DNA from: an uncultured Methylococcaceae bacterium
GTDB taxonomy: Bacteria; Pseudomonadota; Gammaproteobacteria; Methylococcales; Methylomonadaceae
Assembly: GCA_913056195.1 (NCBI GenBank)
Contig: CAJXMF010000006.1
Location: forward strand, 1 to 64,000
DNA: 64,000 nucleotides
Direction: 5' to 3'
The position numbers were made by a program, and so were the translations under genes. Every line of letters begins with the position of its first letter. Within the stretch, counting starts at the first letter, position 1. Below, piece by piece: positions 1 to 64,000 of this stretch. The notes below the pieces were generated by a model. That model did not search any database. It was not told the origin of the DNA and saw only the letters and a list, made by a program, of their open reading frames with translations.

Positions 1-69
1 GAAGATGAATAAAAATCCAGCGCAATCCCGGTGGCTTATTTATTACGCGCTACCTTAAACCAAACAAAA

Positions 70-102
70 AAAAAGCGCGATCTATTTCAGACCGCGCTTT
101 TT
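70..102. terminator. Probable intrinsic terminator downstream of the cox operon
   Basis: Perfect 10-bp inverted repeat AAAAAGCGCG / CGCGCTTTTT with 13-nt loop and A/T tracts on both sides. Confidence 0.75.
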
Positions 103-121
103 GCAGGCTATATCGGCTTGT

Positions 122-988
122 TTACAGCAAGTAAACGAAGATAAATAAACCTAACCAGACAACATCAACAAAATGCCAATACCAGGCTACCCCTTCAAAA
201 CCAAAGTGATTTTCAGGGGAAAAATGGCCTTTCCAGCTTCTGAACAATATCACGGACAGCATAATAGCGCCGACACAAACATGAAAGCCGTGAAAGCCTG
301 TCAACATAAAAAAGGTTGAGCCATATACACCTGAACCCAGTGTCAGTCCCATTTCATGATACGCTTCATAGTATTCAAATGCTTGCAAGCCAACGAACAG
401 AAAGCCAAGCGCGACGGTTGCAATCAGGCCTTTGATTAACTGATCCCGTTTTTTAGCCAACAAACCATGATGCGCCCAGGTCACAGTGACGCCACTGGTC
501 AATAGAATCAAGGTATTGAGCAAAGGTAATCCAAAGGCTCCCATTGGCTCAAATTCACCCCCAACGTCAGCAGGGCCATTAGTCGGCCATGCTGCTTCAA
601 AACCCTGCCATAATAAGTTAGTTGAACGTCCTGGACCATCCCCTAATCCACCCAACCAGGGTACTGATAAATTTCGGGTATACCATAATGCGCCAAAGAA
701 CGCCCCAAAGAACATGATTTCTGAAAAGATGAACCACATCATCCCCATCCGATATGAAATCCCAACACTGTGATTATACATTCCGGATTCACTTTCGCTC
801 GCTTGCAGCGCAAACCACCCAGCCAGCATCAAAATAAACAATGACAGACCAAAAATCATCATGGTTGGCCCAATCGCTGATCCGTTCAAATAATTGGCAA
901 CCCCTGCCAACATCGTCATCAGACCGAATGTTCCAACAAACGGCCACACCGCCTTATGTGGAACGTAATAAGTATCATGAGTAGACAT
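122..988 (-). CDS. ctaE: Cytochrome c oxidase subunit III
   Basis: 288 aa, polytopic; HHGLLAKKRDQLIKGL, FEYYEA, GFHGFHVCVGAIML and WYWHFVDVVWLGLF motifs typical of COX3; in operon with subunits I and II. Confidence 0.95.
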   Translation of the reverse strand: MSTHDTYYVPHKAVWPFVGTFGLMTMLAGVANYLNGSAIGPTMMIFGLSLFILMLAGWFALQASESESGMYNHSVGISYRMGMMWFIFSEIMFFGAFFGALWYTRNLSVPWLGGLGDGPGRSTNLLWQGFEAAWPTNGPADVGGEFEPMGAFGLPLLNTLILLTSGVTVTWAHHGLLAKKRDQLIKGLIATVALGFLFVGLQAFEYYEAYHEMGLTLGSGVYGSTFFMLTGFHGFHVCVGAIMLSVILFRSWKGHFSPENHFGFEGVAWYWHFVDVVWLGLFIFVYLL

Positions 989-1013
989 AAACCTTCCCCT
1001 ATCGTGTTATTGT

Positions 1014-1565
1014 TTACTGATTGCGATCAGTATTATCAAAAAATGTATATGCGAGCGTAATCGTTTTATAGCGTTCAGGCAGTTTTGGGTCAATCACAAA
1101 ACGCACTGGCATGGTTTTCTTTTCATGTGGTGCAAAAGTCTGTTGCGAAAAACAAAAACATTCTGTCTTTTTTAAGTATTCTGCCGCTAAGCCCGGCGAA
1201 ACACTCGGAATCGCTTGCGCGACTAACGGTTTATCGGTTTTATTTTCAGCGATAAAGTTGACGGTATAATACTGCCCCGGATGAATCTTCAACTTCGGCG
1301 TCACCGCATAAAAAGTCATCGGTGTCGATTCATTCAACGAAGTGACAAACTCTATCGTCATCTCCCGGTTTTTATCCACAGGGTATTGCGTTTCCGCCAC
1401 CGCTGTTTCATTGGTTTTTCCATTCAACCCGGTCACATCACAAAGCACATCGTAGAGAGGCACCAAAGCATAACCAAACCCGAACATGGCAACAACAATC
1501 AGTACCAGCTTTCTGACCAGATTCCGGTTTTTTTGTTGTACGTCGTCGTTGTTATGAGCAGTCAT
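1014..1565 (-). CDS. ctaG: Cytochrome c oxidase assembly protein CtaG/Cox11
   Basis: Single N-terminal TM; VPLYDVLCDVTGLNGKT and ECFCFSQQTFAPHEKKTMPVRFVIDP motifs (Cox11 copper-binding CFCF). Confidence 0.95.
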   Translation of the reverse strand: MTAHNNDDVQQKNRNLVRKLVLIVVAMFGFGYALVPLYDVLCDVTGLNGKTNETAVAETQYPVDKNREMTIEFVTSLNESTPMTFYAVTPKLKIHPGQYYTVNFIAENKTDKPLVAQAIPSVSPGLAAEYLKKTECFCFSQQTFAPHEKKTMPVRFVIDPKLPERYKTITLAYTFFDNTDRNQ

Positions 1566-1660
1566 TCGCTAATCACCTTGAGTACAACATTGACATAAAT
1601 CGCAAGCGCAATTCCCGCCAACACAAGGGCTAATAGAATATTTTTAGTTTTTGTCGTCAT
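1562..1660 (-). CDS. Small single-TM protein in the cytochrome oxidase operon (32 aa)
   Basis: Not in the ORF track. Reads MTTKTKNILLALVLAGIALAIYVNVVLKVISE*; its stop overlaps the ctaG start (ATGA); sits between ctaD and ctaG where small oxidase-assembly proteins often occur. Confidence 0.7.
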   Translation of the reverse strand: MTTKTKNILLALVLAGIALAIYVNVVLKVISE

Positions 1661-1716
1661 TTTATACCTGTCCCCAGCGGCATTTTCCGCCGGGGTTCGC
1701 TATACCCTATAAATAC

Positions 1717-3330
1717 TCAGTCCAGATGCTCAGACGGAATTTTTGTTGGAGGTGTTGTAAACGTATGGTATGGCGCAGGCGATGGCAACGTCCATTCCAG
1801 GCTATGTTTACTCGCATCTTCCCAAACTTCATCAGTTGCTTTCCCTGTTCCACCGCGAATTGTATCGATCACAATGTAAACAAATAACAACTGACTGAAT
1901 CCATAGATAAACGCGCCGATACTGGAAATCATATTCCAGTCTGCAAATTGCACCGCATAATCAGGGATACGTCTTGGCATACCTGCCAATCCCAGAAAAT
2001 GCTGAGGGAAGAACAGGATATTAATTGATATTGCCGACAACCAGAAATGCAATCGAGCAATACGCTCATTATACATATTGCCAGTCCATTTTGGCAGCCA
2101 GAAATAGCCAGCCGCCATCAGAACAAAGATTGATGCTGGTACCAATGTATAGTGGAAATGAGCAACAATAAAATAACTGTCATGGTATTGCAGGTCACTG
2201 GGCGCAATTGACATCATCAGCCCGGTAAAACCTCCAATCGTAAACAACACAACAAAGGCTATCGAAAACAACATGGGGGTTTCAAACGTCATTGACCCTT
2301 TCCACATGGTTGCCGTCCAGTTAAAGATTTTAACGCCAGTTGGAATTGCAATCAGTATGGTGGCATACATGAAATAGAGTTCTCCGGCAATCGGCATACC
2401 CACGGTAAACATATGATGCGCCCACACGATGAACGATAAGAATGCAATAAAGCCTGTCGCCCATACCATTGAGGTATAACCAAACAAAGGTTTACGTGCG
2501 AACACTGGAATGATCGTTGACACCACACCAAAGGTTGGCAAAATCATAATATAAACTTCAGGGTGTCCAAAAAACCAGAAGATATGTTGATATAAAACCG
2601 GATCACCACCACCTGCCGCATCAAAGAAGCTGGTATCAAAGAAACGGTCTGTCAATAACATGGTGACGGCACCCGCGAAAACAGGCATGACCGCAATAAG
2701 CAAAAATGCAGTAATCAACCAGGTCCAGACAAACAATGGCATTTTCATCATGCCCATACCTGGCGCACGCATATTGAAAATAGTGGCAATAATATTAATC
2801 GCCCCCATGATGGACGAAATCCCCAATAAATGTACAGCAAAGATTGCAAATGGAAATGCTTTTCCGGTTTGCAGAACCAACGGCGGATAAAATGTCCATC
2901 CTGCCGCCGGGCCACCACCTTCCATGAACAAGGTACTTGCCATCAGTAAAATACCAGCAACCAGCATCCAGAAACTCATGTTGTTCATGCGCGGCAATGC
3001 CATATCTGGTGCACCGATCATCATTGGAATCATCCAGTTCGCCAAACCCACGAAAGCCGGCATCACGGCACCAAATACCATGACCAATGCATGCATGGTC
3101 GTCATGGAATTAAAGAATTGTGGATCGACAAACTGCAGACCCGGCTCAAACAATTCAGCCCGGATAATCAGCGCCATCGTTCCGCCCACAAAAAACATGA
3201 TTAGCGAAAAGACCAAATACATGGTTCCAATATCTTTATGGTTGGTGGTTATTATCCACCTCAGGATCCCCTTCGCAGGACCATGATCATGATGTTCATC
3301 ATGCTCAGCTATTACAGCAGACATATTCAA
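1717..3330 (-). CDS. ctaD: Cytochrome c oxidase subunit I
   Basis: 537 aa; WFFGHPEVYIMILPTFG, HHMFTVGM and HDSYFIVAHFHYTLVPASIF heme-copper oxidase motifs. Confidence 0.97.
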   Translation of the reverse strand: MNMSAVIAEHDEHHDHGPAKGILRWIITTNHKDIGTMYLVFSLIMFFVGGTMALIIRAELFEPGLQFVDPQFFNSMTTMHALVMVFGAVMPAFVGLANWMIPMMIGAPDMALPRMNNMSFWMLVAGILLMASTLFMEGGGPAAGWTFYPPLVLQTGKAFPFAIFAVHLLGISSIMGAINIIATIFNMRAPGMGMMKMPLFVWTWLITAFLLIAVMPVFAGAVTMLLTDRFFDTSFFDAAGGGDPVLYQHIFWFFGHPEVYIMILPTFGVVSTIIPVFARKPLFGYTSMVWATGFIAFLSFIVWAHHMFTVGMPIAGELYFMYATILIAIPTGVKIFNWTATMWKGSMTFETPMLFSIAFVVLFTIGGFTGLMMSIAPSDLQYHDSYFIVAHFHYTLVPASIFVLMAAGYFWLPKWTGNMYNERIARLHFWLSAISINILFFPQHFLGLAGMPRRIPDYAVQFADWNMISSIGAFIYGFSQLLFVYIVIDTIRGGTGKATDEVWEDASKHSLEWTLPSPAPYHTFTTPPTKIPSEHLD

Positions 3331-3367
3331 TACCTCTTACATTTATTAAATCAGATCGCAAAGAAAG

Positions 3368-4528
3368 TTACTCTTCATCCGTGTCGTCATTTGCAGCCGT
3401 CGCATTTTGCATGGCTGCAATTTCAGATGGTTGAACCATATCCCCTACAGAATTACCCAGTCCATTCCGAATAAACGTGGCTACAGCGGCAAAATCAACC
3501 GCATTCAACATTTGTCCGAAAGCAGGCATCATTCCTTTACCATTGAACATGATTTCAATCTGTTGCTTGATATCACCGGTTACAATCGGGCTACCTTTGA
3601 TGGCAGGAAATGTTCCCGGCATACCTGAACCATCTGGCATGTGACAAGATGCACAGTTATTCGCATAAATCGTTTCACCTTTCGCGACCAGTTCTTCTTG
3701 AGTCCACGATTTCTCGGCTGCATTCGCTTCAGCGGCGGCGGCTTCTTTTTGCTGTTCAACCCATTGCTTATAATCTTCTTTTTCCATCGCAATAACGACG
3801 ATAGGCATAAACCCATGATCCTTACCGCACAGTTCCGCACATTGACCACGGTAAGTGCCAGGCTTTTCGATATAAGTCCAGGCGTCATTAATAAAACCAG
3901 GATTGGCATCTTTTTTCCAGCCCAGATCAGGCACCCACCAGGAGTGGATCACATCAGCCGCGGTGAATAAAAAGCGGATTTTAGTGCGAATAGGCACCAC
4001 GAGTGGATGATCAACATTCAACAAATAATGTGGCACTGTTTTCGGATCAATCCCCGACCCTTTCTGCCGAGCCTTATTACTGGCTTCATCCAGGCTACTG
4101 AAGAAGTGAATGCCATTATCCAGATAGTCATACTCCCATTTCCATTGCCATCCTGTTACCTTGATACTCATGTCGGCATCCTGAACATCATCCATTTCCA
4201 GCATCGTCTTGGTCGCTGGAATCGCCATGCCGATCAGAATTGCCGTCGGGATAATCGTCCAGATGATTTCGACCGTTGTATTATGGTGAAATTGTTCAGC
4301 TTTATGTCCTTTCGATTTACGATGATGATAAATCGAATAGAACATGGTGCAAAATACCCCAATGCCAACAAACACACAAATCCATAAGATAAGCATATGG
4401 AGATCGTGTACATCTTTACTGACTTTTGTAACACCCTCGGTTAAATTGAGCGTGTAATCTGCATGTGCCAAACCCAGCCCGAATATTGACAGAGCCAAGC
4501 CAGCAAACAATTGCCTTGCTTTCTTCAC
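3368..4528 (-). CDS. ctaC: Cytochrome c oxidase subunit II with C-terminal cytochrome c domain
   Basis: CuA site YRGQCAELCGKDHGFMPIVV; C-terminal CASCH heme-binding motif and downstream Met; signal peptide and TM hairpin. Confidence 0.95.
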   Translation of the reverse strand: MKKARQLFAGLALSIFGLGLAHADYTLNLTEGVTKVSKDVHDLHMLILWICVFVGIGVFCTMFYSIYHHRKSKGHKAEQFHHNTTVEIIWTIIPTAILIGMAIPATKTMLEMDDVQDADMSIKVTGWQWKWEYDYLDNGIHFFSSLDEASNKARQKGSGIDPKTVPHYLLNVDHPLVVPIRTKIRFLFTAADVIHSWWVPDLGWKKDANPGFINDAWTYIEKPGTYRGQCAELCGKDHGFMPIVVIAMEKEDYKQWVEQQKEAAAAEANAAEKSWTQEELVAKGETIYANNCASCHMPDGSGMPGTFPAIKGSPIVTGDIKQQIEIMFNGKGMMPAFGQMLNAVDFAAVATFIRNGLGNSVGDMVQPSEIAAMQNATAANDDTDEE

Positions 4529-4825
4529 GGAGCAGCCTCCTGGTTTTATTTATTGATAAACTTTAGAATGTAGCGTTGTTTTCTGCCTTTGCAACCTGCT
4601 CCTTCCAAAAACAGGCTTGCATTAACCTACCAGTTTTCCATCAAATGCCACACATTAACCAAGGTATAGTACCGCATCATCCATTTTTAAGCTAGTCGCG
4701 ACACCAGTATTTTTCTACAATCAGATTTTTTCCTACCGTGCGAAAGCCTATTGTTATCACCACAAAAATCACACGATTTCCTTTATATTTCAATGATTTT
4801 TAATGCAAACGATATACCTGACAGC

Positions 4826-5854
4826 TTAATCTAACTGCGTCAAAAACATAGCGTCACCGTAACTAAAGAAACGATAGCGCTGCGACACCGCATGTTGATA
4901 AGCACACATTGTATTATCATAGCCTGCAAAGGCTGAAACCATCATCAACAAGGTGGATTGCGGCAAATGAAAATTAGTTAACAAAGCATCTACTGAGCGA
5001 AACCGATAACCCGGTGTAATAAACAGCTCAGTGTCGCCACACCCCGCTTCAAGCTCACCTTTAGCAGAGGCAGACTCCAGCGCTCGCACCGACGTCGTGC
5101 CAACACAGATCACCCTGCCACCCTGTTTGCGGGTATCTTTGACCGCTGCCACCACCGCACCTGAAACCGAAAAATATTCCTGATGCATCAAATGCTGACT
5201 AAGGTCTTCCACCCGTACCGGTTGAAATGTACCGCTGCCCACATGCAAGGTAACAAAAACTTGCTGAACACCTTTTTCCTGCAACTTTCGCATCATCTCC
5301 TGATCAAAATGCAGCCCGGCTGTCGGCGCCGCAACAGCACCGGCTTGTTCAGCAAATACGGTTTGATAGCGGTCAAGATCCAGTGCCTCATCTTCGCGCT
5401 GAATATAAGGCGGTAACGGAATATGCCCTGCCACTGACAAAATTTCATCCAGTGTGCGATCCCCACAAAATGTTAATTTGAACAAATCATTGTCACGCCC
5501 ATCAACGCGACATTTGAATCCACCTTCCAGTACAATTTCACTGCCTGATTTTGGTGCCTTGCTGGCTTTCACATGAGCAAGCGCTTGTTTTTGATTAATA
5601 ACACGCTCTATCAATATCTCGACCTTGCCGCCACTTGCTTTACGCCCATACAGTCGCGCGGGAATCACCCGTGTATTGTTAAAAACAAGTAAATCCTTAT
5701 CGGTGATTAAATCGATAAAATCCCTAAAATAGCGATCCTGTATATCTCCATTCTGTTTATCCATACACAGCATTCTGGATGCTGTTCTTTCCGTTAAAGG
5801 CCTCTGGGCAATCAAGTCTTCAGGCAACACATAATTAAAATCGCTTTTTTTCAT
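4826..5854 (-). CDS. queA: S-adenosylmethionine:tRNA ribosyltransferase-isomerase QueA
   Basis: MKKSDFNYVLPEDLIAQRPL, LLVFNNTRVIPARLYG, AGAVAAPTAGLHFD, HVGSGTFQPVR and TNFHLPQSTLLMMVSAFAG motifs. Start moved to internal ATG at 5854 from family length. Confidence 0.95.
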   Translation of the reverse strand: MKKSDFNYVLPEDLIAQRPLTERTASRMLCMDKQNGDIQDRYFRDFIDLITDKDLLVFNNTRVIPARLYGRKASGGKVEILIERVINQKQALAHVKASKAPKSGSEIVLEGGFKCRVDGRDNDLFKLTFCGDRTLDEILSVAGHIPLPPYIQREDEALDLDRYQTVFAEQAGAVAAPTAGLHFDQEMMRKLQEKGVQQVFVTLHVGSGTFQPVRVEDLSQHLMHQEYFSVSGAVVAAVKDTRKQGGRVICVGTTSVRALESASAKGELEAGCGDTELFITPGYRFRSVDALLTNFHLPQSTLLMMVSAFAGYDNTMCAYQHAVSQRYRFFSYGDAMFLTQLD

Positions 5855-6881
5855 TTTTTTGATTGAGCAGTTGATAAATTTTTTCCAGCAGCTTCTCACT
5901 ATCGCCAAAAAAACCAGTTCCAAACCGTTTCCGGTAAACATCACCGAGCTGCGCCATTAAATCCTCAAAATGTTGTTTTGAAAACGTTTCATCGTTGACC
6001 ATGTGCATCATCCGTGCAATGGGTTCCTGCACATCATTCTCCTCATGTGGAATATCACTATTCAAATGACGTGATTTCTCAGCCTTCAGGGGCACGGCAT
6101 ATTTCTTCCAGAAATGACTAAAATAAGGCCGCTGCCGTTCATTTTTAAATTGTTTTTTAATGATATCAGCAAGCGCATACAGGCAGCAGCTGACCGATGA
6201 ATCCGGTCGCGCCAAAATGACAGGTTTTTGATTGTTTACTGCACTTTTTAAAGCAGAATCCTCAACTAAATAGCCTAAAAAATTCACTTTCAGATGCAGA
6301 TATTTATCGACCGCCTTTTGAAAACAGAAAAATACTTTCTGACTCCTTCGATAATTTTCCACCCGATTGACCAAAACAAACAAATTTCTTTTTACGCCAT
6401 AACTCCTGAGTATTTTTAACAAGGAGAATGTATCGGTCAGCGATGTAGGTTCTGGCGTCATCACAAAAACCCGATATTGTGACGAGGCGACAAAATACAA
6501 AACATCTTTATGACAACCGGCCGCCGTATCGACAAGAATATAATCAAATTGTCTTTCAAGTTCAGCCAATGCCTCTGTTAATTTTTTACGCTGCTGTTCT
6601 GACAAATCCACACAGCTTCGTACACCGGATGCCGCAGGAACAATCCAAATGTCGCCAGGTGCTTGAATTAAAACATCCTGAATCGTTTTTTCACCATGAA
6701 TAACATGTTTCAAGGTGAATTCAGGTTCTATTTTTAACAGCAGATTGATATTTGCCAATCCGGTATCGGCATCAAATACACAGACTTTTGCATGACGCGC
6801 TAATGCCACACCTAAATTCGCCGCTATATTTGTCTTTCCCACCCCACCCTTGCCACTGGTGATTGCAATGACCGCTGCCAT
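5835..6881 (-). CDS. MinD/FlhG-like P-loop ATPase
   Basis: MAAVIAITSGKGGVGKTNIAANLGVALA deviant Walker A; VFDADTGLANINLLL; IWIVPAASG; YILVDTAAG. No flhF or flagellar gene nearby, so FlhG identity is uncertain. Confidence 0.8.
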   Translation of the reverse strand: MAAVIAITSGKGGVGKTNIAANLGVALARHAKVCVFDADTGLANINLLLKIEPEFTLKHVIHGEKTIQDVLIQAPGDIWIVPAASGVRSCVDLSEQQRKKLTEALAELERQFDYILVDTAAGCHKDVLYFVASSQYRVFVMTPEPTSLTDTFSLLKILRSYGVKRNLFVLVNRVENYRRSQKVFFCFQKAVDKYLHLKVNFLGYLVEDSALKSAVNNQKPVILARPDSSVSCCLYALADIIKKQFKNERQRPYFSHFWKKYAVPLKAEKSRHLNSDIPHEENDVQEPIARMMHMVNDETFSKQHFEDLMAQLGDVYRKRFGTGFFGDSEKLLEKIYQLLNQKNEKKRF

Positions 6882-8032
6882 CAGCCGTCTCCCGTATTCC
6901 ATTGTTGATAAAACGCCGCATAACTATCCTGTTTCCAATGCGCGCATGCCTTGCCATTCAAGCCATAAATATCAGGCAATGGATAGCCATTGAAACGATT
7001 GGCCTTTACCAGACTATAGGCCCCGACATCTTTAAAAATAATTTTATCCCCGATTTTCGGCACATGAGCCAAGTCATATTCACCAAATACATCGCCGGCC
7101 AGACAGCTCGACCCCGCCAGAACGACCGCCTGTTCACCCGGTTCTGGAGAAAGAATCGCCGGAGATTTTTGATATTCAAAAACCTCTGGGTGCTGATTTA
7201 CCGAGCTGTCCAGCACGGCAATGTTTTTTCCATCACTTTCAAAACAATCGATGACCTCGGATACCAAAAAGCCCACATCGCCGACAACAGCCTTGCCGGG
7301 CTCGATAAAAACATCCACCTTAAATTGCCGCCGCAAAGCCTGTATCAGCGCGATAAAAGCCGAATAATCATTCAGTTGCGGATAAAGATAACCGCCACCT
7401 AAATTTATCCATTGAAGCTGTGACCTGTTATTTGTCAATAAGCCCTGCATCCGCGCGATGGTTTTCTGCATAGGCTTGACTGTTTTACAGGAAAAAACCG
7501 TATGCCAATGCAATCCTTGAATATTTGTCGGCAATCCACGCTGTTCAAGTGCCCTGATATCGACACCAAGCTTGGAAACAGGCCGACATGGGTCGAAGCG
7601 ATTATCGTCGAGAAACGATAGCTTGGGGTTGACCCGTAAGCCACACGAAACAGATTCAAGTTTAGAGCCAAGTCTTTGCTGTTGCGACAAGGAGTTAAAA
7701 CTGATATGCGTGCAAATCTGTGCGAGTTCTTCACATTCATCGACTCGCATACCGGGCGTCGTCAAATGAATATCGCCGGCTCCCGCCAATATCGCTGCAG
7801 CAACACGCGCTTCAAACAAAGAGCTGACCGAAAATCCATCCACATAAGCTAATGTCTGCTCCAATACGGCTTGCAATGGCAACGCCTTGATCGAATAGAG
7901 TAATTTGCAGCCACTCGCACGCTTCAACGCAGCCAACGCGATCAGATTATGCGCCAATTTTTGCTGATCGATGACAAAAGCCGGTGTCCGTATGTCAACA
8001 GAGTCAATGATCCGTATTGTTTTCTTATCCAG
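6881..8032 (-). CDS. nspC: Carboxynorspermidine decarboxylase-like PLP enzyme (NspC family)
   Basis: GCKLLYSIKALPLQAVL, FSVSSLFEARVA, GLHWHTVFSC, WINLGGGY, EPGKAVVGDVGFLV, LAGSSCLAGDVFG motifs. Frame is open upstream of the ORF-track start and encodes DIRTPAFVIDQQKLAHN, so a non-ATG start (CTG at 8032, or ATT/TTG downstream) is likely. Confidence 0.85.
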   Translation of the reverse strand: MDKKTIRIIDSVDIRTPAFVIDQQKLAHNLIALAALKRASGCKLLYSIKALPLQAVLEQTLAYVDGFSVSSLFEARVAAAILAGAGDIHLTTPGMRVDECEELAQICTHISFNSLSQQQRLGSKLESVSCGLRVNPKLSFLDDNRFDPCRPVSKLGVDIRALEQRGLPTNIQGLHWHTVFSCKTVKPMQKTIARMQGLLTNNRSQLQWINLGGGYLYPQLNDYSAFIALIQALRRQFKVDVFIEPGKAVVGDVGFLVSEVIDCFESDGKNIAVLDSSVNQHPEVFEYQKSPAILSPEPGEQAVVLAGSSCLAGDVFGEYDLAHVPKIGDKIIFKDVGAYSLVKANRFNGYPLPDIYGLNGKACAHWKQDSYAAFYQQWNTGDG

Positions 8033-8636
8033 GGTAAACCGCCTTCTCGGTAATCACGTTATGCATATAAACATCATGCGCAGCCATCGGTATTTTTTCA
8101 ACCAGCTGACTTTCGAAACACACACCAACTATCCGCGTATCAGATCTAACCGTCTGTAAAAGGCGATCATAATAGCCGGCACCATTGCCTAAACGCCCCC
8201 CGTTACGATCAAATACAACACCTGGCGTCATAATCATATCTAATTCTTCTACCCTTACTCTTTTTTTTGCATCCCCCCACTTATTCCGCGGTGGCTCCAA
8301 AATGCCCCACATACCAGGGACTAACTCTTCAAGCTGATTCAACAACCATAACCCCAATACTTTATGACCTGTTTCATCTTCCGTACAATACGGCACTACA
8401 ATTCGTTTCGAGGTCTTAAGTTGTTCCCGTAACGCATCAAGCGTTTGCACTTCAGTCCGGCAATGCACATACCACATCACCGTTTCAGCAGACAGGTATT
8501 CAGATTGCTTCACAAATTGACGGCATATCACATGACTCAACAACGCCTTATCGGCTTGCTGTTGTCGCTGTCTATACCCCCATTGGCGCAATGATTCTTT
8601 ATCTGGCAATCGGTTATTGTCATGATTCATACCCAC
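8025..8636 (-). CDS. 5-formyltetrahydrofolate cyclo-ligase family protein
   Basis: MTPGVVFDRNGGRLGNGAGYYDRLL and IVGVCFESQLVEKIPMAAHDVYMHNVITE match the 5-FCL/YgfA family. Confidence 0.9.
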   Translation of the reverse strand: MGMNHDNNRLPDKESLRQWGYRQRQQQADKALLSHVICRQFVKQSEYLSAETVMWYVHCRTEVQTLDALREQLKTSKRIVVPYCTEDETGHKVLGLWLLNQLEELVPGMWGILEPPRNKWGDAKKRVRVEELDMIMTPGVVFDRNGGRLGNGAGYYDRLLQTVRSDTRIVGVCFESQLVEKIPMAAHDVYMHNVITEKAVYPG

Positions 8637-8754
8637 TATAATAACGATTTACGGACTTATTCGCCTACCCTTGATTTACAGCGCCCCACTAAAACATGTA
8701 AACGATATCATTTTTCTTCTATAATAGGATGTTAAATAAGCACGCGAGGTTAAC

Positions 8755-9663
8755 ATGGATAAACCATTTATTTTACACATGCTGACAACAGCAAAAAACT
8801 TAAGTCCCTTTGATGTCAATATGGCTTTGGATGCCGGATGGGTTTCTGCCGTCCCCTACATTAACGTTGAACCGAGCGAAGTCAGGGGGCTGGTTCAAGA
8901 CGCTATCTTTTCGCGCAGTCCAAAAGGTTTAAAGCGTACAGCCATTTTTATAGGCGGCCGCGAAACCAAACAAGCCATGGATATGTTAAAGCTGGCCAAA
9001 AACGCCATGGTTCCTCCGTTTGAAGTCTCTGTCTTTGCCGACCCAAGCGGCGCCTTTACAACCGCAGCGGGTATGGTCGCCATCGTCGAAAAAGCCCTGA
9101 TAGAAAAATTTGATACCACGCTTGAAGGCAAAAATATACTGGCTTTAGGTGGAACGGGCCCGGTCGGCCAGGCTGCCGCCGTCATTGCCGCAAAAGCGGG
9201 TGCCAATGTCCGTATCATTGGCCGTCAACTCGACAAAGCTGAACGCATCGCTGAACTTTGCAGTGAAGAATTTGGCGAAGGCGACATTACCATTACAGCC
9301 GGTGCGGATGCCGATAAAGGTGACTATATTAAATCCACCGATATCGTCTTTGCGACAGGCGCCGCAGGCATTCAATTATTGAGTCCCGAGCATATTGCCT
9401 CCGCGCCACAACTGAAAGTTGCAGCTGATGTCAATGCCGTTCCTCCCTCAGGTATTGCCGGTGTCGATGCATTTGATAATTGCAAACCTATTGAAGGCTC
9501 GCCTTCCGGTGCCGTGGGTATTGGGGCATTAGCGATTGGCAATGTGAAATATCAGGCACAAAATCGCTTATTGCGAAAAATGCTGGAGGCCGACAACCCT
9601 GTCTACCTGAACTTTGAACATGCTTTTGAAGTCGCTCGGGATTTTGTTAGAGATAATGCTTAA
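8755..9663 (+). CDS. mtdB: NAD(P)-dependent methylene-tetrahydromethanopterin dehydrogenase
   Basis: 302 aa; HMLTTAKNLSPFDVNMALDAGW, ADPSGAFTTAAGMVA, LALGGTGPVGQAAAVIAAKAGANVRIIGR, DVNAVPPSGIAGVDAFD: MtdA/MtdB family. Confidence 0.9.
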   Translation: MDKPFILHMLTTAKNLSPFDVNMALDAGWVSAVPYINVEPSEVRGLVQDAIFSRSPKGLKRTAIFIGGRETKQAMDMLKLAKNAMVPPFEVSVFADPSGAFTTAAGMVAIVEKALIEKFDTTLEGKNILALGGTGPVGQAAAVIAAKAGANVRIIGRQLDKAERIAELCSEEFGEGDITITAGADADKGDYIKSTDIVFATGAAGIQLLSPEHIASAPQLKVAADVNAVPPSGIAGVDAFDNCKPIEGSPSGAVGIGALAIGNVKYQAQNRLLRKMLEADNPVYLNFEHAFEVARDFVRDNA

Positions 9664-9743
9664 TTCTCGCCAAAATCACTGACATAAGACTGATTTTTTC
9701 AGGCATATCGCAAAAATACTAACTTTTATCGGAGAATTACTTA

Positions 9744-10739
9744 ATGGAAAAGTGTACCTTTCTGAATTTCTTGCCCAAATTCTTTCCACACCGTGTATCC
9801 AAATCCACCGCGCATAACGAAAAGCGCAGTATTTTGCATATGCTTGACCCTATGCCCAACAACAGCCCTTTTGACATCAATATGGCCGTTGATGCCGGCT
9901 TTGATGTCTTAATGCCCTATTCCAATGTCAAGCTGGAAAGTGTCCACGCCCTGACCCAGGACGCCATTTTTTCACGCGGTCCTGGCGGTGAAAAAAAAAC
10001 GGCCATGTTCATTGGCGGCCGTGATATTGGGCTCGCCATTGATATGTTAAATACCAGCAAACAAGCAATGGTTCCGCCTTTTAAAATTGCTGTCATGGCC
10101 GACCCGAGCGGCGCATTTACCACGGCCGCCGCATTAGTCGCGTGTGTTGAAAAAGAGCTGCGGGAAAAACACAACAAATCTTTAAAAGAAAGTAAGGCAC
10201 TGGTTTTTGGTGGCACTGGCCCTGTAGGTCTGGCAACTGCCGTCATCGCCGCACAACAAGGCGCACAGACCACGCTGATTGACCACCTTTCACTGGACGC
10301 CGCACAGGATGCAGCAAAAGAATACGGTCGCCGTTTTAAAGTGGAACTACATGCCGCTGTAGCCGGATCTGATGAGGAAAAAGCTGAAATTATTAGTGAT
10401 GCCGATATTATCTTCTGTACAGCAAAAGCCGGTATTCAGGTTTTAAGCACCGCAGTATTGCAACACGCAAAGCAACTGAAAGTAGCCGGTGATGTCAATG
10501 CCGTGCCGCCTGCCGGGATAGAAGGCATCGACGTAAATGACTTTGGTAAAGCCTTGAAAGGTCTGCCCGACTCACAAAATACCGTCGGCATTGGCGCCTT
10601 AGCGGTAGGCAGTGTTAAATATAAACTACAACATACCCTGCTCAAGTCCATGCTTAAAAGCGACAAACCGCTTTTTCTGGATTTTCGCGATGCGTTTAAT
10701 GAGGCACAGGCCTTGTTTGCTACTGCCGAAGAATCTTAA
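9744..10739 (+). CDS. Second MtdB-like methylene-H4MPT dehydrogenase paralog
   Basis: Same motifs in tandem (NNSPFDINMAVDAGFD, ADPSGAFTTAAALVA, FGGTGPVGLATAVIAAQQGAQTTLIDH, DVNAVPPAGIEGIDVND) plus about 30-aa N-terminal extension; Shine-Dalgarno GGAG precedes the ATG at 9744. Confidence 0.85.
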   Translation: MEKCTFLNFLPKFFPHRVSKSTAHNEKRSILHMLDPMPNNSPFDINMAVDAGFDVLMPYSNVKLESVHALTQDAIFSRGPGGEKKTAMFIGGRDIGLAIDMLNTSKQAMVPPFKIAVMADPSGAFTTAAALVACVEKELREKHNKSLKESKALVFGGTGPVGLATAVIAAQQGAQTTLIDHLSLDAAQDAAKEYGRRFKVELHAAVAGSDEEKAEIISDADIIFCTAKAGIQVLSTAVLQHAKQLKVAGDVNAVPPAGIEGIDVNDFGKALKGLPDSQNTVGIGALAVGSVKYKLQHTLLKSMLKSDKPLFLDFRDAFNEAQALFATAEES

Positions 10740-10816
10740 ATGGGCTGCGTATAAGCATGCGTTAAGCAGCTCGACCGCTTGAACGACAAGTTATAAAAAC
10801 TTACGTGATACACAGC

Positions 10817-11113
10817 TTATTTTTTCAAATATTTCTCAATCTTTAAAGATCCATGAAATATCCCTAATATTTCTACTGAATCTTCTTTAACAAAGTAAGC
10901 AATTCTATAATGACCATCAAGAAGCACTCTAATTTCACCGTCTGGTTCTTTTCTATATTTGTAACCAATTTCGGGAAATGATTTTAAAATTTGAGTTTTA
11001 TCCTATATTCCTTCTACAACTCGCTGTGCCGCTAACGGGTTTTCCTCTGCAATGAAGTCAAATATATCTTTCATTCATGTACTGGCCTCTTCTGTCCATT
11101 TTATTTCTGCCAT
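10817..11113 (-). pseudogene. ParE/RelE-family toxin pseudogene
   Basis: Continuous frame MAEIKWTEEAST*MKDIFDFIAEENPLAAQRVVEGI*DKTQILKSFPEIGYKYRKEPDGEIRVLLDGHYRIAYFVKEDSVEILGIFHGSLKIEKYLKK* with two internal stops (TGA, TAG); directly follows an antitoxin-like ORF. Confidence 0.8.
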
Positions 11114-11286
11114 GTCTTTATCCTGCTCGACATTTCTTCACTTGAAATGACTTTACCTTCCCTGGAATCCTTGAGACCTCGCTCAATCATATGCTCAAAA
11201 GCCAACTCTCTAAGAATTTCCTCATACGAAGAGTCTTCAGGTTGTTCTAAAATTACTTCAGTCATTCTCTCTTTAACAGCAGACAT
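11101..11286 (-). CDS. Antitoxin-like small protein of a ParE/RelE module
   Basis: 61 aa acidic protein (MSAVKERMTEVILEQPEDSSYEEILRELAFEHMIERGLKDSREGKVISSEEMSSRIKTWQK) overlapping the toxin start by 13 nt. Confidence 0.65.
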   Translation of the reverse strand: MSAVKERMTEVILEQPEDSSYEEILRELAFEHMIERGLKDSREGKVISSEEMSSRIKTWQK

Positions 11287-11328
11287 ATGAAACCTCTTTA
11301 TGCTTTATCGTCAGTTTTACAATTATGG

Positions 11329-11964
11329 CTATATCTGCTTATATTTCAGCGCGAGTCGTGTTAATTCGACATCATTTTTAACATTTAATTTTTCGTACAG
11401 CCGATAGCGATACGTATTGATTGTTTTATCACTCAGCTTCAGCATATCCGCCATCTCCTGAATGTTCTTGCCTTGCAAAATCAGGTTACTGACTTCCGAC
11501 TCGCGCTGAGATAATTTGGCAAAAGGCGTTTCCGCGCCATCAAGACCCTGAAATGCCAGATTCTCGGCGATATCAGTACTGAGAAAGCGTTTGCCATGCA
11601 TAACCGTACGAATAGCATCGACCATTTCGTTGACAGAAGCGCCTTTAGAAACAAACCCCTTAACGCCTAACTTCAACAGCTGTTGGGGTAAGGGGCCGTC
11701 ATCATACACAGAAACGACAATAATTTTTGTATCGGGTTGCTCTTTTAAAATACGCCGACAAGCCTCGACGCCGCCAATCCCTGGCATATTAATATCCATT
11801 AAAACAACGTCTGGGGATTGCTCTTCGGCCAGATTAACAGCATCTTCACCCGAGCCACAGACAGCCATAACCAAAATATCATCAAAAGAATTCAGCAGAA
11901 CTTCAATCCCTGTTCTGACCAATTCATGATCATCGACAACGAGTACTTTTATAATTAATGCCAC
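11329..11964 (-). CDS. Two-component response regulator, NarL/LuxR family (GacA/UvrY-like)
   Basis: Receiver domain VLVVDDHELVRTGIEVLL, VVLMDINMPGIGGVEA; LuxR HTH LSQRESEVSNLILQGKNIQEMADMLKLSDKTINTYRYRLYEKLNV. Confidence 0.9.
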   Translation of the reverse strand: MALIIKVLVVDDHELVRTGIEVLLNSFDDILVMAVCGSGEDAVNLAEEQSPDVVLMDINMPGIGGVEACRRILKEQPDTKIIVVSVYDDGPLPQQLLKLGVKGFVSKGASVNEMVDAIRTVMHGKRFLSTDIAENLAFQGLDGAETPFAKLSQRESEVSNLILQGKNIQEMADMLKLSDKTINTYRYRLYEKLNVKNDVELTRLALKYKQI

Positions 11965-12111
11965 CCATAAACTCCCTTAATTGCTGTTTAATCTGTCTAT
12001 ATTTTTTATAAGACAAAAATGATCCCTGGCAGTACGTGATTGAAACGAGATAGTAATACGGAACATCGCTGTCAGTCAATCCTTACAAAACCGTAAGACT
12101 CCCGCGAAACA

Positions 12112-12471
12112 TCAGTTATTAAAACATGCACGACGCAGGCACTTGACCAACCAATCTGCATCGTCTTCCGTTAAAAATTGTTTCCAGGGAGGCATAGCCG
12201 TTCCCGATCGACCATTTAAAATGGTTTTGATTAAAAATTGATCCGATTTATATCGTAAATTTTCGGGCAATAAGGCAGCACCCAGCCCGCCTTTTAGTGT
12301 AATACCATGACATGAGCCACAATCCTGGCTGAGTAAATTTATCAAGTATTGTTGCCTGGCTTTGTCTGGTGCGGCATTAGCCCCAACAGCAAGACATGCC
12401 ATCACCAAAAAGGCAAAAACCTTAACCCGGATTCTTAAGCAAACGATATTTTTACCCAAAGAGTCACACAT
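12112..12471 (-). CDS. Small c-type cytochrome (NirC/c55X-like)
   Basis: Signal peptide, single CGSCH heme motif, NGRSGTAMPPWKQFLTEDDADWLVKCLR. Confidence 0.8.
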   Translation of the reverse strand: MCDSLGKNIVCLRIRVKVFAFLVMACLAVGANAAPDKARQQYLINLLSQDCGSCHGITLKGGLGAALLPENLRYKSDQFLIKTILNGRSGTAMPPWKQFLTEDDADWLVKCLRRACFNN

Positions 12472-12733
12472 AAAAAACCATTAAAATGCAGATGGATATT
12501 TGTCTGGCGCAATATCTGATTTAAGGCAATGCGCGGTAAATAAAATACCTATATTGCGCAGGATTTTTATTCGTATTCAAGGCGCACAAACAAACAGGCG
12601 CATAGCAGGCGATGTAACTGTTTGTGCAAAGCTTCCGCTCCTGCTCACGCTCCTTGCCTACATCCATGTCGGCAACGCAAAAGAGGGACAAAAAGACAAG
12701 CAAGATGGGTATATTTTATTTATTGCGAATTGC

Positions 12734-13045
12734 CTAAGGCTTAAGCCGCGCATAATAGGCTGTTATGTTATCAATATCTTTAGCCGATAAAGAACCCGCG
12801 ATGGCATTCATAATCTCTGATACACGGAATTTATCTTGATATTGTCTTAATGCCTGATCAAGATACTCGCGATCACGACCCGCCAAAGATGGAAATGGTG
12901 CATCTGCTGATGGCTTCCTGATTCCATGACATTGAGAGCAAACAGCCTGGGCTTGCATTTTGCCGGCATAAATATTAGCTGCTTGCGTTACAACAGGCAT
13001 CCACACTAAAAATAATAGACTGCAAAGTCGCTTTTTCATAATCAC
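12734..13045 (-). CDS. Small c-type cytochrome (c553/c4-like)
   Basis: Signal peptide, CSQCHGIRKPSADAPFPSLAGRDREYLDQALRQYQDKFR; overlaps the cd1-like gene end by 4 nt. Confidence 0.85.
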   Translation of the reverse strand: MIMKKRLCSLLFLVWMPVVTQAANIYAGKMQAQAVCSQCHGIRKPSADAPFPSLAGRDREYLDQALRQYQDKFRVSEIMNAIAGSLSAKDIDNITAYYARLKP

Positions 13046-14616
13046 TCCATCTCATCCGGTGACAAGCCACGCGTCATATATTTCACCCGGCCATGCGAAA
13101 AAATACCTGCCGGACTTTCCATAGGAATGCTGGTGATTTTTTTCAATGAGAACGAATCATAAACAACAACTTCATCGCCTGAATAACCGGCGCTCACATA
13201 GAGAAATTTACCATCGGCGCTATATTCTGGAAAATAAGCATGTCCACCAACATCCAATGTTTTGACAACCTCTAAGGTCTTTTTGTCAATCAATTGAATT
13301 GTCCGAGCGCGTCTGTCCTTAGTGATAATATCCACCGCGACATACGGCGCATTGGCATGTGCCGCAGGTGATTCGGTGCCACCTGAAACAGGCACTTGTT
13401 TGACGACTTTCATCGTATCCAGATCCCAAACACTGACCACCGTTTTATCACAGGTACCAAAATTTGTGCCAAAGCCCAAAACACGACCATCGACCTTGAC
13501 TGCAGCGCCACCACCAACATGTGGCACACAGCCCGCCGGCAATTTTTTGATGAGTTTACGTTCAGCAAGATCAATGGCGGCAACAATACTGTCGTCATAG
13601 GATGCCACCATCAACTTACGACCTTTATGCGTCAAAAAGGCATCATGCAAATGGCGGCCGACATTTTTGATTTTAGTGACTGGAAAGCCGTCTTTTAAAT
13701 CGACAACCCAAACCTGCCCTGCATTTTCCAAAGCAATAGCAAAAATATCAGCATACGGTGTACCAATAATCATGCCTGAATCGGAGGATACAAAATTACC
13801 ATCCGGGTCTATGCCTTCCAATTCAAATGTTTTTAACGGCTCAAGCGTATCCGCATCAAGAATGACTGCATTATGGGGCACGAATGAACCGGCCATGATG
13901 TATTTTCCATCCCTGGAAACACCCATCCCTGGCCCATTAAAACCTGTTTTGATACTACGAACCGCCTTCATCGAGTAAAGATCAACCTTAAAAATTTCGG
14001 CGGTATCTGTTTTAACATAAGCCCAACGTGGATTCGCTGGATTGAAATCAATAATATGCGCTGCGGTTCCGGTTGGAATTTCACCGACGACCTGATGGGT
14101 TTTACTATTGATAAAAACAGCCTTAGAGCCGCTTCCACGCCCATATTTTCCACGCGCGGCAACGCCAATCAAGTCATCCATATCGCCAATGGCATATTGC
14201 GGCCGTTCGGGCAAGGTTGATTCATCTTTGACATAAACATGCAACGACGCTTTCATATCATCGATGGTCCAGGCTGGATTGGGCAATTTTGGCGTACTCT
14301 GTAAATGCTTAACCATCGCTCGAATCTGATCATCGCTGAGTTTGCCATAGAATGGCGGCATCAAGGTTTCGAAACTGCCAGTCATAATCAGTGTTCGCAA
14401 TGCAGTTGGACTGCGCCCTTTCAATGTCTCTTTATTCAATGCAGGTGCCAGGTAGCCGCCATGATCTGAACCATGACAACTTGCGCAATTATCCTGATAA
14501 AGCTGATGCATATTATCTGATGCCGCCTCTGCATGACCTGTCAGGGCTATTGCCAACAGTGTCGTTAATAATAAAGTTTTTTTATTCTTATTCATACATT
14601 CTCTACCCATAAACAT
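13042..14616 (-). CDS. Cytochrome cd1 family protein (NirS/NirN-like)
   Basis: N-terminal cytochrome c domain (DNCASCHGSDHGG) followed by an 8-bladed propeller-type d1 domain (VGRHLHDAFLTHKGRKLMVASYDDSIVAAIDL, VPHVGGGAAV, VGGHAYFPEYSADGKFLYVSAGY). Confidence 0.85.
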   Translation of the reverse strand: MFMGRECMNKNKKTLLLTTLLAIALTGHAEAASDNMHQLYQDNCASCHGSDHGGYLAPALNKETLKGRSPTALRTLIMTGSFETLMPPFYGKLSDDQIRAMVKHLQSTPKLPNPAWTIDDMKASLHVYVKDESTLPERPQYAIGDMDDLIGVAARGKYGRGSGSKAVFINSKTHQVVGEIPTGTAAHIIDFNPANPRWAYVKTDTAEIFKVDLYSMKAVRSIKTGFNGPGMGVSRDGKYIMAGSFVPHNAVILDADTLEPLKTFELEGIDPDGNFVSSDSGMIIGTPYADIFAIALENAGQVWVVDLKDGFPVTKIKNVGRHLHDAFLTHKGRKLMVASYDDSIVAAIDLAERKLIKKLPAGCVPHVGGGAAVKVDGRVLGFGTNFGTCDKTVVSVWDLDTMKVVKQVPVSGGTESPAAHANAPYVAVDIITKDRRARTIQLIDKKTLEVVKTLDVGGHAYFPEYSADGKFLYVSAGYSGDEVVVYDSFSLKKITSIPMESPAGIFSHGRVKYMTRGLSPDEME

Positions 14617-14617
14617 A

Positions 14618-15226
14618 CTAAAAGCCGAAATTATCTTCGATAACGACCTCAGAATAATCCAGTTGCCCCGGACGCGGATTAGCCGCTTTTAGCGCTTTAC
14701 CCACGACAACGAACATTGAAATCAAATGATCATCCGGCAGATTGATCAGTTCCGCAACAGCTTCAAAATCAAAACCATCCATTGGACAGGAATCATACCC
14801 CATCGCTTTAGCCGCTAACATAATCGTTTGCGCGGCAATACCACATGACCGTATCGCTTCATCGCGCTGAACCTGATTTTTACCTTGATAATATTGTTGA
14901 ATAGCCGGCAAAATATAATCCTGCGCTTCTTTAGGCGCATTCCGCCAGTAGCGTTCAGGTTGCTTTTCCCATGCCTTCATATCGGCGCACAACACAATCA
15001 ATAACGAGGCATCGGTGACCTGTGGTTGATCCCAGGCTGCCGCACGAATTTTTTCTCGCAAGACGCTGTCTTTGACGACAACAAAACGCCAATGCTGAAT
15101 ATTAAAGGCTGTTGGTGATAACATCGCTAACGATAATAACTTTCGCGTTTCATCATCACTGAACTGAAATGAAGGATCGTAAATTTTTACCGAACGCCTG
15201 TTTTCAATTGCCTGTAATGTATCCAT
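14618..15226 (-). CDS. Nitroreductase family protein
   Basis: MDTLQAIENRRSVKIYD, LSPTAFNIQHWRFVVVKD, GIAAQTIMLAAKAMGYDSCPMDGF. Confidence 0.88.
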   Translation of the reverse strand: MDTLQAIENRRSVKIYDPSFQFSDDETRKLLSLAMLSPTAFNIQHWRFVVVKDSVLREKIRAAAWDQPQVTDASLLIVLCADMKAWEKQPERYWRNAPKEAQDYILPAIQQYYQGKNQVQRDEAIRSCGIAAQTIMLAAKAMGYDSCPMDGFDFEAVAELINLPDDHLISMFVVVGKALKAANPRPGQLDYSEVVIEDNFGF

Positions 15227-15229
15227 AAA

Positions 15230-16237
15230 TTATTCCTGCTGTTGATGATAAGAAACGATACGATCCACTTCATTTTTTGAGCCTAATATCAAGGGCACCC
15301 GTTGATGAATGCCTTCCGGCTGAATATCCAGGATGCGCTGTCGCCCCGTGTGACACGCACCGCCGGCCTGTTCAACGATAAACGCCATAGGGTTAGCCTC
15401 ATACATCAAGCGGAGACGCCCGGCCTGGTTTGGATTTTTCATATCATAAGGATACATAAAAACGCCCCCACGGGTCAAAATCCGATAAACCTCGGCCACC
15501 AGCGAAGCAATCCAGCGCATATTAAAATTCTTGTTTCTAGGGCCATCCTCACCTAAAACACATTCATCCACATATTTTTTGACCGCCGGCTCCCAGAATC
15601 GCTGATTCGACATATTTATTGCAAATTCACGACACTCTTCAGCAATTTTCATATCCGGATGAGTCAAATAAAATTCGCCTACAGTCTGATCCAGCGTAAA
15701 GCCATTAACGCCTTGTCCAGTCGTCAATACCATAATGGTCGATGGGCCATAGAGCACAAATCCAGCGCACACCTGCTGACTCCCCTTTTGCAGAAAATCA
15801 TTGACCGTAGGCTCTTTTTCACCTTCAAAGCGTAGGATTGAGAATATCGTCCCAACCGTTAAATTCAAATCAATATTCGATGAGCCATCCAATGGATCAA
15901 ATAAAGCCAGATACTTTCCACGAGGCGCGCCCTTGGGCAGCCTTACCCAATCTTCATTTTCTTCTGAAGCCATGCCAGCCAGATGTCCATTCCAGCTTAA
16001 GGCATCGATCATAATCTCATTGCTAATGATATCCAGTTTTTTTTGGACTTCGCCTTGCACATTTTCCGTTTCTGCATTACCCAGAATACCGATTAAATCG
16101 CCCTGGTTAACGCGATACGATATTTTTTTACAGGCTAAAACAATATCATTTAATAACAAACTGAAATCACCAGAAACACCTCCTAATGCGCGTTGTTGCT
16201 CCAAAATAAATTGCGTCAATGTCATTTTTCCTGGCAT
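15230..16237 (-). CDS. fbp: Fructose-1,6-bisphosphatase class I
   Basis: [69 protein letters not shown]. Confidence 0.97.
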
Positions 16238-16271
16238 CGTATAAATCCCTAACTATTAGCGTATTTCATTC

Positions 16272-16310
16272 AAAAAAGGCCGGCCCAGCTTACGCTGAAC
16301 CAGCCCTTTT
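16272..16310 (-). terminator. Probable intrinsic terminator after fba
   Basis: On the minus strand GGCTGGTTCAGC-gtaa-GCTGGGCCGGCC (with G-U pairs) followed by TTTTTT, between fba and fbp. Confidence 0.6.
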
Positions 16311-16334
16311 AGTTAAATCGTAAAGCGGTTACCT

Positions 16335-17444
16335 TTACAGCAAATTCAAGGCATTCAAGTCTCCAAATGCTTTTACGATTCGTTTTACCATGTTAGCCTG
16401 ACCGGCACGTTGCCAGACACGCGGATCATAGTATTTCTTATTCGGCGCATCTTCACCCGTCGGGTTGCCGATCTGTCCCTGAAGATAGGCTTCATTCTCC
16501 TTGTAATAATTCATAACACCTTCCCAAGCAGCCCATTGCGTATCCGTATCAATATTCATTTTGATAACGCCGTAACTGATAGATTCGGCAATTTCTTCCG
16601 GTGAAGAACCTGAACCACCATGGAACACAAAATTCAAGGAATTTTCAGGCAATCCATATTTTTCAGAGACGTATTTTTGCGAGTCTCTTAAAATAGTCGG
16701 GGTCAGCTTAACATTACCGGGCTTGTAAACCCCATGAACATTACCGAAAGAGGCAGCAATGGTAAAACGATGGCTCACTTTGCTTAACTGTTCATAAGCG
16801 TAGGCAACATCTTCAGGCTGTGTATATAACATGGATTGATCCATATCGCTGTTATCAACGCCATCTTCTTCACCGCCGGTGCAACCTAATTCAATCTCTA
16901 ACGTCATGTTCATTTTTGACATGCGTTCCAGATATTTTGAGCATATTTCAATATTTTCTTCCAAACTTTCTTCTGAAAGATCAATCATATGCGAACTGAA
17001 TAACGGACGACCTGTCTGCGCAAAGTGTTTTTCACCCGCATCGAGCAGGCCATCAATCCATGGCAGCAATTTTTTAGCGCAGTGGTCCGTATGTAAAATA
17101 ACAGGCACACCATAATGTTCAGCCAGATTATGAACATGCAATGCCGCAGAAATAGCCCCTAATACTGAATTCCGTTGACCTTCAGCCGGCAAACCTTTAC
17201 CCGCATAAAAAGCGGCACCACCGTTTGAACACTGAATAAAAACAGGAGAATTGGCCTGAGCTGCCGCTTCTAATACTGCATTGACAGTATCTGAGCTGAT
17301 GATATTGACCGCAGGTAATGCGCTCTTGTTTTGCTTACAGAATTCGAAAATCTTTTGTACATCATCACCCGTAACGACACCGGGTTTAACAATTTCAGAT
17401 AAATTTTGTGTCATTTTTTGAAATATCCTGATAGAAATAACCAC
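16335..17444 (-). CDS. fba: Fructose-bisphosphate aldolase class II
   Basis: VILHTDHCAKKLLPWIDGLL, ELGCTGGEEDGVDN, FVFHGGSGSSPEEI, GVIKMNIDTDTQWAAWEGVM. Start probably the internal ATG about 17414 (MTQNLSEIVKPGVV). Confidence 0.95.
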   Translation of the reverse strand: MVISIRIFQKMTQNLSEIVKPGVVTGDDVQKIFEFCKQNKSALPAVNIISSDTVNAVLEAAAQANSPVFIQCSNGGAAFYAGKGLPAEGQRNSVLGAISAALHVHNLAEHYGVPVILHTDHCAKKLLPWIDGLLDAGEKHFAQTGRPLFSSHMIDLSEESLEENIEICSKYLERMSKMNMTLEIELGCTGGEEDGVDNSDMDQSMLYTQPEDVAYAYEQLSKVSHRFTIAASFGNVHGVYKPGNVKLTPTILRDSQKYVSEKYGLPENSLNFVFHGGSGSSPEEIAESISYGVIKMNIDTDTQWAAWEGVMNYYKENEAYLQGQIGNPTGEDAPNKKYYDPRVWQRAGQANMVKRIVKAFGDLNALNLL

Positions 17445-17512
17445 ACCGTACCGCTAAGATACGATGTAGCATAGTAATCATTTCTTTAACAAAGAAAGTG
17501 ATTTTTGTGGTT

Positions 17513-18499
17513 TTAAGCTTCTATTTGAGCCAAACGATCAGCCAATAATTTTTCCAGCGATTCTATTGCTTTTGAAAAGCCTTCAATACCTTCTGATAAT
17601 TTATCAGATGCCATACGGTTTTCTTCGTGCATTTTATCGAAAGTAGCTTTATCAATTGACAGCTTTTCAATATCCATAGTAGCCGCTTTAGCTGGATCCA
17701 GTTTTCTTTCCAGCACGCCTTCAGTTGATTTCAACTCAGCTAATAATGCGGGTGCAATTGTCAATAAATCACAACCAGCCAATTCTGTAATTTCACCTAT
17801 ATTACGGAAGCTGGCCCCCATCACTTCGGTTTTATAACCGAATTTTTTATAATAGTTGTAAATCGTAGTCACTGAAACAACACCAGGATCTTCTGCAGCT
17901 GGATATGAATCACGGCCGGTGTCTTTCTTATACCAGTCTAAAATTCGACCCACAAATGGAGAAATCAGGGTAACACCCGCTTCAGCACAGGCAATAGCTT
18001 GATGCAAACCGAACAATAATGTCAGGTTACAATGAATGCCTTCTTTTTCCAGGACTTCGGCAGCTTTAATGCCCTCCCAGGTTGCCGCAACTTTAATTAG
18101 AACTCTGTCCTTTGAAATGCCGGCTTTTTCATACTGGGCGATGATATCACGACCTTTTTGGATCGAACCTTCTGTATCATATGACAATCTCGCATCAACT
18201 TCTGTTGAAACGCGACCTGGAATAATTTCAAGAATTTTTAAGCCAAAAGAAACAGCCAATTTTTCAAAGGCTAATAAAGCCACTTCTTCAACAGATGCAC
18301 TTGCACCCAATTCTTCTCTTGCCGATTTCAATGTATCATCAACAATACCTTGATATTGTGGCATTTGCGCGGCAGCCGTAATCAAAGACGGATTTGTCGT
18401 TGCATCACGCGGTTTAAATGTTTCTATTGCTTCAATATCACCTGTATCTGCAACAACTACAGTCATTTCACTCAGTTGTTCAAGTAAGTTCTTTGCCAT
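17513..18499 (-). CDS. tal: Transaldolase
   Basis: [85 protein letters not shown]. Confidence 0.97.
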
Positions 18500-18749
18500 A
18501 ATATAAATACCTAATCTATTATTGTTAAAAATTCATGCCGTTACCGCATGGAACGGAAACTGAAATCTGTATACTTTGTGACCCGACTCAGTATGCTTTA
18601 AGACGTAAAACGAACCTTCCTTAAAGGATAACATTTGATTGATTACAAAAAGGAAAGCCGAATCTACGTGTGGGTTAAATCCGAAATCTGCGCTTGCCCT
18701 TTCATTGGCAAGTCAGGGACGTTCATAAAGAAAATCTTAGAATATAACA

Positions 18750-18777
18750 CCCCCAGGATAAGCTGCTCTCTGGGGGG
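18750..18777 (-). terminator. Hairpin downstream of the 236-aa repeat protein gene
   Basis: CCCCCAG ... CTGGGGG(G) stem; minus-strand sequence after it is TGTTATATTCT, only moderately U-rich. Confidence 0.5.
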
Positions 18778-18805
18778 ATATTATATTTATTTGTAACGAT
18801 TAAAC

Positions 18806-19516
18806 TTAGCCTTTCTTTTTTCGCAGGTATTTCTCAACACCCGTTACATTTTCTTCAGCTAACTTACGAGTACGAACGACTTGCTTTGCCAGATATTTTG
18901 CAACACCTGTTGTCGGTAAAGATTGTTGTTTTTTTTCTAAATATTTAGAAACACGGGTTTCTTTAGGTTGCTTTTTAGCTAAATATCGTTCAACACGTGT
19001 TACACCTTCTGCAGCTTCAGTACTCGCTCTAGGCGCTGCAGGCGCTGGTCTTGAAGCTCTGGCACGAGGCGCTGATGGCGTGCCTGCTTTTTTCCGATAA
19101 AAAAAGAAACCGATAACAGCCAATGCCACAACAGCAATCAGCATCGTTTGATCTGAACTTTCTTGTTTTGTTGCGACTGAACTTGTCGAACCAGATGAGG
19201 ACCCGGCAGAAGATGAAGTCGACCGTGTAGAAGCAGATGCTATTTTTTCGGCTTTATGTTTATAGTTTGTATCTTGATATACAACTTTAGGCTTAAAAGC
19301 CGCTGCGGGATAATTCGGGTCAGCTTCTGTTTGACCAGAAGAAAATGATGATGCTGTTGACTCAGAATGTTTATAACCCGAATCACTATATAAAACCTTA
19401 GGTTGAAAATCCGCTGCGGGATATTCATCTGATGTTGCCTGAGCCATTAAAGGACTCACTAACAACATAGCTGCTAATGTGCCTTTTGTAAGAAATAAGT
19501 TTTTCACCATATTCAC
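18806..19516 (-). CDS. Predicted single-TM protein with periplasmic YPAAxFxPKVxYxDxxYKH repeats and cytoplasmic TxVxKYLxKK repeats
   Basis: Signal peptide or anchor (LAAMLLVSPLMAQA); two YPAA[D/A]F[Q/K]PKV[L/V]Y.D..YKH units; Ser-rich linker; TM (TMLIAVVALAVIGFFFYRKK); four tail motifs TRVERYLAKK, TRVSKYLEKK, TGVAKYLAKQ, TGVEKYLRKK. Confidence 0.85.
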   Translation of the reverse strand: MNMVKNLFLTKGTLAAMLLVSPLMAQATSDEYPAADFQPKVLYSDSGYKHSESTASSFSSGQTEADPNYPAAAFKPKVVYQDTNYKHKAEKIASASTRSTSSSAGSSSGSTSSVATKQESSDQTMLIAVVALAVIGFFFYRKKAGTPSAPRARASRPAPAAPRASTEAAEGVTRVERYLAKKQPKETRVSKYLEKKQQSLPTTGVAKYLAKQVVRTRKLAEENVTGVEKYLRKKKG

Positions 19517-19609
19517 CTATATGTTGTTAACGAAAGACTACTAACACTCCAGGTGTTAATAGTCTCGCCGCTAATGGAATGCGTTAATACGTTTTGTATT
19601 TACTGTTAT

Positions 19610-21595
19610 TTATAAAACATCTTTTACATGTTTTACCACATTCTCAACGGTAAAGCCAAAATGTTCCATAACAACCGCACCTGGTGCAGATTCACCAAAG
19701 GTATCAATACCTACGACACCACCTTCTAAACCAACATACTTATACCAGTAATCGGTCACACCGGCTTCAACCGCAACACGTTTAACGCCTGGAATTAAAA
19801 TGCTATCTTTATAAGCTTGATCCTGACGATCGAAAACACTCGTTGATGGCATAGAAACAACACGCGCATTGACACCATCAGAAGCTAACGCTTCTTTTGC
19901 TTTAATAGCCAAATTGACTTCAGAGCCTGTTGCAATAATAATCACATCAGGTGAGCCATTCGCTTCAGAAATCACATAAGCTCCTTTACGAATAGCCGCA
20001 ATTTGCTCATCTGTTCTTTCAATAAAAGGAACACCCTGACGTGTCAATACCAAGCTGGTAGGACCGGTCATACGCTCTACCGCCATAACCCAGGAAACGG
20101 CTGTTTCAGTCGTATCCGCAGGGCGCCAGACATCCATATTTGGAATCAGACGCATTGCTGCTGTATTTTCGATCGGCTGATGTGTTGGACCATCCTCACC
20201 CTGACCAATGGAATCATGCGTCAATACGGCAATGGTACGGATTTTCATCAATGCCGCCATCCGTAATGCACTTTTCGCATAATCGGAGAACATATGGAAT
20301 GTTCCACCATAAGGCAGCACGCCGCCATGCAAAGCCATTCCATTCATAATGGCGAACATACCAAATTCACGCACCCCATAAGAGATGTAGTTACCAGGTT
20401 TTTTACCATCAACATGAGTGAAGCTATCACAGCTTGTCAGGTTAGAACCTGTCAAGTCAGCCGAGCCACCGATGAACTCAGGCAACGTCGGCGCTAATGC
20501 TGCAATGCATTTTTGTGAGGCTTGACGTGTCGCCAAGTTCTCTTTCTTAGCATTCATATCCGCAATCAGATTCGCTGCAGCTTGCTCCCAATCATTCGGA
20601 AGATCGCCCGCCATACGACGTTTGAATTCTGCCGCTAACTCAGGATACTCTTTTTCATAGGCCGCGAATTTTTCATTCCACTCACCTTCAACCTTAGCAC
20701 CTTTAGCCGTTGCATCCCAACCTTCATAAACATCTTCAGGAATTTCAAAAGGCTCGTAATCCCAGCCTAACTCTTTGCGGGTCAATGCAACTTCTTCTTC
20801 ACCTAAAGCTGCACCATGACAGTCATGGCTGCCGGATTTGTTAGGTGATCCAAATCCGATAATGGTTTTACAACAAATCAGCGATGGCTTATCGGTTACT
20901 TTTTTAGCTTCTTCGATAGCCGCGTTGATAGCTTCAGGGTCATGTCCATCGACAGACACAACATGCCAGTTATAGGCCTCGAAGCGCTTGACAGTATCAT
21001 CGGTATACCAGGCATCGATATGACCATCAATTGAAATATTATTATCATCCCAGAATGCAATCAGTTTTCCCAATCCCCAGGTTCCCGCCAAAGAACAAGC
21101 TTCATGCGAAATACCTTCCATCAAACAGCCATCGCCCATAAATACATAAGTGTGATGATCAACGATGTCATGCCCTGGTTTATTGAATTGATGCGCCATC
21201 AGCTTTTCAGCCATTGCAAAACCAACGCCATTTGCAATCCCTTGACCTAAAGGACCTGTAGTCGTTTCAATGCCAGGTGCATAACCATACTCAGGATGTC
21301 CTGCACATTGTGAGTGCAACTGACGGAATGATTTCAATTGATCCATCGGCAGGTCGTAGCCTGTCAAATGCAACAATGAATAAAGCAACATTGAGCCATG
21401 ACCGTTTGACAAAACAAACCGGTCACGATCGGCCCATTTTGGGTCTTTCGGATTATGTTTTAAGTGATCATTCCATAAAACTTCAGCAATATCAGCCATC
21501 CCCATAGGTGCGCCAGGGTGGCCTGATTTTGCTTTTTGGACTGCATCCATGGCTAAAGCACGGATTGCATTTGCTAATTTACGACGCGAAGCCAT
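19610..21595 (-). CDS. tkt: Transketolase
   Basis: [67 protein letters not shown] motifs. Confidence 0.97.
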
Positions 21596-21711
21596 ACGGT
21601 TCTACTCCTATATATTTTTTTGCAAACAGCATTGCTGTTTGTTTTTTTAAATTTGATGAATCAAGCACAGGAGGCCACCGATGCATTTTCAAGCATCGGC
21701 AGCCATACCAA

Positions 21712-22257
21712 TCATTCCATGTTAGCGTGTCTTTCTCTCATTTTTTCTTCAGGAATGCCTTTCTCGTGTATCAAATGTGAAACGATTGCTTCAAGAAAAC
21801 ACAAGGTCGATAATTCAAAAACAGTCCCCATTGGCATACCTTTAACTTTTTTATAAAGCTCCTGTTTACCAATCTGGAATACGCCATCCGCCAAATCACC
21901 AATAGTTGATTCCTTTCTGGATGAGATGAGTACCACTTTAGCGCCAACATCTTTGGCTTTTTTAGTGAAAGCGACTAATTGTTCAGTTTCACCTGAACCC
22001 GAAATAACAATCAACAGATCACCCGCCTGAATACTCGGTGTTACGATTTCGCCAACCATATAGACAGTGTACCCGCTATGCATTAAACGCATACCTAAAA
22101 AATTTCCGACTAATTTTGAACGGCCGGCACCTGAAATAAAAATATGATTAGCATTGTCAAACATTTCAACCAGCTTGTCAGCATAGGTTCCATCCGTTGC
22201 TTCAAGGATTTCTGAAATTTTATCAATGACTAAACGTTGATGTTTATGTTGATCCAT
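21712..22257 (-). CDS. hxlB: 6-phospho-3-hexuloisomerase
   Basis: SIS domain: FISGAGRSKLVGNFLGMRLMHSGYTVYMVGEIVTPSIQAGDLLIVISGSGET; adjacent to hps; ends MRERHANME. Confidence 0.95.
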   Translation of the reverse strand: MDQHKHQRLVIDKISEILEATDGTYADKLVEMFDNANHIFISGAGRSKLVGNFLGMRLMHSGYTVYMVGEIVTPSIQAGDLLIVISGSGETEQLVAFTKKAKDVGAKVVLISSRKESTIGDLADGVFQIGKQELYKKVKGMPMGTVFELSTLCFLEAIVSHLIHEKGIPEEKMRERHANME

Positions 22258-22260
22258 TGT

Positions 22261-22908
22261 TTAAACTCCAGCTGCGTCAACCAATTCACGAATTTCACGC
22301 GCAGACTCAGCAGGAGAAGGCGCACCATAAATAGCCGCACCGACAACGATAATATCAGCGCCTGCTTCAACAACTTGTTGAACAGTGGCTTGCTTGATAC
22401 CGCCCGCAACTGAAATACGAACATCCAGACCTAAGTTGGCGATAGTTTGTAAATCACCAAATGGTGTTTGGCCGGCTGCCTGTGCATCCAATCCAGTATG
22501 AACACCGACAATCTGTGCTCCTGCCGCCGCGCCTTCTCGTGCACATTCTGCGATATCAGGTACATTGATCAAGTCAATTTGAACTTCTGCGTTGTGCGCT
22601 TTCGCCGCTTTGATAACACCGCTGATAGTCGCCATACCAGAAACGCCCAGCACTGTACAAATATCCGCACCTGCTGCATAGAAAGGGGTTGCTTCGTATT
22701 CACCTGCATCCATTGTTTTTAAGTCAACCAATAACAGATGCTCTGGAAAACGTGCTCTTAATTCTTCAACCAGCTTGATGCCATTGTATTTAATGCAAGG
22801 CGTACCAATTTCGAATATGTCGACATAAGGTGCAACCTGTTCAGCCAAAGCGACTGTTGCATCAAAATCCAGTGAATCTAAAGCCATTTGAATTAATGGT
22901 GTTGCCAT
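22261..22908 (-). CDS. hxlA: 3-hexulose-6-phosphate synthase (copy 1)
   Basis: 215 aa; LVDLKTMDAGEYEATPFYAAGADICTVLG, VGVHTGLDAQAAGQTPFGDL, ISVAGGIKQATVQQVVEAGADIIVVGAAIYGA. Confidence 0.97.
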   Translation of the reverse strand: MATPLIQMALDSLDFDATVALAEQVAPYVDIFEIGTPCIKYNGIKLVEELRARFPEHLLLVDLKTMDAGEYEATPFYAAGADICTVLGVSGMATISGVIKAAKAHNAEVQIDLINVPDIAECAREGAAAGAQIVGVHTGLDAQAAGQTPFGDLQTIANLGLDVRISVAGGIKQATVQQVVEAGADIIVVGAAIYGAPSPAESAREIRELVDAAGV

Positions 22909-22923
22909 ATTATATGCTCCGTT
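22277..22923. repeat. Direct repeat unit A (hps copy 1 plus leader)
   Basis: As read, identical to 24693..25339 (offset 2416); diverges at both ends (aactccagctgcg vs tacggccgctgca; gttaaatt vs gtttgtta). Confidence 0.9.
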
Positions 22924-23118
22924 AAATTATAATTTTTTGTTTCAGAATTATTCCGATGGGGAACTTTAAAACAGAAAAGGGGAAAATGTCAATTTTATCA
23001 AACTAATGTTTTAGTTAATGAAATGACTAATTTTGAAGGTCTTTTTGCTTTTTTGTCGCATTTTAATGTCGTTTTTTAGACGCACTCCGTTCTCATAATC
23101 TTGTCTTCTAGTTGTTAT

Positions 23119-23152
23119 GTGTTTTGCAACTTCATTCCCTGTTGCAAAACAC
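23119..23152 (-). other. 12-bp perfect hairpin between the 404-aa repeat gene and hps copy 1
   Basis: GTGTTTTGCAAC ttcattccct GTTGCAAAACAC; no strong U-tract on the transcribed strand. Confidence 0.6.
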
Positions 23153-23217
23153 CAACACTTTATCATTTTGCAGTTCTCTCCAGACTACAAACACTACCTT
23201 TTTAAAAAATATGAAAT

Positions 23218-24432
23218 TTAAGCCGCCTTCTTTTTATTTAAATATTTTTCTACACCCGTCAGATTCTCGTATTTTTTAACAGCATCTTCCGCAACCTTTT
23301 TCGCTAAATACGCCTCAACCCTCGAAGTCCTGTGTGACTCTTGAGGTGCATTTTCAGCTTTTTTAGCCAGATATTGTTCGACCTTAGTGCGGCTATTCAC
23401 ATTATCATTTTCAACATCGGCATTTTCAGAGGCTACTTCCTCTTCCTGTGAAACGCTTTTATCTTTTCTGACCTGGTTTTTCAAGATAGACAGCTTTAAC
23501 AGATACTTTGAAACACGGCTTAATTTTGAGCGTTGTACGCCCAGCGTTTCTTTCCTGACCAAATACTTATCAACGCCTGTATTGTGCTCTTCAGCCGGTT
23601 TTGATAACGACCGCATCACAACATACTTTTCCACGCGCGTCAGCAGTGGCTTAGGCGAACTTGCTTTCTTCAACAGATATTTATCAACGCCTGTTCTACT
23701 CTCAGTGCCCGATAGTGTTCTTTTTTTCGCTATATATTTAGTAACACCTGTCGCAACATGTTTTTGCTCAGACTCGGCCCGCGCTAAATATTTCGCAACA
23801 CCGGTTGCCAGTGGATCAAACACGGGCTCATCCTGTGGAACCTCTTCAATTTTTTTAGGCTGCTTTGCTGCTTCAGCCTCTGCGAGCCTGTATTTTTCTG
23901 CTAAAGCCTCTGCAGCCTGTTTTTTTATGGCGATTTCTTTCTGCCACAATACATAACCGACGCGTGTTGTTGGAATTTTTGCCTTGGCCTCTTTATCCTT
24001 TTTACGCACATATAATGCCACGCCTGTCGGAATATTTTTTGGCTTCAAACTTTGTTTAACAACGTATTGCTCAACTCGGCTTATCCCTGGCTTTTCCTTT
24101 TTTAAAACGCCCTGCTTAATAATGTATTTAGAAACACGTGTTGTCGCGGGCTTATCCGACAAAATACGCTTTGCAACATATTTTGCCACCCCCGTTGCAG
24201 GGTCATGGGGATGCTTTTTTAAATATTTTTCGACTCGGGTCACTGCAGATTTGCTTTCAAGGTACTTTTCTACACCCGTTCTAGACGATACTTCTTCTAC
24301 TGCTTCAGATTCTTGTCCACCTACCGCATTGTCATCAAAAGATAATTTTGGCAACACCCCAATCAAGCCTTTTATAAAACTATTTTTTTTCACCTGTAAC
24401 TCCTTTGCCTTTTTCACATTCTCGAACACCAC
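23218..24432 (-). CDS. Soluble basic protein with about 16 TxVxKYLxKK repeats
   Basis: 404 aa, no TM or signal; repeats TGVEKYLESK, TRVEKYLKKH, TGVAKYVAKR, TRVSKYIIKQ, SRVEQYVVKQ, TGVALYVRKK, TRVGYVLWQK, TGVAKYLARA, TGVTKYIAKK, TGVDKYLLKK, TRVEKYVVMR, TGVDKYLVRK, SRVSKYLLKL, TKVEQYLAKK, SRVEAYLAKK, TGVEKYLNKK. Confidence 0.9.
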   Translation of the reverse strand: MVFENVKKAKELQVKKNSFIKGLIGVLPKLSFDDNAVGGQESEAVEEVSSRTGVEKYLESKSAVTRVEKYLKKHPHDPATGVAKYVAKRILSDKPATTRVSKYIIKQGVLKKEKPGISRVEQYVVKQSLKPKNIPTGVALYVRKKDKEAKAKIPTTRVGYVLWQKEIAIKKQAAEALAEKYRLAEAEAAKQPKKIEEVPQDEPVFDPLATGVAKYLARAESEQKHVATGVTKYIAKKRTLSGTESRTGVDKYLLKKASSPKPLLTRVEKYVVMRSLSKPAEEHNTGVDKYLVRKETLGVQRSKLSRVSKYLLKLSILKNQVRKDKSVSQEEEVASENADVENDNVNSRTKVEQYLAKKAENAPQESHRTSRVEAYLAKKVAEDAVKKYENLTGVEKYLNKKKAA

Positions 24433-24500
24433 TAAATCAATACATTACCCATACGCTGTATCAATTTCAGCCAACCTCGTCGACCCGACTATGTTAGAAC

Positions 24501-24552
24501 AATTGTGACAGATGTTGCACTCAGACAGCCAGAATTAACACTTGTCACAATT
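24501..24552. promoter_or_regulatory. Candidate operator: separated inverted repeat upstream of the 404-aa repeat gene
   Basis: AATTGTGACA (24501-24510) and TGTCACAATT (24543-24552), centre-to-centre 42 bp, about 70 bp upstream of the start. Confidence 0.45.
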
Positions 24553-24578
24553 ATTCTCTGAAAAAACCCACCTCAGAA

Positions 24579-24606
24579 AAAAGGGCGAAATAAATTTCGC
24601 CCTTTT
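24579..24606 (-). terminator. Intrinsic terminator downstream of hps copy 2
   Basis: AAAAGGGCGAAA TAAA TTTCGCCCTTTT; minus-strand stem followed by TT/T-rich sequence. Confidence 0.75.
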
Positions 24607-24676
24607 CATCCCGCTAGCCTATAGTCTGTGTACCACACAGACTTAAACCATTTATATCAATACGAATATGCAACAA

Positions 24677-25324
24677 TTATACGGCCGCTGCATCAACCAA
24701 TTCACGAATTTCACGCGCAGACTCAGCAGGAGAAGGCGCACCATAAATAGCCGCACCGACAACGATAATATCAGCGCCTGCTTCAACAACTTGTTGAACA
24801 GTGGCTTGCTTGATACCGCCCGCAACTGAAATACGAACATCCAGACCTAAGTTGGCGATAGTTTGTAAATCACCAAATGGTGTTTGGCCGGCTGCCTGTG
24901 CATCCAATCCAGTATGAACACCGACAATCTGTGCTCCTGCCGCCGCGCCTTCTCGTGCACATTCTGCGATATCAGGTACATTGATCAAGTCAATTTGAAC
25001 TTCTGCGTTGTGCGCTTTCGCCGCTTTGATAACACCGCTGATAGTCGCCATACCAGAAACGCCCAGCACTGTACAAATATCCGCACCTGCTGCATAGAAA
25101 GGGGTTGCTTCGTATTCACCTGCATCCATTGTTTTTAAGTCAACCAATAACAGATGCTCTGGAAAACGTGCTCTTAATTCTTCAACCAGCTTGATGCCAT
25201 TGTATTTAATGCAAGGCGTACCAATTTCGAATATGTCGACATAAGGTGCAACCTGTTCAGCCAAAGCGACTGTTGCATCAAAATCCAGTGAATCTAAAGC
25301 CATTTGAATTAATGGTGTTGCCAT
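24677..25324 (-). CDS. hxlA: 3-hexulose-6-phosphate synthase (copy 2)
   Basis: 215 aa identical to copy 1 except residue DAAAV vs DAAGV near the C-terminus. Confidence 0.97.
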   Translation of the reverse strand: MATPLIQMALDSLDFDATVALAEQVAPYVDIFEIGTPCIKYNGIKLVEELRARFPEHLLLVDLKTMDAGEYEATPFYAAGADICTVLGVSGMATISGVIKAAKAHNAEVQIDLINVPDIAECAREGAAAGAQIVGVHTGLDAQAAGQTPFGDLQTIANLGLDVRISVAGGIKQATVQQVVEAGADIIVVGAAIYGAPSPAESAREIRELVDAAAV

Positions 25325-25339
25325 ATTATATGCTCCGTT
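24693..25339. repeat. Direct repeat unit B (hps copy 2 plus leader)
   Basis: See 22277..22923. Confidence 0.9.
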
Positions 25340-25670
25340 TGTTACAGTTATTATTTAGACATCATACTTAACTAGCTGCAAACTCTAAATCAGTTCATAG
25401 CTCAATGTCAATTTACAAGCCTGATTTTTTACCAGATTTGTCGTCTCAGCCTGCATTGTACAGTCCAAAGACTTGTTAAATATGGAGTTTTTGTAAATAT
25501 CATGAACTGAATAAAAAAACCCATGTTGTTAATTTTAAGGCCTGGTTTTGAATTCATCATATCAAGCTGCTCTATTTTCTCATACTTTTCAACTATGAGT
25601 GATGGTACCATTCAACAAACGCCCAAAAATTAAGCTAAAACTATCATATTTTCTAATCACCGAAAACCCT

Positions 25671-26495
25671 ATGACTCCTTTTTCCGACATTAAAGGTCTG
25701 ATTATTGATATGGACGGGGTACTGTGGCATGGCTCACAGCCTCTTCCAGGTCTTAACGACTTTTTTAATACCTTACGCCAACAAGCCATGCCTTTTGTTC
25801 TGGCGACCAATAACGCCAGTCTTACGGCGGCTCAATATATTGCAAAGCTGGCGTCCTTCAACATCACAGTCACAGAACAAGAGATTCTGACCTCTGGCAT
25901 TGCCACAGCCTGCTATCTGGCCGAACACCACCCACCCGAATTGACACCTGTTTATGCTATCGGTGAAAGCGGCCTGTTAGAGCCTTTAGTTGAGCAAGGA
26001 TTTGTGCTGACCGGCCTGGACGATATTCGCTCTGAAGTCAATAACACCGGGCCAGACATTGTCGTGTCCGGGCTCGATAGAACATTGACCTGGCAAAAAC
26101 TCTCCACAGCGACCCTCAATATCCGTGCCGGCGCACATTTCTATGGCACCAATGGCGATACATCCTTACCCACTGAAAAAGGCATTACCATTGGTAATGG
26201 TTCCATTTTGCAAGCCTTGGAGGCTGCCAGCGGCCAAAAACCCACGATTATTGGCAAACCCGAACCTGTCATGTACCAACAGGCCATGAAAGTACTGGGC
26301 ACCAGTCCGGAACAAACCCTGGCCATTGGCGACCGCCTGGACACCGACATTCTAGGTGCCGTCAATGCCGGAGTTCGCAGCATTCTGGTTTTATCCGGCA
26401 TTTCCAGCGAAAAAGATTTACAATCTATCAGCTATTCACCCACGCTCATCATGCAAGATATTCGTGACATAACGTTAGCCCTTAAAAACCTGTAA
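25671..26495 (+). CDS. HAD-superfamily IIA hydrolase (NagD/phosphoglycolate phosphatase-like)
   Basis: IKGLIIDMDGVLWHGSQPLPG, FVLATNNASLTAAQY, IIGKPEPVMYQQAM, AIGDRLDTDILGAVNAGVRSILVLSG. Start set at internal ATG 25671. Confidence 0.9.
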   Translation: MTPFSDIKGLIIDMDGVLWHGSQPLPGLNDFFNTLRQQAMPFVLATNNASLTAAQYIAKLASFNITVTEQEILTSGIATACYLAEHHPPELTPVYAIGESGLLEPLVEQGFVLTGLDDIRSEVNNTGPDIVVSGLDRTLTWQKLSTATLNIRAGAHFYGTNGDTSLPTEKGITIGNGSILQALEAASGQKPTIIGKPEPVMYQQAMKVLGTSPEQTLAIGDRLDTDILGAVNAGVRSILVLSGISSEKDLQSISYSPTLIMQDIRDITLALKNL

Positions 26496-26511
26496 CCTGA
26501 GGAGAATCCGC

Positions 26512-27501
26512 ATGAAGAAATTCATCAACGACACCGAAACCCTGCTCGATGAAAGTATTGTCGGCTTCGCCAAAGCCCATAGTGATATTGTTCAACTTCA
26601 TACAGAACCCACGTTTATCCGCCGCAACAGCGATACCAAAGCCGACAAAGTTGTCATCATTTCGGGTGGCGGTTCCGGTCACGAACCGCTACATACAGGC
26701 TTTGTCGGCCAAGGTATGCTTGATGCGGCCTGCCCCGGTCAAATTTTCACCTCCCCGACACCGGATCAGATGCTGGCTGCGGCTGAAGCCACCGAAAATG
26801 GGGGCGGGGTATTATTTATTGTTAAAAATTACGCCGGTGACGTGATGAATTTTGAAATTGCCGCCGAAATGCTCGACATACCCAATGAAAGTGTATTGGT
26901 CGATGATGACGTTTCCCTGCCTAAAGATCACAGCACGGGCCGACGCGGCGTTGCCGGCACCTTAATCGTCGAAAAAATTGTCGGTGCAGCCGCCGAACAA
27001 GGCTACGACCTGGCCGCCTGTAAAGCATTAGGCAATAAAGTGGTCAACGCGACGGCATCCATGGGCGTTGCTTTGAGCAGTTGCACCGTCCCGGCACTGG
27101 GCAAACCCACCTTTGAATTGGCCGACGACGAAATGGAGATGGGTGTCGGCATCCATGGTGAACGTGGCCGCGAAACCCTTAAACTGGCTCCGGCCACAGA
27201 AATTGTCAAGCATCTGACCCAAGCGATTGACGAAGACCTGAGCCCCGAAAAAGGCCAGCGCATTTTATTGCATGTGAATGGATTTGGCGCAACGCCGCTG
27301 CTGGAATTACATTTAATGTATGACCTGGCCGCCCAACATTATCAACAGCAAGGCATCGAAATATGCCGCTCCCTGGTTGGCACATTCACCACATCGTTAG
27401 ATATGGCAGGCTGTTCGATAACCGTCACCCTGCTGGATGATGAAATGTTGTCATTATGGGATGCGCCCGTCAACACAGCCGCATTACGCTGGAAAATTTA
27501 A
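26512..27501 (+). CDS. dhaK: Dihydroxyacetone kinase subunit DhaK
   Basis: KVVIISGGGSGHEPLHTGFVGQGMLDAACPGQIFTSPTPDQM, VDDDVSLP, GVGIHGERG. Confidence 0.93.
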   Translation: MKKFINDTETLLDESIVGFAKAHSDIVQLHTEPTFIRRNSDTKADKVVIISGGGSGHEPLHTGFVGQGMLDAACPGQIFTSPTPDQMLAAAEATENGGGVLFIVKNYAGDVMNFEIAAEMLDIPNESVLVDDDVSLPKDHSTGRRGVAGTLIVEKIVGAAAEQGYDLAACKALGNKVVNATASMGVALSSCTVPALGKPTFELADDEMEMGVGIHGERGRETLKLAPATEIVKHLTQAIDEDLSPEKGQRILLHVNGFGATPLLELHLMYDLAAQHYQQQGIEICRSLVGTFTTSLDMAGCSITVTLLDDEMLSLWDAPVNTAALRWKI

Positions 27502-27516
27502 CCTCATCCTGAAAAC

Positions 27517-27544
27517 GGCAAGCGCCGCGCTATGGGCGCTTGCC
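27517..27544. terminator. Hairpin between convergent dhaK and dhaL
   Basis: GGCAAGCGCC gcgctatg GGCGCTTGCC, perfect 10-bp stem. Confidence 0.55.
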
Positions 27545-27569
27545 AGATTGCAATCACAGCTTTACATCA

Positions 27570-28205
27570 TCACACAGATTGCTCAATCACCTTGCTAACA
27601 GCCTTTATCATCAATTGCGCCGTCTGCGCTCCGGCATCGATATGGCCTTTGCTGCGCTCACCCAGGAATGACGCACGCCCTTTCGTCGCAATCATATCGC
27701 GTGTCGCCTCTACGCCTTGTTCAGCAACCGCATTGATTTCGGCCAGCAATGTTTTTAAGTCCAGCTGCTGAGCCACGCCTTTCTGTAACGTTTCCGCCAC
27801 CGGCACTAACACATCGAGCATGGTTTTTTCCCCGACATCCGCTCTGCCCCGTTTCTTGATCGACTCGACGCCGGCCATAAACGCCTCGGCAAATACAGCG
27901 GCATCAACCTCTTTGCCCTTAGCTGTCTTCGCCATCGTCACCAGAAAACTACCATATAAAGAGCCTGATGCACCGCCAATCGTGGACATGACAATCATGC
28001 CCATTTTCTGCCAGGCCGATGGCCAATCAAGACCGACTAATTCATCCTGTTTCTTACGCAGCGCCTCAAACCCCCGCTGTAAATTATAGACATGATCGCC
28101 ATCACCGATTTCCTGATCCAGCGCCGTGACCTGCTCGGCATTATCATTGATAATCTGTTCCATTGCGGCAATCATTTCGGGCAAAAGAGATGTTTCTATG
28201 CTCAT
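27570..28205 (-). CDS. dhaL: Dihydroxyacetone kinase subunit DhaL
   Basis: LDQEIGDGDHVYNLQRG, TIGGASGSLYGSFLVTMAK, GRASFLGERSKGHIDAGAQTAQLMI. Confidence 0.92.
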   Translation of the reverse strand: MSIETSLLPEMIAAMEQIINDNAEQVTALDQEIGDGDHVYNLQRGFEALRKKQDELVGLDWPSAWQKMGMIVMSTIGGASGSLYGSFLVTMAKTAKGKEVDAAVFAEAFMAGVESIKKRGRADVGEKTMLDVLVPVAETLQKGVAQQLDLKTLLAEINAVAEQGVEATRDMIATKGRASFLGERSKGHIDAGAQTAQLMIKAVSKVIEQSV

Positions 28206-28323
28206 TAGTGCTGACTCCTGAAAAAATAGTTACCTGACAAAATTGAACTGAGAATACTCTACCTGCTTTCATACTGTCCAGCCTAATATTGCCAGTTATC
28301 ACGCCTGATGCTAATCTGCACCT

Positions 28324-29226
28324 ATGAGCACAAATCCAATCGACATCGATGTTTTATGCGTTGGCCACGCCTGCTACGACCTGATTTTTCAAGTCGATCA
28401 TCACCCGGCAGCCGATGAAAAAATTTTTGCCGAGCAGCATCAAGCCTGTGGTGGAGGCCCTGCGGCCAATGGCGCCGTTGCGGTCTCTCGTTTAGGTTTC
28501 AAAGCCGCCTTTGCTGGCTTTTTAGGCACTGATTTATATGGTGACCGCCACTTGTCTGAATTTCAACAGGAGAATATTGACACCACGCTGTTAATTCGCG
28601 GCCACCAGCCCACACCCGTTTCTATCATTCTGGTTAAACCTGACGGCACGCGCGCCTTGGTCAATTACAAAGGCGAAACCCGCCCCCTTTCCCGACACAG
28701 CCTGGACTTCACCCGGCTTGACTTCAAAACCGTTCTGTTTGACGGCCACGAACCTGAAATTTCAGTTGAATTGGCAACATATTGTACGCAGCAACAGATT
28801 CCGATGGTGCTGGATGCAGGCTCCATTCACAAAGGCACCCTGGCCTTGATGGACAAGGTAGACTACCTGGTCTGTTCAGAAAAATTTGCCCGACAATTTG
28901 CCGGTACGCCCGAAGCCGCCCTGTCGGTATTGGCTGAAAAAGCGCCGGTCGTCATCATTACCTTGGGGCAAGATGGCTTGATCTGGAAAACGGCCACACA
29001 ACAGGGGCAATTTCGCGCATTCAACATTACTGCCATGGATACAACAGGCGCTGGCGATGCCTTTCATGGTGCGTTCAGTGCCGCCATCGCCGACAATATG
29101 AGGCTAGACGATGCCTTATATTATGCCAGCGCGACCGGCGCATTATGCTGCACCAAAATCGGTGCCAGAACCGGACTGCCTGACGGCAATGAACTGACTC
29201 AGTTTCTGAACACATACCGTTTGTAG
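28324..29226 (+). CDS. PfkB-family carbohydrate kinase
   Basis: VLCVGHACYDLIFQV, GGGPAANGAVAVSRLGFKAAFAGFLGTDLYG, ITAMDTTGAGDAFHGAFSAAIA. Confidence 0.9.
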   Translation: MSTNPIDIDVLCVGHACYDLIFQVDHHPAADEKIFAEQHQACGGGPAANGAVAVSRLGFKAAFAGFLGTDLYGDRHLSEFQQENIDTTLLIRGHQPTPVSIILVKPDGTRALVNYKGETRPLSRHSLDFTRLDFKTVLFDGHEPEISVELATYCTQQQIPMVLDAGSIHKGTLALMDKVDYLVCSEKFARQFAGTPEAALSVLAEKAPVVIITLGQDGLIWKTATQQGQFRAFNITAMDTTGAGDAFHGAFSAAIADNMRLDDALYYASATGALCCTKIGARTGLPDGNELTQFLNTYRL

Positions 29227-29302
29227 CACCGCCGCCAACTTGTGACGAATGATACTGGCCTATATAATGGCCTGTTTTTTGTGGCCAGGAATTTGAATAA
29301 AT

Positions 29303-30772
29303 ATGGTATCAAACACAACGTATAAACCGTGTGATCTGGTTATTTATGGCGGCTTGGGCGACCTTGCCACCCGTAAACTGATTATCTCCCTGTTTCGGCT
29401 GGAAAAAGCCGGGCTACTCGAAAACGACAGCACGATTATCGCCGTTGACCGCTATAACAAAACCCGCGACGACTTTATTGCCATCACCCGTGACAGCCTG
29501 AAAAAATTCTTGAATGACGAAATTGACCCAGCCTTGTGGGAAAAATTTCAACAACGTCTAAACTACCTACAAATGGATCTGACGCAAATGCAGGATTATG
29601 GCAAGCTGAAACCACGGCTCTCACCAGAAACACATGTTTTGGTGAATTATCTGGCGGTTTCTCCTGTACTGTTCAAATCCATTTGCCATGGCTTGCAACA
29701 GGCCGGTGTTTTAAATGATGAAGCGCGTATCGTCATGGAAAAACCGATTGGCCATGACTTAAAATCCTGCATCGAAATCAATGATGTGGTCTCTGAAGTT
29801 TTTCATGAAGAACAAATCTTTCGCATCGACCATTATCTGGGCAAGGAAACTGTGCTTAATCTGCTGGCGTTACGCTTTGCCAATTCCATTTTTACCACCA
29901 ACTGGGATCATAACAGTATTGACCATATTCAGATTACGGTTGCCGAAGCGGTGGGCATTGAAGGTCGCTGGGACTATTTTGACCATACCGGACAATTACA
30001 TGACATGCTGCAAAACCATTTATTGCAGATTTTAACCTTTGTCACCATGGAACCCCCGGTAAACCTGGAAGCTTCCAGCATTCGCAGCGAGAAAATCAAA
30101 GTATTAAAAGCATTGCGCCCCATTACACCCCATAATGTTGAACAGGCCACAGTTCGCGGTCAATACGCGGCAGGCTTTCAACAGGCCACACCGGTACCCG
30201 GCTACCTTGAGGAAGAAGGCGCCAACCCGGACAGTGATACTGAAACCTTTGTCGCACTCAGGGTCGACATTGATAACTGGCGTTGGGCCGGTGTCCCGGT
30301 CTATTTACGCACCGGCAAGCGCATGAATTACAAACGCACTGAAATTGTTATCAATTTCAAACAACTGCCTCATAATATTTTTAAAGACAGCTATAAAAAC
30401 CTGCCCGCTAACAAGCTGATTATTCATTTACAACCCAATGAAGGTATCGACATTGAAGTTCTTAACAAAATACCGGGCATTGATGGCGATATTAAATTGC
30501 AAAAAACCAGACTGGATTTGAGTTTTTCCGAAGCCTTTGAAAAAAGCAGCCTGTTCGGCGGCTATGAAAAACTGATTCTGGAAGCCCTGCGTGGTAATCC
30601 GACATTATTCCTGAGTCGAGAAGAAATCGAACAAGCCTGGGCCTGGGTCGATTCGATTCAAACCGCCTGGAAAACACAATCGCTTCATTCGACCCAATAC
30701 CCTGCAGGCACTTGGGGTCCTATCACATCAGACAGCTTATTGGCACGCGACGGCCGCGCCTGGGAAGCATGA
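29303..30772 (+). CDS. zwf: Glucose-6-phosphate 1-dehydrogenase
   Basis: VIYGGLGDLATRKLI, RIDHYLGKETVLNLL, YFDHTGQLHDMLQNHLLQIL. Confidence 0.97.
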   Translation: MVSNTTYKPCDLVIYGGLGDLATRKLIISLFRLEKAGLLENDSTIIAVDRYNKTRDDFIAITRDSLKKFLNDEIDPALWEKFQQRLNYLQMDLTQMQDYGKLKPRLSPETHVLVNYLAVSPVLFKSICHGLQQAGVLNDEARIVMEKPIGHDLKSCIEINDVVSEVFHEEQIFRIDHYLGKETVLNLLALRFANSIFTTNWDHNSIDHIQITVAEAVGIEGRWDYFDHTGQLHDMLQNHLLQILTFVTMEPPVNLEASSIRSEKIKVLKALRPITPHNVEQATVRGQYAAGFQQATPVPGYLEEEGANPDSDTETFVALRVDIDNWRWAGVPVYLRTGKRMNYKRTEIVINFKQLPHNIFKDSYKNLPANKLIIHLQPNEGIDIEVLNKIPGIDGDIKLQKTRLDLSFSEAFEKSSLFGGYEKLILEALRGNPTLFLSREEIEQAWAWVDSIQTAWKTQSLHSTQYPAGTWGPITSDSLLARDGRAWEA

Positions 30773-30783
30773 GGTAAATTACA

Positions 30784-31494
30784 ATGGCCACACAATTTCT
30801 CTTTAAAACCCGCGACGAACTGTTTTCCAGCCTGGCACTGGCGTGTCAACGCCATCTCGATAATGCCTTAACCCAACAGCAATCAGCCACCCTGCTGGTT
30901 TCTGGCGGCAGTACACCAGCGCCGTTATATCAAACCCTGTCTGAATCCGATCTGAACTGGAAAAACATCCATGTTGCTTTAGTCGACGAACGCTGGGTCG
31001 ATAGTGATCACCCCGCCAGTAACGAAGCCTTGATCAAAAAAACATTATTGATTAACCGCGCTGCGATTGCCCCGTTTACGCCGATGAAAACAGCGGCCGA
31101 AACCGCTGCCGAAGGCCAGCCTGAAACAGAACAACATTATCGTCAACTGCCTAAACCCTTTACCGTAACGATTCTCGGCATGGGCAACGACGGCCACACG
31201 GCTTCATTGTTCCCACATGCCGAAGGCCTGGATCAAGCCTTATCACCGGATTACAGCCAACTGACGGCCGCCATTATGGCGCAAAAAAGTGAAGTGACCG
31301 GCGACAACACCGAACGCTTGAGCCTGTCATTGCACGGTCTGTTACAATCTAAACGACTGATTATTTTATTAACGGGCGAAGAAAAACTGGCTGTTTTCAA
31401 ACAGGCTTTAAAACCGGGCCCTGTAGACGATATGCCGGTTCGCGCTATTTTGCGTCAAACCGCTGTCCCGGTTGAGCTGTACTGGGCACCTTAA
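30784..31494 (+). CDS. pgl: 6-phosphogluconolactonase
   Basis: LLVSGGSTPAPLYQTLSE, LVDERWVDSDHPASNE, ILGMGNDGHTASLFPHAEGL. Confidence 0.95.
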   Translation: MATQFLFKTRDELFSSLALACQRHLDNALTQQQSATLLVSGGSTPAPLYQTLSESDLNWKNIHVALVDERWVDSDHPASNEALIKKTLLINRAAIAPFTPMKTAAETAAEGQPETEQHYRQLPKPFTVTILGMGNDGHTASLFPHAEGLDQALSPDYSQLTAAIMAQKSEVTGDNTERLSLSLHGLLQSKRLIILLTGEEKLAVFKQALKPGPVDDMPVRAILRQTAVPVELYWAP

Positions 31495-31621
31495 CCCGCT
31501 TTGCACCCCTGCCATACCCTAACAATTTACCCATAGCCTATGTTATTGATTGCAAAGCTGGATTACTCGAAAAACGACTCAACTTTTTGCGCATTGCCAT
31601 AGACAGCAACTGGAGAAAAAC

Positions 31622-33442
31622 ATGCATCCAATTATCGAACAAGTCACACAGGACATCATTGAACGCAGCCATAAGGAACGTAACGCTTACCTGAAATACA
31701 TTGACGCACAGGCTGGAAAAGCGCCTATTCGCTCACACATGCAATGCGCCAACCTGGCCCATGCCTTTGCGGCTTGCCCCATCTCAGAAAAACAGGACCT
31801 GGCCGAAACGCCTAAACCCAATATCGCCATTGTTTCTTCTTACAATGACATGCTTTCGGCACATCAACCGTATAAAAATGCTCCAGACATCATCAAAGAG
31901 GCTATTCGTGAAGCCGGTGGCGTCGCCCAGTTTGCCGCCGGTGTTCCCGCCATGTGTGATGGCGTCACACAGGGACAACCCGGCATGGAACTGTCCTTGT
32001 TCAGTCGCGATTTGATTGCGATGGCAACCGCGATTGGCATGAGCCATAACACATTCGATGGCGCTTTATATTTAGGTATCTGTGACAAAATCGTGCCCGG
32101 TTTACTGATTGGCGCACTGAGTTTTGGCTATTTACCCGCTGTGTTCGTCCCTGCCGGCCCAATGCCTTCAGGGATTACCAATAAAGAAAAAGCCCGTGCC
32201 CGTCAGGCCTATGCCGTCGGCAAAATCGGCCGTAAGGAACTTCTCGAAAAAGAAGCCGCCTCTTATCACTCTGCCGGCACCTGTACCTTCTACGGTACCG
32301 CCAACAGCAATCAAATGATGATGGAAATCATGGGCCTGCATCTCCCCGGCAGCTCCTTCGTCAATCCTTACACGCCGTTACGCGACGAACTTACCCGGCA
32401 GGCTGCCCGTCAGGTATTGAAATTTACCGCAATGGGTGACGATTACCGCCCCATTGCGCGTATGGTTGACGAAAAAGCCCTGGTCAATGCCATCATCGGC
32501 CTGCTCGCCACCGGTGGTTCGACGAACCATACCATGCACCTGATCGCCATTGGCCGCGCGTCCGGTATTACGCTGAACTGGGATGATTTTGACCGCTTGT
32601 CCAAAGTGATTCCCCAACTGACCAAAATCTATCCAAACGGTGCCGCCGATGTCAATCATTTCCACCAGGCAGGCGGCATGGGCGTACTCATCGCTGAATT
32701 ATTAAAACACGGGCTGCTCCATAAAGACATCCTCACCGTCGCCGACGAAAAAGGCATGGATAGTTATACGAAAGAGCCCATACTAACTGGCGTAAAACTC
32801 AGCTGGAAAGCATGCCCTGAACAATCGCGTAACCCGGATGTATTAAGCAGCGTGGAAAAACCCTTTGCACCGATGGGCGGTCTGCATGTCATGAGCGGTA
32901 ATCTGGGTCGCGGCGTTTCCAAGGTATCTGCCGTCGCCGAAGAACATCAAATCATTGAAGCCGCTGCCGTTGTTTTTGACGACCAGGAAGATTTTCTGGC
33001 CGCCTTCAAACGCGGTGAACTGGAAAAAGACTTTGTCGCCGTCATCCGCTTTCAGGGACCACGTGCCAATGGCATGCCAGAGCTACACAAACTCACGCCA
33101 CCACTGGGCGTGCTGCAAGACAAAGGCTTTAACATTGCCCTGGTAACCGATGGTCGGATGTCTGGCGCATCAGGCAAGGTGCCTTCTATTATTCACCTGT
33201 GTCCTGAATGTGAAATGGGCGGCCCGCTGGCGAAGGTTTTGGACGGTGATGTCATTGCCCTGAATCTTCAAACCGGTGATATTAATGTCCTGGTGGATGA
33301 GGATGAATTCAATGCCCGCACACCGATACCGAATCGCGCCAATAATCACCATTATGGCATGGGACGGGAAATGTTCGGACATTTTAGAATGGGCGCATCA
33401 ACGGCCGAAACCGGCGCCTCTAATCTGTTCCCGGTCGATTAA
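31622..33442 (+). CDS. edd: Phosphogluconate dehydratase
   Basis: [82 protein letters not shown]. Start at internal ATG 31622. Confidence 0.97.
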
Positions 33443-33479
33443 GCCAACTATCTTCATTAAATATCTAACGGAAAGAATT

Positions 33480-34106
33480 ATGCCAACCATTCAAGACATT
33501 ATGAACACCTCCCCGGTTATTCCGGTCATGGTCATCAATAAACTCGAACATGCCGTGCCTTTAGCCAATGCCCTGGTTGAAGGTGGTCTGAAGGTATTGG
33601 AAATCACGCTGCGCACACCGGTTGCACTGGATGCCATTCGCCAAATCAAGACGGAAGTCAGCGGTGCTATCGTTGGTGCCGGCACGGTTATCAATATTGA
33701 TACCTTAAACCAGGCCGTTGACGCCGGCTCTGAATTTTTAGTCAGCCCTGGCGTCACAAACAGCCTCATCGACCATGCGATCAACACCGGTGTGCCGATT
33801 CTGCCCGGCGTCGCCACCCCCAGCGAAGCCATGACACTCATGGAAAAAGGCCTGACGGCCATGAAGTTTTTCCCGGCGGAAGCGGCAGGCGGTGTACCGA
33901 TGCTAAAATCCATCGGTGGCCCGTTACCGCAAATCACCTTCTGCCCAACAGGCGGGGTCAATCCTGAAAATGCCAAACACTACCTGGCGTTAAAAAATGT
34001 TGCCTGTGTCGGTGGCTCCTGGATGGCACCAGCCGACCTGGTCGATGCCGAAAACTGGGATGAAATCCGCCTGCGCGCTCAACAAGCGGCGATGATTTCC
34101 CGCTAA
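33480..34106 (+). CDS. eda: KDPG aldolase (2-dehydro-3-deoxy-phosphogluconate aldolase)
   Basis: MPTIQDIMNTSPVIPVMVINKLEHAVPLANALVEGGLKVLEITLRTPVAL, GAGTVINIDTLNQAVDAGSEFLVSPG, MKFFPAEAAGGVPMLKSIGGPLPQITFCPTGGV. Confidence 0.96.
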   Translation: MPTIQDIMNTSPVIPVMVINKLEHAVPLANALVEGGLKVLEITLRTPVALDAIRQIKTEVSGAIVGAGTVINIDTLNQAVDAGSEFLVSPGVTNSLIDHAINTGVPILPGVATPSEAMTLMEKGLTAMKFFPAEAAGGVPMLKSIGGPLPQITFCPTGGVNPENAKHYLALKNVACVGGSWMAPADLVDAENWDEIRLRAQQAAMISR

Positions 34107-34117
34107 CCGTACCGATA

Positions 34118-34146
34118 CAATGGGTTTGTTTTCAACAAACCCATTG
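34118..34146. terminator. Hairpin after eda
   Basis: CAATGGGTTTGTT ttc AACAAACCCATTG, perfect 13-bp stem. Confidence 0.6.
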
Positions 34147-34252
34147 AACGTCTACACACTGTCTCCGACAGCGCAATCATCGTTTACATTTGCCATCGAA
34201 TATCCGACTATGGTTTCATTGAAGCGGATAACCGCTATCTGGAGATTTACTC

Positions 34253-34816
34253 ATGCCGATAAAAACCCTCATCGCCTTATTTATTATAACGAGCAGCCTG
34301 CTTAGCCATTCAACCCTTTCTGCCACTAAAGGTAACGCTCTCATGCCATTTACACTCGAATCCAAATCGTTTACTCAAGGGGGAGACATTCCCACACGTT
34401 TTACCTGTGAAGGTGATAATATCTCGCCTGAGCTCACCTGGTCCGGCGTACCACAAAACACGAAAAGCCTGGTTTTAATGGTTACCGACCCGGATGCGCC
34501 TGATCCTGCGGCACCTAAAATGACTTGGATTCATTGGTTGCTTTATAACATTCCGCCAAGCATCACTGAATTAAGCGAAAATTTTCACCCTGACAAAACG
34601 ATTAAAGAAGGTAAAAACGATTGGCACAAAACGGGATACGGCGGCCCTTGCCCACCCATTGGCCGTCACCGCTATTTCTTTACGCTATACGCCCTTGATA
34701 TTGTGCTGCCGGATTTAAAACAGCCCAACAAAAGCACACTGGAAAAAGCAATGGCCGAACATATTATCGACCAGGCTGAACTCATTGGCACTTACCAGAA
34801 GAAATCCTGGTTTTAG
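34253..34816 (+). CDS. YbhB/YbcL family Raf kinase inhibitor-like (PEBP) protein, secreted
   Basis: Signal peptide; GGDIPTRFTCEGDNISPELTWSGVPQNTKSLVLMVTDPDAP, WIHWLLYNIP, GYGGPCPPIGRHRYFFTLYALD. Confidence 0.92.
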   Translation: MPIKTLIALFIITSSLLSHSTLSATKGNALMPFTLESKSFTQGGDIPTRFTCEGDNISPELTWSGVPQNTKSLVLMVTDPDAPDPAAPKMTWIHWLLYNIPPSITELSENFHPDKTIKEGKNDWHKTGYGGPCPPIGRHRYFFTLYALDIVLPDLKQPNKSTLEKAMAEHIIDQAELIGTYQKKSWF

Positions 34817-34854
34817 GCCTGTCGCATGTGAGTTTATTTCATCTCTTCCTTATG

Positions 34855-35010
34855 ATATCAGGCTCACCCAAAGCAGTTTTCTGCGTGGTAGCAATATTTT
34901 CATGCCCTGGTAAGGTTTGTATATCAACCAACTATACATCCTTTTCCAGCAACCTCGTAGCGTAAGTTTGCCGGAGCTTATGCGGCCTGGCTTTCTTGTC
35001 TATGCGCAGG
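34855..35010 (-). pseudogene. Tyrosine recombinase/integrase C-terminal remnant
   Basis: Minus strand reads RIDKKARPHKLRQTYATRLLEKDV*LVDIQTLPGHENIATTQK, matching the HxLRHTxAT...LGHxxIxTT signature with an internal stop and no upstream ORF. Confidence 0.65.
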
Positions 35011-35129
35011 CCTTATCGACCAATTTCTTTAAATACGCACGGGCGGCATGCGCCTCCTTCCCTCGTTAAATAGCTAACAAAATTTTACGTCGACAAGCTT
35101 GCATTTGCGCCAGTCGCTTCCAGCTTCGG

Positions 35130-35312
35130 TCAGCCAGGCACGCCAGATGTTCTAATCAGAGTTGTAGTTGTATGTAGCAGGTGATGTCGGCATGGCCCTT
35201 TGTGAGAAATTCCAGAAATTCCTTTTTGGTCTTTTTCTACTTTCTTTAATACCTCAATCTGGTATCTTAGTAGTTCGGTCAGTTGGCTATATTTCTTCAT
35301 AAGCGTTCTCAT
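35130..35312 (-). pseudogene. IS30-like transposase N-terminal remnant
   Basis: MKKYSQLTELLRYQIEVLKKVEKDQKGIS resembles the IS30 family HTH (xxYxQLTexeRYQIexLkkxgxsqkeIA), followed by unrelated/frameshifted sequence. Confidence 0.5.
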
Positions 35313-35422
35313 CTTTGGTCGGATTGGAAGAGCCAGAACTATACCGGTTGACCTCTTACAACCCTAAAAAAATGAATTGCATTTTTGAGTTGAATCCAGG
35401 ATGGACAACAAGAGGATAAACA

Positions 35423-35587
35423 ATGAGTGATGATAAGCAGAAAGTAGTTGTAACTGATATTCAGATGCCATTTATGTCAATGGTCATATTTATGGTGAAG
35501 TGGATTGTCGCTTCAATCCCGGCATTCTTTCTTCTGGGAATTATTGCTTCGATATTTATGGGAATTTTCGGTGGTATGATGATGTAG
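35423..35587 (+). CDS. Small hydrophobic protein (54 aa)
   Basis: Not in the ORF track. MSDDKQKVVVTDIQMPFMSMVIFMVKWIVASIPAFFLLGIIASIFMGIFGGMMM*; plausible upstream GAGGA. Confidence 0.6.
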   Translation: MSDDKQKVVVTDIQMPFMSMVIFMVKWIVASIPAFFLLGIIASIFMGIFGGMMM

Positions 35588-35715
35588 CGAGAGTTATCCA
35601 CAAAAACCCTGGGTAAGTTCGCGCGCATATCATACCAATCGCTGCCAATGCCTTACATAATAACGGATTAGGTTGAATTGGCTACAAGTTGGTGAAACAT
35701 TCTTCCAGAATAGGG

Positions 35716-35750
35716 AACAGCCTCGCAACTGGGTTCGCTGCGAGGCTGTT
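35716..35750. terminator. Intrinsic terminator
   Basis: AACAGCCTCGCA actgggttcgc TGCGAGGCTGTT, perfect 12-bp stem followed by TTAT. Confidence 0.75.
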
Positions 35751-35795
35751 TTATGAAAGGGAGTTGATATGAAATAACTTGACGATTATATCCAG

Positions 35796-36455
35796 CTAAT
35801 GGGAATGCCCGCTTTCAAGCTTATGGCCCTCTGCATCATAAAAACCACTGGAGTCATGTGATACAAAACCTAAGTGAATAAGTTTGCGCAGAAAAGGATC
35901 AGACTCATTGTCGCCGATATCAATATAATCAGTAGTTTTATAAGCGGCACGCTGATTAAAAACCTGTTTGACACGATCCGCCGCCGTAACCATTTCCTCA
36001 ATCTGCCAGGTTTCATGCCTATCTTGGGTTTTTACGCTGTAGCGCATAGGCAATTTCAAGGTCACATTCCAGTCCAATTTGGCCTGACGTTTTGGGGAGA
36101 CCATTACCCGCACCTGTGTCAGCGAGCAACCTTCGCCCCGAGTCGCCTCAAGCGACATCGCCTGCACTGCCGGGTCGGCTATAATCTGCCGCTTTTCAGC
36201 CCAATGTTTTGGTGCGGCGCGCGCGCCAAGGTCCTCAGGCATATACTCAATGCCTTGCGCATCTTTATCAAACCAGGTCGTCAGATGCAACGTACCGGCA
36301 CCAGAACGCTCCCATTGTTCAGCCAGACCTCGATCTGGATAGACATATAACACCCGGTTACCATCACGCCACAGCTCCATATGCCATGTCTTCGTTGTTT
36401 TTTTCTTTAAATCAACGACCGTCTGTTGACTGATTATCCAGCGAGGCCATGACAT
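35796..36455 (-). CDS. Hypothetical protein (219 aa)
   Basis: Long ORF with normal composition; no recognised family motif. Confidence 0.6.
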   Translation of the reverse strand: MSWPRWIISQQTVVDLKKKTTKTWHMELWRDGNRVLYVYPDRGLAEQWERSGAGTLHLTTWFDKDAQGIEYMPEDLGARAAPKHWAEKRQIIADPAVQAMSLEATRGEGCSLTQVRVMVSPKRQAKLDWNVTLKLPMRYSVKTQDRHETWQIEEMVTAADRVKQVFNQRAAYKTTDYIDIGDNESDPFLRKLIHLGFVSHDSSGFYDAEGHKLESGHSH

Positions 36456-36590
36456 TTATATGACGCATACATGACAAACTGGTGACAACAAAAAATCCTG
36501 CCCAGGAAAAACATGATCTATTCATATATTCTTAAGAAAACTTGACCTATAATGATGTTTTTAACTAACATACAAAATGAGGGTATAAAA

Positions 36591-37178
36591 ATGAAAACCA
36601 TAAACCTCTTAATTGCTGCATCGCTCGGACTTTCTTTAACCGCTTGTGACAAAGCGCAAGAAGGCGGGCAGACCGCGACAACTAATACGTCATCTGCTGC
36701 CGAACAAACTCAAGAAAAGGCTAACAATACAGCATCCACTGCTTCCGATTCATTAGCCAATAGCCTGGAAAAGGCTAAAGAAGCGGCGGGCAGTGCGGCA
36801 AGCGCAACATCTGACACAACCTCCGATATCACCGAAGCCGGTAAGAATGCGGTCGGTTCTGCTACTGACGCGGCTAAAAATGCTGCATCCACGGCCGTTG
36901 ACAGTGCAAAACAAATGGCTTCAGATACCACAACTGCCGCCAGTGATGCCGCTACAGCCGCTGTCGAATCAGGTAAACAAGCGATAAGTGATGCTGCCGA
37001 TAAAGCAGCCTCTGCAGCAACTGAAAAGATCAATAACGCAAAAACTGCGGTAACTGAAAAAGCCGCCTCTCTAACAGAATCAGTCAGCAAACCGGTTACT
37101 GATACAGCTGCAAAAACGTCAGAAAAAGCAGCTGCTGTAAAATCAGCCGCCGATGCATTAAATGGTTTGACTCAATAA
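36591..37178 (+). CDS. Ala-rich lipoprotein with LEA/apolipophorin-like heptad/11-mer repeats
   Basis: Lipobox LSLTAC; DAAKNAASTAVDSAKQMASDTTTAASDAATAAVESGKQAISDAADKAASAATEKINNAK. Confidence 0.8.
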   Translation: MKTINLLIAASLGLSLTACDKAQEGGQTATTNTSSAAEQTQEKANNTASTASDSLANSLEKAKEAAGSAASATSDTTSDITEAGKNAVGSATDAAKNAASTAVDSAKQMASDTTTAASDAATAAVESGKQAISDAADKAASAATEKINNAKTAVTEKAASLTESVSKPVTDTAAKTSEKAAAVKSAADALNGLTQ

Positions 37179-37212
37179 CTTTTCAGTTTATGAAATCAAG
37201 GGGATGCCTGAA

Positions 37213-38367
37213 TCAATCTTCAGGCGACCCCAACATCTCACAGGCCAAACGCGCCATATTTTCAGATCCACCACCCGCTCCCAGCTTGGCCTTCACCTCG
37301 GCCAGATCATGCAATATCCTCTGCCGGTAATCCGCATCCTGCAACAGGCGCCAGGTTTCATCGGCCAAGGCTTGAGCATTAGCTTCATGCTGAATCAGTT
37401 CTTTAACTACCGCACGAGCCGCGACAATATTAGGCAGGCCAATAAATGGAATGTTCACCAGCATCCTGCCCAGCCAATACGTCAACATCGATAGCTTATA
37501 CACAATCACCATCGGGACCTGAAGCAGTGCAATTTCCAATGACGCCGTACCTGAGGCTGTCATCAGGGCATCAGCACATTGAATCACATCATAGGGTTGC
37601 GACTTAATCACCTTGATATTGAGATCACACGCTTCAAGATAAGGTGCTAACACGGTATCAGCAATAGAATCGGCTTGCGGTAACACAAACTGCACATCGC
37701 CTATACGTTGCTTTAACAATACCGCCGCATCCAGCATCAGCGGTAACAAACGCCGAATTTCATTGATGCGGCTCCCTGGCAGCAAGCCAACGACAGGCTT
37801 TTGTGCATCCAGTCCAAATAGGTCGAAATCATCTTCCCGGCTCCGCAACGGTTTCACCTTATCGACAGATGGATGGCCGACATAACGTACCGGCACCCCC
37901 TGCTTTTCGTAATAAGGCGTTTCAAATGGAAAGATCACCGCCATCATATCGATCGCCTTGCCATAGGTGACAACACGCCCCGGCCGCCAGGCCCAAACCT
38001 GCGGACTGACATAAAACAAGACTTTGATACCGATCTGTTTGGCAAAGCGCGCCAATTTCAGATTAAATTCCTTATAATCGACACACACCAGTAAATCCGG
38101 CCGCTCATCCTGCAACAACTGCTTCATCGCGGTCAATGCCGCACGAATTTCACCATAATGGCGCAAAATTTCAACCAGACCGATAACACCAATGGCTGAT
38201 GAATCCACTCTGACATCAATACCGGCCTCGCGCATTTTTGCCGCCCCCATGCCTAAGCCTTGAACGGCCGGCAAATGCTGTTTTAAATGCGTGAACATAC
38301 TGGCGGCATGTTGATCACCCGACGACTCGCCGGCACTGAACACAATTTTGACCGGTTTCTGCGTCAT
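37213..38367 (-). CDS. lpxB: Lipid-A-disaccharide synthase
   Basis: IVFSAGESSGDQHAASMFTHLK, VDYKEFNLKLARFAKQIGIKVLFYVSPQVWAWRPGRV, VGLLPGSRINEIRRLLPLML, ASGTASLEIALLQVPMVIVYKLS. Confidence 0.97.
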   Translation of the reverse strand: MTQKPVKIVFSAGESSGDQHAASMFTHLKQHLPAVQGLGMGAAKMREAGIDVRVDSSAIGVIGLVEILRHYGEIRAALTAMKQLLQDERPDLLVCVDYKEFNLKLARFAKQIGIKVLFYVSPQVWAWRPGRVVTYGKAIDMMAVIFPFETPYYEKQGVPVRYVGHPSVDKVKPLRSREDDFDLFGLDAQKPVVGLLPGSRINEIRRLLPLMLDAAVLLKQRIGDVQFVLPQADSIADTVLAPYLEACDLNIKVIKSQPYDVIQCADALMTASGTASLEIALLQVPMVIVYKLSMLTYWLGRMLVNIPFIGLPNIVAARAVVKELIQHEANAQALADETWRLLQDADYRQRILHDLAEVKAKLGAGGGSENMARLACEMLGSPED

Positions 38368-38370
38368 TGA

Positions 38371-39462
38371 TCAGGCAACCGTTTTAATCACATTAACAAT
38401 GTCATGAATATTCTGCTCGCTCAACATCGGGCAAATCGGTAAGGAAAAACAACGCGCGGCGACCGAATCGGTCACGGGCAACGATACACCGGCATAATCG
38501 GCTTTAAAGACATTTTGCCGGTGCAATGGCACCGGATAATACACCGCGCAACCAATTTGTTCAGCTTGCAGGGTCTGAATAATCTGATCACGATGGTCTG
38601 ACAGCAACGTATATTGATGATAAACATGCTCACCTATGCCATCTTCATAAGGCGTCTCCAATGCTAAACCGGCCATCAACGTCGAATACAAATGCGCCGC
38701 TTTACGCCGCGCCTGATTGTATTGATCAATACGTTTCAATTTAGCCCGCAACACCACGGCCTGCATCTCATCCAGGCGACTGTTATAGCCAATGACATCA
38801 TGATAATAGCGCTCTTTCGAACCATGATTACGCAGCATTCTCAGCATCTCGGCAATGTCATCTGACTGCGTCACTACCAGGCCGCCATCACCGAATGCAC
38901 CCAGGTTTTTACTGGGAAAAAAACTAAATCCCGCGGCATCACCCACCGATCCGGTTTGCTGACCATTGACACGGGCACCAAATGATTGCGCACAATCTTC
39001 AATCAACTTTAAACCATATTGCTCGCATAAGGCTTTAATCGCCATCAAATCAACCGGCTGACCAAATAAATGCACCGGCATAATGGCTTTGGTTTTTTCA
39101 GTGATCGCCGCTTCGATCATTTCTGGCGTAATATTGAAAGTCCTGGCATCAATATCCACAAAGACTGGTTTGGCGCCTACATATTTAATCGCTTCTGCCG
39201 TTGCGATAAAGGTAAACGCCGAGGTAATCACCTCATCGCCTTCGCCAATCCCGGCCGCTCTGAGCGCAAGATGCAACGCATCGGTGCCCGAGGCACAGCC
39301 TATGGCATGGTTAACACCCAGATAATTGGCCGCTTCCTGCTCAAAAGCCTGAACATTCGGGCCTAAAATAAACGTACACTGTTCAATCGTTTGCGCCAGC
39401 CCTTGCTCGATTTCGTCTTTGATTTCGGCATACTGGGCCTTCAGGTTAACCATGGGGATCAT
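38371..39462 (-). CDS. DegT/DnrJ/EryC1 family nucleotide-sugar aminotransferase (GnnB-like)
   Basis: CASGTDALHLALRAAGIGEGDEVITSAFTFIATAEAI, LIEDCAQSFGARVNGQQTGSVGDAAGFSFFPSKNLGAFGDGG. Confidence 0.9.
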   Translation of the reverse strand: MIPMVNLKAQYAEIKDEIEQGLAQTIEQCTFILGPNVQAFEQEAANYLGVNHAIGCASGTDALHLALRAAGIGEGDEVITSAFTFIATAEAIKYVGAKPVFVDIDARTFNITPEMIEAAITEKTKAIMPVHLFGQPVDLMAIKALCEQYGLKLIEDCAQSFGARVNGQQTGSVGDAAGFSFFPSKNLGAFGDGGLVVTQSDDIAEMLRMLRNHGSKERYYHDVIGYNSRLDEMQAVVLRAKLKRIDQYNQARRKAAHLYSTLMAGLALETPYEDGIGEHVYHQYTLLSDHRDQIIQTLQAEQIGCAVYYPVPLHRQNVFKADYAGVSLPVTDSVAARCFSLPICPMLSEQNIHDIVNVIKTVA

Positions 39463-40409
39463 GTTTTTTCCTTATTCGTTTGGAGTAAATGGGTAATTTC
39501 AATGGCAGTCGCTAATGCCTTGCGACCGGCTTCGCCGGAAACCAGCGGTTTTTTCCCGGTTTGAACACAATCAACAAAATGTTTAATTTCTTCCAACAGC
39601 GCATCGCCATTTTCAAATACCGATTCTTCCGTCAAAATTTCAGGAATACCTGGAAACATTTCTTTTTCGCCAGTGCGGTGTTTAGTCAACACACGGTTCT
39701 GAAAATCGACAGCGACATACGAACAGGGTTTGAACATGCGCATTTTACGCTCCATTTTCATACTGATGCGACTCGCCGTCACATTCGCCACACAACCATT
39801 TTTAAACGTCAGTCGCGCATTAGCGATATCGGTACCTTGCGTCAGCACCGCGGTCCCACAGGCTTCCATTCTGTCAATATTTGAATCGACCAATGACAAA
39901 ATAATATCGATATCATGAATCATTAAATCTAACACTACACTGACATCATTAGCCCGTGGATTAAATGGCGACAGTCTGTGTGATTCGATAAAAATCGGCT
40001 GGCTGTCCATGTCACCTAAACCCATGATGGCCGGGTTAAAACGCTCTAAATGACCGACCTGCAAAATGCACTGATTTTGCTCGGCAATCTCAATCAACTT
40101 ATCGGCTTGTTCAACCGTCACCGTAATCGGCTTCTCCACCAGCACATGACTGCCCGCCTGTAAAAAATCCCTGGCGACGGCATAATGCAAACTCGTAGGG
40201 ACGACAATACTCACCGCATCGACCTCGCCCAACAAAGGCTGATAGTCGGTCAACGCCTGAGCACCCCATTTATCGGCCACGTCCTTGGCTGTTTCTTCAT
40301 TGATATCAACCACTGCGACTAACTCGCAATCATCCAGACCTGCATATTTTTCAGCATGAAACTTGCCCAGATAGCCCGTTCCAATGACTGCACATTTCAG
40401 TTTTGCCAT
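39459..40409 (-). CDS. Gfo/Idh/MocA family oxidoreductase (GnnA-like)
   Basis: MAKLKCAVIGTGYLGKFHAEKYAGLDDCELVAVVDIN, SHVLVEKPITVTVEQADKLIEIAEQ, VVLDLMIHDIDIILSLV. Confidence 0.9.
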   Translation of the reverse strand: MAKLKCAVIGTGYLGKFHAEKYAGLDDCELVAVVDINEETAKDVADKWGAQALTDYQPLLGEVDAVSIVVPTSLHYAVARDFLQAGSHVLVEKPITVTVEQADKLIEIAEQNQCILQVGHLERFNPAIMGLGDMDSQPIFIESHRLSPFNPRANDVSVVLDLMIHDIDIILSLVDSNIDRMEACGTAVLTQGTDIANARLTFKNGCVANVTASRISMKMERKMRMFKPCSYVAVDFQNRVLTKHRTGEKEMFPGIPEILTEESVFENGDALLEEIKHFVDCVQTGKKPLVSGEAGRKALATAIEITHLLQTNKEKT

Positions 40410-40591
40410 ATAAAAACTCAATTTATTTCACGATACAACATCATGCAGAACCTCCGCCAATCAACGATTGCCAAAGACTCACCGTGCTTTTGATGTCCGC
40501 ATGACGTCCCCTCAACGTTGCTATTGTATCATCAGCATTACATTGAAATAAGCAGAAGCCAAGTATTGAACTTTAGGTATTTCTTGTTATC

Positions 40592-40954
40592 ATGTCAGGT
40601 ATGAAACGGGTAACGATCTATTTTTTGGCTTTTCTGACCTTCTGGCTATCCACATGGATGGTTACGGATATTCATGACTGGACAAAAAATAACACCAATC
40701 AAAGCCATCCCGTTTTCAGTCTGGAATCGCACACACATACCGCCGATGCGACAACCCTGGCTGACGGCCCCGATACACATCATCACTGTACCGGTGCCTG
40801 CAGCTATGACCATGGCGGCCATACCGGCCACAGCTTCCCGCCACTGACTGTTTCAACCTTTACAGCCAGCGTCGTGCGTGGCATTCAGGCGACCGAATCC
40901 TATTCGTATTATTATCATCACGACGACCCTGCATTAAGACCCCCTATCGTTTAA
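40592..40954 (+). CDS. His-rich exported protein upstream of the metal-efflux operon
   Basis: 120 aa; N-terminal hydrophobic segment; HTHTADATTLADGPDTHHHCTGACSYDHGGHTGHS and YYYHHDD. Confidence 0.75.
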   Translation: MSGMKRVTIYFLAFLTFWLSTWMVTDIHDWTKNNTNQSHPVFSLESHTHTADATTLADGPDTHHHCTGACSYDHGGHTGHSFPPLTVSTFTASVVRGIQATESYSYYYHHDDPALRPPIV

Positions 40955-41132
40955 AACAGATTTAGACCTGTTCTCGAGTCATCAGACTCGCTTCACACTT
41001 CGATTACGCCCCCCTTGTACTTTGCTGTACACCATCCAGGCCAAAACAGATGGCCTGACAACAGTCATTACCCATACTTTTGGCATGACGGGGACGTATT
41101 CAATAACAAACTTTACAACATACGACAGAACC

Positions 41133-42425
41133 ATGATGCACAAACATTTTGTTTATTTGCTGTTATTCGTGTTTTTCAGCCTTACCGCACGCGCAGAAAC
41201 AGCCGCCCCCCATATCGTCGAGCCTGAATCGGAGCTCACGCTTAATCAGGCGCTGAACCTGGCGATAACATATAATCCCGAGCTTTCAGCCTATCTGGCC
41301 GATATCAATGCCAAACAAGGCTTGGCCTTACAAGCCAGCCTGTTACCCAACCCTCAACTCCAGGCCAGCGCCTCCAACTTCGGCAACAGCAAATTCAAAG
41401 GTTTTGATGGCAAGGTAATAACACTGGGACTGAGCCAGTTGATTGAATTGGGCGGCAAACGACCCGCTCGCAGCAAAGCGGCACAACTCGATCAGCAACT
41501 GGCTATCCGACGGTATGAAAACAAACGTTTGACCTTAATGGCGCAAACAGCCGAAGCCTTTATCCGCCTGTTAGCGGCGCAAAAAAATGTCGAACTGCAG
41601 CAAAATCTGCTGAAATTATCCAAAAATGTTGCTCATATCGCCGATGTTCAGGTCAGAGTGGGCAATGTATCACCATTACAAGCGACCAAAGCCCGAATTT
41701 CTCTGAGCTCGGCACAGATTGCTCTGCGTCAGGCGCAGCGACAATTACAAAACAGCCGCAAGCAATTAGCCGTATTCTGGGGAAATTCATCACCGCACTT
41801 TTCCTTGGCGACAGGCCGACTGGAACAGATTCAAGCGCTGCCGGAACTGAGTACATTATTAAAGCAGCTCGATAATAACCTCGACTTAAAACAAAGCCTG
41901 ACTGAAATCAATAAACGCCGCGCCAACATTGACGTCGAAAAGAGCAAAGCCATACCGGATGTTACCTTAAATATTTCCGGCAATAATTATGTCAATCGAG
42001 ATGATTACAACATCAATGCCGGCTTTAGTATTGAGCTGCCGGTATTTGACCGCAACCAAGGTAATATTCAATCAGCCACCCACGGACTGGCCCAGGCCAA
42101 TGCCCAATACAGCGCCACGTTGGCCCGCATTCAGACCGAACTGAAAAACAGTTATCAGGCATTGAACACGGCCTGGCAAGAACTCCATATCTTGAAAGAC
42201 GATGTCATTCCCAACGCCGAGCAGGCTTTTAAGTCTGCGCAAAAAGGCTATCAGGTCGGTGAATTTAATTTTCTGACCGTTCTTGATGCACAACGCACCC
42301 TGTTTCGCGTCAAGTCTCAATACCTCAACGCGCTGACGGCCTATCATCTCAACAGCATCCGTATTGAAAAATTGCTGGGACACCAACTTGAGAGCCGCAC
42401 GAACAATCTACCCGGGAGCCTGTAA
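41133..42425 (+). CDS. Outer-membrane efflux protein, CzcC/TolC family
   Basis: LTLNQALNLAITYNPELSAYLADINAKQGLALQASLLPNPQLQASASNFG; upstream of CzcB/CzcA-like genes. Confidence 0.92.
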   Translation: MMHKHFVYLLLFVFFSLTARAETAAPHIVEPESELTLNQALNLAITYNPELSAYLADINAKQGLALQASLLPNPQLQASASNFGNSKFKGFDGKVITLGLSQLIELGGKRPARSKAAQLDQQLAIRRYENKRLTLMAQTAEAFIRLLAAQKNVELQQNLLKLSKNVAHIADVQVRVGNVSPLQATKARISLSSAQIALRQAQRQLQNSRKQLAVFWGNSSPHFSLATGRLEQIQALPELSTLLKQLDNNLDLKQSLTEINKRRANIDVEKSKAIPDVTLNISGNNYVNRDDYNINAGFSIELPVFDRNQGNIQSATHGLAQANAQYSATLARIQTELKNSYQALNTAWQELHILKDDVIPNAEQAFKSAQKGYQVGEFNFLTVLDAQRTLFRVKSQYLNALTAYHLNSIRIEKLLGHQLESRTNNLPGSL

Positions 42426-43637
42426 ATGATTCGTAACTATTTGAAATTATTACTCCTTATCACGGCGACAACCTTATTCAATTCAGCTTACCTCAACCCG
42501 ACCTACGCCGCTGAAGAACACGATGAGCATGGTGAACACGAGGGCCATGAACATCATCACGAAGAAGAAGCCCTAAAACTTAGCCCGCAACAACTCAAAG
42601 ACTTCTCCATTGAGTTATCAAAAGCAGGCCCCGGCGTCATTCTCAAAACACTGGATTTAACCGGTGAAGTCATCGTCGAACCCAGCAGGCTATATCATGT
42701 CGTTCCACGCGTTGCCGGTGTCGTCCAAAAAGTTTACAAACAACTCGGTGATAACGTTAAAACCGGTGAAGTGCTCGCACTACTGTCCAGCCGGGAGTTA
42801 GCCAATGCCAAAGCCGAATTTGTCGCGGCCAACAGCTTACTGCAACTGGCAAACAGCAACCTGAACCGGGATCGGAGATTGTACCAGGGAAAAATCACCT
42901 CCCTCAGACAATATCAGGCTGCCAAACAAGCACAAATTGAAGCGGCTATCCGACGAAAAGCCGCCAAACAACGCCTGCTGGCCCTGGGTTTAAACCTTAA
43001 AGACATCGACAGACTGATCAAAGACCAGGACAAAGATCTAACGCTTTATGCGTTAAAAGCGCCAGCCGATGGGGTGATTATCGGCAAACATGTCAGTCTG
43101 GGTGAATTACTGGACACCAAAACACGCAGCTTCACCCTGGCCGAGCTGTCCCGTGTCTGGGTCAATCTAACCCTGTATCAAAAAGACTTACAGTCCATTA
43201 AAACGGGCCAGAAGGTCTTTATCCATAACCGTTTTAGCCAACAACCCAGGCAGATTGCACAATCCCGGATTAACTGGATCAGCCCGGTACTCGATGAAAA
43301 AACCCGAAGTGGCACGGCCCGGGTTATCCTGGATAACAGCCAAAATATTTGGCTCCCCGGCGCATTCGTTTCAGCGCGCGTCGTACTTTCTGAAACACCC
43401 GCAAATATTGTCATTCCATTGAGCGCATTACAAAACATCGATGGCAAAGACGTTGTTTTTGTACAACATGAAGATGGCGATTTTGAACCACAGGTGGTGA
43501 TGACCGGCAAGCGTGATTTTAACCAGGTTGAGATCATCGCAGGCCTCAAATCCGGCCAGACCTATGTCAGCCGCAACGCATTTACCTTGAAAGCACAAGC
43601 CCAAAAAGGCGCTTTCGGGCATGGGCACCATCACTAA
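42426..43637 (+). CDS. Efflux RND periplasmic adaptor, CzcB-like
   Basis: His-rich N-terminus HDEHGEHEGHEHHHEEE; VVQKVYKQLGDNVKTGEVLALLSSREL; ends GAFGHGHHH. Confidence 0.93.
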   Translation: MIRNYLKLLLLITATTLFNSAYLNPTYAAEEHDEHGEHEGHEHHHEEEALKLSPQQLKDFSIELSKAGPGVILKTLDLTGEVIVEPSRLYHVVPRVAGVVQKVYKQLGDNVKTGEVLALLSSRELANAKAEFVAANSLLQLANSNLNRDRRLYQGKITSLRQYQAAKQAQIEAAIRRKAAKQRLLALGLNLKDIDRLIKDQDKDLTLYALKAPADGVIIGKHVSLGELLDTKTRSFTLAELSRVWVNLTLYQKDLQSIKTGQKVFIHNRFSQQPRQIAQSRINWISPVLDEKTRSGTARVILDNSQNIWLPGAFVSARVVLSETPANIVIPLSALQNIDGKDVVFVQHEDGDFEPQVVMTGKRDFNQVEIIAGLKSGQTYVSRNAFTLKAQAQKGAFGHGHHH

Positions 43638-43650
43638 CCGGGTTAATGAC

Positions 43651-46600
43651 ATGAATAAATTATTTGATTTTGCCTTACGCAGTCGCGTGCTTATTCTGAC
43701 TTTAGCGATACTGGTACTCGCCGCCGGTTATAAGAGTTATCGGGAATTACCGGTTGATGCCTTTCCTGATGTCTCCCCTAATCTGGTGCAAATTTTTACC
43801 ATTACCGAAGGGCTTGCTCCCGAAGAAATCGAAATGTATGTCACCTACCCTGTGGAAGCGGCGATGACCGGCCTGCCGGATGTTGAAAAAATCCGCTCGG
43901 TATCAAACTTCGGCCTGTCGGTGGTGAATGTCTATTTTTCCGATGATGTGGATATCTATTTTGCCCGGCAACTGGTCAACGAACGACTACAGGACGCGCG
44001 CGACCAGATTCCGGCCAGCTTCGGCAACCCGCAAATGGGGCCGATTTCGACCGGCATGGGGCTGGTTCTGTTTTATTATCTGAAAGACAGCAAGCATCTC
44101 TACAGCCTGGAAGAATTACGCACACTGCAAGACTGGGTGGTTAAATTCAATCTACAAACGGTGCCCGGTGTCACCGAGGTATTGGGGATTGGCGGCTTTG
44201 TAAAACAATTTCAAGTCGTCGTCAATCCTGACGCATTGCTGCGTTATAACGTCAGCCTGCAACAGCTCATCGCGCGGGTTCGGGCCAATAATCTGAATGT
44301 CGGCGCCCAATATCTGGAAAAAAACAGTGAACAATTCATTATTCGCTCACTGGGGCTGGCCACAGGCCTCGATGACTTGCGCCAGATCATTGTCAAAACC
44401 GTTGACGGCCGTCCGGTTTACCTGAGCGAACTGGCCGACATAAAAACCGGCGGCGCAATCCGGCGCGGTTTACAGACCTATAATGGTAAAGGCGAAGTCG
44501 TTGCCGGTATGGTAATCAAACTGTTCGGCGCCAATGCCTCCACCGTTATTGCCCGGGTTGAAGACAAAATCGCCGACATTAACAAAACTTTGCCTGACGG
44601 TGTCGAAATCGTCCCCTATTATCAACAAAAAGACATTGTCAGCGCCGCCGTTTCAACTGTAAACAATGCCCTGATTCAAGGCATTATCCTGGTCGCCCTG
44701 GTGTTGTTTGTTTTTATGGGTGGCTTCCGGCCCAGTCTGGTTGTCGCGCTGGCGATTCCATTTTCCGTCATGTTTGCCTTTATCGCCATGCGCTATTTGG
44801 GGATGTCAGCCAATCTGATGTCACTCGGCGGCCTGGCCATTGCCATTGGAATGATGGTCGATGGCACCATCGTCATGGTAGAAAATGTCGACCGGTTGAT
44901 GCACCAGTCGCCAGCCGATGAACCTCGATTGCGTGTTGTCGCACGCGCCTGTCGCGAAGTCGGCCAACCGATTCTGTTTGCCATTGCCATTATCGTCATC
45001 GTCTTTTTACCCTTGTTCACATTGGAAGGGGTTGAAGGCAAAACCTTCCGTCCCTTAGCCTATACCGTGGCCTTGGCCATGCTCGGCTCACTTATCTATG
45101 CACTGCTGCTGGCGCCGGTGTTATCCAACCTGCTGATGCGAAAAAAAGCCAAACGCGGCGACCGGAAAGACGTCGATGAGCGCATTCTCGCTGCCTTGCT
45201 TAAACCCTACCGGCCGGTGTTGCACTATTTTGTCAATCACCGCAAATTTGCCATTGCAACCGCCGCTGGGCTATTGTTTGTGGGCGGACTCATCTTCCCA
45301 TTCCTCGGCTCGGAATTTACCCCTAAATTACAGGAAGGCACGATTGTTGTCCGCCTGACCATGGCCCCATCCATTGCCATCAGCGAAAGTAAACGCAATA
45401 CACTGATCGTCGAACGTAAACTGTTAAAGATTCCGGAAGTGAGCGGCGTCACCAGCCGAATCGGCCGGGGCGAAGTCGGCGCGCATGCCGACCCCATCAA
45501 CTCGGCGGAAATGTATGTGCTGCTAAAACCTGAAAGTGAATGGCGCGACCCCGGCAATCAGGCCTTGATTGAACATGATATTCGCCAGGCCGTCGCTGAA
45601 TTACCCGGCATTCAGGCCAATCTGACGCAGCCGATTGAAATGACTGTCGATGAATTGCTGGAAGGCGTACGTGCCGAACTGGCGATTAAATTATTTGGCG
45701 AAGACTTAGGCGTACTCAAACAAAAGGCAGATGAAATCTCGGCGCTGATTCAAAACGTTCAAGGCGCTGCCGATGTGCAGGTGGACCAGGTTTCCGGAAC
45801 GCCGCAGCTGGTCATCAAGCCTGATCGGCAAGCGATTGCCCGCTATGGTTTGAACGTGCAGGATGTGCAGGAAATCATCCGCAGTGCTATCGGTGGAGTG
45901 ACGGCAGGTCAGGTTTTTGAAGGTATCCGGCGTTTTGACATACTGGTACGTTATCGTGAACAGGACCGGAACACAACCGAAGCGATCCGCAATTTATTGA
46001 TTACAGGGCCTGATAATATTCAAATTCCGCTGGCACAAATCGCCAGCATTGAAGAAATTGTCGGCCCGCGTCAAATCACCCGGGAAAACAACCAGCGTTT
46101 TATTACCATTCAAGCCAATGTCATTGACCGGGATATCGTCTCCTTTGTCGAAGAAGCACAGAAAAAAATCGATAACGCTATTCAACTGCCACCGGGCTAT
46201 TTCACCACCTGGGGCGGCCAATATCGCCTGCAACAGGAGGCCAACAAACGGCTGGCTTTTGTGATTCCCGTCACCTTGCTGATTATCACCCTCCTGTTAT
46301 ACAGCAGTTTTGGCTCCCTCAAAAATGCGGCGTTAATCCTGCTCAATATTCCACTGGCACTGGTGGGCGGTGTGATTGCCTTATGGATTACCGGCCAGAA
46401 TCTCTCGGTTCCGGCCTCGGTAGGCTTTATCGCCTTATTCGGCATCGCCCTGGAAAACGGCATGGTGTTGGTGACCTATCTAAACCAACTGGTGAAAGAT
46501 GGCTTAACCGTCGATGTCGCCTCAATTAAAGCCGCCAGCCTCAGACTACGGCCGGTGTTGATGACCGCTGTGACCACAGCATTAGGTCTGATACCCTTAT

Positions 46601-46785
46601 TGCTGGCGTCAGGAACCGGCTCTGAAGTCCAAAAACCGCTGGCAACCGTCGTCGTTGGTGGCTTGATAACCTCAACCCTGTTGACATTGTTGGTAATTCC
46701 GGCGTTATATAAATGGTTTATTCCCGAGCATTTGTTAAAGCCGGACAATGATATTGAAAGGCCGCATCACTTATCAGAAGAGTAA
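43651..46785 (+). CDS. Heavy-metal efflux RND transporter, CzcA/CusA family
   Basis: ITEGLAPEEIEMYVTYPVEAAMTGLPDVEKIRSVSNFGLSVV, MVDGTIVMVENVDRL, GIALENGMVLVTYLNQL. Start set at internal ATG 43651. Confidence 0.96.
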   Translation: MNKLFDFALRSRVLILTLAILVLAAGYKSYRELPVDAFPDVSPNLVQIFTITEGLAPEEIEMYVTYPVEAAMTGLPDVEKIRSVSNFGLSVVNVYFSDDVDIYFARQLVNERLQDARDQIPASFGNPQMGPISTGMGLVLFYYLKDSKHLYSLEELRTLQDWVVKFNLQTVPGVTEVLGIGGFVKQFQVVVNPDALLRYNVSLQQLIARVRANNLNVGAQYLEKNSEQFIIRSLGLATGLDDLRQIIVKTVDGRPVYLSELADIKTGGAIRRGLQTYNGKGEVVAGMVIKLFGANASTVIARVEDKIADINKTLPDGVEIVPYYQQKDIVSAAVSTVNNALIQGIILVALVLFVFMGGFRPSLVVALAIPFSVMFAFIAMRYLGMSANLMSLGGLAIAIGMMVDGTIVMVENVDRLMHQSPADEPRLRVVARACREVGQPILFAIAIIVIVFLPLFTLEGVEGKTFRPLAYTVALAMLGSLIYALLLAPVLSNLLMRKKAKRGDRKDVDERILAALLKPYRPVLHYFVNHRKFAIATAAGLLFVGGLIFPFLGSEFTPKLQEGTIVVRLTMAPSIAISESKRNTLIVERKLLKIPEVSGVTSRIGRGEVGAHADPINSAEMYVLLKPESEWRDPGNQALIEHDIRQAVAELPGIQANLTQPIEMTVDELLEGVRAELAIKLFGEDLGVLKQKADEISALIQNVQGAADVQVDQVSGTPQLVIKPDRQAIARYGLNVQDVQEIIRSAIGGVTAGQVFEGIRRFDILVRYREQDRNTTEAIRNLLITGPDNIQIPLAQIASIEEIVGPRQITRENNQRFITIQANVIDRDIVSFVEEAQKKIDNAIQLPPGYFTTWGGQYRLQQEANKRLAFVIPVTLLIITLLLYSSFGSLKNAALILLNIPLALVGGVIALWITGQNLSVPASVGFIALFGIALENGMVLVTYLNQLVKDGLTVDVASIKAASLRLRPVLMTAVTTALGLIPLLLASGTGSEVQKPLATVVVGGLITSTLLTLLVIPALYKWFIPEHLLKPDNDIERPHHLSEE

Positions 46786-46868
46786 TGGGGCATGCTGTCG
46801 TCGAGGCAACGCATAGTGCCTCGACGACACACAAAAAATGCGATCTATTAACCTATTGGAGGACTCTC

Positions 46869-49175
46869 ATGTCTGAACATCACTCTCACACACCGTCACC
46901 CTGTTGCTGCAGCGACAATGAGAGTCAAGAAGACGTTGTGCCTTCTACACATCAAGGCGGCAAAACCTTCAAAATCGAGGGACTCGATTGCGTTGAAGAG
47001 GTCACCATTTTAAAATCAGAAATCGGGCCGCTGGTGGGTGGTGCAGAAAACCTGGCCTTTGACGTCATCAATGGTCGCATGACGGTGTTAAATACAGCCG
47101 CCCCGATTGATGATCAAACATTAATCAAGGCCATCACGGCAACCGGTATGCGCGCGACGCGCTGGCACCCCGATAGTGCCAGCGAACCGCAGCGTAAAAG
47201 CACGCAAACACTTTACGCCAGTTTAAGCGGCATAATGATTTTAGCCGGGATTTTAATTCACCTGGGATTGTCCGGTGCCTATCAAGATGCCTGGCAATGG
47301 CTGTCGCAGCCCGAACAATGGTATTTTTCCGGACGCGAGCTTATCGCTTATCTTGAACAGCTGCTGCTCAAACACGAATCCCAACCGCTGCCAATAGCTG
47401 AAAAAGCCGCCTACGGCCTGGCTATTTTATTGGGTCTACGCCATGTCATCGTCAAAGCGTTTTATGCGCTTAAACGATTGCGCCCGGATATGAACCTGTT
47501 GATGGTGGTTGCCATTACCGGTGCATTGGTGATCAATCAATGGTTTGAAGCGGCGACGGTCAGTTTTTTGTTTGCCTTATCGCTGGCGATCGAAAGCTGG
47601 AGTATTGGCCGAGCGCGCCATGCGGTTGCCACATTGCTGGATCTGGCGCCCAGTTCGGTCATCGTCAAAACCGATGACGGCCAGGAACACACCCTGCCCG
47701 CTGCCGAAGTTCAGCCCGGTACGGTTTTTGTGGTACGGCCGGGTGATCGCATCGCCCTGGATGGTATCGTCTCGGTCGGCGAAGGCAGCGTCAATCAGGC
47801 GCCGATCAGCGGTGAAAGCATGCCTGTTTTCAAACAGCCCGGCAACGAAGTATTCGCCGGCAGCATCAATATCGACAGCCTGTTGCAAATCCAAGCCACA
47901 AAAGCGGCCACCGATACCACCCTCGCCCACATCATCCGGCTGGTGGAAGAAGCCCACAGCAAACGTGCCGAAACCGAACAATGGGTGGAAAAATTCGCCC
48001 GCGTCTATACACCGCTGGTCATGCTGCTGGCTCTGGCGGTTTTTCTGATTCCGCCACTCGTGTGGCAGGCTGAATGGCAGCAATGGCTGTATCGCGCCCT
48101 GGTCTTACTGGTCATCGCCTGCCCTTGCGCACTGGTCATCTCCACCCCGGTCAGCATCGTTGCAGCCCTGGCCTCTGCGGCACGTCACGGCGTTCTGGTC
48201 AAAGGCGGTATTTATATTGAACAACCCGCACACTTGAAGGCGATTGCCTTCGATAAAACCGGCACCTTGACGCAAGGTAAGCCCGAAATTACCGGCGTTT
48301 ATCCTTATAATAACCATACCTTAGAAGAAGTTATCAGCCGGGCCGCCGCCCTGGAATCGGGCAGTCATCACCCCTTGGCCACGGCCATTGTGACTTACGC
48401 ACAACAAAACGACATTCGGGTTGAAACCGGCAGCAACATCGCCGCCATTGCCGGCAAGGGCATCACCGGCCGTATCCAGGACACGTTCTTCTGGCTCGGT
48501 TCCAGCCGTTTTCTGAGCGAAAAAGCCTCTTCTGCAAGCGATATTCTGCATCATGCTCAAACCCTGGAACAACAAGGGCAAACGGTGATTGCGGTCGGCA
48601 ATGATCGTCACGTGTGCGGCCTGATTGCTTTAGCTGACCAGCCGCGCCCCCATGTCAAACAGACATTACAGCATTTACGCAAAGCCGGCATCGAACACCT
48701 GGTCATGCTCACCGGTGATAATAAAACTACAGCCGAAAATATTGCTCGTCAAATGGGCTTGAATGAAGTCTATGCCGAATTGTTGCCAGAGGATAAAGTG
48801 ACTCGCGTGGCTGAATTGACTGAACGCTATGGCGAGGTCGCTATGGTGGGCGATGGCATAAACGACGCCCCGGCACTGGCCCGAGCGAGTGTCGGCATCG
48901 CCATGGGTGCCATGGGCTCCGATGCGGCCATCGAAACCGCCGATATCGCCCTGATGAGTGATGATTTGCAGAAATTGCCCTGGCTGATGCGGCATTCCCG
49001 CCGAACGCTGGCGATTATTCGGCAAAATATTGTCTTCGCCTTAAGCGTTAAGGCCGCCTTTGCGGTGTTGGCTTTTGCAGGCCTGGCAACCTTATGGGAA
49101 GCGATCGCCGCAGACACCGGCGCATCATTATTAGTGGTGGCCAATGCCTTACGCTTGCTACGCAGCCGCTTGTAA
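46869..49175 (+). CDS. Heavy-metal translocating P-type ATPase (ZntA/CadA-like)
   Basis: CPCALVIS TM motif, AFDKTGTLTQGKPE, MLTGDNKTTAENIARQMG, MVGDGINDAPALA; N-terminal CCC and degenerate HMA motif GLDCVEEV. Confidence 0.95.
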   Translation: MSEHHSHTPSPCCCSDNESQEDVVPSTHQGGKTFKIEGLDCVEEVTILKSEIGPLVGGAENLAFDVINGRMTVLNTAAPIDDQTLIKAITATGMRATRWHPDSASEPQRKSTQTLYASLSGIMILAGILIHLGLSGAYQDAWQWLSQPEQWYFSGRELIAYLEQLLLKHESQPLPIAEKAAYGLAILLGLRHVIVKAFYALKRLRPDMNLLMVVAITGALVINQWFEAATVSFLFALSLAIESWSIGRARHAVATLLDLAPSSVIVKTDDGQEHTLPAAEVQPGTVFVVRPGDRIALDGIVSVGEGSVNQAPISGESMPVFKQPGNEVFAGSINIDSLLQIQATKAATDTTLAHIIRLVEEAHSKRAETEQWVEKFARVYTPLVMLLALAVFLIPPLVWQAEWQQWLYRALVLLVIACPCALVISTPVSIVAALASAARHGVLVKGGIYIEQPAHLKAIAFDKTGTLTQGKPEITGVYPYNNHTLEEVISRAAALESGSHHPLATAIVTYAQQNDIRVETGSNIAAIAGKGITGRIQDTFFWLGSSRFLSEKASSASDILHHAQTLEQQGQTVIAVGNDRHVCGLIALADQPRPHVKQTLQHLRKAGIEHLVMLTGDNKTTAENIARQMGLNEVYAELLPEDKVTRVAELTERYGEVAMVGDGINDAPALARASVGIAMGAMGSDAAIETADIALMSDDLQKLPWLMRHSRRTLAIIRQNIVFALSVKAAFAVLAFAGLATLWEAIAADTGASLLVVANALRLLRSRL

Positions 49176-49411
49176 CGTGCTCAGATGTTTCAATCATTCC
49201 GGGTTTCGCTACCCCGTATCAATAGCCTGCAGTTCATTGATCTCCATGTCGCCTTGTTTGGCGAACACATGAGACAAAGCGCCGCTGTGACGATCCGTGA
49301 GCAGAAATGCCTGGCATGGCATTCCCAGGCAGAATCCACACTGCCATTAAGTTAAGAGATAATCCTGGTTCCAAAACGGAGATTCCGGGAACAAGAAAAG
49401 CCTTGTAAAAG

Positions 49412-49444
49412 GTAGGGGGGATAAGCGTAGCGCATCCCCCCTAC
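49412..49444. repeat. REP-like palindrome
   Basis: GTAGGGGGGATAAGCGTAGCGCATCCCCCCTAC. Confidence 0.7.
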
Positions 49445-49794
49445 AAGACTGTTACCTTTTCTAACCCGACATCGAATGCAACAGGTAAAGTAAAAGGCCA
49501 TCCCATCAACAAAACAATTCAATTGAAAAAAGGGCTGCCTATCACACAAGCCTGAAGATTCTGAATGTCCTGGATTAAGACAACATTGCTTTGAAGCACT
49601 GTCCATATGGGAAACGGACAAAGGACTGAAAAAGAGAATCGAGTTGATGAATAAAATCAGGAAGGAAGGACGGCCGGAATGTGTGACACATCCCAGCCGG
49701 ACTTAAACCATATCGAACAGTCCGAGCGGACCGATTGTGACATCGTTCTCATACGGAACGCATGAGAACGATGAGAGACTATTTCTAAAGATAA

Positions 49795-51219
49795 TTAGAA
49801 ATCGATTTGTGCCCGTAATTGGAAGGCATTGTAGTTAGTACCAACCACTGTGGGTTTCGCGGTACCATGAGACCAAACATAGTTCGCCATGAATTTAACA
49901 GTAGAATTTGGATACCAGTTCAAACCAATGGTTGAGTTGTGGCGGATACCACCTTGCACAGCATTAGTAGGATTAGGAAAATCGGCTGCACCATTAGCCG
50001 ATAAATCCAGATAGCTGTAACGATAAGCCATTTCAAGAGCACCCCAACCGCCTTTACCTAAAGGACGTGCCGGCTTAACCCGAGTAAAGGCCCCTTCATG
50101 TTTCTTATAACGACGGGATTCACCGGTGACAAACCAACTGGCAAATCCATACCAGGCATCAAAATTAGCATTCTGTCCGCCAGGATTGGCATTAACAACA
50201 TGCGCTCTCATGTATTCGCCCTGTAATGCAAATGGCCCGTACACACCGGATGCTTCTAAACCAAATTTAGTAGTGTTATCAACATGAGTAAATGCGGGTT
50301 GCCCTGTAAAGTTGCTGGCTCTATGTTGCTCAGGTCTAGCTTTAAATTTTAAATTATTATTAGATGCTGAATAATATCTTTGTTCTACCGAGGCTCCGAA
50401 ATGCAAGACTTCAGTTTTGGTTACGATGGGTGCTAAAGTGATCCGTCCGGCGAATGCCTGGCTGCCTAATGCTTTATCACCGCCTTTGCCAATATTCCTA
50501 TTGTCTTTATTGACATCATTTCCATACCAGCCGCCCCAGAATGTCCAGACGCCTTCCTCACCGAGCTCTCCATGACTTTTCAGACTGATACCAATGGCCC
50601 GCTCAGGAACCAATGATTGGGTCAAGCCCCTCTCCATAAAAGTCAGGTATTTACTACTGTTAATATATTCCAGACCTAAAGGCTCTTTATCATTACCGAC
50701 GGTGATAATCATAGGAACCGGCAGGTCAAACATTTTTTCCAGACCGGTATAGGCAATCCAAGCGTCTTTAATGGTACCTTTACCACCGAAATCATAGGCG
50801 AATTGATATTTAAAATCATGGAAAACTTTGCCTTTCATGTGGATCCGGAAACGGTGCAATTCGCTACCATTTTGATAATTGCTACCAGCAATGTTGTTAC
50901 TATTACCGCTAAACCAGCCGGTATCGACCATCATCCGGCCGCCGATGCCCATGGAAAAATCGCCATCGGTGGATTTAATTTTTAAATGACCGCCTTTCAA
51001 TGAAACGCGCACTTCATTTTCAATGGCTTTTTTGGCGACTTGAGAATCCTCTTTAGCCAGTTTGCTCAATTTTTTGTACTGAGCGTGATTAATTGCCCCG
51101 TTTTGCAACAAAACATCAAGTAATTGTTCATTACTTAAGCCTGCCGCAGCGTCAACCGACATTAAAGAAGCCGTTGCCAGAACCAGCGCACTGGCTGAGC
51201 GTTGTATCTTTTGTTTCAT
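49795..51219 (-). CDS. Phosphate-selective porin O/P (OprP) family
   Basis: Signal peptide; FSMGIGGRMMVDTGWFSG, KGKVFHDFKYQFAYDFGGKGTIKDAWIAYTG, GWGALEMAYRYSYLDLS; terminal FQLRAQIDF beta signal. Start set at ATG 51219. Confidence 0.9.
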   Translation of the reverse strand: MKQKIQRSASALVLATASLMSVDAAAGLSNEQLLDVLLQNGAINHAQYKKLSKLAKEDSQVAKKAIENEVRVSLKGGHLKIKSTDGDFSMGIGGRMMVDTGWFSGNSNNIAGSNYQNGSELHRFRIHMKGKVFHDFKYQFAYDFGGKGTIKDAWIAYTGLEKMFDLPVPMIITVGNDKEPLGLEYINSSKYLTFMERGLTQSLVPERAIGISLKSHGELGEEGVWTFWGGWYGNDVNKDNRNIGKGGDKALGSQAFAGRITLAPIVTKTEVLHFGASVEQRYYSASNNNLKFKARPEQHRASNFTGQPAFTHVDNTTKFGLEASGVYGPFALQGEYMRAHVVNANPGGQNANFDAWYGFASWFVTGESRRYKKHEGAFTRVKPARPLGKGGWGALEMAYRYSYLDLSANGAADFPNPTNAVQGGIRHNSTIGLNWYPNSTVKFMANYVWSHGTAKPTVVGTNYNAFQLRAQIDF

Positions 51220-51440
51220 AAATAACCCTTGGTAGTGTGCAAAAAAAACAAACGTTGTTAATTCGCGACAAAGGATAAATGAACAATATGACAGGATTAT
51301 GACAATTTTATTTTTTGTTTTAATTCTTGACAAAAATATGCTGGTTTTAAGCCAAAACCGCAAGAGGAAGAAGGCTTTTGGCCCGGATATTTCATGATTA
51401 TTCATTGCTCCCAGGCCTGAGCATAAAAAACGAGCAATCC

Positions 51441-51469
51441 GTAGAGTGGATAAGCGCAGCGCATCCACC
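51441..51469. repeat. REP-like palindrome
   Basis: GTAGAGTGGATAAGCGCAGCGCATCCACC; shares GTAGxGxGGATAAGCGxAGCGCATCC with 49412..49444. Confidence 0.7.
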
Positions 51470-51605
51470 GAACAGGCAAACTCCGGCTTGGGAACGAGCT
51501 AACGAGCTAAAACACAGGTGATTTGGAGGCATTCATTGTTCGCTGGATACCGGCGTTCCCTGTGGTAAACATCTTGTTGCTAAAAAACTATGCAGTTTAT
51601 CCCCC

Positions 51606-51627
51606 GTAGGAGCGACTTTAGTCGCGA
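51606..51627. repeat. REP-like hairpin
   Basis: GTAGGAGCGACTTTAGTCGCGA, similar to the Pseudomonas REP consensus GTAGGAGCGAGCTTGCTCGCGA. Confidence 0.65.
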
Positions 51628-51677
51628 TCAAACCACAACCCATTCCTTGTTCCCACAGAATTTGGACACGATGAAAA

Positions 51678-51944
51678 TCAGGAATTGAGGATATTGTTGC
51701 GGTGCGTCGCAATCAGACGCCATTTATCGATACGCTTTAATTTTTTGATGCCGCTTTCCCGGCGGGTGGCGGAGCTTCGGTTATGTCCAGCTTCCACATA
51801 GACGACTTGTTGTGGTTGTCGCCCTCTAAAATACTTGGCACCCTGGCCATTTTTATGCTGTTTAAAACGTTGGGCGACATTTTTGCTAATGCCGGTGTAC
51901 AGCGTTCCATCGCTGCATAAAATCATATAAACCGACCATTCCAC
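51678..51944 (-). CDS. GIY-YIG nuclease family protein
   Basis: WSVYMILCSDGTLYTGISKNVAQRFKQHKNGQGAKYFRGRQP. Confidence 0.93.
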   Translation of the reverse strand: MEWSVYMILCSDGTLYTGISKNVAQRFKQHKNGQGAKYFRGRQPQQVVYVEAGHNRSSATRRESGIKKLKRIDKWRLIATHRNNILNS

Positions 51945-51950
51945 GACCGT

Positions 51951-52229
51951 TTAGTCCTTTTTTTCACCGGCAAATTTAATATTGTAAAAAGCCGCACACG
52001 CCGATGCGACCACAATAAAGCCATAGCGGGTGATATACATTAACAGCTTGCTTTGGCTATGTATTGCCGCGTCTTTCAGACTTGGCGTTACAAACCAGGT
52101 CCAGGAAAAGGCGACCGTCAAATAAATCACTAATCCAACAATCGCCCAGTTGACCGGATCACGGCCGGTTTTTTGAGCGGTAAAGTAATACCATACGGCA
52201 AAAGACGCCGCGACGATGGAACTCAGCAT
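51951..52229 (-). CDS. Hypothetical membrane protein
   Basis: About 92 aa from MLSSIVAASFAVWYYFTAQKTGRDP with 3 hydrophobic segments. Confidence 0.65.
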   Translation of the reverse strand: MLSSIVAASFAVWYYFTAQKTGRDPVNWAIVGLVIYLTVAFSWTWFVTPSLKDAAIHSQSKLLMYITRYGFIVVASACAAFYNIKFAGEKKD

Positions 52230-52305
52230 GTTTTCTCTCCTCTTGTTTTTATTGTCTGATGTAACCTGAATAACCCACAAAACAACCTGTTTACGCCATT
52301 ATATT

Positions 52306-52755
52306 TTATCGACGCAAAAATTCCTCAACACCTTTATTAGCCAGTTGATCGGCTTTTTCGTTTCCGGCATCACCGGTATGGCCACGCACCCATTCCCATT
52401 CCACTTGATGTCGTTGCAGGGCCTCATCGAGTCTTCGCCACAGGTCTTCATTTTTCACCGGCTTCCTGGCGGCGGTTTTCCAGCCGCGCTTTTTCCAGTT
52501 TTCCATCCACTCGGTAATCCCTTGCAGGACATATTTGGAATCGGTATAGAGCTTGACGTAACACGGCCGTTTCAGGGTTTCAAGCGCTTGTATTGCGGCC
52601 ATCAACTCCATACGGTTATTGGTGGTTTTCGCTTCACCACCGTGCAGGCTTTTCTGATTATTTTTATGGGAGAAATAAACCCCCCATCCACCCGGCCCAG
52701 GGTTGCCTTTACAGGCGCCATCGGTATAAATCGTTACAATATCGTGCTCTGTCAT
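52306..52755 (-). CDS. rnhA: Ribonuclease HI
   Basis: [80 protein letters not shown]. Confidence 0.97.
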
Positions 52756-53465
52756 GATTGCTCTTGTCGTTGCTCCATGCCTTGTCTTGCCGCCGGGACA
52801 AAGCGCGGTCTGGCTGTTTTAATCTTGCCCACCGGAATCAGTTTGTAGGTGCGTTTTACCGCTTTCAATCCATAGGCCATGGCGGTCAGTGGTTTAATGC
52901 CCCAATTAAATTCACCCGACGTCATCGTAAAGGTATCGACGTTGAATTCAACATGATTGAGCATTTCAAAATTCATCAGTTTCAGCCAGTCCAGCATGCG
53001 CCGACGGCTGATAAAATGGCTCAGCCAGGAGTCAGCCAGTTTGATGTCCAGCAAATATTGATAGCGCACCGACAGACTCAACGGGTTAAAATTCAGCACG
53101 ACCAGCTCGCCGCCGGGCTTCAATACCCGGTCAATTTCTCGCAGGGTATAAAAACGATGGGCATCAAATTCCAATAAATGCGGCAAAATAATCAAATCCA
53201 TTGAGGCCGTTTGCATGGGCAAGGCGTAGGCGCGCCCTTGTATCAGCAACGCCTTTGAGCAGCCTTTATTCTCACGGTCTAAAATAACGAATTGCCGGTA
53301 TAAATCACAATCGATAAATTCCTGTTCCCAATCAAGCCCCCCGACTTGCAGAATCCATTGTCTGCAGCTCACGCTAATCGCCCGCTGTAAATATTGCCCT
53401 TCCATCGTCTTGAGCAGCTTTCCCCGCGGCGTTTGATAAAGATCAAATAAAAAATTTCGTTTCAT
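52752..53465 (-). CDS. SAM-dependent methyltransferase-like protein next to rnhA
   Basis: [50 protein letters not shown]. Confidence 0.88.
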
Positions 53466-53554
53466 ATTAGAGCAATGCTAAGGATCCTGGCTTTATCCGT
53501 CAACGCGAAAAACTCGGGTCGTTATTCGGTACTTGCTTCACCCATTGACGGTCA

Positions 53555-53785
53555 CTATTGAAGAATCAGCAACAGGTGCTGCAAGTGCTCTGCCGCCTCA
53601 ACACCCAAATCGGTCAAATAACCGCCATCCTGCTGGGTCACGATGCCTTTTTCAAACAGACGTTCAGCGGCAGCCGCCGCTTTAGGATTGGTCTGTGTAT
53701 GCACCTTAATGCCTTCCTGAGTAGACTCCAGATTAAACAAGGCCAATAAATTTATTTCATCAATTATTTCCGGACTCAACGCCAT
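53555..53785 (-). CDS. TIGR02647-like small DNA-binding protein
   Basis: 76 aa: MALSPEIIDEINLLALFNLESTQEGIKVHTQTNPKAAAAAERLFEKGIVTQQDGGYLTDLGVEAAEHLQHLLLIL. Confidence 0.75.
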   Translation of the reverse strand: MALSPEIIDEINLLALFNLESTQEGIKVHTQTNPKAAAAAERLFEKGIVTQQDGGYLTDLGVEAAEHLQHLLLILQ

Positions 53786-54089
53786 TATTTTCTCCAGTTA
53801 TTAAGTAAGACCTGAATCTGTGACGATACTACGATACAGGTAAAGAATTTCTTGTTCCCGCCATCCTCGGTGAAAATGCATACGAAACGTTTCTCAAACT
53901 CGGTTTGCATTCCCACTCAGAAGTATGGAAACGAACAACTTTTTTAAAACTTCCGGCTCACTATACACTGATTTATATTGGTCTCGCTATTTAAGAATCG
54001 CTCACCGCTTTGCGTTGCCGTCACACGTTTGTCATCTTGTCTTGGTAACGTAAGTCAATATTATGGTTTCAGGTTGATATAAAGCTACT

Positions 54090-55109
54090 GTGTTGCATTC
54101 CAACGATTTACCCGAATTACAGCGTCTGCAAACGCTAATCCAACAATCATCCCATCCGCAATTATCCTCCCGGGAGTTATGCCGCATCAATGATGAAAAC
54201 GCCACGTGGCCCGTTTATGCGGTAAGCCTGGGCAATCTGGACAAATCGTTACCGAGCATCACCTTTGTTGGCGGCATTCATGGCCTGGAGCGTATCGGCA
54301 CACAGGTGGTTCTGGCCTTTCTGGAAACCCTGCTGGAACGTTTGAAATGGGACAAAGCGTTGACCAATGTGTTGCAATTACTGAACATTCACTTTATTCC
54401 ATTGGTCAATCCAGTCGGCATGTTGCGGCATACCCGCTCTAATCACCAGGGCATTGATTTAATGCGCAATGCGCCGATTGACAGTCACGAAAAAACGGTC
54501 TGGCTGGCCGGTGGTCACCGCCTGTCGCCGCTGCTGCCCTGGTATCGAGGCGAAGAAAACCAGCCCATGCAAGAAGAAGCACAGGCGTTATGCGATTTTG
54601 TGTTGCAGGAAGTAACCCCCAACCCGTTCAGTGTCGTATTGGATTGTCATTCAGGCTTTGGTTTTCATAATCATATCTGGTTTCCCTGGGCAAAAAGCCG
54701 CCTGCAACCGATTCAACATTTAGGTGAAATCTTTTATTTGCGCCAGCTGTTTCAACAAACCTATCCATACCAGAATTACCGCTTCGAACCACAGTCTCAA
54801 CATTATTTAACGCATGGCGATTTATGGGATTACCTTTATTTGCAGTCATTAAGCAGCAGCGGGATTTTTTTACCCTTGACCCTGGAAATGGGCTCCTGGC
54901 GCTGGATTCGCAAAAACCCGCTGCAACTTCTCAAAATACAGGGCTTGTACCACCCGATAAAACCCCATCGCATCAACCGGGTTTTGCGCGGCCATCTGGT
55001 GCTGATGGATTTTTTAATCCATGCCACCGCATCCTGGCAGCATTGGCTGGAACAAGGGGAGCGTGAATCCATGTATCGACAAGCGATGGCGCTATGGTAT
55101 GAAAAATAA
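54090..55109 (+). CDS. M14-family zinc carboxypeptidase-like protein
   Basis: GTG start; TFVGGIHGLERIGTQVVLAFLETLLERL, IPLVNPVGM, VVLDCHSGFGF. Confidence 0.8.
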   Translation: MLHSNDLPELQRLQTLIQQSSHPQLSSRELCRINDENATWPVYAVSLGNLDKSLPSITFVGGIHGLERIGTQVVLAFLETLLERLKWDKALTNVLQLLNIHFIPLVNPVGMLRHTRSNHQGIDLMRNAPIDSHEKTVWLAGGHRLSPLLPWYRGEENQPMQEEAQALCDFVLQEVTPNPFSVVLDCHSGFGFHNHIWFPWAKSRLQPIQHLGEIFYLRQLFQQTYPYQNYRFEPQSQHYLTHGDLWDYLYLQSLSSSGIFLPLTLEMGSWRWIRKNPLQLLKIQGLYHPIKPHRINRVLRGHLVLMDFLIHATASWQHWLEQGERESMYRQAMALWYEK

Positions 55110-55890
55110 AACGCAAGACTGTTTTGTGTTGATCCGAGGGCTAATACGAGAATCACGCCATTGGGGTGATTTTACCGATGAATTATGCAGAACGTTCCCC
55201 GATATGCCGGTGTTGACCCCCGATATTCCGGGCAATGGTAAGCTGTTTAAACAATCCAGCCCGCGCAGCATAGCGGCGATGACCGATGCACTGCGCAAGC
55301 GGCTCGGCTATCCTGCAAATATTCATTTAATCGCTATTTCGATGGGCGGCATGATTGCGATTGACTGGATGCAGCGCTATCCGCAAGAAATCCGGTCAGC
55401 CGTGCTGATCAATACCAGCGTACGTCCATTGGCGCCGTTTTATCAGCGCTTGCGTTGGCAGGTCTATCCGGCCATTTTTAAACTATTGCTGCAAAAACCA
55501 GATAACCGTGAACACAGCATTCTGAAACTCACGGCCAATTTAAAGCGAAACGCTCCTGACATCCTGCGGCAGTGGCGGCAATGGCAACATCAATGCCCGG
55601 TTTCCCCAGCCAATGCCCTGAATCAATTATATGCTGCGGCCCGTTTCAAAATTGGCAAACAAAAACCTGCCATCCCCATTCTGGTCGTTTGTAGCCAAGC
55701 CGACCGCCTGGTGGACTATCGTTGCAGCCTGGCATTACAACATTTCTGGCACACCGATTATCGTCAACACCCGACAGCAGGCCACGACTTGCCGCTGGAT
55801 GACCCGACCTGGCTCACCGAAACCATTCGGGACTGGCAGCATCATCAAAACAGCACGAATTTTAATCCCGACATACGCCTGACATATTGA
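55099..55890 (+). CDS. Alpha/beta hydrolase
   Basis: FVLIRGLIRESRHWGDFTDEL, LIAISMGGMIAIDWMQRYP, ILVVCSQADRLVDYRCS, AGHDLPLDDP. Confidence 0.85.
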   Translation: MKNKTQDCFVLIRGLIRESRHWGDFTDELCRTFPDMPVLTPDIPGNGKLFKQSSPRSIAAMTDALRKRLGYPANIHLIAISMGGMIAIDWMQRYPQEIRSAVLINTSVRPLAPFYQRLRWQVYPAIFKLLLQKPDNREHSILKLTANLKRNAPDILRQWRQWQHQCPVSPANALNQLYAAARFKIGKQKPAIPILVVCSQADRLVDYRCSLALQHFWHTDYRQHPTAGHDLPLDDPTWLTETIRDWQHHQNSTNFNPDIRLTY

Positions 55891-55927
55891 GCGGTTATTC
55901 TAAGCAAACACTTCATTGAATAGAATT

Positions 55928-57634
55928 ATGATTGATACCCAGAAAATATTGCACGAGACCTATCCCGAGCTGAAAATTGGCAAGCACAACAAGGCTGTTC
56001 ATAAGCTGTTGAAAAAACTGCTGCATGAAGATGACTTTAATCGCTTTATTCAAAAGCATCAACACCTTAAAGGCTTTGCCTTTTTGGATAAATTACTGCG
56101 TCATTTTCAATTCAGCTATCAGGTCAGCGCTGAATCCTATCGTCATATTCCCGCCGAAGGCCGCGTGTTGATTGTCGCCAACCATCCGATCGGAACGCTG
56201 GACGGCCTGGCGTTGGTCAAAATGATTCGCTCGGTGCGGCCGGATGTGCGGATTGTGGTCAACCGCGTGTTAATGCATATGGAGCCATTGCAATCGGTTT
56301 TTCTGCCGGTCGATGTGTTGTCTTCCAAAAAATCTCACAAAAACGCCTATCAGCGAATGATGGAGGCGCTGGAAAATGAAGAAGCCTTAATTTTTTTTCC
56401 GGCGGGCGAAGTCTCTCGCATCACACCTAAAGGGGTGCGTGATGGTAAATGGCAAAAAGGCTTTTTAAAGGTCGCGCGCAAGGCCCAATGCCCGATTTTG
56501 CCGATTCATATCAAAGCCAGCAATTCTGCCGTGTTTTATCTGACCTCCATGCTTTACAAGCCGATGGGCACCCTGCTTCTGACGCATGAAATGTTTAACA
56601 AAAACGATCAGGAAATCGTCTTTAAAGTCGGCGCGCCCATTCCCTATCAGGCGTTTGCGAAAAGTCCGCTGGCGGATAAGGAACTGTGCCAGAAATTTCG
56701 TAAACACGTCATCAACCTGGGCACGAAAAAAGCCAAACCGCTGTTTAAAACCATCGAAACGGTCGCTCACCCGGCCAATACCAAAGCGATTAAAAAAGCC
56801 CTGTATCAATCTCGCCTGCTCGGCGAAACCCGCGATAACAAGAAAATTTTTCTGTATCAATACACGGATGATTGTCCGGTGATGCAGGAAATCGCTCGCT
56901 TGCGTGAACTGACCTTTCGCTGTGTAGAAGAAGGCACGGGGCAAGCGCAGGACATGGATGCCTACGATGTGTATTACCAGCATCTGGTGTTATGGGATGA
57001 TACCGACCTGGAAATTGTCGGCGCTTACCGTATTGGAGAAGGTCGGCAGATCATGGAACAACAGGGCATCAGCGGTTTTTACAGCTATACCCTGTTTGAT
57101 TTTTCCGCATCGTTCCAGAGCTTGTTACCCTACAGCATCGAACTCGGTCGCAGTTTTGTGCAACCGCGGTATTGGGGACAGCGCAGTCTGGATTATTTAT
57201 GGTATGGCATCGGCGCCTATTTACGCGACAAGCCCAATATAAAATATCTTTTTGGCCCGGTCAGTCTCAGCAATGCCTATCCTGAAGAGGCCAAAGAAGC
57301 CATTGTCAGCTTTTATCAGCATCAATTCGGCAGCGACCAAAAACTGGCTCAGGCACGCCAGCCTTTTGTGCCATCAGACACATCCCGCCAATTTGCTGAA
57401 AGCCAATTCTGTGATGATTATAAAACCAGTTTTAAAATCCTGAATCGTGAACTTAAAAAGCTGGGTGTCAAGGTACCGACCTTGTACAAGCAATATGTAG
57501 AGTTATGCGAAGACCACGGCTGCCGTTTTATTGATTTCAATATCGATCCGGATTTTAATGATTGTATCGACAGCCTGGTGTTAGTTGAGCTGGATAAAAT
57601 CACCGCCAAAAAACGCCAGCGTTATATTGGCTGA
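55928..57634 (+). CDS. Bifunctional acyltransferase, OlsF-like (PlsC-type plus OlsB-like domains)
   Basis: N-terminal VANHPIGTLDGLALVKMI, FFPAGEVSR (PlsC); C-terminal RELTFRCVEEGTGQAQDMDAYDVYYQHLVLWDDTDLEIVGAYRIGEG (OlsB-like). Confidence 0.85.
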   Translation: MIDTQKILHETYPELKIGKHNKAVHKLLKKLLHEDDFNRFIQKHQHLKGFAFLDKLLRHFQFSYQVSAESYRHIPAEGRVLIVANHPIGTLDGLALVKMIRSVRPDVRIVVNRVLMHMEPLQSVFLPVDVLSSKKSHKNAYQRMMEALENEEALIFFPAGEVSRITPKGVRDGKWQKGFLKVARKAQCPILPIHIKASNSAVFYLTSMLYKPMGTLLLTHEMFNKNDQEIVFKVGAPIPYQAFAKSPLADKELCQKFRKHVINLGTKKAKPLFKTIETVAHPANTKAIKKALYQSRLLGETRDNKKIFLYQYTDDCPVMQEIARLRELTFRCVEEGTGQAQDMDAYDVYYQHLVLWDDTDLEIVGAYRIGEGRQIMEQQGISGFYSYTLFDFSASFQSLLPYSIELGRSFVQPRYWGQRSLDYLWYGIGAYLRDKPNIKYLFGPVSLSNAYPEEAKEAIVSFYQHQFGSDQKLAQARQPFVPSDTSRQFAESQFCDDYKTSFKILNRELKKLGVKVPTLYKQYVELCEDHGCRFIDFNIDPDFNDCIDSLVLVELDKITAKKRQRYIG

Positions 57635-57697
57635 TACGGTTTTAACAGGCTTTGTTGTGAATATTCCGAACATCGCTTCTCTCTTGCAGATATGTAG

Positions 57698-57773
57698 GTA
57701 CGATTAGCGTTAGCGTAATCGTACAAATGCCACAACCGCCAATCTCCGATTACGCTAAGCTAATCGGAGCTAC
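57698..57773. repeat. REPIN-like pair of inverted palindromes
   Basis: GTACGATTAgcgttagcgTAATCGTAC and CTCCGATTAcgctaagcTAATCGGAG; the second, reverse-complemented (GTAGCTCCGATTAGCTTAGCGTAATCGGAG), matches the first (GTAGGTACGATTAGCGTTAGCGTAATCGTAC). Confidence 0.75.
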
Positions 57774-57810
57774 GACGCTGATAAACCATTGCATTCCAAC
57801 TCAGCACGAA

Positions 57811-58575
57811 TTACCTGGCATTCAGCTTGTTTAACCCAATCGCCTCCTGGACTTCATCCCACAAGGCTTCATACGCCGCATAGGATCGACTTCGGGGCAT
57901 AAACTCGCCGACGGGGTTATGCTCCAAACCCATGCGTTCGACTTCACTGGCATAAGGGATAACGGTTTGGCAAATATCCGGGTGTTTTTCCTGCAAATTC
58001 GCCATAATATCCCGATGCATGGTTTTACGTCGATCGGCCATCGAGAAAAAAGGCAATAGCTGAAGCTGTTTGAGCTTATTGTCCTTCAGATGTTTCTTGA
58101 GCAAATCCAGCGTGCGTAATGACAGCGTGGTTGGAATAATAGGCGATAACAAAACATCCGAGGCGGAAAAAACAGCTTCCGACAACAGAGAAATATTCGG
58201 CGGACAATCTAAAAAAATCAACGGGTATTCCTGCTGCAGCGGCTTTAATAATTTTTTCAGTCGCGCGGTGGGTTTTTTCGCCTCATCCAGCACCAGATCC
58301 AGATTACGGAACGAAAAATCCGCCGGAATTAAATCCAGGTTTTCAAAATCGGTGGCCTTGATCAAGTCATCCAGGTCGCGTTCTCCGGCGACCACCGCTT
58401 TACTGCCGCCTTTTATTTTAGGTTTTATGCGAAAATAAAAACTGCTTGCCCCTTGTGGATCCAGGTCCCAGATCAAGGTTTTTATCGACATTTTAGCGGC
58501 AATATAGGCCAGGTTGACGACAGTTGCTGTTTTACCGACCCCGCCTTTAATGTTGTAACATGCAATAACCGTCAT
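57811..58575 (-). CDS. ParA family ATPase
   Basis: MTVIACYNIKGGVGKTATVVNLAYIAA, LIWDLDPQGASSFYF, LIFLDCPPNISLLSEAVFSASDVLLSPIIPTTLSLRTL. Confidence 0.92.
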   Translation of the reverse strand: MTVIACYNIKGGVGKTATVVNLAYIAAKMSIKTLIWDLDPQGASSFYFRIKPKIKGGSKAVVAGERDLDDLIKATDFENLDLIPADFSFRNLDLVLDEAKKPTARLKKLLKPLQQEYPLIFLDCPPNISLLSEAVFSASDVLLSPIIPTTLSLRTLDLLKKHLKDNKLKQLQLLPFFSMADRRKTMHRDIMANLQEKHPDICQTVIPYASEVERMGLEHNPVGEFMPRSRSYAAYEALWDEVQEAIGLNKLNAR

Positions 58576-60113
58576 GCTTTATCTCCTGAGCCTTTGCCAG
58601 CAAATAGTTTTTGAAAGTGCTTATGGTTTTGTGCGCTCTTAAAACAAGCAAACTGGTGGTCAAAATCCTGCCGTGCAGCAACCTTCAAGGTATCGAGATA
58701 TTGTATCAAAACCCCCATCGCCAAAATCGTATTGCTGTCAGCCCCCTCAGTCAACATCTCATCGCTGAATTGTTTTATGCTGACTTCCTGCACGTCATAA
58801 TCCTGAAAGTCACCCAAGACCGATTGGAAATCTTTTAGGGCTCTGATACAGGGTTTAATTTTGTCTTCAGGATATAAGGTCTGAAAAAACTCCATTAAAT
58901 AACGTAATTTTTTGCTGGTTTTGCGTAACTCGTGCAAAGACTCTGCCGGGGACTCGTCATCGATGCACTCCCCTTCTTTCAGCAAACGCTTATACATTTT
59001 CCAGATACGTTGATCCGCCAAATATTTTATCGTGCCGGTTTTTTTGGTTTTAAACAGTTTTGCCGCGTTCAAAAACTCTTCCCAGGCGACGATTTGCTGT
59101 TTATAACGATCGCTCTGTAATTCTGCCGCCATTTTTTGCTGCGCCTGCTTTTGTTTTGTTTTCAAGAAATGATAAAACGGCGTCAGTTCATCATGCAGTG
59201 TTGGTGGCAAAACCTGTTTGTAGTTTTCGTAATTGAGCAAGTACACATCCAGATCCCGCGTTGGCCCTGTGACCTGCCCAAGCCAGGCAAAGAATGGCGC
59301 ATATTGCTGCACGATGGCCTCCGGCAACACTTTTTTAAACACGCTGAACGCCGCACGTGTACGCCTGACGGCCACCCGAAAATCATGCAAAAATTCGCTG
59401 TCGATATCTTCTATGGTTCCCGCTTCATTCGCTTTCAGATTTTTCAGTAAATGTTTGAAGATAAGCTGGCAGACCTCTTCAACCGATTGTTCGGGTTTCA
59501 GCTTGATATTCAGACCGGACTGGTAGTCGCCGGATTTTCGTCCCTGTTGCGCCAGCGCCACATAAAACGTTGCTGCATTATCCACCGGCTTCAACTTGAA
59601 AGCTTTCTCAAGCAGCGTATCTACCTTCCGAGCAGCTTTGTCATAGCCTTTTAAAGGATAGAGGGTTAATTTATGTGGCAGGGTTTCAAATTCTTCCAGT
59701 TTCAGACGTAAAACCGTTTTTTCGTCATCATTAAGAATACTGATCCAATACAACTGATGTGGAAGCTGACATAACGGCAGCAAAGCGCGCATTTCCAACG
59801 GCTTGGTGATCAGGTTTTTGACCTCTCCTTCCGGAAACTGGCCCGCAAATCGCGGGACGTCGTCCATTTTCTCGGAAGCCAGATAATGCCCTTGCTTCCG
59901 ATGAATAAGACTGAACTGGCTGCTACTTTTAGACTGATTGAATTCGGCAATCATTTTGGCATTAAAAAGCCGCCAGTCGAAACTGTCATAAAACGTTTTA
60001 AGACTGTAACACTGCTCAATGATCTGAACATTCAGATTTTTGCCCAGACGGGAAAAGAATTTTTTGGCCGACAAATTAGCCGGTAATTCAAGATACAGCG
60101 GAATATTACTCAT
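58572..60113 (-). CDS. CHAD domain protein with CYTH-like N-terminal region
   Basis: HDFRVAVRRTRAAFSVFKKVLP, GPTRDLDVYLLNYENYKQVLP, ESLHELRKTSKKLRYLMEFFQTLYP, LKDFQSVLGDFQDYDVQ; ATGA overlap with parA. Confidence 0.9.
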   Translation of the reverse strand: MSNIPLYLELPANLSAKKFFSRLGKNLNVQIIEQCYSLKTFYDSFDWRLFNAKMIAEFNQSKSSSQFSLIHRKQGHYLASEKMDDVPRFAGQFPEGEVKNLITKPLEMRALLPLCQLPHQLYWISILNDDEKTVLRLKLEEFETLPHKLTLYPLKGYDKAARKVDTLLEKAFKLKPVDNAATFYVALAQQGRKSGDYQSGLNIKLKPEQSVEEVCQLIFKHLLKNLKANEAGTIEDIDSEFLHDFRVAVRRTRAAFSVFKKVLPEAIVQQYAPFFAWLGQVTGPTRDLDVYLLNYENYKQVLPPTLHDELTPFYHFLKTKQKQAQQKMAAELQSDRYKQQIVAWEEFLNAAKLFKTKKTGTIKYLADQRIWKMYKRLLKEGECIDDESPAESLHELRKTSKKLRYLMEFFQTLYPEDKIKPCIRALKDFQSVLGDFQDYDVQEVSIKQFSDEMLTEGADSNTILAMGVLIQYLDTLKVAARQDFDHQFACFKSAQNHKHFQKLFAGKGSGDKA

Positions 60114-60499
60114 GATTGGAAGGTATCCTTAACTTCAATTGAAAACAATGCCAGCAGCAAAACAGGCCTATGTGACACAAAGATTCTGAATTCAGTTTAT
60201 ATCAGAATGCAACCATTCAAGTGCAAATATTCAAAACGCCTCTCAATATCGCCTTCTCTCAAGGGTAGAAGGCCAGGATGAGGGTATCAAACAGCAGGAG
60301 GCTCTAAATATTTACGGTCAAGTAATGTTACCGAAATTAGATAAAAAATTGATGACAATCGAAGATATCTCTTTGCTGGAAAGGTAAAACCTTCTTTTTG
60401 CAGGGTTTCACCCTTCCAGCCATTGACGACAACGCCATTTTTATACGAATAGATAAGGCTTACACCTCACCCAACAAAAAATGGCTGTGCTGTATTAAA

Positions 60500-60700
60500 T
60501 TAAGCCGCTTTTTTGATGACTTTTTTAGCGACTTTGCTAACCGATTTCTTGTTTTTAGGTGCTTTTTTCAAAGCTTGTTTAGTGATTTTTTTAGATAATG
60601 CTTTCACTTTTTTCTTGGCGACAATTTTTTTGGCAACGGCTTTTTTGGCCGCTTTACTTGCGACTTTTTTGACGACTTTCTTTTTTAATGCTTTAGACAT
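60500..60700 (-). CDS. Lys/Ala-rich histone H1-like protein
   Basis: 66 aa MSKALKKKVVKKVASKAAKKAVAKKIVAKKKVKALSKKITKQALKKAPKNKKSVSKVAKKVIKKAA. Confidence 0.75.
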   Translation of the reverse strand: MSKALKKKVVKKVASKAAKKAVAKKIVAKKKVKALSKKITKQALKKAPKNKKSVSKVAKKVIKKAA

Positions 60701-60803
60701 GACTTAACCTCATTAATAATAAAAATAATGCCGCTCGACCAACCCGCATAAGCGCGCGAACGACCTTTCTCATCCCTGCCAATAAATATGACAGAAGATA
60801 AAA

Positions 60804-60828
60804 AATTTATTACCATTGGTAATAAATT
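60804..60828. promoter_or_regulatory. 25-bp palindrome in divergent intergenic region
   Basis: AATTTATTACCA T TGGTAATAAATT, perfect 12-bp arms. Confidence 0.6.
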
Positions 60829-60924
60829 ATGGTCATTGTATTGAAAAAAGTATTTTGTAGCAACACTTAAAAATCGCTGCGATATAATTAGTTTCCCATA
60901 CACGTTCAACCGACAGAGTCTGCT

Positions 60925-61215
60925 ATGACATTCATTGAATTTAAAAAATTACTGCTGGATGCGGAAATCAGTGTGCCAAAATTTAGCCGGCTGATTAAAG
61001 TAAACGAAAAAAATATTCAGTCTTATAAAAAGAAAGGCAAGGTTCCTAACACCATCGCGGTGATTGCAACCTGCTTTGCCGCCATGCACAAGGCTGATAT
61101 TGATTACAGACGCACGATCGAAGAACTTGGACTGGAACAGAAAACAAAAAAAGGCGCCGGCTTCGGGCATAAGAAAAAAAACCTTAAAGAACCTGCAGCA
61201 GATCAAGAGAAATAG
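60925..61215 (+). CDS. Small HTH-like (XRE-like) DNA-binding protein
   Basis: MTFIEFKKLLLDAEISVPKFSRLIKVNEKNIQSYKKKGKVPNTIAVIATCFAAMHKADID, with Lys-rich C-terminus. Confidence 0.65.
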   Translation: MTFIEFKKLLLDAEISVPKFSRLIKVNEKNIQSYKKKGKVPNTIAVIATCFAAMHKADIDYRRTIEELGLEQKTKKGAGFGHKKKNLKEPAADQEK

Positions 61216-61338
61216 TTTGGTATGCATACGATAGCTCTAATTAATGAGAGCTTATCCGCATTAATATTATTCTGTCATTGAACTGTCATATTACCCTGAT
61301 ATTTTCCAGTGTGTTATCTCAAACATTCGGACAATGAC

Positions 61339-63132
61339 ATGCAGGACCCCGTTCAAGAACTCGTTCAGATCATAGAAAAGCAACAACTCACCTCTCTGTT
61401 TCAACCCATAGTCTCTACCCGCGAGCGCACGATTTATGCGTATGAAGCCTTGATTCGCGGTCCTTCAGACAGTCAACTGCATAACCCTGTCAGCCTGTTC
61501 AGCCTGGCCGACCAACACAACCTGTCGCCTGAGCTTGACCACACCTGCCGAAAAAACAATATCGAACAATTTTCCAAACTCCCCTTTGATGGCAAGTTAT
61601 TTTTGAATATCAATCCTTTGGTGTTAATGGATAAACGACTCAGTCAGGGTAGAACCCTGACCTACCTGGAACAAGCCGGTATCGCGCCATCCCGTGTGGT
61701 GATTGAACTGACCGAATACCATCCGTTTCATGACTTTAATCTGATTCGAGATGCCTTGCTGCATTATCGAAAGATGGGGTTTGAGATTGCGTTAGATGAT
61801 TTAGGCACGGGCTATTCAGGTCTTCAGGTATGGACTGAATTACTCCCCGATTATGTCAAAATCGATCGCCATTTTATTCAGGATATTGATAAAGACCCCG
61901 TAAAGCGCAATTTTGTCCGCTCTATTCAAAACATGGCACAAGCCACCAATTGCCGTGTTATTGCTGAAGGCATAGAAACAAAAGAAGAATTTCAGGTCAT
62001 GGATGAACTGGGCGTATGTTTCTTGCAAGGCTATTTTCTGGCACGCCCCGCCAAAACACCGCCAACAAAAATTGCCGATGATCTATTCCCCAATAAAAAA
62101 ACCAATAACGCCAAAATACCTGAACTGCATACCGGCCCACGCATTGATAGCATCATGCAAAAGCTGGAAGCCATTTCACCATACACGACCAACATAGAGG
62201 TACTGGATTTATTGCAGAAAAACAGCGACCTGTCCGTTTTGCCTCTGGTTGAAAATGGTATACCCAAAGGTCTGATTTATAGAGATAGGTTTTTGAGCAA
62301 ACTGTTTGCCTCCCGCTATGGAGTAGATCTCTACGGCCGCCACACGGTGGACCAGTTCATCGACACCCCGCCCATCATCGTCGATCGTTTTGAGACGACC
62401 GAGGCAGTCAGCCAGCAAATTACAGAACTGCAACATGACAGCCACAGTGCCTTCGTGGTGACTGAAAACGGCCTATATTGCGGTGTTGCAACTGTCATGG
62501 CTCTATTGCAAGTCATCACCACCCAACAAATCAAAAATGCACAGCATGCCAACCCGCTCACCCTGCTGCCGGGCATTACGCCAATTAACCAAATGATTGA
62601 CAATATGCTGCGTGAAAAACAACACTTCACCCTGGCCTATTTTGATCTCGATAATTTCAAACCCTTTAATGATATTTACAGTTTCGCCAAGGGTGACGAA
62701 GCGATTAAACTTGTCGCACAAACCCTGGTCGCCGCCCGAGACAATGAAAACGATATTGTCGGCCATATCGGTGGCGATGATTTTGTGATGATTTTCACGT
62801 CACAAAACTGGGAAAGCCGTTGTCAGAAAATCCTGGCTGATTTTGACCGTCAGGCCAAACTGTTTTATACACCAGAGCATCAAAAAGCGGGCGGAATAAA
62901 AGCCACCGACCGCACAGGAAAACCTTGTTTTTTTCCCTTGCTCAGCCTGTCCATCGGCATTGTTACCGCTGAAGCCATGTTTGGCTGCACATCACATCTT
63001 GAATTAGCTGATTTACTGGCCGAAGCCAAACATCAGGCCAAAAAGATAAAAGGAAGTGGTTATTTTGTGAATCGGCGTCATGCTCAATTGAACCAATTAA
63101 ACGCAATAACTGAGGAAGGCATGCCCCACTAA
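61339..63132 (+). CDS. EAL-CBS-GGDEF domain cyclic-di-GMP protein
   Basis: YEALIRGP, VVIELTEYHPF, ALDDLGTGYSGL, DYVKIDRHFI, AEGIETKEEF, LQGYFLARP; two CBS-like segments; LAYFDLDNFKPFNDIYSFAKGDEAI and degenerate GHIGGDDFVMIF. Confidence 0.92.
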   Translation: MQDPVQELVQIIEKQQLTSLFQPIVSTRERTIYAYEALIRGPSDSQLHNPVSLFSLADQHNLSPELDHTCRKNNIEQFSKLPFDGKLFLNINPLVLMDKRLSQGRTLTYLEQAGIAPSRVVIELTEYHPFHDFNLIRDALLHYRKMGFEIALDDLGTGYSGLQVWTELLPDYVKIDRHFIQDIDKDPVKRNFVRSIQNMAQATNCRVIAEGIETKEEFQVMDELGVCFLQGYFLARPAKTPPTKIADDLFPNKKTNNAKIPELHTGPRIDSIMQKLEAISPYTTNIEVLDLLQKNSDLSVLPLVENGIPKGLIYRDRFLSKLFASRYGVDLYGRHTVDQFIDTPPIIVDRFETTEAVSQQITELQHDSHSAFVVTENGLYCGVATVMALLQVITTQQIKNAQHANPLTLLPGITPINQMIDNMLREKQHFTLAYFDLDNFKPFNDIYSFAKGDEAIKLVAQTLVAARDNENDIVGHIGGDDFVMIFTSQNWESRCQKILADFDRQAKLFYTPEHQKAGGIKATDRTGKPCFFPLLSLSIGIVTAEAMFGCTSHLELADLLAEAKHQAKKIKGSGYFVNRRHAQLNQLNAITEEGMPH

Positions 63133-63169
63133 AAAGAGCCCCTCACAGGTGGTTTAGCCTCGTAAAACA

Positions 63170-63931
63170 TTACAAAAATTGACGACTCAACCAACTGTAT
63201 ACGCGCTTTATCAATAAAACCTCAGCATGCTGCCAGGCGTGTCCGGCATCCGGTATTACAATCTGTCGAAAATCGCCGTTATCGCGCCCGGCTAAACGTC
63301 GTTTTCGTGCGCTCAGGCGGGTTGTAAGCCAATCATTTTCCGCATAAATATCCAGCACGGGCATGCTTAATCCAGACAATTGCGCTATAACATTCTGTTG
63401 TTTTTGTTTATCAGCCGGCACAAACATACTGATGAGAACGAGAGCCTTTATCCCATTATTCTGGACCGCATAGGCCAAGGCTTCGCGTGCACCCAAACCA
63501 TAACCGACCAGCACGATGTTTTCGATTTGATGTTGTCGCAAATAATTTACTGCAACATTGATCCGCGCCAGCGTTTCTGCTCTCAGGCTTTGGTAATCAG
63601 CTACCGGCGCCCCTTCTTCAAGAATCGGTAGTTGCAAAGACAGGCTGGCCCAGCGATGAGCCGGCAATTCTGTTCTTAACCGATGTATCAGCGGAAACTG
63701 ATCGGGATAGCCGCCCTGGTCATGCAAAATAATCGCGGTCCCTAAATTTTTGGCTTGTGTCGTTTGGGTGTACAGGGCAAGAAACTTACGATCTTTGTGC
63801 TTGAGCCAAACGATGTCACCTGTTTTCAGGGTTTGCTGCACCAATTCAGCATAGTGCTGTTCCCGCCTGACATCACTGGCCTGAACCTGTAATGCATACA
63901 CAAATAAAATCAAAAACAAGCGTATCTTCAT
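63170..63931 (-). CDS. Secreted alpha/beta-hydrolase (DUF3530-like)
   Basis: Signal peptide; AIILHDQGGYPDQFPLIHRLRTELPAHRWASLSLQLPILEEG, IVLVGYGLGAREALAYAVQ, VIPDAGHAW. Confidence 0.75.
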   Translation of the reverse strand: MKIRLFLILFVYALQVQASDVRREQHYAELVQQTLKTGDIVWLKHKDRKFLALYTQTTQAKNLGTAIILHDQGGYPDQFPLIHRLRTELPAHRWASLSLQLPILEEGAPVADYQSLRAETLARINVAVNYLRQHQIENIVLVGYGLGAREALAYAVQNNGIKALVLISMFVPADKQKQQNVIAQLSGLSMPVLDIYAENDWLTTRLSARKRRLAGRDNGDFRQIVIPDAGHAWQHAEVLLIKRVYSWLSRQFL

Positions 63932-64000
63932 TGTTTTTGAGAATGGCTGTAAAAATCGCTGTCTCGATAGAGTTCATGAATATGACGTAATATCACCATG

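Follow-up and report, generated by a model that had tools for sequence, protein, structure and literature searches.

CP12, a small disordered protein of the Calvin cycle, is a partner of sugar-phosphate enzymes, and CsoS2 and CcmM are bacterial multivalent repeat proteins encoded together with enzymes of carbon assimilation. Disordered linkers follow a common plan, in which helices of about ten residues are set in disorder (PMC11570498). EPYC1, CsLinker and PYCO1 are mostly disordered, carry short helices at regular intervals and are linked to a carbon-assimilating enzyme (PMC11570498, PMC10288592). They are in these respects like P1, a protein encoded in the window (the whole analysed stretch of 64,000 nucleotides from an uncultured Methylococcaceae bacterium), which shares a repeated motif with a second protein of the same gene cluster, P2. 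The pair differs from the EPYC1-type linkers in being bacterial, in including a membrane-anchored partner with the same motif, in having its motifs set closer together (mostly 13-22 residues), in its candidate client and in concerning formaldehyde instead of CO2; no sequence relation of P1 or P2 to EPYC1 or CsLinker was found. From CsoS2 and CcmM they differ in motif and architecture: Pfam and NCBIfam gave no match to either, the neighbouring genes are hps, phi, tkt, tal and fba, no shell-protein gene occurs among the named genes of the cluster, and no Rubisco gene lies beside the P1/P2 operon. P1 is distinguished from CP12 by the lack of a Pfam match, by the absence of cysteine and by its many repeated motifs. 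On architecture and genome context, P1 and P2 are best read as belonging among the multivalent linker scaffolds, EPYC1-like in logic and unrelated to it in sequence. Searches of Pfam and NCBIfam with E-values up to 10 gave only chance-level matches for the motif proteins, the P1 profile matched PDB sequences only weakly (mostly myosin), and we found neither a family model nor a paper on P1 or P2, nor, in a literature search, any report of a scaffold or metabolon for the RuMP pathway or of an Hps bound to the membrane.

The reading frame to which the earlier note had drawn attention is confirmed; it is encoded by the minus strand, which that note did not say. Translation of P1 probably begins at the internal GTG codon (Table 1), since it is preceded by AAAGGAG-N6 and the homologues begin with MKKNS. 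The two hps genes that flank P1, as had been noted, are one duplication, with 99.8% identical DNA over 653 bases. A terminator-like hairpin followed by a T run, which was recognised by eye and was not among the hits of our scan, separates hps copy 1 from P1 and suggests that P1 may have its own promoter. Both P1 and P2 are encoded inside the hps-phi-tkt-tal cluster. Genes for a HAD hydrolase and a split dihydroxyacetone kinase (dhaK, dhaL; window 25599-28205) adjoin the RuMP cluster here, and do so in both families of bacteria in which we found the motif.

Table 1. Coordinates of P1, P2 and the surrounding features of the RuMP cluster in the window
Feature	Position	Strand	Remarks
fba (fructose-bisphosphate aldolase)	16335..17444	(-)	
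tal (transaldolase), directly downstream of P2	17513..18499	(-)	
P2, between tkt and tal	18806..19516	(-)	236 aa; same motif as P1
tkt (transketolase), directly upstream of P2	19610..21595	(-)	
phi (6-phospho-3-hexuloisomerase, SIS domain)	21712..22257	(-)	
hps copy 2, downstream of P1	22261..22908	(-)	TIGR03128 over cut-off; PF00215
P1 open reading frame, soluble, mostly disordered	23218..24432	(-)	opens at 24432; 404 aa
P1 from likely start, GTG 24393	23218..24393	(-)	about 391 aa
Terminator-like hairpin + T run, GGGCGAAATTTATTTCGCCC-TTTTTT	24580..24606	(-)	read by eye
3-hexulose-6-phosphate synthase gene, hps copy 1, upstream of P1	24677..25324	(-)	TIGR03128 over cut-off

P1 contains 15 copies of [TS][GRKS]VxxY[LVIM], with TxVxxY[LVIM] as the core, and one degenerate copy (TRVGYVL, residue 156), so that the count of about 16 given in the earlier note was right. 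The copies are spaced by 13-22 residues, at or below the 20-120 residues of the search criterion for Rubisco linkers (PMC11570498), except for one gap of 44 residues and one of 74; the degenerate copy and a long helix lie within the latter. Among 2000 shuffled versions of P1 the mean number of motif copies was 0.017 and the maximum 1. Searched as a DNA pattern in the bacterium's own genome, the motif gave 23 sites, of which three genes account for 18, whereas its reversed control gave 5, and a stricter form gave 89 matches versus 1 for the control in 13 related genomes. The positions of T, V, Y and L in the motif show a dN/dS of 0.025, versus 0.157 elsewhere, in 40 close pairs, with a small bias from picking the positions by a motif match in one member of each pair. 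Chance and low complexity as sources of the motif are ruled out by the shuffles, the reversed-pattern controls and dN/dS. The second position of the motif had been said to fall into two classes, TGV and TRV/SRV; such a division is seen locally, yet it does not hold as a general split, and is mostly a local feature, because G dominates across 891 motifs from 72 homologues (G 69%, S 13%, R 8%, K 6%). A second short conserved stretch, LEGEFIPAxE, is found in the C-terminal part of P1 in several genera (L064, L068, L070, L071, L072).

P1 used as a query against its own genome matches only one other protein, P2, which had been overlooked at first reading. P1 has neither a signal peptide nor a transmembrane helix, as originally stated; P2, with the same motif, has both. 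It starts with the signal peptide, continues with two periplasmic YPAA-FxPKVxYxDxxYKH segments and a transmembrane helix (residues 120-143), and ends in a tail with four motifs, TRVERYLAKK, TRVSKYLEKK, TGVAKYLAKQ and TGVEKYLRKK, at residues 173, 187, 203 and 225. The tail is predicted to be cytosolic, because basic residues follow the transmembrane helix, in line with the positive-inside rule. A separate small periplasmic protein (P5; L174:287-766, L175:8386-8712) has 2-3 copies of a P2-like YPA--FQPKVVYxD segment and none of the cytosolic motif, and it may bind the same periplasmic partner as P2. A pattern search for motif proteins in the own genome returned P1, P2 and a third protein on another contig. 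This protein, P3, has 4-5 motifs and is encoded outside the RuMP cluster, after pyrC-like genes (L055:16133-16996, on contig C13 of the own genome); it has orthologues in two other loci (L219:7338-8171, L220:6478-7374), ends in a conserved CxAxTxxGxxCRR...CxQHN region and has no match in Pfam.

AlphaFold models of P1 and P2 have low confidence, as expected of disorder (mean pLDDT 61.9 and 59.7, pTM 0.18 and 0.23, respectively). In these models a helix starts one residue after the T/S at every motif (16/16 in P1, 4/4 in P2), and P1 has in addition a confidently predicted long central helix, residues 157-190. Both proteins thus combine at least three TxVxxY[LVIM] motifs with a predicted T/S-capped helix at each of them, and the predicted architecture is one of short helices in disorder.

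Within the methanotroph family, searches with P1 as the query matched 117 of 151 genomes and missed 34, while the P2 profile matched 150 of the 151, including all 128 complete genomes, and was found in 29 of 29 genera. Since the P2 profile recovers all but one genome, the gaps left by the P1 query are an effect of sensitivity or correspond to genomes with P2 alone. Gene order was compared in 80 named loci (one of which begins inside P2) from Methylomonas, Methylobacter, Methyloprofundus, Methylovulum, Methyloglobulus, Crenothrix and symbionts of mussels and sponges. Wherever the neighbour is visible, the gene before P2 is tkt (64/64 loci) and the next gene after P2 that lacks the motif is tal (77/77). 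P2 is followed by a P1-type gene in 59 loci, with a gap of 3 nt in most of the 52 measured pairs, which suggests coupled translation of P2 and P1. In the genus of the window P1 has moved and now lies between duplicated hps(-phi) units, and in one genome of another genus hps-phi-tkt-P1 units are repeated in tandem, so that P1 is copied along with the enzymes. In some genera the cluster lacks P1 and has a minimal P2 (163-192 aa, 3-4 motifs), so strong multivalency is not essential. In every readable P1/P2 locus of the family the motif proteins are encoded inside the RuMP cluster. In the methanotroph symbiont of Gigantopelta aegis, the P1 gene is split among several reading frames and the first hps copy is short (L058:8992-10048, 10390-10842), perhaps through decay or sequencing error.

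The linkage extends beyond this family. A Methylococcus-type genome has P2 relatives in both copies of a duplicated RuMP block, in agreement with the duplication described previously (PMC517821). A second motif-carrying family, probably Methylophaga-like, encodes a different soluble protein (97-187 aa, 4-7 motifs) between hps and tal. Motif matches were obtained in 49 of its 57 genomes, a few of them only in the chemotaxis-type kinase ChpA discussed below; hps and the motif occur together in 48 genomes, neither occurs in 6, and 3 are discordant (Fisher p 5e-6, a value to be read with the caveat that neighbouring genes can drop out together in incomplete assemblies). A lack of co-occurrence with RuMP genes had been proposed as one finding that would speak against a scaffold function, and the result in a sample of 369 genomes of the class favours the RuMP link: all 6 genomes in which hps exceeds the cut-off contain the motif, and true motif matches were found in 0 of the other 363, where one further match with E < 0.001 was marginal and aligned to the N-terminus rather than to the motif. 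The corresponding p-value of 3e-13 (table 6/0/0/363) is uncorrected for relatedness, the six genomes representing three families. Throughout the class sample the motif is therefore absent where hps is absent; the second family has one exception, a 75% complete genome (G526) in which hps is absent and only ChpA gives a motif match. It is not present wherever hps is present: the motif protein was found in 0 of 60 genomes of an hps-bearing family, probably Methylophilaceae, and is absent from the enterobacterial hps-phi loci, from which it follows that RuMP enzymes do not need the motif protein.

Repeated capped helices in disorder, occurring in a membrane form and a soluble form, tied to a fixed place among the enzymes of a single pathway and mostly missing where those enzymes are missing, are in our opinion best explained by a docking scaffold. 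We give a probability of roughly one half to the reading that P1 and P2 form a membrane-tethered multivalent scaffold for formaldehyde assimilation, with RuMP enzymes as its clients. Each TxVxxY[L/I/V/M] motif would be a short T/S-capped helix that docks into one site of a partner protein. P2 would present three or four such motifs at the cytosolic face of the inner (probably intracytoplasmic) membrane, while P1 would present 5-16 in solution on flexible linkers, its molecules perhaps joined via the central helix. We infer that together they could gather the entry enzymes of the RuMP pathway, most likely Hps and/or Phi and possibly Tkt or Tal, near the membrane, so that the enzyme cluster would face the compartment in which methanol is oxidised to formaldehyde by methanol dehydrogenase, and that the benefit would be the capture of this toxic compound. 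In a relative, Hps and Tal rank with the most abundant proteins (PMC8645107), as would be expected of clients; we count this in favour of a scaffold. An enzyme scaffold had already been proposed in the earlier note, and this idea gains from the co-occurrence with RuMP genes and from the disorder with repeated short helices, which fits a multivalent linker; against it stand the hps-bearing family without the motif and the presence of the motif in ChpA.

In the second family ChpA, a CheA-type kinase of the Pil-Chp system, carries 4-6 motif copies in a linker between its Hpt domains (L212-L218, e.g. L214:6719-12202). It contains Hpt, HATPase, CheW and receiver domains, its neighbours are pilG/pilH/pilI/pilJ-like genes, and it has only the short motif in common with P1 and P2. 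Its motif has a family-specific flavour, V[ED]RYIQ, which is the same as in the RuMP-linked protein of the second family and suggests a partner that the RuMP-linked protein has in common with the Pil-Chp system; a model of simple binding to Hps leaves these copies unexplained. Given also the hps-bearing family without motif proteins, the partner could be other than Hps or Phi. Direct binding of Hps/Phi is the simplest version of the scaffold, and its main rival is a shared hub outside the RuMP pathway, for instance a polar or membrane organiser, into which P1 and P2, the short protein of the second family, ChpA and P3 all plug. In that case the hub would give the RuMP proteins their place in the cell, or a link to motility signalling, without scaffolding them directly. 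This reading, which we regard as doubtful and yet as deserving serious attention, would accommodate ChpA, the motifs of P3 outside the RuMP cluster and the single motif copy of a long, acidic second-family protein. Against it, strong motif matches within the class are limited to hps genomes, so that a hub of general function would need to be confined to the same lineages, and the methanotroph genomes covered by the motif scans yielded no ChpA copy. The docking scaffold may also be combined with such observations in a more elaborate and rather speculative version, to which we give little credence: the YPAA-FxPKV segments of P2 would dock methanol dehydrogenase/pMMO partners in the periplasm, the cytosolic motifs and P1 would gather Hps/Phi on the opposite side so that formaldehyde is caught at entry, and ChpA of the second family would couple motility to C1 flux by the same docking code.

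The presence of one motif in both a membrane anchor and a soluble multimer, and short amphipathic helices on which V, Y and L/I/M recur along a single face, would also be expected if the motifs bound each other, P1 and P2 forming a homotypic, membrane-linked network or filament with a structural rather than an enzyme-binding role. We consider this unlikely, as self-assembly alone leaves unexplained why the genes keep a constant position in the RuMP operon, and as the constraint on the T-cap, V and Y next to variable flanks resembles docking into a defined groove. Binding of the basic motifs to nucleic acid, polyphosphate or membrane lipid, which the earlier note had listed as an alternative, is suggested by the P1 of the window, with its net charge of +33, its 16% Lys and the short hydrophobic helices at its N-terminus. 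Across the motif carriers, with V and Y fixed, the charge ranges from -2 to +41 in 72 homologues (including one P3) and from -3 to +8 in the proteins of the second family, and the motif regions of ChpA are acidic, so that we reject nucleic-acid or polyanion binding as the conserved role; P2, moreover, already has a transmembrane helix. We regard this whole group of functions as very improbable. At least as hard to credit is the regulation of RuMP enzyme activity or turnover by P1 and P2, in the manner of CP12 on Calvin-cycle enzymes: a small disordered protein encoded in an operon can act as a regulator, and the minimal P2 suffices in some genera, but a membrane anchor and a motif number that reaches 16 in P1 exceed a regulator's needs.

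P2 occurs in every complete genome of the family that we searched and is fixed in the core carbon-assimilation operon, yet we found no description of it. If P1 and P2 are indeed a RuMP scaffold, it would be, to our knowledge, the first native one for formaldehyde assimilation. The hexulose phosphate synthase of Methylococcus was reportedly described, decades ago, as a particulate or membrane-associated enzyme, and P2 would account for this. The scaffold would also provide a natural alternative, for synthetic methylotrophy, to the artificial Mdh-Hps-Phi fusions (PMC8879981), and it would hint at how a high formaldehyde flux can be sustained without self-poisoning.
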